This document shows, piece after piece, positions 1-44,595 of a stretch of DNA of 44,595 bases (positions are counted from its first letter, which is position 1; each line of letters begins with the position of its first letter). The notes beneath the pieces were generated by a model, which saw nothing but the letters and a program-made list of their open reading frames with translations, ran no database searches and was not told the origin of the DNA. The position numbers and the translations under genes are program-made. The stretch is from Candidatus Bathyarchaeota archaeon. Its GTDB lineage: Archaea; Thermoproteota; Bathyarchaeia; Bathyarchaeales; Bathycorpusculaceae. The stretch is taken from positions 39,273-83,867 of the forward strand of contig PLNS01000011.1 of the NCBI GenBank assembly GCA_003141855.1. The letters run 5' to 3'.

Positions 1-167
1 AGGTTTAGCATTGTTGATTTGCCACTTCCAGATGGGCCAAGGATTGCTAAGAAGTCTCCAGTTTCAACTTTAAGGTTTACTCCTCGGAGTGCTTCAACTG
101 GGATTTTTCCCAGCATGTAAGTTTTTGTAACGTTGGCTGCTTCGACGACAGGGATTGTTTTTGACAT
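1..167 (-). CDS. ABC transporter ATP-binding protein, LolD/MacB-like (N-terminal part only)
   Basis: This is the first 55 or so codons of an ABC ATPase that runs off the left edge of the window. The translation starts MSKTIPVVEAANVTKTYMLG and reaches a clear Walker A motif, GPSGSGKST, near residue 44. The wording 'VEALRGVNLKVETGDFLAILGPSGSGKST' type arrangement (an aromatic A-loop Tyr, then Val-Glu-Ala-Leu-Arg-Gly-Val) is typical of the LolD/MacB/FtsE group, which powers export or mechanotransmission by FtsX-like permeases. The permease partner is not visible. The start ATG is followed directly by the conserved strand, so it is probably right. The substrate cannot be told. Confidence 0.85.
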   Translation of the reverse strand, partial: MSKTIPVVEAANVTKTYMLGKIPVEALRGVNLKVETGDFLAILGPSGSGKSTMLN

Positions 168-270
168 TATTCTCCGCTTCCTTCTTAAATTAAGTGAACA
201 AGAAAATGGTGCCCTCATATAAAGGATAGCTAAATCATAAAAAAGAAAAGAAGGGCTAACTGCCTTGCCC

Positions 271-387
271 TTACTTGTTTAGGTATCTCCAGGAGAGAAC
301 TACGCATATGGCTGTGACAACGACTGCAAAGATGCCAACGTATGCAAAGTCAAGCGGCAGGGGTCCGAAGCCATCGCTAAATATCAT
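271..387 (-). CDS. small single-span membrane protein, 38 aa
   Basis: A short reading frame encodes a 38-residue peptide beginning MIFSDGFGPLPLDFAYVG, followed by one strongly hydrophobic segment (about residues 14-33) and ending in Trp-Arg-Tyr-Leu-Asn-Lys. The charge pattern suggests a C-terminal cytoplasmic tail. On its own strand a TATA-like element (CTATATACTAAA) lies near 430-441, about 45 bases upstream. It sits between the ABC ATPase gene and pyrH on the same strand. No family is recognised; it may be a subunit of the neighbouring ABC transporter. The call rests on the membrane segment and promoter only. Confidence 0.45.
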   Translation of the reverse strand: MIFSDGFGPLPLDFAYVGIFAVVVTAICVVLSWRYLNK

Positions 388-432
388 CAGTTTTCTTTTT
401 GCAATTTTTCGAGATTGACCGTCGGTTTTAGT

Positions 433-464
433 ATATAGAGGGGAGGGGTCTACCTCAGAGTAGA
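433..464. promoter_or_regulatory. purine/pyrimidine-tract intergenic element with small hairpin
   Basis: Just beyond the pyrH stop codon, the plus strand reads a TATATAGAGGGGAGGGG run followed by TCTAC-CTCAGA-GTAGA, a 5-bp hairpin. On the minus strand this gives a C-rich then T/A-rich tract downstream of pyrH that could end transcription, and at the same time the TATA-like sequence for the 38-aa gene. The motif resembles the G-run end of the dispersed repeats at 4.9, 29.8 and 44.4 kb. Confidence 0.4.
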
Positions 465-467
465 TAG

Positions 468-1142
468 TTAACTTATGACTGTTCCAACATTTTCTCCCTT
501 AATGGCTGCTAAAATGTTCGCTGGCTTAAACCCGTTCACCACAACCAGCTTTAGCCGCTTGCGTTTGAGGACTTTGATGGCTTCAGGGTCGATTATCTGG
601 TGTATCCCTGCTTTATGCACGCTTTCCTCAAAGACTTTTCCCAAATCCTCAATCGGCAATCTGTCAAGCTTTACTGCATCAAGGTGTTTTCTGGGGTCTT
701 TATCGTAAACGCCGTCTTGGTCAGTGCCTTTAACGAGCAACTCCGCATTTACGCGTTCAGCAACCAGCGCGGCAACCGTGTCAGTGGTGATTCCCGGCTT
801 CAAACCGCCCATAACGACAATCTTGCCTTCGCCAAGGCATTGGGCTACATCATCAAGCGTTATGGCTACCTTGCTGCAACCTGCTTCGCCTATTTTTTTG
901 AGGAAAAGCTGCGCAAACAAGCGCGAACAAGAAATGGCAATCTCATCCTGCCCAGTCATATCCAAGCCCAAGTTTTTGGCAATTCCAATAAATTCCCTCG
1001 CCAACGCGCCACCGCCCAAAACAACGACAACCTCGTGACCTTGCTGCTTTAGGGTTTTTATTATTTCGGCGTACTTGCTCATCAGTTCGGTGTTGACTGG
1101 TGACGCGACGACGGAACCGCCTATTCGGATAACGATGCGCAT
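468..1142 (-). CDS. pyrH: UMP kinase, archaeal type (PyrH)
   Basis: Cytosolic UMP kinase, which phosphorylates UMP to UDP in pyrimidine nucleotide synthesis. It belongs to the amino-acid kinase fold: the N-terminal strand RIVIRIGGSVV, the glycine-rich VVVVLGGGALAREFIG (residues about 40-55), the MGGLKPGITTD loop and the KGTDQDGVYDKDPRKH segment are all characteristic of archaeal PyrH. At 224 residues the length is normal. I take the second Met (ATG at 1142), because AAGGA lies about 9-10 bases ahead of it; the upstream ATG at 1151 has the AAGGA touching it. A TATA-like ATATTAAAGATTTTTAA lies about 45-60 bases upstream and the AlkA gene diverges from the same 97-base spacer. pyrB of the same pathway lies 32 kb away. 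Confidence 0.95.
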   Translation of the reverse strand: MRIVIRIGGSVVASPVNTELMSKYAEIIKTLKQQGHEVVVVLGGGALAREFIGIAKNLGLDMTGQDEIAISCSRLFAQLFLKKIGEAGCSKVAITLDDVAQCLGEGKIVVMGGLKPGITTDTVAALVAERVNAELLVKGTDQDGVYDKDPRKHLDAVKLDRLPIEDLGKVFEESVHKAGIHQIIDPEAIKVLKRKRLKLVVVNGFKPANILAAIKGENVGTVIS

Positions 1143-1239
1143 GATTGTCATTCCTTTATTAGTTTACAATGTGCTTTGGAGTTAAAAATCTTTAATATCC
1201 CAAAAGCAGCAGTAAAGTGTGCTTCGAGGAAGAAACGAG

Positions 1240-2163
1240 ATGGCTTTCACTGAAACCTTTACCGTTCAAGCGTTGGCGCCATTCAACTTTGATTTGAGTG
1301 CTCAAATCTTCTCAGGCGGCGACATGCAAATCCGCGCGTACGCAAATGGCGCGTTCCATCAGGTTCTGAGATTCAACGGCAATCTTGTTTTGGTTAAATT
1401 AACTTCCAACGGAACAATTGAACAACCCAAATTAACCGTTGAAATAAAATCAAATATCCTTGTAACACCGCAAGAAAAGCGGAAAGTAGAAGAAGCAATC
1501 CGCTTCATCTTCAACTTAGACTTCAATCTGCTCTCTTTCTACAAAGACGCGGAAAACGACCCTGCAATGCACCAGATAACCCAGCAGTTGTACGGCTTAA
1601 AGAACCCGACCACGCCAACGGTCTTTGAATCGCTGGTTGACTCGATTGTGGAGCAGCAAATCTCCATCAAGGTAGCGCATACTATAGAGCAAAGGTTAGC
1701 TAAGAAATTCGGCGAAACCTTAACCATCGATGGCAACACTTACTCTGCCTATCCGACGCCGCAGAACATTGCAGGCGCCAGCATAAGTGAGATTCAGCAG
1801 GTCGGGTTGAGCATGCGCAAAGCCGAATACATTCACGGGGCAGCGCAGTTGATTGTGGATGGTAAGTTGGACCTTGAGCAAATGAAAAACGAAAAAAACC
1901 CCGAGCGAATCATCGCTGAATTAGATGAAATCCGCGGAATCGGCGTTTGGACGGCTGAGCTTACGATGTTGCGGGGTATGCAGAAGTTGGATGCTTTGCC
2001 TGCCGACGATTTTGGCATAAGGCGCGTAATTTCACGGTATTATCGCAGTGGAAGACCGATTAAGGCTGCGGAGGCGCGACAAATCGCAACGGCGTGGGGC
2101 AGATGGAAAGGGTTAGCTGCTTACTACCTGATAATTGCGGAAGTCAAGGGCATCACGGTTTAG
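1240..2163 (+). CDS. DNA-3-methyladenine glycosylase II, AlkA-like (HhH-GPD)
   Basis: Base-excision repair glycosylase that removes alkylated purines from DNA. The protein is 307 residues. An N-terminal domain of about 95 residues is followed by the all-helical HhH-GPD domain. The helix-hairpin-helix core reads DEIRGIGVWTAE (about residues 228-240), and the catalytic aspartate lies in LPADDFGIRR (about 253-262), as in AlkA. The ATG at 1240 is preceded by GAGGA at good spacing; an upstream in-frame start at 1219 would place the ribosome site inside the coding region. The gene diverges from pyrH and converges on the ABC permease gene, sharing 4 bases at the stop codons. No iron-sulfur Cys motif is seen, consistent with AlkA rather than Nth/MutY. 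Confidence 0.9.
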   Translation: MAFTETFTVQALAPFNFDLSAQIFSGGDMQIRAYANGAFHQVLRFNGNLVLVKLTSNGTIEQPKLTVEIKSNILVTPQEKRKVEEAIRFIFNLDFNLLSFYKDAENDPAMHQITQQLYGLKNPTTPTVFESLVDSIVEQQISIKVAHTIEQRLAKKFGETLTIDGNTYSAYPTPQNIAGASISEIQQVGLSMRKAEYIHGAAQLIVDGKLDLEQMKNEKNPERIIAELDEIRGIGVWTAELTMLRGMQKLDALPADDFGIRRVISRYYRSGRPIKAAEARQIATAWGRWKGLAAYYLIIAEVKGITV

Positions 2164-2999
2164 CCTGTTAAGCGTTTTTTCATCAGGTTAATGCTGAGTA
2201 TAAAGAAGAATACTGTGACTGCAATTATCCAAGCCAAACTCACCAGTATTAAGATTGCAGGGTTTAACCCAAGGATCGGTTCAAGTTGACCCGAAACAAG
2301 TCCTCTAGTAATGTTTACGACGTGAGTTAGCGGCAGAATTGCCATTGCGATGACTTGTACACTTGAGGGCAAAGAAGGAGAAGTCAGGGGGAAGAAAGTG
2401 CCGGCTAGAAAGAGCATAGGCGTTATGAAGAGGAATGCGGGGTAGTTGAAGAAGTCGATGTTGGGCGCGATGGCGGTGAAGCACATAGCGATGGCCGCAA
2501 ACAGCAACCCGCCGAAAAACGCTAGCAGAGGCACCAACAAAAATAGTGGGCTGGTAACTAAGCCAAAGAGCGCAATTACCGCTAACACGATTGTCGCGTT
2601 AATCATTGATCGGGTTGCGCCCCAGAGGAGTTCGCCTGCAACAACTTCTTCAACGCTAACAGGTGTGGCGACGATGGCGTCGAAGGTTTTTTGGAAATAC
2701 ATGCGCACAAACGAAGCGAAAGTGCATTCAAAAAAGGAACCGTTCATGATGGCAATCGCTACTAGAGCTGGTGCGAGGAAGTAGACGTATGGTTGACCGT
2801 TTATGTTTGGGATAAACCCGCCCAGCCCAAAGCCGAAAGCGGCCAAATAGATAATCGGCTCGAGCAGCGAGGGCAAAAAGTTGACTTTGATGGTTTTTAA
2901 GAATACATCGAAGTTGCGGTGCCAAACCTTCCAGACGCGGTAAGTTAGTTTGGGTATGGTAAAGCGGGCGGGCGATTTGCGGATGCTAGGATTACTCAT
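2160..2999 (-). CDS. ABC-2 type transporter permease
   Basis: Integral membrane permease of the ABC-2 family (DrrB/NodJ-like), 279 residues. A basic N-terminus of about 35 residues precedes roughly six hydrophobic segments, with the typical ABC-2 features: FLPSLLEPIIYLAAFGFGLG in the first span and a C-proximal 'PLTHVVNITRGLV' segment. It overlaps the upstream ATPase gene by 4 bases (ATGA), so the two are translationally coupled and form one exporter. The substrate cannot be told; relatives export drugs, lipids or polysaccharides. It converges with the glycosylase gene. Confidence 0.92.
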   Translation of the reverse strand: MSNPSIRKSPARFTIPKLTYRVWKVWHRNFDVFLKTIKVNFLPSLLEPIIYLAAFGFGLGGFIPNINGQPYVYFLAPALVAIAIMNGSFFECTFASFVRMYFQKTFDAIVATPVSVEEVVAGELLWGATRSMINATIVLAVIALFGLVTSPLFLLVPLLAFFGGLLFAAIAMCFTAIAPNIDFFNYPAFLFITPMLFLAGTFFPLTSPSLPSSVQVIAMAILPLTHVVNITRGLVSGQLEPILGLNPAILILVSLAWIIAVTVFFFILSINLMKKRLTG

Positions 3000-3922
3000 T
3001 CTTCCCTCAATCCCCTTCCTGTAAGTTTTAAGAAAACGTCTTCAATGTTAGCCTTGCGAAGCGTGACGTTTTGCATCGGGTGTTCTTTTAGGAAGCCTTC
3101 GAAGACGCCGTGCGGTTTGTCGGTGAAGATTTGCATGCGGTCGCCGAGTTTTTCGAAGCGTGCATCAGGAAAAGCCTCTTTCAGGGTTGGCAATAGTTTC
3201 TCGTCATAATCCAGTTCGAGTACGTCTTCGCCAATGTGCTTTTTCACAAGCTCAGCGGGAGTGCCTTCCTCGATGATTTTTCCTCTGTCCACAATTAGGA
3301 TTCTGTCGCAGAGAACTTCGGCTTCGTCCATGTAGTGGGTTGTTAAAATGATGGTAACTTGCTGTTTTTTTAGGTGGCGCACTTCATCCCAAACAAGGTG
3401 CCTTGCCTGCGGATCCAACCCTGTTGTCGGCTCGTCTAAGAGCAGAATCTGCGGCTGATTGAGAAGTGACCTGGCAAAAATCAATCGGCGCTTCATGCCC
3501 GTTGACAACGCCATTATCGAGACGTCTCTTTTCTCTTCTAACTGGAAAAATTTTAGTTGCTCATCGGCTCGCTTTACCGCAACATCTTTAGGAATGTCGA
3601 AGTAGCGGGCGTAAACTGTCAGGTTCTTTATTACTGTGAAGTCTGGGTCTAAATTGTCCTCTTGCGGCGCCACGCCAACCATGCTTTTTATTTCTCTGCA
3701 TTGCGTGTGGACGCTTAAGCCTGCAACAGTTAATTCGCCTTCGGTCGGCGGCAGAAAACAGTACATCATGCGGACGATTGTGGTTTTTCCAGCGCCGTTT
3801 GGACCCAAGAAACCGACGCATTCGCCCTTGTAGACTTTGAAGTCTATGTGGTCCACTGCGGTGAAATCGTCGAATTTCTTGGTTAAGCCTTTGGCTTCGA
3901 TGACAACTTCTTGAGAATCCAT
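2996..3922 (-). CDS. ABC transporter ATP-binding protein, DrrA-like
   Basis: ATPase subunit of the exporter formed with the downstream permease. All nucleotide-binding motifs are present: Walker A GPNGAGKTT (about residue 40), Q-loop in GVAPQEDNLDPDF, signature LSTGMKRRL, Walker B ILLLDEPTTGLDPQ and the switch His in TTHYMDE. A C-terminal region of about 80 residues after the ABC domain matches the accessory domain of DrrA-type proteins. I use the ATG at 3922 (MDSQ); a GTG two codons upstream is an alternative. No ribosome site is visible, and a TTTTAAGTT element about 35 bases upstream suggests a leaderless transcript. Confidence 0.94.
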   Translation of the reverse strand: MDSQEVVIEAKGLTKKFDDFTAVDHIDFKVYKGECVGFLGPNGAGKTTIVRMMYCFLPPTEGELTVAGLSVHTQCREIKSMVGVAPQEDNLDPDFTVIKNLTVYARYFDIPKDVAVKRADEQLKFFQLEEKRDVSIMALSTGMKRRLIFARSLLNQPQILLLDEPTTGLDPQARHLVWDEVRHLKKQQVTIILTTHYMDEAEVLCDRILIVDRGKIIEEGTPAELVKKHIGEDVLELDYDEKLLPTLKEAFPDARFEKLGDRMQIFTDKPHGVFEGFLKEHPMQNVTLRKANIEDVFLKLTGRGLREE

Positions 3923-3969
3923 ATGCACTCAACTATAGATTTACAACGGCAAACTTAAAACTAACTATT

Positions 3970-4204
3970 TTAGGGTTTGCCCGAAATGTACTGGCAGTAA
4001 CCATAGCTGATTGGTCCTTGCTTGGTGGTTTCACAGGGGAACTCTGCATTCAAAGCAGAGTTTAACGCCTTTGGTTTGGGCGCAGTTGCATATTTGGCAG
4101 AACTTGTTTTCTCTTGCCACGCACCCAGCAGTTCCATTGGGACAGGAGCCTTTCTGCATTCTGGGGCATTTCTCGCAAGCAATACCGCAAACACCAATCC
4201 GCAT
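3970..4204 (-). pseudogene. DUF3795 cysteine-rich protein, broken by a one-base frameshift
   Basis: The frame from ATG 4204 encodes MRIGVCGIACEKCPRMQKG, continues with Cys pairs (GCVARENKFCQICNC) up to KLCFEC, and then stops at 4031. The adjacent frame continues in register with EFPCETTKQGPISYGYCQYI and ends at 3970. Joined, these give the full pattern of a DUF3795 protein (CGxxCxxC...GC...C..C...C..C..FPC), about 77 residues. One extra base near 4045 separates the frames. DUF3795 proteins are presumed metal-binding but have no known function. The gene has its own promoter: a CTATAAATAAGG box on the minus strand at about 4242-4253. Either the gene is dead or the base is a sequencing error. 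The extra base lies in a perfect inverted repeat (4040-4062). Confidence 0.75.
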
Positions 4205-4231
4205 ATTCAACCACTCTAGCGCTTACAACAG

Positions 4232-4254
4232 ACTATACCCCCCTTATTTATAGT
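4232..4254 (-). promoter_or_regulatory. TATA/G-run promoter motif for the DUF3795 gene
   Basis: On the minus strand this reads ACTATAAATAAGGGGGGTATAG, a TATA box followed at once by a run of G and a second TATAG. Its ends are inverted repeats (ACTATA/TATAGT). It is about 30 bases upstream of the DUF3795 start. Nearly the same sequence occurs at 39845-39864 and 44549-44567, so it may be a specific promoter class. On the plus strand the TTATTTATAG could also serve as a TATA box toward 4313. Confidence 0.5.
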
Positions 4255-4312
4255 CCGGGCGTTTGCAGGGTCTAGAATGTTCAGGTAATGTGCATTCATT
4301 GAGGAGAAGCGA

Positions 4313-4396
4313 TTGGTTGACAATGTTTGTGAGGATTATTTTGTTTTATCTTTTCATTTGCAGGAACGACAGTTTGTTATCATAGAACTTGGATGA
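4313..4396 (+). CDS. possible micro-ORF, 27 aa
   Basis: A TTG codon at 4313 follows GAGGAGAAGCGA, a strong ribosome-binding match at good spacing, and opens a 27-codon frame that would give (M)VDNVCEDYFVLSFHLQERQ followed by FVIIELG. A TATA-like TTATTTATAG lies about 65 bases upstream. No homologue is recognised. It could equally be a remnant of a decayed gene in this 325-base stretch between the DUF3795 gene and the zinc-ribbon gene. Weak call, listed because of the ribosome site. Confidence 0.2.
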   Translation: MVDNVCEDYFVLSFHLQERQFVIIELG

Positions 4397-4528
4397 AAAA
4401 GAATCAGTCTACCTCTCTCTTGGTGACCTCCCCCTCCTTATATAAAGACTCAACACTTGCCGAGGCTCGAAAAGAATTGATGAGAAACTTTATTGCCCTC
4501 GCTTGCCAATAAAATATGGAGACAACTA

Positions 4529-4795
4529 ATGTTTTGTCCTTTTTGCGGCCGACAAACTAAGGACAATGCTTTATTTTGCGAATTCTGTAGAAAAGCATTG
4601 CCTCAGAAAACTTCACCGCTTCCTGTAATTCAACCTATTCCTCAGGCAAATCCGCGTCCCCAAAAAGCACATGCTCCCAAAGCCAGAATATCGAATACTG
4701 CAAAAAAAGCCATAATTACAGGCATCTTGATAGTCGGACTCGTTATCGTTGTACTTCTTATTTATTACCCAGGTGTATTTTCCTGGAAGTGGTAA
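4529..4795 (+). CDS. zinc-ribbon membrane protein, 88 aa
   Basis: Small protein with an N-terminal zinc ribbon, MFCPFCGRQTKDNALFCEFC (two CxxC knuckles), a Pro/Lys-rich linker, and one C-terminal transmembrane helix (about residues 60-80) ending in a short aromatic tail. This zinc-ribbon plus tail-anchor layout is widespread in archaea and has no assigned function. The ATG at 4529 is supported by GGAG seven bases upstream and a TATA-like ACTTTATTG at 4485-4493. A longer frame from 4493 would begin upstream of the predicted transcript start. It stands alone between intergenic repeats. Confidence 0.75.
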   Translation: MFCPFCGRQTKDNALFCEFCRKALPQKTSPLPVIQPIPQANPRPQKAHAPKARISNTAKKAIITGILIVGLVIVVLLIYYPGVFSWKW

Positions 4796-4894
4796 ACCCG
4801 CTGACTTACGGCAGCAAAAACCGCCAATACCGACCTACCATCCTTAGGGATTTCTGCATTGTATCCCAAACCAGTTTTTAGCTGTTTAATCGCC

Positions 4895-4975
4895 AGTAGT
4901 GACCTCCCCCTATAGGTTTCTGCAACGCATTTCTATTAGGCTCCAAATATGAACACTGTTTCCTATAGCAGGACC
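4895..4975 (-). repeat. dispersed intergenic repeat, single minus-strand copy
   Basis: Read on the minus strand, this copy has CATATTTGGAGCCTAATAG, a short variable part, then TTGCAGAAACCTATAGGGGG and AGGTCAC. The same unit occurs as tandem copies at 29726-29920 and 44349-44520. Sequence at 4952-4975 (CTATAGGAAACAG on the minus strand) looks like the end of a second, decayed unit. The 346 bases between the zinc-ribbon gene and the regulator gene hold this repeat and the regulator promoter, and no gene that I can support. Confidence 0.8.
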
Positions 4976-5045
4976 TGAAACTAAAACTTCTATGGAAAAA
5001 ACAAGGTTATTTGGGCATTTGAGACGTGGTATGAAAAATGTGAAT

Positions 5046-5114
5046 TCTGAATTCAGATTCTCAAGTCGTAATGATATTATATATAAAACGTCAGAATTGG
5101 GTAGCAATACCCAA
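5046..5114 (+). promoter_or_regulatory. promoter of the TrmB-like regulator with two palindromic operators
   Basis: A TATA box (TTATATATAAAA, 5078-5087... ) is flanked by two perfect palindromes: TCTGAATTCAGA at 5046-5057, about 20 bases upstream, and TTGGGTA-GCAA-TACCCAA at 5097-5114, which covers the expected transcription start about 25 bases downstream of the TATA box. A dimeric regulator bound at the second site would block initiation, so self-repression by the gene product is likely. The site also shows that translation cannot begin at the upstream ATG at 4992. Confidence 0.65.
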
Positions 5115-5141
5115 AATACAGGAAAGGTTGAACCCCACAAA

Positions 5142-6026
5142 ATGGCACTCGCAATGGAAAACGACGCACTAGTGAAAGTCTACAACAAGCAAACCGACGC
5201 ATGGAAGTTTGTTAAAAAAGACCTAAGCTACAGCAAACAATTAACAACTATCGAAGAAACACTCACCAGGTTTGGACTGCTCAAAAACGAAATCAGAGTC
5301 TACATGTACCTTGCTAGAGCAGGCGAAAAGAAGGCTGGAGAAATAGCTGAATCAATTTCGCTTCACCGCACCGAAACCTACCGAATCCTGCGCGATTTGG
5401 AGAGGAAAGGGATAGTTTTCTCGATTTTTGAGAAACCACTAAAATTCACCGCAGTACCCTTGGATAAAGCCATAGATTTGCTCGTTGACGCACAGAAAAT
5501 CAAGATTAAACTCTTAGAACAAGAAAAAATAAGCCTCGTTGAACTCTGGCAATCCATGCCTCAGCCGAAAGTTGAAAACACCAAAAAAGAGCTCTTCCAA
5601 ATGCTCGAGGGCGAACAGCAAATACTCATGAAAGCCAACGAACTGCTTGAAAAAACCGAGAAAAAATTCGAAATCTTCGCTTCAGCAGACTACCTATCAG
5701 AACTGTACTACAACGATTTCTCTGACAAACTAAAAAGCCAAGCCGACAAAGTAGCCGTCACTCTAGTTACCGATACCTCGTTGAAAAGCGCTTACTTCTT
5801 AGGGCAAATGCAATGGCTAAGTGAATCCCACAAAATAGCCGACGAACAAAACTTGCCCTGCTTCATGATCACTGACGATAAAGAAGTGCTGATTGCATTC
5901 CATGAAAAAGACAATGAACGCGATGAAGACGTAAAAAAGAAGTATAGAACCATAGCTATCTGGACTAACTACAGCGCCTTAGTCAACACCTTGCAAATGC
6001 TATTCGGAAAACTGGCGCAAGAATAA
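5142..6026 (+). CDS. TrmB-family HTH transcriptional regulator
   Basis: Cytosolic DNA-binding regulator, 294 residues. The winged helix lies at about residues 35-100 (LTRFGLLKNEIRVYMYLARA, then AGEIAESISLHRTETYRIL and the wing DLERKGIVFSIFEKPLKF), followed by a coiled-coil-like stretch (KIKIKLLEQEKISLVELWQ) and a C-terminal domain of about 170 residues that could bind an effector. TrmB-type proteins often respond to sugars or other small molecules. I choose the ATG at 5142 (a second at 5154 is possible) because the TATA box lies at 5078-5087; the open frame from 4992 is upstream of it. The 3' end overlaps the convergent propeller gene by 27 bases. Target genes are unknown; autoregulation is likely. 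Confidence 0.85.
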   Translation: MALAMENDALVKVYNKQTDAWKFVKKDLSYSKQLTTIEETLTRFGLLKNEIRVYMYLARAGEKKAGEIAESISLHRTETYRILRDLERKGIVFSIFEKPLKFTAVPLDKAIDLLVDAQKIKIKLLEQEKISLVELWQSMPQPKVENTKKELFQMLEGEQQILMKANELLEKTEKKFEIFASADYLSELYYNDFSDKLKSQADKVAVTLVTDTSLKSAYFLGQMQWLSESHKIADEQNLPCFMITDDKEVLIAFHEKDNERDEDVKKKYRTIAIWTNYSALVNTLQMLFGKLAQE

Positions 6027-7394
6027 ACGCAAATTTTTTTGAACTTTAACTATCTTTTTCCCTTTTGACCGCAACTTAATCAGCAAAAGCAAAGTTAACA
6101 GTAAAACAGCAATGACCGCAACCACGTAACCGATAAACTGGAAACCTGAAGTCCCATTACTATTCTGGGCGACGCTGAGTTTTACAACGTAGAAGTCATA
6201 CACTGCTTTACCGATTAAAGCAGGTTGACCCATCGGATCGGTCCAGCCTGCCATAAGATATGCGTTATCGCCTGTTTCGATGACGCTGTAGGCTTCCTGG
6301 AAAGCCGCGTTGCCTTGAGTGCAACTGAAGACGACTTGCCCCTGCTCAGTTATTTTGAAAAGCCAAAAATCCCTCTGCCCTTCCCCGAATGAAAAAGTGA
6401 AACCTGCAACTAAGTAACCGCCGTCCCTTGACTGGGTAACGTATGCTGGCGAGTCGGCGTCTTTTCCGCCCACGGTTTTGTTCCATACCATGTTGCCATT
6501 CAAATCTACTTTTAACACCCAAGCGTCAGTCGAAGTGATTGGTGACTCGACCTCGCCCACCAATACGTAGCCGTCGGCTGCTTTTGCCATTGCATAGGCT
6601 TTCTCGCTTTGTAGTCCGCCGTAAGTTTTATTCCAAACTAGGTTGCCGTCAGCTTGAACTTTGAGGAGGTAGAAATCATAGTTATTGTTGCCTTGAGTAT
6701 CGGTGTAACCTGCGATGACGTAACTGCCATCTTGGGCTAAAACGCCTGCTCTCGCGGCGGTCTCGGCTGTTTGTCCATAGGTTTTGTTCCAAATAACGTT
6801 GCCGTCTCCGTCAAGTTTGACTGCCCAAGCAGCTGATTGCCCATTGCCATAGGAATAGGTTAACCCAAAAACCACAAATCCGTCTTGGGAGGCGATTCCT
6901 GAGAAGAGTTTATCAGTTTTTTCTCCGCCTATGATAGTTTTCCATAATAAGGTGCCTTGATTGTCTATTCTTGCAACATAACCATTAACGTCTCCTAACG
7001 CCAAAAATTCGTTTCCCACAAGCAAGAAACCATCCGTTAAATTAACGGCGTACCTGAGTTCAGTGCCAAAGCCTTCAAGGAAAGTTTTGTTCCAAACAGC
7101 ATTACCCTCTCTATCAAGCTTTATAGCCCAGCCTACAGTCGCGTTTGCCACAATCGATCTGGAGGACCCAACCACTAAATAGCCGTCACCGGCTGGTACT
7201 GTGTAAAATGCTCTGTCGTCAGCTGCGCCGCCGTAGGTTTTTTCCCAAACAACGTTTGCAGGTAAAACACTCACCGAGGGGTTGCCATCAACTTTTAGGG
7301 CAGCGGGTGTTTGAGTTGCACTAACGATCATACTTAATACAATCAAGACGGCTAGTAGCGCGACAATTGTCTTTATGGTTTTAGCTTGATTCAT
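6000..7394 (-). CDS. membrane-anchored surface protein with seven propeller-type repeats
   Basis: The 464-residue protein has an N-terminal signal or anchor helix (residues about 8-26), a large extracellular part and a C-terminal transmembrane helix (about 425-445) followed by a basic tail. The outer part contains seven repeats of about 47-52 residues, each with a core like VVWEKTYGGAADDRAF (VIWNKTYG, LVWNKTYGG, MVWNKTVGG and so on) followed by a GDGYLVVG-type strand. This is what a seven-bladed beta-propeller looks like. It is the last gene of the pilus operon direction, 39 bases after the pilin-like gene, so it may act with the pilus as an adhesin. It overlaps the TrmB-like gene by 27 bases at the 3' end. 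Specific ligand unknown. Confidence 0.85.
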   Translation of the reverse strand: MNQAKTIKTIVALLAVLIVLSMIVSATQTPAALKVDGNPSVSVLPANVVWEKTYGGAADDRAFYTVPAGDGYLVVGSSRSIVANATVGWAIKLDREGNAVWNKTFLEGFGTELRYAVNLTDGFLLVGNEFLALGDVNGYVARIDNQGTLLWKTIIGGEKTDKLFSGIASQDGFVVFGLTYSYGNGQSAAWAVKLDGDGNVIWNKTYGQTAETAARAGVLAQDGSYVIAGYTDTQGNNNYDFYLLKVQADGNLVWNKTYGGLQSEKAYAMAKAADGYVLVGEVESPITSTDAWVLKVDLNGNMVWNKTVGGKDADSPAYVTQSRDGGYLVAGFTFSFGEGQRDFWLFKITEQGQVVFSCTQGNAAFQEAYSVIETGDNAYLMAGWTDPMGQPALIGKAVYDFYVVKLSVAQNSNGTSGFQFIGYVVAVIAVLLLTLLLLIKLRSKGKKIVKVQKNLRLFLRQFSE

Positions 7395-7433
7395 CCCGCG
7401 GTTTTCGCCTCTTGTTTAGCGCCAGATTGAATG

Positions 7434-8192
7434 TTACGTGCTGGTGCATGTTAGGTTTGCTCCTACAAATATACCTCGCTTATCCTGACACAGCAAGGAA
7501 ACAACCAGCGGGTCGTATGGTTGTGGTGTTTGAGCATTAAATGACACGGCGTATGTTCCGTTGCCAAAACTGGTGATGCTTGGCGAATCCACTTGTATCC
7601 AGTCGGTTGCGTTCTGGTAGGAAAAGGTGAAGTTTTGGGCTAAGGCCGCTTTGCCCTCGTTTTGGACGTTAACTGTTAAGTCCACTTGTTTTGTGGTGTC
7701 GTTGAGTTGCTGGTAGTTTCCGCTCAAGTTAACCGCTGACGTTACGTTTATGGCGTATTCTAAATTGGAAGTGGCTGAGGGACTGGAAGAGGCTAAAGCA
7801 AATGTGGCGTAAGCGCTTGAGACGCCTTGACCGTTGGCATCCCAAGAAATCAAAAATCCGTTTTGGTAACCGCTCGAGTTTAGGGTATTGTAATCGATTG
7901 TGAGCAGGGCTTGGTATGAATGTGAAATGATTGCCGTTTTCAACTCAGACAGGTCAGTCCCTAAAATACCTGAGTTGCCGCCGTCGGTTGCGTTTGCTAA
8001 AGCGCTAATCAGAGTGCTTCTTGCGCTTTGCTTGTACCCTGCAAAAGCATCGTTTTCTGCCGCAACCGTCGGCACTTCTTTCTCAACCTCCATGACATAG
8101 AGCGCAGTGGACAACAAGAGCAAAGCTACCAGCAAAGCAGTAACTATAATCACTTGACCTGAATTGTCACGTTTGAAGCTGCGTTTTCCCAT
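7434..8192 (-). CDS. pilin-like surface protein, operon member
   Basis: The protein (252 residues from the ATG at 8192) starts MGKRSFKRDNSGQVIIVTAL and continues into a hydrophobic helix LLVALLLLSTALYVMEVE. A short basic leader followed by a hydrophobic stretch is the form of archaeal class III signal peptides and of the GspH/TadE-like group. The rest is Ser/Thr/Asn-rich and beta-strand-like, as expected outside the cell. Start 8192 lies 2 bases after the stop of the preceding gene; a longer frame from 8261 would overlap it by 67 bases and lacks the leader form. Likely a minor subunit of the pilus made with the ATPase and platform protein. A prepilin peptidase was not found in this window. 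Confidence 0.8.
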   Translation of the reverse strand: MGKRSFKRDNSGQVIIVTALLVALLLLSTALYVMEVEKEVPTVAAENDAFAGYKQSARSTLISALANATDGGNSGILGTDLSELKTAIISHSYQALLTIDYNTLNSSGYQNGFLISWDANGQGVSSAYATFALASSSPSATSNLEYAINVTSAVNLSGNYQQLNDTTKQVDLTVNVQNEGKAALAQNFTFSYQNATDWIQVDSPSITSFGNGTYAVSFNAQTPQPYDPLVVSLLCQDKRGIFVGANLTCTST

Positions 8193-8194
8193 GC

Positions 8195-8617
8195 CTAATC
8201 CACCACCGACAACTGCAACTGCAGAACATAAACCGCGTAGGTACTGTTCTGGCTCACGCAAACGTAATCAAATGAAACGATTTTGTCGCTGACAGCGCCA
8301 CCGTTAGAAATGGGAAACTCGTTTAGGATGTTGAGGTCTTTATCGTAGACGGTTAAATTAAACCATGTTGTAAGTGGCAAAGCGGATTCAACACTTTTCC
8401 CAAGCGTCGCCCAATCATGATTATCCACTAAACTTGCCAGTTGACCGTCGCCGTCCAAAGTCAACAGAACATTCTCCGCTTTCCAAGCTATGTTACCTGT
8501 CGAGTTTTTCGGATGCGTCTGTGCAGGAATAAGCGTCAAACAAGACAACAACAGCACTGAAGCAAAGAAGGCTTCTATAACGCGCACCTGCCCCTTCCTG
8601 TCTCTAAGCAGCCTCAA
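8195..8617 (-). CDS. pilin-like protein, 140 aa, operon member
   Basis: The N-terminus MRLLRDRKGQVRVIEAFFAS followed by VLLLSCLTLIPAQ is a basic leader plus hydrophobic helix, with an Arg-Lys-Gly stretch that fits class III prepilin processing and a Glu shortly after it, as in many pilins. The remainder is a small extracellular domain. It overlaps the upstream gene by 4 bases and is followed 2 bases later by the next pilin-like gene, so translation is probably coupled. Function as a minor pilin is inferred from the N-terminus and from the secretion motor genes upstream. Confidence 0.8.
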   Translation of the reverse strand: MRLLRDRKGQVRVIEAFFASVLLLSCLTLIPAQTHPKNSTGNIAWKAENVLLTLDGDGQLASLVDNHDWATLGKSVESALPLTTWFNLTVYDKDLNILNEFPISNGGAVSDKIVSFDYVCVSQNSTYAVYVLQLQLSVVD

Positions 8618-9654
8618 TTCGGCAAGCCTCCTAAACTTAAATCAAGCCTGTAGAGGACACCGCCAACTGTAACCATGTAGCTGAAGACGTTCTGCTCTGA
8701 ACCCTCAAAGTCTGCGCCTGCCTTCAGCGGAACCTGGGGGTACGCTGTCCATTCTTGGAAATAGTCGGCGCCGTTGAGACCGCAGACAACCAAAATCAAT
8801 GGGCTTTTATCGATTAACTTTGGAATTGGGCAGTGGGAACCCTGAATGGAAGGGAGGGTTTGCTGGTACGAGTAGGAGAAAACATAGCCGTTTTGAACCG
8901 TTAAACCAGGCGAACTGTCGTTGAGGCTTAATGTGTAATCAAGCGGGCTCAAAGCCAAATCACTGCTGCTGGGGTTTGATTCCTGCGTTGAATGGGCAAA
9001 ATTGTAGACTGCGTATGAAGTCATCCTATCATCAATGGATGCTCTGGCGAATACAACAAGCAGGGCGTTGTCGGTTGCTGCGCTTGGGATTTGGACCGTA
9101 ACTTGGCCAACGCCAGCGTCGGGGATGGTGCTGGTGATGTCGCTTAGGTAGTTGTCTGCGGTAACGTAGCAGTGTAGGCTTGCGCTTGCGGGTTTCGAAT
9201 CGATGCTTGTTGAAACCGCGAATGAGAAAGATGCGTCACTGCCAACTGTGAAGTTGCTTGATTGCAAAATGTTTACGGTCATAAGTTGGGAAACCGTTAT
9301 GCCCAACGCTATGTTTAGTTTGGCGGCGTTTGCTATGTCAGCGTACGATAACGAGTAATTGTTTAGGTTGTTTAGTCTGCTGATTTTGTCCATGTCAAGT
9401 TCATAAGGACTTGTTGAGGTGATTGCAGCCAATCCGAAGTCATCAGGAACGGCGTTGCTTGTTCCCCAGTTGGCGGGTGTTCCATTGTTTGTTATGATGT
9501 GGTCGGCTATAGCTTTTAGGTAGCTGTCCTTGTTGATGTCCTGCGTGCTAACTATTCTAGTTTGCATCGTTGAGCCCAGAAAAGCTGTGCCTATCAATGC
9601 CACAGCTACAATGATGGTGCATGCGAAGAAAGTGTCAAAAGAGCTCGTTGGCAA
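8614..9654 (-). CDS. pilin-like/secreted protein, 346 aa, operon member
   Basis: The frame starts with TTG at 9654, preceded by GAGG at 8 bases. The N-terminus MPTSSFDTFFACTIIVAVAL followed by IGTAFLGSTMQTRIV is a hydrophobic helix with almost no basic leader, then a long extracellular part rich in Ser, Asn and Thr. A periodic set of short strands is seen but no known domain. It lies 12 bases after the platform gene and overlaps the following gene by 4 bases. It is probably a larger minor pilin or a pilus tip or adhesion component. Which signal peptidase handles it cannot be told. Confidence 0.75.
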   Translation of the reverse strand: MPTSSFDTFFACTIIVAVALIGTAFLGSTMQTRIVSTQDINKDSYLKAIADHIITNNGTPANWGTSNAVPDDFGLAAITSTSPYELDMDKISRLNNLNNYSLSYADIANAAKLNIALGITVSQLMTVNILQSSNFTVGSDASFSFAVSTSIDSKPASASLHCYVTADNYLSDITSTIPDAGVGQVTVQIPSAATDNALLVVFARASIDDRMTSYAVYNFAHSTQESNPSSSDLALSPLDYTLSLNDSSPGLTVQNGYVFSYSYQQTLPSIQGSHCPIPKLIDKSPLILVVCGLNGADYFQEWTAYPQVPLKAGADFEGSEQNVFSYMVTVGGVLYRLDLSLGGLPN

Positions 9655-9666
9655 GCATTATTCCTC

Positions 9667-11172
9667 TTAAGTTGGTTTTAGTCCGCCTAATGTGAAAACC
9701 CCTGAGAGCAATATTTGAGAGACTACCAATGATATGTAAGCGGTTGCGGCTAGCAATGCTGAATGTTTGAATCCGGCGCCGAAGTTGCCTTCGCTGATTT
9801 TTCCAATGAAGAATCCTGAGATCCAGCATTGAATGATTATGCCTACTGAGAACACTTTGAGCTGGCTTTGCATAGCCATCGTAGCTGCCGCCGCCAAGTC
9901 GGAGCTGACGACGCCCGTCATCATAGTTGTAGTTAAAGCCACAATGGTCGTAGTAACCGCGATTAATGCACTCCACATAAAAGCCAAAAGAATGTAAGGC
10001 TTCAAAAGCGCCCTGCGATTTACCTGCATTTCTCGTTCTTTTTCGCTGTAATCTGAGAGTATTTCCAGTGACTCGATTGAGTTGCCGCCGATTTCGATTG
10101 TTTCTACCAGCATGGCAAAGTTAACGATGACAAACCAGCTTCGGATTTCCCTGCGCATGTTTTCGAAGGTTTTTCTTAAAGGTATGCCCCATTCGATTTG
10201 GCTACGGATTAAATCTAAAAATTTAGAGAAGGACCCGTAATTTTTGCGTTTTGTTGCTTGCACTATGCTTTTTTCTGGCGAGAGGCCCGTTTTTTGTGAT
10301 TCTGTAATGTCTCGGATGAAGCTGGGGATTGATTCTTCTGCGTTGTAGTTTATTTTTGAAATGCGGTAGTATTGGTAAGCAAGCGGCAGCGAAGCAGCAA
10401 CTAGACCTATGGTTGTGATTTCTGGTAGTCCAATAGGTTTGATTGCTTCTGGACCAATCATTCCGAAAACACCTATAACGGCAAACACTGGAATTATGAA
10501 GATTAACGCTTTCTTGTATAGGTCTTTGAGGTCTGGGAAAGCACTTTTTTGTATGTTATGCGCCATTAAAATAAAAATCCCCGACATCACGGGCATAATG
10601 ATAAACGCTATTAAGTAAGACATAACCGGCGAAATGGAAACTGAAGAGCTTGACATCAAATCCATAACGCTTGACGATGAGAAAACAACAAAGAGAATGT
10701 ATGTGCATAATACGACGATTAGCATGACTGAATACGCTTCAACTAGTGTAGCAATCCGCTCGATTGAACGGTTCAGGTTGATATATCTTAGTTCGAAGAT
10801 TGATTTTAGCTGGCTTTTCATGTAATCAGCAAGTTTCCCGCCGCTTCTAACTGAAGAAACAAAGCCGCCCAGAAAGTTCCGGTACAGTTTAGATTGAGTA
10901 ACTTCCGCGCGCTGATACATCACGGTTAATGGATCTTTGCCCAGAACCTCAACTTGACGCACCACCTCATCGGCTTCTTTCTTAAACGTTGGAAGGAAAG
11001 TAAGCTTGCGCATTTTTTTCCAGCTATCATAAGGTGAGATTCCGCTTGCAGCCATAAGAGTAAAAATCATTACGGCGAAGGGCAGCTCCTGCTCAGTTTT
11101 CTCGCGTTCTTCACTAGTAGCTCTATTTAGAAAACCGAAGATTTTGCCAAGGAACCCGCCAGGAGCTTTCAT
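9667..11172 (-). CDS. type IV pilus/archaellum-type membrane platform protein (FlaJ/TadC-like)
   Basis: Polytopic inner-membrane platform of a type II/IV secretion-related machine. The 501-residue protein contains two T2SSF (GspF) domains: the first at about residues 30-170 (PFAVMIFTLMAASGISPYDSW, GGFVSSVRSGGKLADYM), the second at about 280-420 (FIRDITESQKTGLSPEKSIV, VNFAMLVETIEIGGNSIESL). Each is followed by transmembrane helices; about nine spans in all. It lies 4 bases after the ATPase gene. With the ATPase it forms the motor that assembles the pilin-like subunits encoded on both sides. Since no archaellin cluster genes (FlaH, FlaG, FlaF) are here, an adhesive or DNA-handling pilus is more likely than an archaellum. 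Confidence 0.92.
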   Translation of the reverse strand: MKAPGGFLGKIFGFLNRATSEEREKTEQELPFAVMIFTLMAASGISPYDSWKKMRKLTFLPTFKKEADEVVRQVEVLGKDPLTVMYQRAEVTQSKLYRNFLGGFVSSVRSGGKLADYMKSQLKSIFELRYINLNRSIERIATLVEAYSVMLIVVLCTYILFVVFSSSSVMDLMSSSSVSISPVMSYLIAFIIMPVMSGIFILMAHNIQKSAFPDLKDLYKKALIFIIPVFAVIGVFGMIGPEAIKPIGLPEITTIGLVAASLPLAYQYYRISKINYNAEESIPSFIRDITESQKTGLSPEKSIVQATKRKNYGSFSKFLDLIRSQIEWGIPLRKTFENMRREIRSWFVIVNFAMLVETIEIGGNSIESLEILSDYSEKEREMQVNRRALLKPYILLAFMWSALIAVTTTIVALTTTMMTGVVSSDLAAAATMAMQSQLKVFSVGIIIQCWISGFFIGKISEGNFGAGFKHSALLAATAYISLVVSQILLSGVFTLGGLKPT

Positions 11173-11176
11173 TTAG

Positions 11177-12760
11177 TTATTGCACCTTTGAGTTTTCGTT
11201 CGCGGCGGCTAAACTCGCAAGGTTAAGTGAACTGTTTAATGCCTTGTGGACACTTCTGAAATCGCGCAGGTTTTGTTCAACCATGCTCAGTAGGATTTGT
11301 TTTCTGCGTTCAAACTCTTGCTGAACCACACTCAATGGCGCATCAAGGTTTTGGGCTATTTTGGACAGCAAGTAGCTTTTCGATAGGTCTTGTTGGAAGG
11401 TATCGGATGAAAGGTTCCAAGAGAAAACTTCACGTGGAATGCCGTTATTGTCGATTTCAGTGACTTTGACAAATTTTCGCATTGACTTTTTTCGTTCTTG
11501 CAGGTTGATGCTTGCGGTATTTACTTGCTTGACCACGATTACGCAGTTCATGAGTGATAAGATGGTTTGTGGGATGTTCATAGGCGGCTGCGTTAATCGT
11601 TTAATGACTGTTTCCACGTCGTCAGCGTGCATGGTGCATAATCCACCGTGGCCAGTAGCTAAGGCTTGGAATAGAACGTATGCTTCTTCGCCTCTGATTT
11701 CGCCTACAAGAATCAACGCTGGTCTGTGCCTAACCGCTGACTTGATTAGGTCATAGAGTGTGACTTCACCATCACTGTCTCCACCAAAGCCAGTTCGCGC
11801 AATTGTAGACACCCAGTTCTCCTGCGGCAAGTTAATTTCTTGAACTTCCTCCACAGAAATCATCTTAAAGTCCGGTCGCACCAAACATGCAATAGCGTTT
11901 AAAGCGGTTGTTTTACCTGCGCCTGTTGGCCCCACGACCATGACAGACATTTTGTTTTCCATTAGCATCCAAAGGTAGGCTGCAATTGATTCGTCGATTG
12001 TTTCGTTTATTATCAGGTCTACGATTGTTAGGGGGTCGTCTTTGAATTTTCTTATGGTAAAGCTTGTTCCTGCTGGAGTTGTTTCTTTTCCGAAGGAAAC
12101 TGCAAGCCTGTGTTTTCCTGGAAGGGTTAAGTCGACTATTGGGTGGGCTATGCTTACGTGTTTGCCTTGCCTGTGCACCACTCGCGTTATGAAATCGTCG
12201 AGTTCTTCCTCATCGGTATACATTAGGTTGGTGCGTGTGCTAGCGTATTTTCTGTGGTAGATGTAAACGGGTTTGTTTATGCCTAAACAACTTATGTCTT
12301 CTATGAACGGGTCACTTATGAGACCGTCGATTTTTCCGAATCCGATTAAGTCTTTTTCAAGGTAGTAAATGATTTTTCTTAGACCAACTTGGTTGGTTCC
12401 ACCAAGAGCTTCTTGGTGCTCTTCTAGTATTGCCGGGAGCTGTCTGCGGAAAGAAACAACCAGTGTTTCATCTATCCTTGGCGCTTTAAGCTCGTACTCA
12501 AGAATGTTCTTTAAACGTTTGTAGGATTCCCTTTCCTCTTTTGACATGGGCAGGTCATCGACAACATAGAAGAAGCTTCCTTCGGAGTCGTCTTGAAAAA
12601 TCCAAGCGTAAGAGAAAGGGGGATTAAGAGGGTAACTTTCAATTTGCGTGTAACCTTCAGGCACTTGATAGCCCTGAATACCCAAGTATGCTACCAGTTC
12701 CTCATCTGGAGTTTCTTGTTTTTCTTGAATTTCTTCTTTCTTCTTTTTACCTAATTTCAT
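11177..12760 (-). CDS. type II/IV secretion system ATPase (GspE/FlaI/TadA family)
   Basis: Cytosolic hexameric ATPase that drives pilus assembly, 527 residues. An N-terminal domain of about 240 residues (with IIYYLEKDLIGFGKIDGLI and PFIEDISCLGINKPVYIYHR) precedes the RecA-like motor: Walker A VVGPTGAGKTT near residue 275, the Asp-box EEVQEINLPQ, Walker B LILVGEIRGEE and the His-box LATGHGGLCTMHAD. All catalytic residues are present. The gene is the third of the operon, 6 bases after a pilin-like gene and 4 bases before the platform gene. The C-terminal tail is rich in Asn, Ser and Leu. Pilin-like genes on both sides fix its role in pilus assembly. Confidence 0.95.
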   Translation of the reverse strand: MKLGKKKKEEIQEKQETPDEELVAYLGIQGYQVPEGYTQIESYPLNPPFSYAWIFQDDSEGSFFYVVDDLPMSKEERESYKRLKNILEYELKAPRIDETLVVSFRRQLPAILEEHQEALGGTNQVGLRKIIYYLEKDLIGFGKIDGLISDPFIEDISCLGINKPVYIYHRKYASTRTNLMYTDEEELDDFITRVVHRQGKHVSIAHPIVDLTLPGKHRLAVSFGKETTPAGTSFTIRKFKDDPLTIVDLIINETIDESIAAYLWMLMENKMSVMVVGPTGAGKTTALNAIACLVRPDFKMISVEEVQEINLPQENWVSTIARTGFGGDSDGEVTLYDLIKSAVRHRPALILVGEIRGEEAYVLFQALATGHGGLCTMHADDVETVIKRLTQPPMNIPQTILSLMNCVIVVKQVNTASINLQERKKSMRKFVKVTEIDNNGIPREVFSWNLSSDTFQQDLSKSYLLSKIAQNLDAPLSVVQQEFERRKQILLSMVEQNLRDFRSVHKALNSSLNLASLAAANENSKVQ

Positions 12761-12766
12761 TTGTTA

Positions 12767-13210
12767 TCACTCACTGGTTAATGTTAAAGTTGCAATTTGG
12801 TTCTCAAAGTGGCATTGCAGTACGGCTCTTCCTGAACCGCTGATAAAGGTGCCTGACGCCACAACTTGGGCAGGTATATTCACCTGGGGTTGGTTTGGGG
12901 TAACGGTTGTTCCAAACCCTGACTCGACCCATGCACCCGACGAGTCGTTTGCTATGCGTATCCAGAATCTTTGGTTGCCAATCTGCGAGGGAATATCGAG
13001 AAATTGAGTTGTGTTCTGGTTGTTTTCTGTGGTGCGCGATAACAGCGCTAGGCTTTGTGTTGCTACGTATTCATCGATGTTCTTTAATTGCTGGTTTGTG
13101 GCTTGGTTTTTTATGTTTAATGTGGATAGGCTGCAGCTGTAAACTATGATTGAACCAACAAGGAGGGCGGCAAAAAGCGAATACACGTAACCTGGAATTA
13201 TCGACGGCAT
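12767..13210 (-). CDS. pilin-like protein, 147 aa, operon member
   Basis: N-terminus MPSIIPGYVYSLFAALLVGS followed by IIVYSCSLSTLNIKNQATNQ: a short leader, a hydrophobic helix and then an amphipathic continuation, the usual N-terminal helix of a pilin. About 100 extracellular residues follow, ending in beta-type strands. The ATG directly follows the stop codon of the upstream gene, and the ATPase starts 6 bases after its stop. Probably a minor pilin. No cleavage site consensus (basic residue plus Gly) is clear in the leader. Confidence 0.75.
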   Translation of the reverse strand: MPSIIPGYVYSLFAALLVGSIIVYSCSLSTLNIKNQATNQQLKNIDEYVATQSLALLSRTTENNQNTTQFLDIPSQIGNQRFWIRIANDSSGAWVESGFGTTVTPNQPQVNIPAQVVASGTFISGSGRAVLQCHFENQIATLTLTSE

Positions 13211-14050
13211 CTACCGGATCCACCTCTGGATTGAAACGTTGGAAACGACGGTTTCTATGTGGATAACGGCGCCTTCTGATGTGCTTGAAATCGGGATTGA
13301 AACGCTACCGCTCACACCGTCTAAAACTGAAGTTATCGCCAAGTTTTCAAGCGCATAAGGAACATCGTAATTCTTAGTTGTTAATTGCGTGCTTTCGCAC
13401 GAAATGTGAAGAGGAAGCTCACCTTGCAATGCTATTGCGGCTGAAGAGTTCAAGTTAACGATGTAGATGCGAATATTATTGACTGGTTTACCGTTTTCTA
13501 ATCCAGCAGCCACATATGTCACGCTTGGCCGGTAATGTAACTGGATTTCTGGGTGCTCGGCGCCGTTTTCTATGCAAAGTTGGCTTGTTGACGAGCCGCT
13601 TTGGTTCGTTATTGTTCGGCTGTCACCTTTGAGGTATAGGCCTGTTTCTGAGGAGCTTGAATATGGAAGTTGATAGGTTATTTTGCCGATTGAAGTGTTA
13701 AAGCTTGTTTCTTGGATACCCGAGTTGTCGTTGATGCTCAGGGTTAGAACGTTGGTTGTTGGTTGGATGTTTGTTAATCCGCCTGAATCAGTCAAATCAA
13801 ACGTGGATGAGGAACCAGGCTGCCACAGAGTAGAAACAATTGCATCATTCAAGGATAGGAGGTTTTGTTTAGCTGTGGAAACTTTGAGAGTTTGACCTTG
13901 CGAATTGATTCTTTCGACTGAAAAGTAGTATGTAAAAGCAACAATACTAAGCGTGGATACAAATAGGATTAGGAAGGTTACTGGTAAGGCCATTGCGTAT
14001 TTGGATCGGGCAAGTTTTTTGAAATGGCAATTATGTAACTTTAAGTTCAT
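13211..14050 (-). CDS. pilin-like protein, 279 aa, first gene of the pilus operon
   Basis: The protein starts MNLKLHNCHFKKLARSKYAM followed by ALPVTFLILFVSTLSIVAFTYYF, a basic leader with a long hydrophobic helix, then YFSVERINSQGQTLKVS and about 220 extracellular residues. The leader/helix form matches archaeal pilin-like proteins. GAGAGG precedes the ATG at good spacing. It is the first gene of a chain of seven or eight genes running to 6000 with gaps from overlap to 39 bases. The upstream 220 bases separate it from the major pilin-like genes and hold its promoter. Role as a minor pilin is inferred. Confidence 0.75.
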   Translation of the reverse strand: MNLKLHNCHFKKLARSKYAMALPVTFLILFVSTLSIVAFTYYFSVERINSQGQTLKVSTAKQNLLSLNDAIVSTLWQPGSSSTFDLTDSGGLTNIQPTTNVLTLSINDNSGIQETSFNTSIGKITYQLPYSSSSETGLYLKGDSRTITNQSGSSTSQLCIENGAEHPEIQLHYRPSVTYVAAGLENGKPVNNIRIYIVNLNSSAAIALQGELPLHISCESTQLTTKNYDVPYALENLAITSVLDGVSGSVSIPISSTSEGAVIHIETVVSNVSIQRWIR

Positions 14051-14272
14051 TTTATCCTCTCACGCGTGTCTTTTACTATAGAAACCTGAAAGAATGGATT
14101 AAGCCATTTGTGTGTCTAAACAATACACGTATGTTTGCAAAATTTTAATCTTGAAACGAGTAAAGTCGGAAGAATTCACTGTAAAACACCAAATAACTTT
14201 TTAAAATAAAAAGAAGGGGAGGGGGTAGACATTCACATTCTTAGGTTAGTTAATCTTAACCTAGGATTATGG
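14051..14272. other. intergenic: terminator side of a pilin gene and promoter side of the pilus operon
   Basis: This spacer holds no gene. On the minus strand, just after the pilin stop at 14273, lies a pyrimidine tract (GTCTACCCCCTCCCCTTCTT then TTTATTTT at about 14205-14231) that fits an archaeal T-rich terminator. The C-run part resembles the C-run/G-run element found near 440, 4430, 4910 and in the dispersed repeats. The promoter of the operon starting at 14050 must lie in the remaining A+T-rich sequence, but I cannot fix its TATA box. Confidence 0.45.
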
Positions 14273-14839
14273 TCATGCAGGTATGTTGTATGCGTTAACG
14301 TTTGTCTCTTTGTAGTACATCGCTTGTGATGTGAAGACTGTGAAAGCAACTGTTAAGCCGATGTCGTTGATGGTAATACTGTCCGGTGAAGTGATGTATA
14401 CGACTATAGTGGAGCCTGATGCCAAGACTAAGTTGCCTGTGGCTAAGGTTGCAGTAGCGTTCAATCCAATGTCGGAAGCAGCAGCAAGGCTATCTACGTA
14501 TGCTAAGTCGGCAGTTATGGCAGTTGCGTCTAGAGTTTTGTTTGCTAGGGCGTAGAATACATTGGTCCATGCGGATGTTTGTCCACGAACAGCGATCTTG
14601 CTGATGACGACGTCGCGTCCGCCAGTGTTAGTTATCATGATTGCGCCTTGAACGGTTCCATCAGAGGCAACCCAGATGTGTTGGTTTGAAACCTGGAGGC
14701 TTTCCTCTTGAACTCTTGTGCTTGTGACGTTGATTGCAAAGTAGGTTACGACTCCTGCGAGAAGCACTGAAACTACGAGGATGATCAGCGTTGTTACGAC
14801 GGTGCTTAGAGCCAAACGATTTCTCAGTATATTTCTCAT
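14273..14839 (-). CDS. major pilin-like protein 1 (archaeal class III signal), 188 aa
   Basis: N-terminus MRNILRNRLALSTVVTTLII followed by LVVSVLLAGVVTYFAINV: a basic leader and a Leu-Ser-Thr-Val-Val-Thr-Thr hydrophobic helix, the form of archaellin/pilin precursors in TACK archaea. About 140 extracellular residues follow, containing the conserved strand ITNTGGRDVVISKIAVRGQ. It is a close paralogue of the next gene upstream; both are 188 residues. GGGAG precedes the ATG by about 11 bases. It is probably the main fibre subunit exported by the adjacent motor. The central 259 bases are about 93% identical to the paralogue, whereas the N-terminal coding region differs at many synonymous sites, which points to gene conversion. 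Confidence 0.85.
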   Translation of the reverse strand: MRNILRNRLALSTVVTTLIILVVSVLLAGVVTYFAINVTSTRVQEESLQVSNQHIWVASDGTVQGAIMITNTGGRDVVISKIAVRGQTSAWTNVFYALANKTLDATAITADLAYVDSLAAASDIGLNATATLATGNLVLASGSTIVVYITSPDSITINDIGLTVAFTVFTSQAMYYKETNVNAYNIPA

Positions 14840-14965
14840 TTTTCTTTAAACTCCCTTTAAAAAGTCATTACGCGATTTCTGGATAAGTAATCTTGTGCGT
14901 AAAAAAAATTACACATCTGCAATAAATGAAACAACAAGAAAAAACTAGCGGTCTTTAGGTTCTGG

Positions 14966-15532
14966 TTAAGCTGCTGGTGCCGCTTGGATGTTTACCTCGC
15001 TATAGTACACTGCTTGAGCACTATGAACAGCTATGCTTACTGTTAAGCCTACATCGTTCAAGCCTATGCTGTCAGGATCATTGAGGTATACGACTATGGT
15101 GGAGCCTGATGCCAAGACTAAGTTGCCTGTGGCTAAGGTTGCAGTAGCGTTTAATCCAATGTGGGAACCAGCTGCAAGGCCAGTTACGTATGCTAAGTCG
15201 GCAGTTATGGCAGTTGCGTCTCTAGTTTTGTTTGCTACGGCGTAGAATACATTGGTCCATGCGGATGTTTGTCCACGAACAGCAATCTTGTTGACGACAA
15301 CGTCGCGTCCGCCAGTGTTAGTTATCATTATCGCGCCTTGAACGGCGGCACCATCTGTGTCTACCCATAAATGTTGTTTAGAAACGTATAGACTTTCTTC
15401 TTGGACTCTTGTGCTGACTACGTTTATGGCGAAGTAGGTTAAGACGCTTGCAAGTAAGATGGATACTACTAGGATTATGAGTGTGGTTATTACAGTGCTG
15501 AGTGCGAGGCGATTTCTTAATAGTCGGATCAT
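14966..15532 (-). CDS. major pilin-like protein 2 (paralogue), 188 aa
   Basis: N-terminus MIRLLRNRLALSTVITTLII followed by LVVSILLASVLTYFAINVVS, then VQEESLYVSKQHLWVDTDG and the shared strand ITNTGGRDVVVNKIAVRGQ. Same architecture and length as the downstream pilin-like gene, differing mainly near residues 100-115 and at the C-terminus. AGGAG lies about 11 bases before the ATG, and a TATA box (TATTTATAAG on the minus strand at about 15568-15577) is placed for a transcript start near 15550. T-rich tracts after the stop (about 14903-14911 and 14937-14946) may terminate it, so the two pilins may be expressed separately. Likely alternative or mixed major subunits. Confidence 0.85.
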   Translation of the reverse strand: MIRLLRNRLALSTVITTLIILVVSILLASVLTYFAINVVSTRVQEESLYVSKQHLWVDTDGAAVQGAIMITNTGGRDVVVNKIAVRGQTSAWTNVFYAVANKTRDATAITADLAYVTGLAAGSHIGLNATATLATGNLVLASGSTIVVYLNDPDSIGLNDVGLTVSIAVHSAQAVYYSEVNIQAAPAA

Positions 15533-15773
15533 TTACTTTATTTCTCCTGTTACAAAAGGAACGCACAATTACTTATAAATATCTTCTGTAGCACGATTCA
15601 ATATACCTCGTAATGCTTAACACTATGAAAATCAAAACCAACTCAACAATATGAATCCACAATAAGCCTCAAAAAACCAGACAAAGCAATGCTTTTGGAA
15701 TTCTGGAGAGATGAGCAAGTTCTAAATGTTTGTTGCTTGTAATTAATTAATGGATTTGTAGGAGGCAGCATAA

Positions 15774-16097
15774 GTGGAAAAAGCTGGGTTTGTGCCTGTT
15801 TTAGAGGAAAAAGATTTGCAGGAAGGCAAAATGAAACTTGTCCCGGTGGAGGGCACACCAGTTTTATTCATTAAGCAGCAGGGCAAAATCTTCGTTATCG
15901 ACAACCGTTGTCCCCATATGAGCTGCGGTTTCTCAGGCGGAGCGCTTGACGGCTTGGTGATTGTTTGTCCTTGCCATGATTGGCGATTTGACTTAAGAAC
16001 GGGCGAGTACGAGGATGAGCCTGCGTTTAAATTAACGAAGTATGATTGGAAGATTAAGTCGGGGAAAATCTGGGTAAGACTTGAAGAAGAGACATAA
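15774..16097 (+). CDS. Rieske-type [2Fe-2S] ferredoxin
   Basis: A 107-residue soluble electron carrier with the complete Rieske cluster motif: CPHMSCGF at about residues 46-53 and CPCHDWRFDL at about 64-74 (Cys-X-His and Cys-X2-His pairs). There is no signal or membrane segment and no catalytic domain, so it resembles the stand-alone ferredoxins of NirD/BphF type. The start is GTG at 15774, set by GGAGG nine bases upstream. It is followed in the same direction by mobB and mobA. Its redox partner is not visible; supplying electrons to a molybdenum or tungsten enzyme is only a guess from the neighbours. Confidence 0.92.
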   Translation: MEKAGFVPVLEEKDLQEGKMKLVPVEGTPVLFIKQQGKIFVIDNRCPHMSCGFSGGALDGLVIVCPCHDWRFDLRTGEYEDEPAFKLTKYDWKIKSGKIWVRLEEET

Positions 16098-16174
16098 AGG
16101 TATTTGCAGAAAACTAAATCGCCGAGTTTATTAAAGCCCACTAAATAGTTTTCCCAGAAGAGGTAACCTGCCAA

Positions 16175-16717
16175 ATGGTTGTAGTAATTGCCGCCGTCGG
16201 AATAAGTGGTTCAGGAAAAACAACCACACTCGAATATTTAATTTCTCACCTGACCAGCGAGGGCTACCGAGTCGGCGCAATAAAGCATATTCATCGAGAA
16301 GGCTTCACCATAGATAAAGAAGGCACCAACACGTGGAGATTCAGTAAAGCTGGAGCCAAAATAACGGTAGCTATCTCACCTGAAGAAATAGCAATAATAG
16401 AAAAAACAAACGCTTCCCTCAACGATTTGGATAAAGTCGTGAAATTATTGGAAAGCGAAAAACTGGACATTATCTTCATCGAAGGATTTCACAGTTTCAT
16501 TTCAAAAAGACCAGAAATCCTAAAGATTATAACCGCAAATAACCCTGAAGACCTGGAAAAGACGCTAAAGGAATCTGTTCCGCCAATATTGGCAATTACG
16601 GGTGTGATTGCTAAAAATAAACCCCCATCAAACAGAATACCCTACATTAATTTGCCCGATGAAGGAGCCAAGCTTTTGGAAATAGTCAAAAACCATTTAG
16701 AGGCAAGCAGAAAATAG
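16175..16717 (+). CDS. mobB: molybdopterin-guanine dinucleotide biosynthesis adapter protein MobB
   Basis: GTP-binding P-loop protein, 180 residues, that assists MobA in making the guanine dinucleotide form of the molybdenum or tungsten cofactor. The N-terminal P-loop reads VGISGSGKTTTLEYL (residues about 8-22), followed by GYRVGAIKHIHREGFTIDKEG typical of MobB, and an IFIEGFHSF segment that corresponds to the Walker B-like region. The gene follows the Rieske gene by 77 bases and precedes mobA by 59 bases. The cofactor would be needed by the Fwd enzyme encoded on the opposite strand next door. Confidence 0.92.
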   Translation: MVVVIAAVGISGSGKTTTLEYLISHLTSEGYRVGAIKHIHREGFTIDKEGTNTWRFSKAGAKITVAISPEEIAIIEKTNASLNDLDKVVKLLESEKLDIIFIEGFHSFISKRPEILKIITANNPEDLEKTLKESVPPILAITGVIAKNKPPSNRIPYINLPDEGAKLLEIVKNHLEASRK

Positions 16718-16776
16718 GCAAAATATCAAGAAAATTAGATAAACTGCCCTTTATTTCTACTAGGCAAGATAAGTAA

Positions 16777-17829
16777 ATGACCAAGCGAGCGGTAATCATC
16801 CTTGCTGGAGGAAAAGCCAAAAGATTCCAAACCACTCAGGAGAAGTGGCAGGATAAGGCTCTAGCTGAGCTTAACGGAAAGCCTCTTCTAGTTCACGCCA
16901 TCGAGAATGTTCAGGATGCCGTCGATCAAATAGTAGTCGTCGTTAATGAAAGCGAATCAAGAATAAGCCAATACTACGCTGTTTTAGAAAAGTATCATGT
17001 CAAAAAAGCAAGAATAGTCACCGACCTAAAAATCAAGAATCTAAGCGGACCCTTAATCGCGATTTTAACTGGGCTAAAATTCGCCTGTGCGGATTACTGC
17101 ATAACGGTTCCATGCGATGTGCCTATGCTTAACAAAAAAGTTGCTGAATACTTATTTGAGGAAATCAACGGTTCTTTTGTTGCTGTACCAATGTGGCCCA
17201 ATGGAAGGCTTGAAACGCTCCTTATGGTTTTAGAGCGAAAAAGCACTTTGGAAATCGCCAATGTTCTCTGCCAACTGGGGCGCTCTCACCCAGACGACAT
17301 CATAAGAGGCTCTTTAAAGACCCTGTTTGTCTCACCTCTTGGCGAAATCAATGCTTTGGACCCAGAACTATGCAGTTTTGTAAACATTAATTGTCAAGAA
17401 GATTTAAGTCGGCTACACCCCCGTCAAGGGCAGGGCCCCTTTGTTGAAAATGTACGTCTAAACTTGGGGGTTTTATCTGAGGAGGAAATTCAACGCTTTG
17501 TTGTAGCCTCTTTGAAAAGAGACAGCTCTGATTTTTTGGAAGCATCAAAAATATTTTCAGGCTCCGCGGTTAGGTTGGAGAAGCATGATTCTTTTTTTTG
17601 GGCTGCAGTAAGCCGAGAGTATGAAGCAAAAAGTTTGCTGAGCTTATTTGGGCAATGCAGTAAGCATGAATTAATCAAAGATATCAAAGATGCTCTTTTG
17701 AAAGCTGCCCAAAACTACTGGTCGGAAGCTGAAATCTACGAGGAAAACCGCTGTTATTTGTTGGCTGAAAGGGCGAGGGCGGATAAGTCATGGTGCGAAT
17801 TGCAAATTGAAAAGTTAGAGATTAAATGA
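16777..17829 (+). CDS. mobA: MobA-like molybdenum cofactor guanylyltransferase with C-terminal helical extension
   Basis: Residues 1 to about 200 form the nucleotidyltransferase domain: IILAGGKAKRF (a slightly altered signature loop), KALAELNGKPLLVHAIENV, the metal-binding ITVPCDVPML and the FVNINCQEDL closing strand. This enzyme transfers GMP from GTP to molybdopterin. MobA proteins are usually about 190-210 residues, but here another 145 residues follow, rich in helices (EEIQRFVVASLKRDSSDF, FFWAAVSREYEAKSLLSL, KDALLKAAQNYWSEAEI), looking like TPR-type repeats. I do not recognise this extension; it may bind MobB or an apoenzyme. The end overlaps the convergent fdhD gene by 8 bases. Confidence 0.85.
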   Translation: MTKRAVIILAGGKAKRFQTTQEKWQDKALAELNGKPLLVHAIENVQDAVDQIVVVVNESESRISQYYAVLEKYHVKKARIVTDLKIKNLSGPLIAILTGLKFACADYCITVPCDVPMLNKKVAEYLFEEINGSFVAVPMWPNGRLETLLMVLERKSTLEIANVLCQLGRSHPDDIIRGSLKTLFVSPLGEINALDPELCSFVNINCQEDLSRLHPRQGQGPFVENVRLNLGVLSEEEIQRFVVASLKRDSSDFLEASKIFSGSAVRLEKHDSFFWAAVSREYEAKSLLSLFGQCSKHELIKDIKDALLKAAQNYWSEAEIYEENRCYLLAERARADKSWCELQIEKLEIK

Positions 17830-18610
17830 TTATTCGCTCTGGACTAGTGTAAACGTTTAGGCGTTTTCCGCGTACAAACCCCGCTAAAGTAACGTTTGAT
17901 TCTTCAGCAGTAGCAATTCCTGAAGAAAGCGCCGCCGCCAATGAAGCAACGATGGGCAAACCAACCTTAGCCGCCTTGAAAGCTACATCGCCAGATATTC
18001 GCCCGCTCAAAGCCAAAAAGCACCCGCTAAAATCAACCTTGCCCAAGGCAGCCATTCCAATCACTTTGTCCACCGCGTTGTGCCTGCCAACATCCTCAGC
18101 CAACGAAACCAGCGAACCATCACCCTTGTAAATCGCGGCGACGTGGAGACCTCCTGTTTGTCTAAAGCCTTCAGCTTTAAAGTTAAGCTGGTTAACGCTG
18201 TCAAAAATAACTTGCGCTTTAACCGTCAAAGGTGATTCAACCTTTGGAATCTTGCCTTTATACTGGTAAGGTGAGCCGCTGCCGCATGCTGAGAGGATAA
18301 CGCGCGCATGAAGCCTTGAAATCTGAACCCGATCCTCAACTTTAATGCTCGGTTTCAGTTTAACGATGCAGGTGTTCTCTTTTTCCTTCAGGGTTACTTC
18401 CTCAATTTCCCCAATAGACTTCACTATGCCTTCTGAAAGGAGATGTCCGACTGCTAGTTCCTTGAGGTTTGTTGGTGAGCAAAGGATGGTTGCCCAAAAA
18501 GTTGTGTTAACAAATAAGTGAAAAGGGACTTCCTCTGCGACGTAATCGGTTATTTTTTGGGCTTTTCCAGTGGATAAATCAATTTTTGTAATATCAACTT
18601 GGCGAACCAT
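17822..18610 (-). CDS. fdhD: FdhD family sulfur carrier protein
   Basis: FdhD passes sulfur from a cysteine desulfurase to the bis-MGD cofactor of formate dehydrogenases and related enzymes. The 262-residue protein has the family blocks EEVPFHLFVNTTFWATILCS, GHLLSEGIV, EGFRQTGGLHVAA, LAEDVGRHNAVDKVIG and LSGRISGDVAFKAAKVG. The usual CxxC pair in the central loop is reduced to one Cys: the loop reads ILSACGSGSPYQ. I take the ATG at 18610, which has GGTG six bases upstream. The gene lies 90 bases after fwdC on the same strand and may belong to that operon, suggesting it matures the Fwd catalytic subunit. Confidence 0.9.
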   Translation of the reverse strand: MVRQVDITKIDLSTGKAQKITDYVAEEVPFHLFVNTTFWATILCSPTNLKELAVGHLLSEGIVKSIGEIEEVTLKEKENTCIVKLKPSIKVEDRVQISRLHARVILSACGSGSPYQYKGKIPKVESPLTVKAQVIFDSVNQLNFKAEGFRQTGGLHVAAIYKGDGSLVSLAEDVGRHNAVDKVIGMAALGKVDFSGCFLALSGRISGDVAFKAAKVGLPIVASLAAALSSGIATAEESNVTLAGFVRGKRLNVYTSPERIII

Positions 18611-18699
18611 AAGCGGCACCTTTTCTTAGCTCTGAAACTTGAAGCCCACGGCTTCTTGCATTAATCTTGTGCCATGAGCCTATTTAATTAGCGCTAAGG

Positions 18700-19515
18700 T
18701 TAAAGGAACTTTTCGTATGTTTTTAAGTGTGGATTGTTTGCTTTTGAAACGAAGAGTTTGCCAGTGCCTTTCTCTGCAAGGTCGCCAAGGAACACGTAGA
18801 ATGGGCCAGCTACGGATTCGGTATCGTCGACTTTGACTTTTGGTTTTACGCTGTCGATAGTGAAGCTAGGCATTACTTCCTCCACGTAGCCTGAAACGAT
18901 GATTTTTCCACCCGTCATGTTAGCGCCTAATCTGGTACTGGCGTTCTTTTCAACATGGATTACTCCATCACTCATGTGGAATCCTAAGAATTGGCCGACA
19001 TTGTTGCCCTTTATCTTGATTAATCCGCCATGCAAATAAGCGCCTGAATCGCTTCCAACATCGCCATCGACAACTATTTTGCCACCTTTCATGCCTGCGG
19101 TGCTTCCGCGGTAAGGAGAAGCTAAATAGTCACCTGCGTTTCCGTGAATTTCGATTAAGCCTTTCTTCATTGAACCGCCTGCCCATTGACAAGCGTCGCC
19201 GTTGACAGTGATTTTGCCGCCTGCCATTTTCTCGCCCAGATGCATGCCGACGTTGCCGTTGATGACGATTTCGCCGTTTTTCATGCCCACACCTATCCTG
19301 CGAACTTCGCTAACGTCACCGTTGATAGTTATGGTTGGTGATTCCGCACCGTCTTCCTGGATTTTGAAGAGTTCGCTTAGTTTTTTCTGTTTGTTACCTT
19401 CGAAAACGGTTAGGTTGGCTATTTCAGCGGTGTCTTTACCTTGGAACACGTCAGGGTTTATGCATTCAGCGTTTACTGGAAAAGTAAATTTCCTTAGTGG
19501 AGTTAGAACTATCAT
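18700..19515 (-). CDS. fwdC: formylmethanofuran dehydrogenase subunit C (FwdC)
   Basis: Subunit C of the enzyme that reduces CO2 to formyl-methanofuran, the first step of the archaeal methyl branch of the Wood-Ljungdahl pathway. The 271-residue protein is dominated by right-handed beta-helix repeats with Gly-Asp/Gly-Asn turns (EIVINGNVGMHLGEKMAGGK, GDACQWAGGSMKKGLIEIHG, GDYLASPYRGSTAGMKGGKI and GDVGSDSGAYLHGGLIKIKG), as in FwdC and the related glutamate synthase alpha C-terminal domain. It is the last of four fwd genes (D-B-A-C), 1 base after fwdA. Length is normal for the family. Confidence 0.94.
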   Translation of the reverse strand: MIVLTPLRKFTFPVNAECINPDVFQGKDTAEIANLTVFEGNKQKKLSELFKIQEDGAESPTITINGDVSEVRRIGVGMKNGEIVINGNVGMHLGEKMAGGKITVNGDACQWAGGSMKKGLIEIHGNAGDYLASPYRGSTAGMKGGKIVVDGDVGSDSGAYLHGGLIKIKGNNVGQFLGFHMSDGVIHVEKNASTRLGANMTGGKIIVSGYVEEVMPSFTIDSVKPKVKVDDTESVAGPFYVFLGDLAEKGTGKLFVSKANNPHLKTYEKFL

Positions 19516-19516
19516 T

Positions 19517-21208
19517 TTAGACGCTCGCCTTCACTATTATTGGGTCTTTAACTTTAACGTAATGATCAGTCACTGGATAATTGTCGTATTCGACGGTCCA
19601 GTATTCCTTGAATTTGTTTCGCATTTCGTCATCGATGCGGCATGGTTCAGCGGTTTGTACGTCAAGCCACATGGTTCTGCCACTAACATTCCCTACTACT
19701 TCGCCGTCTTTGACAACGATTTGTCCATCTTTAATCGTATAAGCTGCATGCTTGAATGCTCTGCGCACAGATTTGTACTTGCGGGCTATGTCGGTGGTTT
19801 CAGGATTAATGTTGTATATTGCTATGTCAGCGTCAGCGCCTACGCCCAGGTGCCCTTTGTTTTTGAGCCCTAAAGCTTTGGCTTGTCCTGCACGAGTCAT
19901 TATGGCTAACTCGTAGAGGCTTAATTCGCGGTCAATGGAGGGCAGCAGGCTCTTTTTCTGGGCTTTCTTGTGGCATTTCTTGAGTGTTGCCTCGCGTGCT
20001 TTCTTGCTCATGAGCCATGCGAGGATTCTTGGGTAAGCAAAGAAGGGTCCGCCGTTGGGGTGATCGGTGGTCATGAACATTTTCCACGGGTCCTTAATCA
20101 ACAACGCTAACTCTAAACCGATTGACCACTGGGTAGCGTTCACAGCGTTGTTCTTCTTGTAATGGAACGGGATGATTCCTCCGCTTGTCTCCGTTTCCAC
20201 GTCGCTGTTAACCCATTTGTGCCCGCTTAACTGGTAGAGCGTAAACTCGAAGGGTCCGTCAGCCGTCATGGTTGTGGTGTCTGTGAATATGACTTGTCCC
20301 ATGTCGAAGGTCATGTGGTTGTGAGCGTTGATGTAGCTTGAGATTTCTTCTGCGGCTGATTTCATGTTGCCCCAGCCGTCGCCTCCGAAACTGCTAAACT
20401 GCAAGTGAGTAATGTGGCCAACGGGTCTGCCCTCATAAGGCACGCTTTCCAGCGCCTTCATTGTTTCCAGCGTGGTAACGTAGTTTCCGGGTAATCCAAG
20501 GTTGTTAGTGTGAAGGTGAATTGAATGGGGCAGGTTGAGCATTTTATTAACTTTCGCTAACCCAACAATTATTTCTCGGGGGGTAATGCAGAAGTTTGGA
20601 ACTTGGTCGTCAATGCTGTGGACGTTGTGTCCAAAACCCCATGATTCCAAGCCGCCTGGGTTAACGATTTTTATTGCGTAACCTTTAGTTATATCCATCA
20701 TCCAAGCGACGTGTCTTGCGCAGCCTTCTAAGTCGCCTTTTCGGAGGTATTCGAGGACAAACCACCAGTCGCCGATTAACGGGTAAGAAGCCTTGTCTAA
20801 GAGTGGTATGTCGTTTAATTCTTCATGGGTGTGTTTTGCTTCCAGAGGCGCCATGGACGGGTTCATTACTGTGGTGTAACCCATTTTTGAGTAGCGGTAG
20901 CCAGTAACAAACGTGGATGGAATAGAGTAGCCTGTTCCTGACCGCGTCGTAGCTGTTTTGCTTACAACATCTTTAACATGGTCTTCAGGTCTGACTATTC
21001 TGCCGGTGTTTACTTCTCCGCCTGCAATGTGAGTGTGAATGTCGACGCCGCCAGGCATAACCGTTAAGCCGGTTGCATCAATCAATTGAGCCTTGCGAGT
21101 GACTTTTTCAACTATTTTCCCATTTTTGATAGCTATATCCATTTTTTCGCCGTTAATCCCGTTTATGGGGTCAAAGACGAAGCCGTTTTTTATTAGCAGT
21201 TCAACCAT
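19517..21208 (-). CDS. fwdA: formylmethanofuran dehydrogenase subunit A (FwdA)
   Basis: Amidohydrolase-fold subunit that joins formate made by FwdB to methanofuran. The 563-residue protein has the metal-binding VDIHTHIAGG near residue 57, the likely carboxylated Lys in GYAIKIVNPGG, His residues in HSIHLHTNN and GHITHLQFSSFGG, and the catalytic Asp region MTTDHPNGGPF at about residue 395. All expected active-site features are present, so it should be active. It lies 2 bases after fwdB and 1 base before fwdC. The presence of FwdA implies methanofuran or a similar C1 carrier in this organism. Confidence 0.95.
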   Translation of the reverse strand: MVELLIKNGFVFDPINGINGEKMDIAIKNGKIVEKVTRKAQLIDATGLTVMPGGVDIHTHIAGGEVNTGRIVRPEDHVKDVVSKTATTRSGTGYSIPSTFVTGYRYSKMGYTTVMNPSMAPLEAKHTHEELNDIPLLDKASYPLIGDWWFVLEYLRKGDLEGCARHVAWMMDITKGYAIKIVNPGGLESWGFGHNVHSIDDQVPNFCITPREIIVGLAKVNKMLNLPHSIHLHTNNLGLPGNYVTTLETMKALESVPYEGRPVGHITHLQFSSFGGDGWGNMKSAAEEISSYINAHNHMTFDMGQVIFTDTTTMTADGPFEFTLYQLSGHKWVNSDVETETSGGIIPFHYKKNNAVNATQWSIGLELALLIKDPWKMFMTTDHPNGGPFFAYPRILAWLMSKKAREATLKKCHKKAQKKSLLPSIDRELSLYELAIMTRAGQAKALGLKNKGHLGVGADADIAIYNINPETTDIARKYKSVRRAFKHAAYTIKDGQIVVKDGEVVGNVSGRTMWLDVQTAEPCRIDDEMRNKFKEYWTVEYDNYPVTDHYVKVKDPIIVKASV

Positions 21209-21210
21209 TT

Positions 21211-22674
21211 TTAAGCCTCCGCCTTTTTCGCGGTCTTTTTAGACTTTATTAATTTGACTTGTGCCAGGATTTTTGTCAGGATTTCCTCGTCGGACAGTAT
21301 TCCTTTTGGAGGTTCAACGACTTTCTTTAGTGGCAAGGGAACGTGGTCCATGCGGTATGCTGTGCCTTCGACTTCTATACCGACAAACGCTGAGGGAAAC
21401 ACGATGTCGCCAAGCATTGAAGTAGCGTTCATGTGCGGGTCAATCACGATTAAGGGGTGCTTAACCATGTTCTCGATGGCTTTTTTGGGGAAGTTTGCGC
21501 CTGGATCAGCCGCTATAACCAACGAAGCATCGTTTTCTTCACGCAAAAGCACATCCATGCAGGTTGTTTCTCCAGGGTTATAGCGCGGGTAACCCAGTGA
21601 AAAGTCAACACCGTAAGGATAGCCAGTTTGCCAAGCGGAAACCACGTTAGCGCCGGTAACGTTGAAGTGCCCTCTCATGGGCATGATTGAGAATTTTGTC
21701 CTCATGTTTAAGTCGCGAACCAGCGAGATTGCGACTTCTACGTTCCTGAATTTGCCTGCAGTTTGAGTTAAGCCCATGCCAAAGAAGATGACGCCGAACT
21801 CGCAGTTCACCAAGGCATCAGCAACTTGTTTGAGGTATTCGACTGGAACACCCGCCACTTTATCCACGTCGAGTTCTCCATCGCGGACCAAGACTCTTAG
21901 CGCCTGCATTAATTCGTAGTCTTTGTTTGGTTCAACTTGAATGTAGTAATCAGCCATTTCTGCAGACATGGTTTTCCTAACGTCAATAACGATTAGTTTT
22001 CGTCCGTCCTTACTCATTGTTTGAGGCATACCCGGGATGCTGCATGTTTGGGGTCTTAGTTGAGTGCGCCCAGACTCGATTCTCATGGCACTTTGCATTT
22101 TCTTTTGTCCAGCCTGCGCTTTGAGTTTTTGCATGTATGCTTTCCACTCGCTTTTCTCAAAGCGGCCTTCTGTAAAGCTGGTGTATCTTTCAAGGTGCCT
22201 TGGGTGTGCACTCCACGGGTCGCATCCCCAGTAAATAATCAAGTCTGCACGATGCCGAATCTGCCCCAAAGTGCATGTGGGAATGCCTACTTCTTGGACT
22301 CCCAAAATAGAGGGACCATGGCACACGACGGCTGTGTTATCCATTATGCCGCCGACTTCTTCGGTTAATTCTACGCCGACACGTTGAGCTTCGGAACTAG
22401 TTGAGCTCCAACCGTAAAGTATCGGGTAAGTTGAGTTTGCAAGGACCTCCGCAGCTGCATGCACTGCTTCGTTCATGGAGACTGGAACAAGCTTGCCGTT
22501 TTTTCTCATTAAGGGCGTTTTTATTCTGTGTTCTCCGCGGTAACCGATGAATTTGGATTCGCATATGGCGCAGCCATTTTTAACTTTGACGACCTCATTG
22601 TTTTCAACGGTTAATTCAATGTCGTCGCATAAGCAGCCGCAGATTGGGCAGGTTACTGATTTTACTATTGACAT
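21211..22674 (-). CDS. fwdB: formylmethanofuran dehydrogenase subunit B (FwdB), molybdopterin-binding catalytic subunit
   Basis: Catalytic subunit that reduces CO2 to formate at a Mo or W bis-MGD centre. The N-terminal [4Fe-4S] ligands appear in TCPICGCLCDD (Cys9, 12, 16) and NGCAIC (Cys35). The metal ligand is Cys118 in VVCHGPS, the position that holds selenocysteine in some methanogen isoenzymes; here the codon is TGC. Later blocks RGHFNVTGAN, GYPYGVDFSLGYPRYNPGE and DPGANFP are diagnostic. At 487 residues it is longer than most FwdB (about 430), because of an extra basic stretch at about residues 170-220 (SEWKAYMQKLKAQAGQKKMQ...). Lies 2 bases after fwdD. MobA, MobB and FdhD next door fit its cofactor needs. 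Confidence 0.95.
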   Translation of the reverse strand: MSIVKSVTCPICGCLCDDIELTVENNEVVKVKNGCAICESKFIGYRGEHRIKTPLMRKNGKLVPVSMNEAVHAAAEVLANSTYPILYGWSSTSSEAQRVGVELTEEVGGIMDNTAVVCHGPSILGVQEVGIPTCTLGQIRHRADLIIYWGCDPWSAHPRHLERYTSFTEGRFEKSEWKAYMQKLKAQAGQKKMQSAMRIESGRTQLRPQTCSIPGMPQTMSKDGRKLIVIDVRKTMSAEMADYYIQVEPNKDYELMQALRVLVRDGELDVDKVAGVPVEYLKQVADALVNCEFGVIFFGMGLTQTAGKFRNVEVAISLVRDLNMRTKFSIMPMRGHFNVTGANVVSAWQTGYPYGVDFSLGYPRYNPGETTCMDVLLREENDASLVIAADPGANFPKKAIENMVKHPLIVIDPHMNATSMLGDIVFPSAFVGIEVEGTAYRMDHVPLPLKKVVEPPKGILSDEEILTKILAQVKLIKSKKTAKKAEA

Positions 22675-22676
22675 TT

Positions 22677-23078
22677 TTATCTCCCGAATTCACTCTTCAA
22701 AAGTTCTTCTATGGTCAGGACTTGCTTGTTGGGTGCTGGTTCAACTTCAGCGGGAGTTCCCTTAAACGAGGGCATTCCGATGCTGGTGGTTTTGTCGCTG
22801 CATACAGCATTCGCCCAGGGTCCATAAGGAACGTAAATTAAGCCGGGAGTTGCAGACCGAGGGTACTTTACGGCTTTAAGAACAACTGAGCCGTCAGGGG
22901 TGGATACTAAAATGTTAGTGTTATTTTTGACGCCGAGTTTTTTCATGTCGTCTGCATCCATGTAGCACATTGAACAAGCATCAAAGTACTCTTTTGAGGC
23001 TTTACCCTTCTCTTTGCCGACGCCTTGCTCAATCGTGCGACCTGTAAGCAAAGTTACCTTTAACTTTTGCTCTACCAT
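22677..23078 (-). CDS. fwdD: formylmethanofuran dehydrogenase subunit D (FwdD)
   Basis: Small subunit carrying the molybdopterin-dinucleotide-binding barrel that completes FwdB. The 133 residues begin VEQKLKVTLLTGRTIEQGVG after the Met, followed by CSMCYMDADDMKKLGVKNNT and a C-terminal PYGPWANAVCSDKTTSIGMP block, which is typical of FwdD. It is the first gene of the fwdDBAC operon. A TATA box (CTTAAATATAAC) about 30-40 bases upstream gives a short leader. No fwdE, fwdF or fwdG ferredoxin subunit is found in the window, so electrons may come from a partner encoded elsewhere. Confidence 0.93.
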   Translation of the reverse strand: MVEQKLKVTLLTGRTIEQGVGKEKGKASKEYFDACSMCYMDADDMKKLGVKNNTNILVSTPDGSVVLKAVKYPRSATPGLIYVPYGPWANAVCSDKTTSIGMPSFKGTPAEVEPAPNKQVLTIEELLKSEFGR

Positions 23079-23105
23079 GATTCCGACCTTACCAATAGAG
23101 TTTAA

Positions 23106-23123
23106 GCAGTTATATTTAAGATT
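23106..23123 (-). promoter_or_regulatory. promoter of the fwdDBAC operon
   Basis: On the minus strand AATCTTAAATATAACTGC contains a good archaeal TATA box. A start about 25 bases downstream would leave a leader of roughly 10-15 bases before the fwdD ATG. No strong palindrome was noticed nearby. Confidence 0.6.
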
Positions 23124-23230
23124 AAGTTCAGGAAACCCGTAAAATTCAAGGTTAAAGTGTCCGCTTAGAGCAAAAAAATAAGCGTTTTAACTGGTGCTTT
23201 AGGCTAAAAACCGCATTATTCCATTAGCAA

Positions 23231-23590
23231 CTATCTCAGTTTAGCATGTTCAGCTTGCAAAACAGAATTGTATGTTCGTTTATTTCGCTTATCCACAGTG
23301 TAACTTACTCCAGCTGGGAAAGTTACGCCTGATAAACGTCTAAAGGCGGCATAAAAGTCGTCTACCGAATCATCAAACCAACAAACCACATATCTATTGG
23401 CAGATTGAACCTGGTCAACATCACCCATCAAACAAAAGAAACCCTCAATCCTGCCGTTGAAGCCGCCCTTTTCTGATTCTGAAACAATTAACTTTTTAGC
23501 TTTAACTACTGCAAAAGCTTCGGTTTCCGGCTGCTCATTATTTTCTCTGTATAAGCTTAAGACAGGTTTATTCCAAACAAATTCAGACAA
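23231..23590 (-). CDS. hypothetical protein, 119 aa
   Basis: No family recognised. The predicted protein is soluble, without signal or membrane helix, and contains strand-helix alternation around AFAVVKAKKLIVSESEKGGF and RYVVCWFDDSVDDFYAAFRR. I start it at TTG 23590, which has GAGG at 8 bases. A TATA-like ATTATATAAT at about 23627-23636 would place the transcript start near 23605, downstream of the longer frame's first codon at 23623. It stands alone between the fwd operon and a membrane-anchored protein on the same strand. Confidence 0.6.
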   Translation of the reverse strand: MSEFVWNKPVLSLYRENNEQPETEAFAVVKAKKLIVSESEKGGFNGRIEGFFCLMGDVDQVQSANRYVVCWFDDSVDDFYAAFRRLSGVTFPAGVSYTVDKRNKRTYNSVLQAEHAKLR

Positions 23591-23693
23591 AACGTTTTCC
23601 TCAGATAGCCTATTTTTACGCAATTATATAATCGTATTGCAGATTGACCTTTTTCTTAACCGCGATTAAATAAAAAAAGAGTTTGTTTCACTA

Positions 23694-24188
23694 TTACAAT
23701 TTTTTAAATGTAACATGAAATGTTGCTTGTTGTCCGCCTGGTGGGACCACGAAGAACACGGTGTAGCTCTGTTGGGTTGAGCTACCGTAGGTTTCTGTGA
23801 AGGGACTGTTGAGGCGTATTTGATGGTCAGTGCTTTGGAGGTTGCTTAGAATCGGGTATAGGTCGCTTGACACGCATGTATGGTTGCTTCCTCCATTCCA
23901 GTAGCCTTTGTAAATGTACACGTCGGTGTAACCGTTGGCGCCGCCTGGCATTTTGGTGCAATTTATGGTTAATTGCCAATTCTCGTTTGCAGCAGTCGTA
24001 ATTGGCACGTAAATTGTCGGCACTGAACTGTTTAGGAATCTTAGGCAATCACTTGTTCCGCTTACAGTAAAATCCAGTGCCCCCGTAGGTTGCTGGGGTG
24101 GAGCCAATGAAGACGCAGCAAGAAAAGCAACCACTGAAGCGCATACAACGATGACTGCAACGACTAAGCCTAAAACCTTCTTATTCAA
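23694..24188 (-). CDS. membrane-anchored secreted protein, about 164 aa
   Basis: A TTG start at 24188 with a GGAGA ribosome site gives an N-terminus MNKKVLGLVVAVIVVCASVV followed by AFLAASSLAPPQQP, a signal or anchor helix, then a Pro-rich linker and a beta-rich outer domain with three Cys residues (TSDCLRFLN, LTINCTKM and HTCVSSDLY). A longer frame from 24242 adds 18 charged residues and lacks a ribosome site. The gene is followed by an A+T-rich spacer. No known family. It could be a surface protein of the same cell-envelope set as the pilus genes. Confidence 0.65.
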   Translation of the reverse strand: MNKKVLGLVVAVIVVCASVVAFLAASSLAPPQQPTGALDFTVSGTSDCLRFLNSSVPTIYVPITTAANENWQLTINCTKMPGGANGYTDVYIYKGYWNGGSNHTCVSSDLYPILSNLQSTDHQIRLNSPFTETYGSSTQQSYTVFFVVPPGGQQATFHVTFKKL

Positions 24189-24395
24189 TTCCTTCTCTCT
24201 CCATTTTCCATTAATTTTTGTTTTTTCGGCTTCTTGCCCCAATCAAGCAAGTTCTAGCCTATCCAGCGTTCATAGAACGGATTGCTATTATAGTTTTTTG
24301 GATGTATGCACTCATTTTTTATAAAATAGGCGTGTTTAGGTTCAAAAATATTAGTTGTCGAAACTTTAAAAAGCCAACCGCGCCCATGTTTACTT

Positions 24396-25466
24396 ATGAA
24401 ATATTCTTTTAAGATAGGTTCCGCTTGGGGCATCCCCATCGAACTGCACATCACCTTCATTCTCTTAATCGCTGCAGTTTTCGTCCTATCTTTACCAACG
24501 CAGCAATTTTACACTTTTTTGCTCGTGCTGTTCCTGTTTGTTTTTGTGGTTTTCCATGAACTTGCACATTCAGTCATAGCAAGACATTACGGGATTAAAG
24601 TCAGGAAAATAATATTGTATCCGATTGGCGGCGTTTCCGAAATCGAGGAAATCCCAGATAATCCTTCGCAGGAATGGCGTATGGCCGTTGCGGGACCACT
24701 CACAAGTCTGGTTTTGGGGGTTGCTCTTCTTGTGGTTAGCTTGATAATTTCACGGCAAACACTTACCATTTCCGCCTTCACAGCCGTCACAGGAAACTTC
24801 CTAACCGACCTCGCCGTTCTAAACGTTCTCCTCGGCGCCTTCAACCTAATACCCGCTTTCCCCATGGATGGCGGCAGAGTCTTTAGGGCTTTGCTGGCTG
24901 AACGCCTGAAGTATTCAGACGCAACAAGGTACGCTGTGTACCTCGGAAAAATATTCGGCATCGCCATGGTTATCGCGGGCTTCTTGCTTCCAAACTACTT
25001 CTTGCTTATCCTAGTGGGGATTTTTGTTTACATAGGCGCCAGTGAAGAAGCAGAACAAACCATAATATCCACCACTTTAGCAGGCGTAAGAGTTAAGGAC
25101 GTCATGCAGTCAGAAGTCGGCTCAGTAAACCCCCCGCAAAGCCTCACCGAAGCCTTGGAAGTGATGTTCAAAAACCGATACCATGACGTCTTAGTGGAAA
25201 AAGACGGCGTTTTCCAAGGAGTAGTCACATGGAATGAGCTTATGAAAGTTAACCCGGAAGAACGCAGCGCACGCAGGGTTGAGCAGATGCCGCTAAAGAA
25301 CATATCAGTCTATGAAGACGAGTCAATTCTGGAAGCAAACAAAATCATGACCAGAGAAAAAATCGACCTGATTCCCGTCGTCGAGCGTGAAACGCCTACA
25401 AAGGTGGTGGGTGTTTTGACGAGTGAAGCAATTGCGAGAGCTTATGAGAAATCTAAAAGTCAATAA
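24396..25466 (+). CDS. site-2 protease family zinc metalloprotease with CBS domain pair (M50B)
   Basis: Intramembrane protease that cuts membrane-bound substrates inside the lipid bilayer. The 356-residue protein has about six transmembrane helices in the first 215 residues with the zinc motif FHELAHS (about residues 53-58) and the second metal site NLIPAFPMDGGR (about residue 150). A pair of CBS domains fills residues 225-350 (RVKDVMQSEVGSVNPPQSL, ISVYEDESILEANKIM) and probably binds adenine nucleotides to control activity. A TATA box (ACTTTAAAAAG, 24361-24371) about 25-30 bases before the ATG indicates a leaderless transcript. Substrate unknown. Confidence 0.93.
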   Translation: MKYSFKIGSAWGIPIELHITFILLIAAVFVLSLPTQQFYTFLLVLFLFVFVVFHELAHSVIARHYGIKVRKIILYPIGGVSEIEEIPDNPSQEWRMAVAGPLTSLVLGVALLVVSLIISRQTLTISAFTAVTGNFLTDLAVLNVLLGAFNLIPAFPMDGGRVFRALLAERLKYSDATRYAVYLGKIFGIAMVIAGFLLPNYFLLILVGIFVYIGASEEAEQTIISTTLAGVRVKDVMQSEVGSVNPPQSLTEALEVMFKNRYHDVLVEKDGVFQGVVTWNELMKVNPEERSARRVEQMPLKNISVYEDESILEANKIMTREKIDLIPVVERETPTKVVGVLTSEAIARAYEKSKSQ

Positions 25467-25612
25467 TAGTAAACATATATTGGGCATACAAGGGTGTAAA
25501 CAGTATGTAATTTCTGCGATGGACAAACCCTATTATCCCAAAAAACGCCTCATTGTATCATAATTAAACCTCATCCTTAACGAAAAAATAAATTATTAAC
25601 GGAGTGAAGAAT

Positions 25613-26185
25613 TTGGGAACAGAAATACATACTTTCACGTCACTAAAAGATTTAACTGAGTATTTGGCAATCCAGTCAAGCCAGTACAAGGCATTGTTTG
25701 AGGATTACAGTCAATGGCTGGGTACAGTAATGAGAGACTGCGAGGCCAACCACAAAAACGACGAATGGTTCCAAAAATCAGCTACCATACAAAAAAACCT
25801 TAAGGCGCAATCAAAGAAGCCAGCAGAAACCGATAAAACAAAAAAAGGCGGCAAAGGCGCAAAAGGCAAAGAAGAGACCTCATGTTGGGTTCAATCAGGC
25901 GACATAGCAATCTCGTTCACTGAGCAAGGTCAAACAGAGATTTTGTTTGAGGCTATCGAAAAAATTAACACTAAAGTCCAAGAATTCGAGAAGTTTAAGG
26001 GAACAGTTCAGCAGCTTGCTCGGCTTGGTTTAGGGGCAACAGTCAACTACATAGTCTACATCGAAGAGGATGTTCCCAAGAAAATAGTGCTAAAACAAAA
26101 AGCTACCGCTAAAGGAGATGAAGCGTTCAAGTTTATGGCAGAGCTTTCCGTGCCAGCATACTACTGCATCCCTGACAACCCCTAA
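25613..26185 (+). CDS. hypothetical protein, 190 aa
   Basis: Soluble protein of unknown family. It has an N-terminal helical part (about residues 1-65), a Lys/Gly-rich low-complexity linker around residues 70-90 (KTKKGGKGAKGKEE) and a C-terminal alpha/beta part (FTEQGQTEILFEAIEKINTK and GATVNYIVYIEEDVPKKIVL). TTG at 25613 is preferred because GGAG lies 8 bases upstream; GTG at 25604 would overlap that GGAG. It is followed after 97-130 bases by the SecB-like gene in the same direction, but the two seem to have separate ribosome sites. No function assigned. Confidence 0.7.
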   Translation: MGTEIHTFTSLKDLTEYLAIQSSQYKALFEDYSQWLGTVMRDCEANHKNDEWFQKSATIQKNLKAQSKKPAETDKTKKGGKGAKGKEETSCWVQSGDIAISFTEQGQTEILFEAIEKINTKVQEFEKFKGTVQQLARLGLGATVNYIVYIEEDVPKKIVLKQKATAKGDEAFKFMAELSVPAYYCIPDNP

Positions 26186-26315
26186 AACTGGAAACAACCG
26201 GTTTCTATGGTGGTTTAAAGGGGTAGCTGCATACAAAAGTTTAATATGAAAATAGCAGAATTGAAGTAGAGAGGAATTAGCCGTAAACCCGCAGTATTCT
26301 GTCTCAGGAGTCATC

Positions 26316-26813
26316 GTGTCCATCAATCTTAGTAGTTTACAGGCTGAACGAACCGGCGTTTACTCTGCGGCAGAAGAGTTGTTCTTTGACATTAACGCAA
26401 AAATTGAAGAGCAGAAAAAAGAGAACAACCAAGTTACCCTCACCTTTAATCTGGCAATTTCCACGAAGCCAAACGTTGTTAAATACTCAACTTCAGGCAC
26501 GGTTACCATGTCGGGTAAGCCGGATGATATCAAGAAAAAACTTGAAGTTAACCCTAAAACAAAAATTCCCCAAATACTCTTCACAATCTACCAGCATGTT
26601 TTCAACTCAATCTACATGCTGTCCTCCAACCTGAACACTCCTTATCCACCGCCTGATCTGCTTCATCCGATGGCTGAGAAGATACAGATTCTATCGAACG
26701 CTGCGTCAAACCAGGTGCAGCCAGAAAAACCTGAAACACCACCGCCTGCCGCATCTCCAGCTCCAGCCGCTACACCTTCTGTTGCTCCAGTGCAACCTGA
26801 GGAGAAAAAGTAG
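26316..26813 (+). CDS. SecB-like protein (possible protein-export chaperone or toxin-antitoxin chaperone fold)
   Basis: The 165-residue protein has the strand pattern of SecB-like folds: VSINLSSLQAER at the start, QVTLTFNLAISTKPNVVKYS followed by TSGTVTMSG, and a C-terminal helix/Pro block PQILFTIYQHVFNSIYMLSS then NTPYPPPDLLHP. A 40-residue Pro/Ala/Glu-rich tail follows. The similarity is judged by pattern only. GTG at 26316 follows AGGAG, but the frame is open upstream to 26283 and those codons would give NPQYSVSGVIV, which completes the first strand; a better-spaced GAGG lies before GTA at 26283. The true start may therefore be non-standard. Archaeal SecB-like proteins are poorly studied. 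Confidence 0.6.
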   Translation: MSINLSSLQAERTGVYSAAEELFFDINAKIEEQKKENNQVTLTFNLAISTKPNVVKYSTSGTVTMSGKPDDIKKKLEVNPKTKIPQILFTIYQHVFNSIYMLSSNLNTPYPPPDLLHPMAEKIQILSNAASNQVQPEKPETPPPAASPAPAATPSVAPVQPEEKK

Positions 26814-26958
26814 CCAACAGCTTGGAGTTTTAGCTATCTTTCTTTAGCGGGTTATATCTTTTTTAGGACATATTATCGAAACAGCAATAATTCCAAAACA
26901 AGAACAAGCCATTAAATGATTTTTCGGCACTTAGGCTGTTGGAGGAAGGAGAAGAACT

Positions 26959-27177
26959 TTGGAGACAACAGTAGCAACTTTGCTTTTGATTACTTCAACA
27001 GTGGTTCTTGCCTGCGTAGTTGTCGACTATGCGGTAAGCGTAATTCAACAGACCCTAAACACTGAGAACATTCCCCAGCTTGGCAGAATAAGAAACATTG
27101 AAAGCAGCATTCTAAACCAAACCGACAGCTTTTTTAATCAAACCCAACCTGAACCGCCCAATCAACCACTTCCATAA
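26959..27177 (+). CDS. short pilin-like membrane protein, 72 aa
   Basis: The frame starts with TTG behind a very strong ribosome site (GGAGGAAGGAG). The N-terminus METTVATLLLITSTVVLACV followed by VVDYAVSVIQQTL is a hydrophobic helix with no basic leader, like mature archaeal pilin helices, and it runs into an amphipathic part. The last 25 residues are rich in Asn, Gln and Pro with possible glycosylation sites. Other readings are a small membrane peptide or a pseudopilin. It is separated by 145 bases from the SecB-like gene and by 133 from the next gene. Confidence 0.65.
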   Translation: METTVATLLLITSTVVLACVVVDYAVSVIQQTLNTENIPQLGRIRNIESSILNQTDSFFNQTQPEPPNQPLP

Positions 27178-27310
27178 CTTCTTTTTTTCTCAGCCTAATT
27201 TTCGCGTTTAAACAGGCTTTTTTGCGCTTGCAGCGTCTATTGATTGGAAATATTGTTTCTGGCTTCATAAATCCTAAAATGGGGAACCGCCTATTTCTGA
27301 GGGAAGATTC

Positions 27311-27661
27311 ATGTCGACAGCCCCAACTGAGGTTTCACCAAGGATTTCAAGGTTCGACGCCGAAAGCGCAACGGCAATGACAGTTGACTTCCTAAGACGA
27401 CTGGGTTACGAAGGAAGCTGGCTGCCCATGAAAGTTTCTCTTGACGGAGAACTCTACGTTGTCGAAATGATGTTTCAAAAGTTAAGTGCTAAAGTGCAGA
27501 TTAACTCTAAAACAAAAGAGATAAGAGAGTATGAGTTCCAAGAGGGCGAAGGCGCATCAAACTCTTTAGTTTCTTTAGTTAAATCGAAGGGAAAAATCAT
27601 ATTTTTGGTCGCCGCAGTTTCAATCGCTGTTGTAGTAGTAAAATTGATTGGAGTCTTTTAA
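27311..27661 (+). CDS. hypothetical protein with C-terminal membrane anchor, 116 aa
   Basis: The first 85 residues look like a small alpha/beta domain (ATAMTVDFLRRLGYEGSWLP, then VSLDGELYVVEMMFQKLSAK and VQINSKTKEIREYEF), similar in outline to PepSY-like domains, and residues about 95-115 form a transmembrane helix at the C-terminus. GAGGGAAG precedes the ATG. No family is assigned. A tail-anchored protein with a cytosolic domain is the simplest topology. Confidence 0.65.
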   Translation: MSTAPTEVSPRISRFDAESATAMTVDFLRRLGYEGSWLPMKVSLDGELYVVEMMFQKLSAKVQINSKTKEIREYEFQEGEGASNSLVSLVKSKGKIIFLVAAVSIAVVVVKLIGVF

Positions 27662-27856
27662 TTTACGAAAATTTTGCGATTGTAGGCTTTCAGGCATTTA
27701 AACTACTCGTGGAAGGAAGAATAGGTGTTTTTCGTCTTTTATTATACGAAGCCTTAAGAGCGCTCAAGTTGATGTATATAGTGACCAAGTTTACATTCAC
27801 CTGTCCAGATATTTTTGGCTAACGTGAGCAGCTAAATTTGGATAGGTGAGGACATA

Positions 27857-28108
27857 TTGAAAATATTTGAGGCTATGGTGTTTAAAAGAGAAATTGGGAC
27901 AAGCTGTAGTTTAGTCGTAAAGATGCTTGATACCCTAAAGGATGGAATTGTTTTAACTATTGAGCAAAACTTGGTCAACAGCAACAACCTTGCACTTATT
28001 ACAGATTTTGTCAATCAACATAAACTAAGTTTGCTATTAGACAGCGAGTGCTATTTCATTTCTACAAATGCACTAAAACCATCCATCTTATCCGTATGGG
28101 AAAACTAA
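27857..28108 (+). CDS. hypothetical protein, 83 aa
   Basis: The frame starts with TTG, preceded by GGTGAGG at 5 bases. The product is soluble, with two probable helices and a strand (EIGTSCSLVVKMLDTLKDGI; VLTIEQNLVNSNNLALITDF; KLSLLLDSECYFIS). The short size and A+T content (lower G+C than the metabolic genes) suggest a recently evolved or transferred gene. It converges on the PAS gene, with T/A-rich tracts between them. No function proposed. Confidence 0.5.
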   Translation: MKIFEAMVFKREIGTSCSLVVKMLDTLKDGIVLTIEQNLVNSNNLALITDFVNQHKLSLLLDSECYFISTNALKPSILSVWEN

Positions 28109-28135
28109 AAGGCCCATCAACCTATCATTGTTTAA

Positions 28136-28166
28136 TTGCAAAAAAAGCCTTGATTACAAAAAAAGG
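28136..28166 (-). terminator. T-rich terminator downstream of the PAS-domain gene
   Basis: The plus strand has two A7 tracts (28140-28146, 28160-28166), which read as T-runs on the minus strand about 50-80 bases after the PAS gene stop. Archaeal transcription commonly ends at such T-runs. Confidence 0.45.
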
Positions 28167-28214
28167 TAAGTCTCGGATATAGAAAATGCCAGTTTTTTAA
28201 AGAACTGGTCCGAA

Positions 28215-28622
28215 TTACTTGCTTGCCGCACTTGTCACGAAGTGAACTGAGAAAAGGTGTCCTTGGAAGAACATTGGCACTAATATCATTGTAGAGTCTA
28301 TGGTTGCTCCGTCTTTCTTCATCCAAGTCAGCTGAATTGTTGAAGCTGCCATTTTCTTCATAGCGTTCCAATATGCCGTAGACAGCGTTTCCCGACTTTT
28401 TTCGGTTACATATACTTCTAGAAAGCCTTGCTTTTCAGCCCATTCCTGTGGTGACTTGAAACCTAACATAGAAGCAAGCTTATTGTTGCAAGCCTTATGA
28501 TTATCATCCAAGTAAATGAATATCGGTTGCTCTGACCCATCTAATACTGGCTTCATTTGATTGTAAAGACCCTTAACAAGTTCCTCATGATGTTCCTCGC
28601 CTGATTGCATTTTTGTTGACAT
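28215..28622 (-). CDS. stand-alone PAS-domain protein, 135 aa
   Basis: The protein is one PAS-like fold: a helical N-terminus (KMQSGEEHHEELVKGLYNQM), then PVLDGSEQPIFIYLDDNHKA, the CNNKLASMLGFKSPQEWAEK helix and C-terminal strands IQLTWMKKDGATIDSTMILV and GHLFSVHFVTS. No output domain is attached, so it would have to act through a partner, such as a histidine kinase. GGAAGGAAGG precedes the ATG. A short CxxC or haem-type Cys motif is not seen, though one Cys (residue 45) is in the core. Sensed signal unknown. Confidence 0.75.
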   Translation of the reverse strand: MSTKMQSGEEHHEELVKGLYNQMKPVLDGSEQPIFIYLDDNHKACNNKLASMLGFKSPQEWAEKQGFLEVYVTEKSRETLSTAYWNAMKKMAASTIQLTWMKKDGATIDSTMILVPMFFQGHLFSVHFVTSAASK

Positions 28623-28800
28623 ATACCTTCCTTCCTTTAATCACAGCTATTCTTTCTAGCTTTGAGGTGATTAAGTTGCATGACTCCATTCAAAACGGTC
28701 AAGCTTAAGACCTCTTATTTCACTGTCGTGTTAGCCCATATAAGTTGTTGTGACTGTTGTCTAACACTCACACCTCAAATCAAAGCGCAGAGAATTTTGA

Positions 28801-28986
28801 GTGGTGAGCACACACACGACAAACGACGACGAAATTTTACAGTTCAACTTCTATTACCCGCACCAAATAGCCACACACACAGCCGTTAACGGCTTGGTAA
28901 ATTCTGTCGCCCACTTATCTGTGAACAACCCGGTAAAGGAAAGGCTTTTACCGCGGTCTATTCTAACGTCATACGCAGGGAAATGA
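28801..28986 (+). CDS. small hypothetical protein, 61 aa
   Basis: A GTG-started frame (GTG GTG in tandem at 28801) encodes MVSTHTTNDDEILQFNFYYP, HQIATHTAVNGLVNSVAHLS and a short basic end. A TATA-like CATATAAGTT at 28736-28745 lies 55-65 bases upstream. It ends 6 bases before a small zinc-finger gene, so the two may be co-transcribed. No family is recognised. Confidence 0.45.
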   Translation: MVSTHTTNDDEILQFNFYYPHQIATHTAVNGLVNSVAHLSVNNPVKERLLPRSILTSYAGK

Positions 28987-28992
28987 TAGAAC

Positions 28993-29124
28993 ATGACTTT
29001 TATTTCTAAGGAACATTATTTCAAAAACGGTTGGGACTGTTGTAAGTGCGGCAAGATGACGGAGCATCTGAAAGAGGGAAAAGGTGCCAACGCTAAATTA
29101 ATTTGTACAGTATGCGGCTTGTAG
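28993..29124 (+). CDS. small zinc-ribbon protein, 43 aa
   Basis: The 43-residue product contains two Cys pairs, WDCCKCGKMTEHLK and LICTVCGL, separated by about 20 residues, which is the layout of a single zinc ribbon. Such a protein could bind nucleic acid or a partner. The start ATG lies 6 bases after the stop of the upstream small gene. A strongly T-rich stretch (29169-29190) follows and probably ends the transcript. It is too short to have been listed by length-limited gene finders. Confidence 0.6.
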   Translation: MTFISKEHYFKNGWDCCKCGKMTEHLKEGKGANAKLICTVCGL

Positions 29125-29168
29125 GCCGCCGACCAGTGTGTGTGAGCATCATGGTGGGCCACACAAAT

Positions 29169-29190
29169 AATTTTTTTCATTTTTATTTTT
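29169..29190 (+). terminator. T-rich terminator after the small zinc-ribbon gene
   Basis: The plus strand reads ATTTTTTTCATTTTTATTTT about 45 bases after the stop, three close T-runs without a stable hairpin, the usual archaeal form. Confidence 0.55.
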
Positions 29191-29263
29191 AAGTACTTGC
29201 TGTCGGGTAAGACTATAACATTAAAATCTAAGCTGACTTAGAAAAGCCTATCAGGTGTAAATA

Positions 29264-29446
29264 GTGGAAAGCGTAAATTTGATTATTTCTTTTATCTGGA
29301 TTTTTGTCATTGTTGTTTCGGTAGGGCTTTTTTGGACTGGAACAGCGTATGTGGCTGGGATTGGGGGATCGTTTGTTGCTTCAGTTTTCCTCTTCGTTGT
29401 GGCTATTGGGGCAAGTTTGGTTTTGTTGCAGACCAAAAAGAAGTAA
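29264..29446 (+). CDS. small membrane protein with two transmembrane helices, 60 aa
   Basis: The frame starts with GTG and has AGGTG six bases upstream. The product is almost entirely two hydrophobic helices (LIISFIWIFVIVVSVGLFWT and AYVAGIGGSFVASVFLFVVA) with a short Gly-rich turn and a Lys-rich C-terminal tail, suggesting both ends are cytoplasmic. No function known. It converges with the tRNA-Pro gene 54 bases away. Confidence 0.6.
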   Translation: MESVNLIISFIWIFVIVVSVGLFWTGTAYVAGIGGSFVASVFLFVVAIGASLVLLQTKKK

Positions 29447-29499
29447 TTTGCGCCCAAATTTGTTGCCTGAAAGCTGAGTCTGGCGTATGTAAATTGTTG

Positions 29500-29577
29500 T
29501 GGTGGGGCCGCCCGGATTTGAACCGGGGTCTATAGCGCCCGAGGCTACAAGCCTGGACCAAACTAGCCGACGGCCCC
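29500..29577 (-). tRNA. tRNA-Pro (anticodon CGG), CCA encoded
   Basis: On the minus strand the sequence folds as a full cloverleaf: acceptor GGGGCCG/CGGCCCC, D stem GGCU with G·U pairs, anticodon stem GUAGC/GCUAU, loop CUCGGGC with anticodon CGG, a 4-base variable loop, and T arm CCCGG-UUCAAAU-CCGGG. The discriminator is A, followed by an encoded CCA at 29502-29500. There is no intron. The G after the anticodon (position 37) is usual for tRNA-Pro. An apparent alternative hairpin with loop CUUGUAG would break the D arm and is not real. Confidence 0.93.
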
Positions 29578-29725
29578 TTTTCCCAATGTTTTACCCTTGT
29601 TTTCTGGTGGGTTCATAGATTAATGCTGGTTTAGGCTTTAAACTTTAACGGTTAAGGTTACGTTTTAAAACATGTTGGCTGTGATCCTAATGCTTTTGTT
29701 CTGTGGAGGGTTGTCGCTGAAGTGG

Positions 29726-29920
29726 CATATCTGGATCCTAATAGTCAATCGATGCACAGGACCTATAGAGGGGGTAGACCGCACGAACATATTTGGAGCC
29801 TATTTGGAGCCTAATAGCGGTTCTATGCAGAAACGATAGAGGGGGAGGCTCTCCACCAGCATATTTGGAGCCTAATAGAAACTCATTGCAGAAACCTATA
29901 GGGGGTAGGTGGCTATTGGC
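29726..29920 (+). repeat. tandem array of three dispersed-repeat units
   Basis: Three units start with CATAT at 29726, 29788 and 29860 (periods 62, 72 and about 60 bases). Each has CATATTTGGAGCCTAATAG, a 7-9 base variable part, TGCAGAAACCTATAG (or GATAG) and a run of five G. Unit 1 is the most diverged. Unit 2 contains an internal 11-base duplication (TATTTGGAGCC twice), explaining its extra length. The array fills much of the 440 bases between tRNA-Pro and the malate dehydrogenase gene; the rest of this spacer holds the promoters of those two genes and no open frame that I can support. Confidence 0.85.
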
Positions 29921-30017
29921 GTTCCCAGGAGGCATTAGCATGCAACCCCCAAGCACAATAGACGCCCTTAACCTGGCGCTTTAGTTATATTCAACTTGTA
30001 AATTATGTTTTATTTGT

Positions 30018-30929
30018 ATGATAACTGTTATTGGAGCTGGCAAAGTGGGAAGTGCAGCCGCCTTCGACATTTTGCGGTACAAAATAAGCGACGTAGTTCT
30101 AATCGACACCAACGAGAAGCAGGCGCAAGGCGAGGCGTTGGACATGATGCAGGCGGCGCCGGCCATCGAGTTTGACGGCAAAATCCGCGGAACCAGCAAC
30201 TTTAAAGAAATGGCGGGATCAGAGTTGGTGATCGTAACCGCTGGACTTGGACGAAGGCCAGACATGACGCGCTTTGACCTCATGAACACCAACGCCCAAA
30301 TAGTCAAATCCGTCGTGAAAGAAGTCGTAAAATACGCCCCCGACTGCAAACTTATGATTGTATCCAACCCCGTTGACATTATGACTTACATTTCTTTTAG
30401 AGAAACGGGTTTTCCGCGCAGCCGCTTGTTCGGCATGGGCAACATTTTGGATACCATGCGTTTTAGAACATACATCGCCAATGAACTCAACGTTTCGCGG
30501 GAAGACACGCGTGCTTTAGTTATCGGTGAGCATGGCGACTCTATGGTTCCGCTGGTTGAATATGCTTCTGTTTCAGGAATACCCGTAACGAGCTTGCTTA
30601 CGAGCGAGCAGATTGACAAAATAGTTCATTTAACTGTAACTTCAGGCGCAGACGTTATCCAACTCAAAGGCAGCACCGTTTATGCCCCTGGCACAGTGAT
30701 AGCTATAACGGCAGACGCGATTTTGACTGGAAGAAACCGCGTCATGAGCGTTTCCACATGCCTTTGTGGCGAATATGGTTTTTCAGGGCTTTCTATTGGG
30801 GTGCCTGTGGTTCTTGGGAAAGAAGGAGTTGAAAAAATAATCGAACTTGAATTATCCGAGAAAACAAAGGAGCAGTTTGCGAAATCAGTTGCTATCATAA
30901 AAGAAGCAATAGCTGCACTGAAAAGCTAA
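30018..30929 (+). CDS. mdh: malate dehydrogenase (LDH/MDH superfamily)
   Basis: NAD-dependent malate dehydrogenase, which interconverts malate and oxaloacetate. The 303-residue protein has the Rossmann motif VIGAGKVGSAAAFDI, an Asp at the end of the second strand (VVLIDTNE) that favours NAD, the mobile loop GLGRRPDMTRFDLM with the Arg that selects malate over lactate, NPVD, and the catalytic His in GEHGDSMVP. It is of the short, LDH-like MDH class found in archaea. A TATA-like TTAGTTATATTC about 30 bases before the ATG suggests a nearly leaderless transcript. It stands alone between the repeat array and the convergent methyltransferase gene. Confidence 0.93.
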   Translation: MITVIGAGKVGSAAAFDILRYKISDVVLIDTNEKQAQGEALDMMQAAPAIEFDGKIRGTSNFKEMAGSELVIVTAGLGRRPDMTRFDLMNTNAQIVKSVVKEVVKYAPDCKLMIVSNPVDIMTYISFRETGFPRSRLFGMGNILDTMRFRTYIANELNVSREDTRALVIGEHGDSMVPLVEYASVSGIPVTSLLTSEQIDKIVHLTVTSGADVIQLKGSTVYAPGTVIAITADAILTGRNRVMSVSTCLCGEYGFSGLSIGVPVVLGKEGVEKIIELELSEKTKEQFAKSVAIIKEAIAALKS

Positions 30930-30993
30930 GTCATTGTTTAAAGACTCGGCACCTGCTTTCTTGTGCCGTAGCTCAGGAGCTGTCTTAATTCAA

Positions 30994-32316
30994 TTAGAAG
31001 GGGTTTCGCTCGAAAAAATCCTTGTTTTTCATAAATTTCTTGAGAAGCTTATAAAATGGTTTTGATAGTTTGTAGATAGTTTTTCTGTTTTTTACAAATC
31101 GCTTGAAATTTAATTCTGTCGTGATTTTAATGCAATGATCCAGAAAAGCTAAGTTTTCACCTGAGAATCGAATTTTTATTTCTTTTTCCAATTCATTTTT
31201 CATGAATGAACCTGATGAGAGAATAATTATTTTCCACCAAAAGGGGTCGTCATTAGACTGCTTAAATTCATTAAAAAATGCCTTGAACCCTTCAGGGTCA
31301 TTTATTGAAAGATAACGGATTTTTGAGTATAGAATTCGCATTTTATCTGATTCTAAGAAATGTTTTTGGTTTAAAACTTTAGAGTAAAATTTTGAAGCGT
31401 CTTTGTGTTTTAGAATTTCATCATAGTAGAGTGCAGTGTGGAAATCTGAGGTAAGTCTTCCGTATTCTTCCAATGTTATAGAATCATAGCGATTGTAGGC
31501 TTCCTTCTTCTGGCAGACTGCATGTAGCCATTCTAGTTTGCGCTTTTCTGGTAGAGAAAATTTAGGAGGCTGATGGCCTGATTCTTCTTCGATTGGGCAT
31601 AGCTCCATCCATTCTATACTAAAAATATTCTTCAGATGGTTATTAACAAAGTCTTCATCGATTATGGTGGTTTCACAGCAATCGATAAAGTTGGAATTAT
31701 AGAAAACTGATAGGAAAAATTTCCCGCTCGGCTTTAAAACCCTGTGTATTTCCTGCATTGTTTTCAAAGGGTTGTTTACGTGGTCAAGACTGTTACGTGA
31801 ATAAACCATGTCGGCATAATTGTCTCTGAAAGGAAGAAACTCTGTAGTTGAAGCCACATGTTTTATTTTGCCTTCTGCAGCCTGTTCCTCCTTCATTTCG
31901 GGGGAAAGTTTGATGTATTCATGTGCAAGGTGGTCAACGTTGAACTTGAAGTTTGACTTAACATGAGGAACGTCATCTCCACTTCCTCCACCTAAACAAA
32001 TTATTCGTGTATTCAGGTCAACCGTTTTATTGTCTAGTTTTCCTTCCAGCCATTTTGGCGCAATAAAATCAGTTGCAATCTTCTCAGTAGGACTGCTTTT
32101 ATGCTGTACATGCTTAGATAACACCGAGTCAAGTTCAGCTTTTTGATGCTCGTCAAGGGCACTAGGAACAAAACATGGAACTCCATCAATAATTGGATAA
32201 GTGCTATGACAACTCTTACATAGCATTGAGGAATCAACAACCCTTAGCTGTCCTTTGCAAGCTGGACAGACTAAATTTTGCTCCCAATGCTGATTCGCTT
32301 GCGGACCTTTTAACAC
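30994..32316 (-). CDS. SAM-dependent methyltransferase with N-terminal Trm112-like zinc ribbon
   Basis: The 440-residue protein begins with a zinc-binding domain (VCPACKGQLRVVDSS and CKSCHSTYPIIDGVPCFVPS, residues about 16-52) like Trm112/UPF0434, then a class I methyltransferase domain at about 95-210: motif I IICLGGGSGDD, an acidic substitute HVKSNFKFNVDHL, and ASTTEFLPFRDNYADMVYSR followed by LDHVNNPLKTMQEIHRVLKP. A helical tail of about 180 residues follows. The layout resembles methyltransferases of glycan or natural-product gene clusters. Substrate unknown. Start GTG 32316 has GGAG at 7 bases. Codon use is more A+T-rich than the metabolic genes nearby. Confidence 0.85.
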   Translation of the reverse strand: MLKGPQANQHWEQNLVCPACKGQLRVVDSSMLCKSCHSTYPIIDGVPCFVPSALDEHQKAELDSVLSKHVQHKSSPTEKIATDFIAPKWLEGKLDNKTVDLNTRIICLGGGSGDDVPHVKSNFKFNVDHLAHEYIKLSPEMKEEQAAEGKIKHVASTTEFLPFRDNYADMVYSRNSLDHVNNPLKTMQEIHRVLKPSGKFFLSVFYNSNFIDCCETTIIDEDFVNNHLKNIFSIEWMELCPIEEESGHQPPKFSLPEKRKLEWLHAVCQKKEAYNRYDSITLEEYGRLTSDFHTALYYDEILKHKDASKFYSKVLNQKHFLESDKMRILYSKIRYLSINDPEGFKAFFNEFKQSNDDPFWWKIIILSSGSFMKNELEKEIKIRFSGENLAFLDHCIKITTELNFKRFVKNRKTIYKLSKPFYKLLKKFMKNKDFFERNPF

Positions 32317-32405
32317 TAAAAGTCTCCATTTTCGCTGGTATTTTTATTAAAGCTAAGTGTGGGTAATTAATTAATTATTCCTTGTATTTGCCAATTTTTG
32401 AATGC

Positions 32406-32421
32406 CCGCGTAAAAACGCGG
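32406..32421. other. perfect short hairpin CCGCGT-AAAA-ACGCGG
   Basis: A 6-bp stem with a 4-base loop lies in the 220-base spacer between the methyltransferase start and the small Cys-rich gene. Stem G+C content is high against an A+T-rich background. It may end or punctuate the transcript of the small gene on the minus strand. No T-run follows on that strand. Confidence 0.35.
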
Positions 32422-32536
32422 AATAATTAGAGAAAAAACTAAACAAGGTTCTTCAATGAGCTAAAAAACAGTCTTTAAGTTTAATGGAAGTTAGCTCTTA
32501 AATTATAATGTTAACTTTACAAAAAGAAGAAAAATT

Positions 32537-32731
32537 TTATATTATGGCTTTGATTTTGGCGCAGTAAAAATTTCCGTTCTGGCGCACAAAAGCCGGGCAT
32601 TTTCCGTCATAGCAATTCTTTAGCCATTGACATGGCGCCCGAACCTCGTGTATTCGAGGCATGTATCCGCGTGAACTAACAATTTCTTTGGGGGTTTCTC
32701 GTTTAGAAATTTGTTTTAAAATTGCTTCCAT
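32537..32731 (-). CDS. small cysteine-containing protein, 64 aa
   Basis: Soluble 64-residue protein with four Cys in the second half (PCQWLKNCYDGKCPAFVRQN and FYCAKIKA), spaced C-x5-C-x4-C-x11-C. That arrangement could bind zinc or an iron-sulfur cluster. An AAGGTG lies about 12 bases before the ATG. It sits alone between the methyltransferase and pyrB genes. Similar small Cys proteins are common in anaerobic archaea, but I cannot name a family. Confidence 0.55.
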   Translation of the reverse strand: MEAILKQISKRETPKEIVSSRGYMPRIHEVRAPCQWLKNCYDGKCPAFVRQNGNFYCAKIKAII

Positions 32732-32799
32732 TTTTCAAAAACACCTTCAAGTTTTGCTTACCTGAATTTAAAATACTATTGCGCAAGTCTGGTTATTAA

Positions 32800-33849
<1,050 letters not shown>

Positions 33850-36066
33850 TTAAGTAGATGTGAAGCGATCGAACGTTGTTAGGGCGCTCATGGAGCCGCA
33901 TGAGGGACACTTATGCAGGGTTCCAAACCAGTTTTTCTTGCAGTTATCACAAAAACTAATTAAGCGGTTGTAGGTGAAAAATTCTAAAGACTGGTTCTCC
34001 ATCAAACGCAGAGTCAAATCCATCAGCGCTTCAGGTTTGTATTCGGCGCCTTCCAACTCGATGATGGTTAGGTTTCCGCCAGCATTCAACCCTTTGAGTT
34101 TCTGCGCTGTCTCCAGCATTTCAGTGGGTATGCTGAGAAGCTCAGCAGCTTTTACTTGGAACCGTTTAGCGGTTGAATAATACGGTTTTTCTCTTGTTCC
34201 CGAAAACTTCACCTTTGCAACGCCGTATCTTTCAACGTCCAGCTGCGCTAGCCGCTCAGATGCTTCAGCGCTGCCAAGTATTACTGGGTAGAGTCGTTTG
34301 CCGTATTTTCTGCCGATTTTCTGTTTGAAAGCCAAAAGGTTCCCGATGGTTTCTTCTGCGAATTTGCGGCACTCTTCCGAGTTGATGCTTTTCTCGGTGA
34401 AGGCTTCGATGGCTTCGCGGAACCCTGCCAAATTGATTATTCGTGAGCAGTTTTCCAGTCGGAAGTAGGTGTCGCGGTCGGCTTTTTGCAAAAGAAACGG
34501 CAAAGAATTTTTCCCCAACTGCTTGAGCGCATTATTCTTTATCCCTAACGCTCGGGCAGCAATTTCAAAACGTTCCTTTATCAGGTCGAAGAACTTGTTT
34601 TTGTCCTTCTCACACTCAAGGGCAATCCTGGGTACATTAATCGTTACGCAACCCAGACAACCCGTCCGCAACGTGTCGGTTTCCCAGTCGCCCGTTAAAT
34701 CAGCTGCGAATTTTACGCCTGAAGAGGAAAAAGCCACGTTTTCATTCTCCTTCTTGGTCATGTTAGCGAAATATGGAATCCCGCTTTTCGCCGCTAACTG
34801 ATGCGCTTTGAGCAAAACAGCCTTCGCGTTTTCGTCAGCCAAAGCACTGCTGTTGATTTTTATGACTAGTTTGGGACTTAAAAGCGGCTTGCTGGTGCTT
34901 TCTTCTGCGAAAACATCGATGATAAGGGAGGCTACTAGTTGGCTTTCTTGGGTGAAGTCGCCGTATTTGCCTTTTGTTTTGCCCTGCGGGCCGACGGCTT
35001 CTTTTTCCGCGGTTAATTTAGGAATTGAAAGCTCAAGCCCCAACGTAGCTTCTGCGTGCTGGTTGAGGTTTTGAATAAACAACCGCAGGTTTTCCTTTAT
35101 TTTGGCTACTTCGTTGCCTCTAACATAGGGCGCAAGGAAAACGTTGAAGTAGTTGAATGTTTGAGTGCGGTTGGTTTCTTTGCTGGTGTGCAAGAGAACG
35201 TTAAAGGCGATGGATAATGCGGATTTAAGGTCGCTCGGGGCATCCATGGCGACTTGGAGGGGGTTGTCGAGTTTGACGCCGTGTTGGAAGAAATATCGCA
35301 GGTCGTGGATTACTTCGTTGGGTTTTAGTATCCATGTGCCTAAGCCGTCGATGTGGATGGCTCCTGAAAGGTGCGCGTCGGCGATGTCTCGGGGGAAAAT
35401 GTTTAGCAGCGTGTACTCGCCCAGAACGGTTTGCCCTGCTTTGCTGATGGTGGCTTCCGAGTCTTGAGCGGCGTCTTTTGATTCGATTAGGGCGGTTACT
35501 TCGTGGATTGGCATGCCGACTCGAGTGAGTTTATTGCGGTAATCCTCATAGCCCTTCTCAACAAGAATCCCGTTCACGACTTCCCTGATTAACGAGGCAG
35601 TAAGGTACTTTGTCTTCGACTTAACCAAGCGTTTCTCGGCTTCTTTCGCTGCCTTCTGCGCCAGTTCCGCTGGAACCTTCGCCTCTTTAATGAGCGAATT
35701 CGCGATTTTGTTAGCATCAAACTCTTCCACAGTTAAATGCGACGTGCGAACAAGCATACCTCTTGGTTTAACCGCCTTTTTCTCCACGCGGTCAGCCACA
35801 TCAAGAACCATCTTGCCAAGGTCGGTGAGGTAATATTTTTTTGCCTCAACATCCGCCTCAACCAAATCCGCCTTCAAAAGAAATTTTAGGTGGTAAGCGA
35901 ATCTGCCTGCGTCTCGGCTCGGATTCATTTTCAGCTGGTTCATGAGTTCGGTGTAGGAGAGGGCGCTTTTGTCGAAGAGCAGGTTTAGGATTTGCAGCCT
36001 GAGGGGTGACGAAACGGCTTTAAGCACCTTGACGCCGCGTGCACGATGCGGAGGCTGATTAACCAT
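33850..36066 (-). CDS. HTH-ATP-cone-NrdD-like protein; anaerobic ribonucleotide reductase homologue lacking the usual glycyl-radical motif
   Basis: The 738-residue protein has three parts. Residues about 10-95 form an ArsR-type winged helix (VLKAVSSPLRLQILNLLFDK, RFAYHLKFLLKADLVEADVE). Residues about 100-195 form an ATP-cone (GMLVRTSHLTVEEFDANKIA, LTRVGMPIHEVTAL). The remainder matches the class III ribonucleotide reductase barrel (FPRDIADAHLSGAIHIDGLG, CLGCVTINVPRIALE). A zinc site follows (SFCDNCKKNW, HKCPSCGS). In NrdD the C-terminus then has an Arg-Val-x-Gly-Tyr glycyl-radical motif; here the protein ends ALTTFDRFTST, with Ser where Gly is expected. It may be inactive as a reductase and act as a nucleotide-sensing regulator. 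No nrdG gene is nearby. Confidence 0.85.
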   Translation of the reverse strand: MVNQPPHRARGVKVLKAVSSPLRLQILNLLFDKSALSYTELMNQLKMNPSRDAGRFAYHLKFLLKADLVEADVEAKKYYLTDLGKMVLDVADRVEKKAVKPRGMLVRTSHLTVEEFDANKIANSLIKEAKVPAELAQKAAKEAEKRLVKSKTKYLTASLIREVVNGILVEKGYEDYRNKLTRVGMPIHEVTALIESKDAAQDSEATISKAGQTVLGEYTLLNIFPRDIADAHLSGAIHIDGLGTWILKPNEVIHDLRYFFQHGVKLDNPLQVAMDAPSDLKSALSIAFNVLLHTSKETNRTQTFNYFNVFLAPYVRGNEVAKIKENLRLFIQNLNQHAEATLGLELSIPKLTAEKEAVGPQGKTKGKYGDFTQESQLVASLIIDVFAEESTSKPLLSPKLVIKINSSALADENAKAVLLKAHQLAAKSGIPYFANMTKKENENVAFSSSGVKFAADLTGDWETDTLRTGCLGCVTINVPRIALECEKDKNKFFDLIKERFEIAARALGIKNNALKQLGKNSLPFLLQKADRDTYFRLENCSRIINLAGFREAIEAFTEKSINSEECRKFAEETIGNLLAFKQKIGRKYGKRLYPVILGSAEASERLAQLDVERYGVAKVKFSGTREKPYYSTAKRFQVKAAELLSIPTEMLETAQKLKGLNAGGNLTIIELEGAEYKPEALMDLTLRLMENQSLEFFTYNRLISFCDNCKKNWFGTLHKCPSCGSMSALTTFDRFTST

Positions 36067-36193
36067 GAAACCTTTCGCCCCTAACTCCCAAACTTGGTGG
36101 TGCTCTACCTATTATCCAATGGAGAGTTTAAACTTAACTAAGGCTATATGTAGAGAAACTCAAAAACTGCCAAGGGGCATGTTGGCTTGCTGT

Positions 36194-37243
36194 TTAGGAA
36201 GGGCAGGGTTGCTGCTGAGAAATGCAGTGAATCGTACCAAACCCATAAACCAAATCCACGCACCGAATACCCACGACTTTTCTGGATGGGAAGAGCTCCT
36301 GCAGAATCGACAGCGCCTTCGCGTCGTTTTTGTGGTCGAAGACTGGCACAAGCACTTTTTGGTTGCCTATGTAAAAGTTAGCGTAACTCGCGGGTAGTTG
36401 TTGCCCTTCGTCGCTCACGACATGCGGCATGGGTAACTTTACAATGTTGAGTTTTTTGCCGTTTTGGTCGACGGATTGGCCAAGGATTTGGTAGTTTTCG
36501 TTTAGAACATTGTATTCGGGGTCGTTTTTGTCTTCTTGGTAGGCACAAACAATCGTTGTTGGGTTCACGAACCGTGCTAAATCGTCGATGTGACCATCAG
36601 TGTCGTCTCCGAGGATGCCTCTCTTTAGCCAGATGAAATGGGTGACGCCCAAGTAGTCGGATAGGTATTTTTCGATCTGTTTTTTATCGAGATGCGGATT
36701 TCGGTTTCTGTTCAGCAAGCACTGTTCCGTCGTGAGTAGGGTTCCTTCACCGTTAACGTCTACCGAGCCGCCCTCAAGCACAATGTCTGGCTTGAAACAT
36801 TTCAGCGCCATTTTTTGGTTGATGAAGTCGGGAACTTGCTTGTCTTTTAGGAGTTCTTCGTATTTTTCGCCCCACGAGTTAAAGTTCCAATGCAGCATCG
36901 CCAACTCGTGGTTTTGGTTCTTGACAAAAATGGGTCCATAATCCCTAAACCAAACGTCCGCGTAACCGAAAACGTAAAAGTTTACCCGCCTTAGGTCAAT
37001 GTTTGCTACTTTGAAGAGTGCGGTGGCTTTTTGTTTTGTTGGTTCGTCTTTTACGAAGAGGTTTACTTGTTCGCCCTCATGAATCTCCTTAACAATCTGC
37101 ACATAAGTGTCTTCGACCCGCTCGACCCTGTTTGGGAAAGTTGTCGGGTCATAGGGCCAAGCTATCCAGATAGCGTCGTGTTTTTGCCATTCCGCGGGCA
37201 TGCTGTAGCCCAATTCGCGGCAAGTCTTGGCTTGGTTATTCAT
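36194..37243 (-). CDS. aguA: agmatine deiminase (agmatine iminohydrolase)
   Basis: Cytosolic enzyme that converts agmatine to N-carbamoylputrescine and ammonia. The 349-residue protein has the family blocks MPAEWQKHDAIWIAWPYDP, DVWFRDYGPIFV, DIVLEGGSVDVNGEGTLLTT, ILGDDTDGHIDDLARFV and the catalytic Cys near the C-terminus in YGFGTIHCISQQQP. I start at ATG 37243, preceded by GAGGTG at 6 bases; the ATG overlaps the TAA of the upstream amidase gene by 8 bases. The next enzyme of the pathway is the product of that upstream gene, so the pair makes putrescine from agmatine. Confidence 0.94.
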   Translation of the reverse strand: MNNQAKTCRELGYSMPAEWQKHDAIWIAWPYDPTTFPNRVERVEDTYVQIVKEIHEGEQVNLFVKDEPTKQKATALFKVANIDLRRVNFYVFGYADVWFRDYGPIFVKNQNHELAMLHWNFNSWGEKYEELLKDKQVPDFINQKMALKCFKPDIVLEGGSVDVNGEGTLLTTEQCLLNRNRNPHLDKKQIEKYLSDYLGVTHFIWLKRGILGDDTDGHIDDLARFVNPTTIVCAYQEDKNDPEYNVLNENYQILGQSVDQNGKKLNIVKLPMPHVVSDEGQQLPASYANFYIGNQKVLVPVFDHKNDAKALSILQELFPSRKVVGIRCVDLVYGFGTIHCISQQQPCPS

Positions 37244-38147
37244 CGCTGGCACCTCTTTTGTTGTCTTTTACGAGCGGATTGTAGGTGTCGGGGCGACGAT
37301 TCCGCAGAAAACCCCAGCCTTCCTGGATTTTCTTGTTCTTGCTTAGGTCAATTTGGGCGACTACGACTTCCTCTTTTGTGGTGCTCGCTTCCTTGAGTAC
37401 TTTGCCGAAAGAATCACAGACAAATGAGCCTCCCCAAAACTCCAGCTCGCCTTCCTCGCCGACGCGGTTAACTGCGGCAACATGGATGCCGTTTGCTATG
37501 GCGTGGCCGCGTTGAACGGTTTTCCAAGCGTCATGCCAGTCGCCGTCCTCTGAATTGTAGCCTTTAACGTAGCCGATTGCGGTGGGGTAGAATATGATTT
37601 CTGCTCCTTTTAGCGCGTTGATTCGGGCGGGTTCGGGGAACCATTGGTCGTAACAGATTAGCACGCCGACACGGGCAAACGCGGTATCGTAAACTTGGTA
37701 GTTTGAGTCGCCTGCCACGAAATAGTCTTTCTCGTAGAAGTAGGGGTCGTAGGGTATGTGGGCTTTACGGTAAGTGCCCATGATTTCGCCGTTTGAATTG
37801 ATTACTACGGCTGAATTGTAAAATTTGCCCTTCTGGCTTTTCTCAAACAAGGGCGCAATGATGACTATCTTGTGCTTTTTCGCGAGCTCAGAAAACAGTT
37901 TTGTGGATTCTCCAGGGATGGTTTCAGCTAAGGCTTTAACGTCGAGGTTTTTTTCTTGCGGAAAATACCTTGTGCGGTAAAGCTCTTGAAGACAGATGAT
38001 TTGGGCGCCCATTTCTGCGGCTTGCGCAATCTTTTCTGCGGTTTTTTTCATGTTTTGCGCTATGTTCTCTGAAACGGCGGTTTGGATAAGCCCAATTGTG
38101 ACTGTTTTATCGCCTTTTTTCTTTGGTGAAGAACCGTCTGAATGCAA
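37236..38147 (-). CDS. aguB: N-carbamoylputrescine amidase (nitrilase family)
   Basis: Cytosolic enzyme that hydrolyses N-carbamoylputrescine to putrescine, CO2 and ammonia. The 303-residue protein carries the Glu-Lys-Cys triad of the nitrilase fold: Glu in IICLQELYRTRYF, Lys in GTYRKAHIPYDPYF and Cys in GVLICYDQWFPEPAR. The segment RTRYFPQ and AHIPYDPYFYEKDYF match the AguB group. The start TTG at 38147 is the best available; the first 15 residues (HSDGSSPKKKGDK) are probably disordered. It is the first gene of a two-gene operon with agmatine deiminase, whose start overlaps its stop. Confidence 0.93.
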   Translation of the reverse strand: MHSDGSSPKKKGDKTVTIGLIQTAVSENIAQNMKKTAEKIAQAAEMGAQIICLQELYRTRYFPQEKNLDVKALAETIPGESTKLFSELAKKHKIVIIAPLFEKSQKGKFYNSAVVINSNGEIMGTYRKAHIPYDPYFYEKDYFVAGDSNYQVYDTAFARVGVLICYDQWFPEPARINALKGAEIIFYPTAIGYVKGYNSEDGDWHDAWKTVQRGHAIANGIHVAAVNRVGEEGELEFWGGSFVCDSFGKVLKEASTTKEEVVVAQIDLSKNKKIQEGWGFLRNRRPDTYNPLVKDNKRGASDE

Positions 38148-38447
38148 TTTCTCAGCAGGTATTTTATTGTCCCATCCTTGTTTTCAACTAATTTATGAGC
38201 TGTTCGTATTAACTTTTTTGAAACAGATCCAGAAAGCAAACCTGAAAGATACGGTAAATAAAGGATTTAGCTTTATGAACCTGTGCTTTTAAGATAGTAC
38301 TAAAAACTAGCAAAATACCGATTTTAAACGTTAAGGAACCCCTGAAAGTAAGAGCCGCTTAATTAAATTTCAGCAATAAAAATGCTTAATTCTTAATAAG
38401 CCCTATAATGATGTGTCTGTTTTTTAGGTTTTTAGCGGGAACCATCT
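38148..38447. other. intergenic between the putrescine operon and the histidine kinase
   Basis: This divergent spacer holds no gene that I can support. An inverted repeat GCTTA-ATTCTTAA-TAAGC lies near 38382-38401, and TTCTTAATAAG/CCTATAATG close to it may be the TATA region of the histidine kinase gene, about 45-60 bases upstream of its ATG. An A+T-rich stretch at about 38200-38270 may hold the promoter of the putrescine operon. Confidence 0.35.
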
Positions 38448-39833
38448 ATGCGCTGGGATAAATCCCAAAATAGTAAAGAAAAGGAAGGTCAAGCAAAGAG
38501 TCGTATAGATGGTGGTGCGCGGAAGGGAATTGTTCAAGCGATAAGACAACTTGCTGATGGGGTTAGGGGCGCTTTTAAGAGAACTTCTTATGAGACAAAG
38601 GAGGATTACAGGCAGCTTTTTCTTGAATCGGACATCTCTCAGGCTAGAGTGGTTATTCTTCTGCTTGCAGTGACAATAGCGCTCTTTACAATTGGCGATT
38701 ACATGATTCTTAGCCTGACACCCATATTCTTTGGGTTGGTAGCCTTAAGACTCCTGTTGATTGCTTACAGCGGTTTCCAATTCATGTATATGAATCAAGT
38801 TAAGAATTACCGCTCATTTGACACATCAACGTTCATTTATTTACTAACCATTGTCGCGGCAGTATTACTGGTAAATTCAACGCGGCCTCAAAATTTTATC
38901 CCCCACATAATCGTCATTGACATGGCTGTTTTTGTGTTCTACCTCGTTATCCCAAATCGATTTATTTTCCAAGCATTGCCATCGTTAATTTTTTCTGCAG
39001 GTGAAGTTCTAATAATTATGGTAACCTTTGGGTCTTTTGATATGCCAGCGCTTATTACAGCTCTTTCCAGTTTAGCCTTCGCAAACATTGTTGCTGCGTT
39101 AAGTTCTCTGCAACTTCATTCTTATCGTTGGCGAATTTTTCAGAATGTAATGGATCGTAAAGATACAGACCGCTTAGTCGCCATCGGTCAGACTGCTGGC
39201 ATGATTGGGCATGATATACGAAATCCCCTGCAAGCGATTGTTAGTGAATTATACATTGCAAAAGGAGCCATTGCCAATACTCCTCACTTGGAAGACAAGA
39301 CGCTAGCGTTGGAGAGCATAGATTTGATTGAGGAACAAACCGATTACATCAGCAAGATAATTTCTGATTTGCAGGATTACGCTAGACCAATAAAGCCAGA
39401 CATTAAAGAAGTTGACTTAGCCAAGTTAGTTGTCAGCGTTTTTCAAACGGTGCGTGTTCCAGATAAAATAGTGCTTAAAATAGACGTTAAAGGCTTCCCG
39501 AAAATAAAAACCGACCCCACCCTAATCAGGCGTGCCTTGACGAATTTAATCAACAACGCCATTCAGGCTATGCCAGACGGTGGCTCTTTGGAATTATGTG
39601 CTGTAAAAACAGAGGACAGAGCGGTTATAACGGTCACTGATACGGGTAAGGGAATACCTGAAGAAATCAAGCCTAAACTTTTCACGCCATTGGTGACTAC
39701 TAAAGCTAAAGGTCAAGGTTTAGGATTAGCTGTTGTGAAACGTCTAGTTGAAGCATTGGGTGGCTCAATAACGTTTGAGAGCGAGGTGGGTAAAGGAACG
39801 ACATTCACTATCAATCTGCCCGTTGAAAAATAA
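38448..39833 (+). CDS. membrane sensor histidine kinase, orphan
   Basis: The 461-residue protein has a charged N-terminus of about 65 residues, about six transmembrane helices (residues 68-225), a dimerisation helix with the phospho-acceptor His in TAGMIGHDIRNPLQAI (about residue 255) and an ATPase domain with N-box TNLINNAIQAMP, G1 VTDTGKGIPE and G2 GQGLGLAVVKRLVEALGG. No separate extracellular sensor domain is seen, so the signal may be sensed inside the membrane. There is no response regulator gene next to it; the partner is elsewhere. GGGA lies 8 bases before the ATG. Confidence 0.93.
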   Translation: MRWDKSQNSKEKEGQAKSRIDGGARKGIVQAIRQLADGVRGAFKRTSYETKEDYRQLFLESDISQARVVILLLAVTIALFTIGDYMILSLTPIFFGLVALRLLLIAYSGFQFMYMNQVKNYRSFDTSTFIYLLTIVAAVLLVNSTRPQNFIPHIIVIDMAVFVFYLVIPNRFIFQALPSLIFSAGEVLIIMVTFGSFDMPALITALSSLAFANIVAALSSLQLHSYRWRIFQNVMDRKDTDRLVAIGQTAGMIGHDIRNPLQAIVSELYIAKGAIANTPHLEDKTLALESIDLIEEQTDYISKIISDLQDYARPIKPDIKEVDLAKLVVSVFQTVRVPDKIVLKIDVKGFPKIKTDPTLIRRALTNLINNAIQAMPDGGSLELCAVKTEDRAVITVTDTGKGIPEEIKPKLFTPLVTTKAKGQGLGLAVVKRLVEALGGSITFESEVGKGTTFTINLPVEK

Positions 39834-39844
39834 TGGAAATTGCC

Positions 39845-39864
39845 TTTAAATAAGGGGGCTATAG
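39845..39864 (+). promoter_or_regulatory. TATA/G-run motif upstream of nop5
   Basis: The sequence TTTAAATAAGGGGGCTATAG lies 120-140 bases before nop5. Seventeen bases (GCCTTTAAATAAGGGGG) are identical to the copy at 44547-44563, and it resembles the inverted copy at 4232-4254. Since another TATA-like element lies closer to nop5, this one may drive a short RNA or an alternative start. Confidence 0.45.
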
Positions 39865-39927
39865 TTTTCCAGAGCTAATTGAGATGCATAACATGAAAAA
39901 TACGGTCCTTTTCGATTCAAGGCAACG

Positions 39928-39940
39928 AAACTATTTATTA
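39928..39940 (+). promoter_or_regulatory. proximal promoter of the nop5-fibrillarin operon
   Basis: AACTATTTATTAA is a TATA-like box. A transcript start about 25 bases downstream (near 39957) supports translation from ATG 39984 and not from the in-frame GTG at 39951. Confidence 0.5.
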
Positions 39941-39983
39941 AGACAATGCAGTGACAATAGTTAGTTTACTGGGGCCAAACAAA

Positions 39984-41354
39984 ATGAAACTATTCATAGT
40001 TCAATTTCCCTTCGGCGTAGCAGCCTTCGACGAAAACAACGGCTTAGTAGAAAAAGCGCTGTTTCCAAAAAACGCGCAGGATGCAGCAAAAAGCCTGCTT
40101 AAAACCGAGTCTGGAAAAATATCCGACCAAGTCTCATCACTAATCACACTTCTAGCAAGCGTAGGTTATGACACGTTTGCGTTTGAAACCGCCAACTTGG
40201 CAGAAGAAGCCCAAAAGAAGATGAAAATCACCGTCGAAGTAGCCAAGCCAGCGGAAGTCGCAGTGCTGCATTCACGCATGGGTGAGGTAGCAATCGAATC
40301 AGGATTTGCCAAAGACGAACAAGAACTAAACATATGGAACCGCAATGTCAGCTTGGAACTTGCTAAGTTAAGGATTAAGGGTGCCTCCGAAAAGCGGGAT
40401 TTAATCGTCGCTCAAGGCATTCAAACGCTCGATAGTTTAGACCAAACCGTCAACCTCTTCATGGGCAGACTCAGAGAATGGTATGGCGTTTACTTCCCTG
40501 AACTTGACCGCTTAATCGAGAAGCATGAAACTTACTCGCGGCTCGTTATGAACTTGGGCAACAGGGAAAGCTTCACCGTTGATAATTTGGAGAAAGAAAA
40601 CATTCCAAAAGAACGAACCCAACTTGTTGCAAAAGCAGCCGAATCATCCATGGGCGCAGACATTGCAGAATCCGACTTGGAGATGGTACAAGCCTTAGCC
40701 AAGGACGTTCTCGGCTTCTATTTGTTGCGCAAGAACATGGAAGATTATGTTGACCACACCATGGAGGAATTGGCGCCTAACGTACGCGCGGTTGCAGGTG
40801 CACTTCTTGGGGCACGCTTAATAGCTATGGCAGGTAGCCTACGGAACTTGGCAATGAGGCCAGCAAGCACCATACAAATCATAGGTGCAGAAAAAGCCCT
40901 CTTCCGCTCCCTAAAAACAGGAGCCCGACCGCCAAAACACGGCTTAATCTTCCAACACACCCTGCTCCATGATGCAAAAAGGTGGCAGAGAGGAAAAATC
41001 GCAAGAGTCATCGCAGGTAAACTCGCCATCGCCGCCCGAGCAGACGCTTTCGGAGGAGGCCACTACATCGGAGACAGATTAAAAGCTGACATTAACAGGC
41101 GCTTAGAAGAAATTCATGTAAAGTACAAGGAGCCGCCCGCGCCAAAGGAAGCTAAACCAAGACCAGCAGGAGCAGGATTCGAACGCCGAGAACAACGACC
41201 CGAACAGCGACCCCCTCAAGGCGGATTCAGGGGTGGCGGTCAAGGTGGATTTAGGGACCGCGACCGAGGTAGAAGACCACGCCACGGTGGAGGCGGAGGT
41301 TATGGTGGCGGCGGTCAAAATCGGGGACCAGACAGACGTGCACCTCAAAGTTAA
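39984..41354 (+). CDS. nop5: Nop5/Nop56-like C/D box snoRNP core protein with RGG-rich tail
   Basis: Scaffold of box C/D sRNPs, which bridges L7Ae-bound sRNA and fibrillarin during 2'-O-methylation of rRNA. The 456-residue protein has the N-terminal fibrillarin-binding domain (residues 1-110), a coiled coil (about 115-250) and the Nop domain with PASTIQIIGAEKALFRSLKT and PPKHGLIFQ (about 285-330). The last 60 residues are rich in Arg, Gly and Pro (RPPQGGFRGGGQGGFRDRDR, HGGGGGYGGGG), like the GAR domain of eukaryotic fibrillarin; most archaeal Nop5 proteins end in a Lys/Glu-rich tail instead. The 3' end overlaps the fibrillarin gene by 17 bases. Confidence 0.94.
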   Translation: MKLFIVQFPFGVAAFDENNGLVEKALFPKNAQDAAKSLLKTESGKISDQVSSLITLLASVGYDTFAFETANLAEEAQKKMKITVEVAKPAEVAVLHSRMGEVAIESGFAKDEQELNIWNRNVSLELAKLRIKGASEKRDLIVAQGIQTLDSLDQTVNLFMGRLREWYGVYFPELDRLIEKHETYSRLVMNLGNRESFTVDNLEKENIPKERTQLVAKAAESSMGADIAESDLEMVQALAKDVLGFYLLRKNMEDYVDHTMEELAPNVRAVAGALLGARLIAMAGSLRNLAMRPASTIQIIGAEKALFRSLKTGARPPKHGLIFQHTLLHDAKRWQRGKIARVIAGKLAIAARADAFGGGHYIGDRLKADINRRLEEIHVKYKEPPAPKEAKPRPAGAGFERREQRPEQRPPQGGFRGGGQGGFRDRDRGRRPRHGGGGGYGGGGQNRGPDRRAPQS

Positions 41355-42036
41355 ACCGCATCCCCAATTCAAAGAAATCTACCAAGTTATGCTTGAAGAC
41401 GGCGCGCAACGGTTAGCCACACGCAACCTAACCCCTGGCTTGAGAGTTTACGGCGAACGGCTTTTCAAATTTAAATACATTGAATACCGCGTTTGGGACG
41501 CTTTCCGCAGCAAGCTCGCAGGAGCCATCATTAAAGGCGTACAAAACGTACCCATCGAACCAGGTTTTAAAGTGCTTTATTTGGGGGCTGCTTCAGGAAC
41601 CACACCCAGCCACGTCTCAGACATCGTCGGCGAAACTGGGCACGTTTACTGCGTAGAGTTTGCACAACGCTCCATCAGGGATTTAGTCAACAACGTCGCA
41701 GCCTATCGAACCAACATTTCGCCGATGCTAGAAGATGCTCGGATGCCCGAGCGGTACGCCATGTTCATCTCGGGGAAGGTTGATTCAATTTACTGTGATG
41801 TGGCGCAGCCTGAACAGGCAAAGTTGCTCGCTGACAACGCGGACGTTTTCCTCAAACCGCACGGTTGGGTTATGCTGGCATGCAAATCGCAGAGCATCGA
41901 TGTAACCATGGATCCCAGCGCGGTTTATCGGCAAGAAGCCAACATTTTGAGAAACAGAGGCTTCGACGTCAAAGAAATCATAGACCTAGAACCCTACGAC
42001 AAAGCACACGCCATGATAGTAGCACAACACCTCTAA
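41338..42036 (+). CDS. flpA: fibrillarin-like rRNA/tRNA 2'-O-methyltransferase (FlpA)
   Basis: SAM-dependent catalytic subunit of the archaeal C/D box sRNP. The 232-residue protein has ATRNLTPGLRVYGERLFKFK, the SAM motif VLYLGAASGTTPSHVSDIVG, VYCVEFAQRSIRDLVN, and the motif SIYCDVAQPEQAKLLADNAD, with Asp and Lys in the expected catalytic places. I choose GTG 41338, which follows GGGGA and gives VHLKVKPHPQ, the usual archaeal beginning; the longer frame from 41233 merely reads the Gly-rich end of nop5 out of phase. It is translationally coupled to nop5. The two have an obvious joint function. Confidence 0.95.
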   Translation: MHLKVKPHPQFKEIYQVMLEDGAQRLATRNLTPGLRVYGERLFKFKYIEYRVWDAFRSKLAGAIIKGVQNVPIEPGFKVLYLGAASGTTPSHVSDIVGETGHVYCVEFAQRSIRDLVNNVAAYRTNISPMLEDARMPERYAMFISGKVDSIYCDVAQPEQAKLLADNADVFLKPHGWVMLACKSQSIDVTMDPSAVYRQEANILRNRGFDVKEIIDLEPYDKAHAMIVAQHL

Positions 42037-42264
42037 AATTTTAACGACTATCAGAACAAAAGTAGACACAAAACAAGAAATGCTAAAAGAAACCGCCAAA
42101 GAAGAAATAAAAGCAAACAATTAAAAGAAAAACTAGAAATTCTAAGAATGTTTTAAGCATTGATAGATTTAGAGAAAAAAATAAGGGGATTTTGGAATTT
42201 TAATGAAGTGCTATTATCTCTTTGTACATAACTTAAATACTTGAATCGTTAAAACAGAGTAAAC

Positions 42265-43158
42265 ATGGTTACTGTTGCAGGGATTCCCCAAGAACTAAGC
42301 GATAGATACTCAAGTATTTGTAAGAAAGTTCCTAAGTTCCTACGCTATGAGGCATTACAACAACTTAATATTATGTTCATTTGGTTTTATTTTTTATTGC
42401 CATTTTTTATTGCAAGTCTTTTCTCAGCATATTTAAAAATATTAATCAGTTCAAGCTTTGCTGTTGTTCTTTTTCTTCTTGGTTCTGCACTAGCAGTATA
42501 CATTGTTTACATCGTTCAAAAAAATGTGAAGGCTTACCCTGTTGATGATATTGAATGGGCATTATATGATGCTATTCCGCTTTACCAAAATCTGTCGGCA
42601 TACCTTAAAGAGCAAAGCGAAGGAATGAAAAGAGATTATAAGAAATTAATGCTAAAGCATGCAAATAGGCTTTCTTACAATTTGCAACAGCGTTGGAGAG
42701 CAGGGAACATTAAACCAGTAAGAGATTTTGAAAAAGGTTCAGTTAAAAAATTTAAGGATAATTTGCGCTATAGAATAATTCCGACAGTTAGAGATGGAGA
42801 TATGGAGCTTCTTAAGAAATTAGATACTTTGCTGTATGATTTTCTAGCATACCTTAACTATCCCGACATTAAAGCGTTGGTAAGTTTGAATGAAAGGATA
42901 ACTCTTGAATTACCAAATCATGAGCCATTCAGAAAAGATATTGTAACAAGGCTTACGTTATCCTTACAAAATACCAGAATTATTAAACATCTAATAGCTT
43001 TGGCATCAATAACAGGCATTTGTACTGTGTTTGGTTACGCTTTGTTAACCTTTGGCAACATTCCATTAGTGCAATCAGTGGGCTTATCATTGACACTTTT
43101 GGGCATACTCTTTGGAACATATTATTGGATATCAGGGAGTCAAGGAAGAACAAAATAA
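42265..43158 (+). CDS. membrane protein of unknown function, 297 aa
   Basis: The protein has two transmembrane helices near the N-terminus (about residues 35-60 and 65-88), a soluble charged helical middle (about 95-235, with KSVKKFKDNLRYRIIP-like stretches and LLKKLDTLLYDFLAYLNYP) and two helices near the C-terminus (about 240-290). No family is recognised. The gene is notably A+T-rich compared with the nop5-flpA operon and uses more AAT, TTT and ATA codons. A TATA-like ACTTAAATAC about 35 bases before the ATG gives a nearly leaderless transcript. It is followed by a HEPN-domain gene, with which it may form an accessory pair. Confidence 0.7.
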   Translation: MVTVAGIPQELSDRYSSICKKVPKFLRYEALQQLNIMFIWFYFLLPFFIASLFSAYLKILISSSFAVVLFLLGSALAVYIVYIVQKNVKAYPVDDIEWALYDAIPLYQNLSAYLKEQSEGMKRDYKKLMLKHANRLSYNLQQRWRAGNIKPVRDFEKGSVKKFKDNLRYRIIPTVRDGDMELLKKLDTLLYDFLAYLNYPDIKALVSLNERITLELPNHEPFRKDIVTRLTLSLQNTRIIKHLIALASITGICTVFGYALLTFGNIPLVQSVGLSLTLLGILFGTYYWISGSQGRTK

Positions 43159-43256
43159 GTTATGTCTTATTGAGGACACAGAACTTAAACATTAGACCGA
43201 ACATGCATAAACGCTTTAAAGCCCTAATAATAAAACGGTAGCCAAGGTAAAAGCCA

Positions 43257-44150
43257 TTGTCCAACGAAAATGATAAAAAGTCAGTCAGAGTTGCGATTTT
43301 TCCAATATTTAATTTTGAATTATCTGAAACATTGGATAATGGTTTTCTGTTTTCTAATAAAGTCTTGTTACGAAAGATAACTAAAGAGGAAATTGATTTA
43401 TTTCGTAGAGAACATCCAATAATGTGGTCTGATGGAGCACAGTTAGTTTATTTTATCAATGATAGAACATTGGTTTATGAAGTTAAAGACACCTTTAGCC
43501 AACCAAACCAAAATGCCAAAGACCAAGCAAATAGTTTCTTTACAGACTCAAGCAGGCTTGTCTATGCAGTCCAATTAGCTATGAGACTCCAAGAACATGA
43601 ATCCGTGTTCGTGAAATTGTTTATTATAAAAGATAGTTCGAAAATACTCATCTTTGGAGTTATTTTTCCACCTGCACCCTGGAAGCCAAGCCATTGTACA
43701 CTTAGTAATAAAGAAATTGCTGAAGTAGATTCCCTTGTTTGTAGAATAAGCAAGTTGGATTTAGAAAACAATAGCCCTTTTCGTGTAGCATGTGAAAGGT
43801 TAAGTAGATCTTATGAAGAACGTAGAATTGATGATAAAATTATTGATTTAACTATAGGCTTTGAAGCATTATTTACGGACTACAAAACACCTAAGTTAGA
43901 ATTTATGGGTAAATTCGTTGGATTAGGTTGTTCAATGTTGTTAGGTAAAGACAATGAAGAGAGACAATTCGTAGCTGCATTTTTGGAGAAAGCATTTGAT
44001 ATACGCAACAAGATAGTGCATGGTAATGCTATCCAAGATACAATTGAGGTTAAGCCTGAAAAAGCCTCAAAAGGCATACGATACACTCTGGGAGAGTTCT
44101 TTGTTCAATTCCAAAAATACCTTGGAGACTCTCTAAAGAGACTAATTTAG
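43257..44150 (+). CDS. HEPN-domain protein (ApeA-like C-terminal), 297 aa
   Basis: The N-terminal 150 residues form an alpha/beta domain (VRVAIFPIFNFELSETLDNG, TLVYEVKDTF) that I do not recognise. Residues about 165-295 look like an Apea-type HEPN domain: NSPFRVACERLSRSYEERRI, DDKIIDLTIGFEALFTD, and near the end AFDIRNKIVHGNAI, where RNKIVH is the Rx4H motif of HEPN ribonucleases. Such proteins occur in abortive-infection, toxin and RNA-processing systems. Start TTG 43257 has AAGGT nearby. The gene is A+T-rich like its neighbour and lies beside an intergenic repeat. A defence role is an inference only. Confidence 0.75.
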   Translation: MSNENDKKSVRVAIFPIFNFELSETLDNGFLFSNKVLLRKITKEEIDLFRREHPIMWSDGAQLVYFINDRTLVYEVKDTFSQPNQNAKDQANSFFTDSSRLVYAVQLAMRLQEHESVFVKLFIIKDSSKILIFGVIFPPAPWKPSHCTLSNKEIAEVDSLVCRISKLDLENNSPFRVACERLSRSYEERRIDDKIIDLTIGFEALFTDYKTPKLEFMGKFVGLGCSMLLGKDNEERQFVAAFLEKAFDIRNKIVHGNAIQDTIEVKPEKASKGIRYTLGEFFVQFQKYLGDSLKRLI

Positions 44151-44274
44151 ACGACTTTTAAAAAACAAAAGGTCACTCGATTTGATAGGTTTCTGTAATA
44201 GTACCTTTTGTAAAAATAATTTGAATACCTAACTATTGATACTTTGAATTTTAGATTTCTTGAGGGTTCTTATG

Positions 44275-44307
44275 AGTGGGTTGGTTGGTGGTGGGTGGGA
44301 GGTTGGA
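44275..44307 (+). other. G-rich tract with quadruplex potential
   Basis: The plus strand contains seven G-tracts in a row (GAGTGGGTTGGTTGGTGGTG followed by GGTGGGAGG), separated by one or two T or A. Such a tract could form a G-quadruplex in single-stranded DNA or RNA. It stands between the HEPN gene and the repeat array. Confidence 0.5.
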
Positions 44308-44348
44308 AGCGAGAGAGTTTTGCCTGTTTGTATTTAGGGTTATTCTGT

Positions 44349-44520
44349 TGAGCCCCAATTCATTGGCAGTTATGCGGAACGATGTATTCACTGGCATATT
44401 TGGAGCCTAATAGCGGTTGTATGCAGAAACGATAGAGGGGGGGTAGGCTGCTCACGAACATATTAGGAGCCTATTAGAAACTCATTGCAGAAACCTATAG
44501 GGGGTAGGTCAAAGAGAGCA
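44349..44520 (+). repeat. tandem array of dispersed-repeat units, second array
   Basis: Two clear units start at 44395 and 44459 (period 64), after a degenerate unit (TTATGCGGAACGATG, then ATTCACTGG) at about 44349-44394. The units match those at 29788 and 29860 in order: the first has GCGGTTGTATGCAGAAACGATA, here split as GCGGTTGT + ATGCAGAAACGATAG, the second has GAAACTCATTGCAGAAACC. After the last unit GGGTAG...CTACCC (about 44505-44526) forms an inverted repeat. A partial copy (GATAGGTTTCTGTAATAG, inverted) lies at 44180-44199. The 445 bases from the HEPN gene to the window end hold these elements and no gene that I can support. Confidence 0.85.
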
Positions 44521-44548
44521 CTACCCGTTTAGGCATCGCAAATCCGCC

Positions 44549-44583
44549 TTTAAATAAGGGGGTATAGTCTCAAAGAGACTACT
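44549..44583 (+). promoter_or_regulatory. TATA/G-run motif with hairpin at the right edge
   Basis: TTTAAATAAGGGGGTATAG is followed immediately by TAGTCTC-AAA-GAGACTA, a perfect 7-bp hairpin at 44565-44581 or so. The motif matches those at 39845 and, inverted, at 4232. The copy near 4232 also shares the following AGTCT and a nearby AGCGCT. A gene or RNA reading rightward out of the window is likely. Confidence 0.45.
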
Positions 44584-44595
44584 AGTTTAGCGCTT

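Follow-up and report, generated by a model that had tools for sequence, protein, structure and literature searches.

The window, by which we mean the whole analysed stretch of 44,595 nucleotides, carries at 33850-36066 on the minus strand a single intact open reading frame with an ATG start, encoding a protein of 738 residues. A preliminary sequence-only reading had described this gene as a fusion of a winged helix, an ATP-cone and an NrdD-like barrel, that is, the barrel of a class III ribonucleotide reductase (RNR), and the reading frame and the Pfam search bear this out. The winged helix is of the ArsR type (residues 14-92; 35791-36027, minus strand) and was assigned from Pfam (DUF7347 at 14-89 and the ArsR-type HTH_5 at 20-70), from conservation and from a weak Foldseek match to HlyU. 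It is followed on the same strand by an ATP-cone (residues 104-182; 35521-35757; PF03477 at 105-176, over the cut-off), in which the usual lid V-x-K-R-D-G is replaced by VRTS, and by the barrel (residues 205-700; 33967-35454; Pfam NRDD at 205-734, E 5e-68). The C-terminal zinc site that had been noticed consists of C706, C709, C720 and C723 (33889-33966, minus strand), and the C-terminus is CPSCGSMSALTTFDRFTST, with DRFTST as the last residues.

The AlphaFold model (pLDDT 85, pTM 0.75) preserves the NrdD fold. In the Foldseek comparison with the PDB, class III RNRs took all the top places, and the ArsR-type regulator HlyU and NrdR matched weakly at lower ranks. The protein therefore has the barrel fold and the zinc site of NrdD. 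Its score against the NCBI NrdD equivalog TIGR02487 is 256 bits, below the curated cut-off of 326, and against the metalloregulator ArsR subfamily NF033788 it is 32.9 bits, below the cut-off of 55 bits. The Pfam search of the 738-residue protein found no zinc ribbon of the NrdR type (PF22811); a winged helix is present there. Downstream lies the convergent pyrB (aspartate carbamoyltransferase; 32884-33849, plus strand), a neighbour kept in f1, the family of the window. Upstream, at 36194-38147 on the minus strand, two genes resemble in translation an agmatine deiminase and a nitrilase of the N-carbamoylputrescine amidohydrolase type, a pair for putrescine synthesis. Farther on, the translation of 39951-41354 on the plus strand resembles Nop5/Nop56 and has a tail rich in Gly and Arg.

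To follow the catalytic residues, an alignment was made of 128 members of the window gene's protein family, E. coli NrdD and eight true NrdDs from archaea. All nine true NrdDs have Cys175, Cys384 and Gly681 (E. coli numbering), whose counterparts in P. copri NrdD are Cys171, Cys416 and Gly711 (PMC11226230). In the window protein, E251 (codon 35314-35316) stands at the position of the beta-strand catalytic cysteine C175, V451 (34714-34716) at that of the thiyl-radical cysteine C384 and Ser737 (33856-33858), one residue before the protein end, at that of the radical glycine G681, all on the minus strand. The serine had been noticed in the sequence-only reading, from which a loss of radical chemistry was proposed; both points stand at the level of sequence, and the loss extends beyond the glycine to both catalytic cysteines. 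Across the 128 homologues the beta-strand cysteine is never present (the commonest residue there is Glu, 89/128), the thiyl-radical cysteine is present in 25 and absent from 103, and the radical glycine is present in five and absent from 123. Cys384 and Gly681 occur together in one member, and all three residues in none. The zinc cysteines are each retained in 123-125 of the 128. In L048 and some others the full C-terminal tail is in register and has Ala at the radical position; accordingly, the loss of the glycine is more than mere truncation. One f16 member (L046:4045-6330, minus strand) has lost both catalytic cysteines but still carries Gly in place of the radical residue (KAFGRY). Based on these residues, with two cysteines plus the glycine gone, we consider the loss of radical chemistry to be established from the alignment. 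Between the window gene and its closest relatives dN/dS is 0.03-0.06, indicating strong selection on the protein.

A complete NrdD accompanied by NrdG was found in the same genome, on a separate contig, with nrdR in front of nrdD and nrdG behind it. No match to a class I or class II RNR barrel was found in this genome. The cell has no need of the window protein as an RNR.

The distribution was examined in 300 Thermoproteota genomes at a threshold of E <= 1e-20. Matches to the window protein occurred in 200 of them, and proteins with the same three-part layout in about 145, as counted by eye from the listed rows; the remaining matches are apparently true NrdDs. Nearly all of the 80 best matches listed in the contig scan were labelled Bathyarchaeota, and the named relatives are Bathyarchaeota MAGs. 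In the tree, which is unrooted, true NrdDs and the three-part family are split by a well-supported branch (100/99), consistent with a single origin of the family. From their class II RNR and gene content, we infer that the families f15 and f47 are ammonia-oxidising archaea.

The three domains are not conserved equally. Between the homologues of the ammonia oxidisers and the window protein, mean identity is 56% in the cone and 37% in the winged helix, versus 17% in the barrel, which means that the conserved part is the sensor together with the DNA-binding head. The winged helix contains a near-invariant stretch, DAG[RK]FAYHL, and Arg107, Arg161, Arg177 and Arg182 of the cone are invariant in 128/128 members. 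Considering that the lid has changed from K-R-D-G to T-S-x-x, canonical binding of ATP and dATP by the cone is not certain. Catalytically complete NrdDs encoded beside members of the family (L110:8434-10536 and L131:8344-10449) have cones with the same VRTS lid, pointing to one ligand for both or to descent of these cones from one ancestor.

Gene order supports a link to RNR genes. Of the 44 ammonia-oxidising archaea that could be tested, 43 have the gene directly upstream of the class II gene nrdJ on the same strand, the partner containing ATP-cone, RNR all-alpha and RNR barrel domains. There are two exceptions: one genome has the gene at the end of a contig, so that its order could not be assessed, and another has nrdJ at a different place. 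Most ammonia-oxidiser genomes have no match to a true NrdD and retain the gene. In the Bathyarchaeia families f4, f5 and f6, the gene is directly upstream of the class III gene nrdD, often with a glutaredoxin-like nrdH in between. It also directly precedes nrdD in other named MAGs (L104, L108, L110, L111, L113, L119 and L131), and in the tree the nrdD partners fall in different subtypes. In f1 and several other families, the gene is convergent with pyrB, and pyrI often lies beyond pyrB. These two arrangements meet in L104 and L108, where the gene, at times an nrdH, and nrdD are followed by a convergent pyrB, and in L051, where the gene and nrdJ are followed by a convergent pyrB. Accordingly, an RNR gene fills a slot between the family member and pyrB in some lineages, and the slot is empty in others. 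Genes for an HflX-type GTPase, an HTH_3 protein and a NAC-like protein are among the neighbours in f16, f21, f25, f37 and f50; at L038, L039, L041, L046 and L050 these form a conserved cluster beside the gene, with no RNR gene near. The linkage to RNR genes is thus frequent but not universal.

Upstream of the gene, conserved elements were compared with those of neighbouring genes. For the unit formed with nrdJ, the best upstream 22-bp element scored 24.2 bits across 16 genomes of ammonia oxidisers, and the best elements upstream of two neighbouring genes in these genomes scored 17.3 and 17.9 bits. The conserved sequence at this promoter reads GTCAnAARTCTTAwTTA. Sites matching the 17-bp core of this element without mismatch occurred only upstream of the family gene in the 12 genomes scanned; such uniqueness is expected by chance for a 17-mer, and the telling point is its conservation across genera. 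In Bathyarchaeia, the palindromic element AGTTTAAACT (36125-36134 in the window, no strand assigned) reached 19.6 bits, versus 21.2 bits for the element upstream of pyrB at these loci. A genome-wide count showed no enrichment of the palindrome, with four sites versus six for a reversed-pattern control, and a more rigid pattern had one match, which was unrelated. Considering that the pyrB element is equally conserved and the palindrome unenriched, AGTTTAAACT is unsupported as a dedicated operator. The simplest reading of AGTTTAAACT is the TATA region of a core promoter, and both upstream elements look like TATA-region sequences. The evidence for an operator is suggestive in the ammonia oxidisers and absent in Bathyarchaeia.

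The fusion of three domains, the loss of catalytic residues with the barrel fold kept, the purifying selection, the operon-like linkage to two RNR classes and the better-conserved upstream element of the ammonia oxidisers lead us to propose, with a probability of about 0.72, that a class III RNR paralogue, now dead, was converted into a transcription regulator that senses nucleotides and acts on RNR genes. In this case, the N-terminal winged helix would bind the promoter DNA of an RNR operon, in many cases the one to which the gene itself belongs (with nrdJ, or with nrdH and nrdD). The ATP-cone would read ATP versus dATP and thereby alter how the protein oligomerises or how its winged helices are arranged; the dead barrel would hold the dimer together and might sense nucleotides as well. 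As for the direction of regulation, we infer that repression at high dATP is most likely. A nucleotide-responsive regulator of RNR genes had already been suggested in the sequence-only reading; the gene order upstream of nrdJ and of nrdD speaks for it. No RNR gene adjoins the gene in the genome that contains the window. Members of f1 have pyrB rather than nrdD as their neighbour, and nrdD there is preceded by a true nrdR; several other lineages have translation-related or pyrBI neighbours and no RNR genes. The target of the protein in f1 is accordingly uncertain, and other nucleotide genes may be controlled there. A wider form of the proposal can be put forward only tentatively. In that form, a regulator made from an RNR would operate throughout Thermoproteota, its cone and its barrel pockets (for specificity and for substrate) might sense both the balance and the total of dNTPs and control whichever RNR class is present, and it would predate the split between Bathyarchaeia and ammonia oxidisers.

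On the one hand, the same operon-like linkage might be expected of a regulatory subunit without catalytic activity that attaches to the RNR enzyme itself, as a heterodimer or through cone-cone contact, and controls how active it is, the winged helix being a module for protein interaction only. The preserved NrdD fold and zinc site would suit such a subunit, and the ATP-cones of RNRs work via oligomerisation (PMC11226230). On the other hand, the partner is class II NrdJ in some lineages and quite different NrdD types in others, for which a common surface is not expected. Considering that the partner class varies and the family member remains constant, a regulator is to be expected rather than a subunit. 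Moreover, the winged helix with its near-invariant motif is more conserved than the barrel, and the linkage to RNR genes is absent from many genomes. We therefore consider a regulatory subunit unlikely.

Slightly less probable still is a nucleotide sensor that regulates pyrimidine synthesis through pyrBI, the genes for aspartate carbamoyltransferase, rather than RNR. The convergent pyrB, often with pyrI, is found in nearly all of f1, in several other Bathyarchaeia families and in f32, which would favour this idea. However, convergent neighbours do not have a promoter in common, and the orders in L104, L108 and L051 show the RNR gene as the co-oriented partner and pyrB as a bystander. Among the ammonia-oxidiser loci read with flanks, pyrB was nearby in L051 only.

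We give almost no weight to a functionless, decaying duplicate of nrdD: the catalytic residues are gone and some lineages are truncated at the C-terminus, but a winged helix has been gained, the operon position is conserved, dN/dS is low and no internal stop codons occur in the matches listed, which cover dozens of families. A sequencing error or frameshift concealing a normal glycyl-radical tail, which had to be considered while a single window was the sole sequence at hand, is just as improbable, because f1 relatives from other, independent assemblies share the short tail type FDRFxxT, both catalytic cysteines have been lost as well, and the last base of pyrB directly adjoins the stop codon of the gene (33849/33850), so that a hidden tail would not fit; together with the low dN/dS, this indicates that the early stop is genuine.

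Regarding the regulator reading, the family combines features of several known systems. With NrdD it shares the ATP-cone, the barrel fold and the C-terminal four-Cys zinc site; unlike NrdD, the window protein is without both catalytic cysteines and the radical glycine, has an extra N-terminal winged helix and has no nrdG beside its gene. The N-terminal domain resembles winged-helix regulators of the ArsR/SmtB type and those with DUF7347, although the window protein falls under the metalloregulator subfamily cut-off. We know of no other ArsR-type protein with an ATP-cone and an RNR barrel, and no description of a helix-turn-helix/ATP-cone/NrdD protein was found in the open-licence papers searched. 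A paper on ammonia oxidisers observed high relative RNR abundance under H2O2 and reported no regulator. The family thus offers a concrete candidate for a regulator of dNTP synthesis genes in ammonia-oxidising archaea and Bathyarchaeia, both of which are abundant. If the proposal is true, the family would clearly exemplify an enzyme that has come to control the transcription of its still active counterpart. The family is also a source of misannotation, as Pfam labels its members anaerobic ribonucleotide reductase even when the host is an aerobic ammonia oxidiser.

The closest functional parallel would be NrdR, the bacterial RNR repressor composed of a zinc ribbon and an ATP-cone, whose form loaded with ATP and dATP binds DNA boxes upstream of RNR genes. 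In both cases, an ATP-cone is joined to a DNA-binding domain, and both are associated in genomes with RNR operons of different classes (across the family, not in the window genome); control of RNR transcription by sensing ATP and dATP is proposed for the family. The family differs in having an ArsR-type winged helix where NrdR has a zinc ribbon, in carrying a near-full-length dead NrdD barrel and in the lid motif of its cone. The resemblance is one of logic, not of descent or parts, in agreement with the earlier suggestion of an NrdR-like protein of separate origin. NrdR is rare in archaea (PMC9110341). Among our 300 genomes, it exceeded the Pfam cut-off only in f1, in 23 of 23 genomes there, whereas the three-part family is present in lineages without it; this restriction suggests that NrdR was acquired later. 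In both f1 loci that were read (G000 and L102), nrdR precedes nrdD. In the Bathyarchaeia nrdR-nrdD-nrdG cluster (L001/L033, G000 contig 18), apparent NrdR-box-like inverted repeats, TAGTGT...ACACTA, lie upstream of nrdR.
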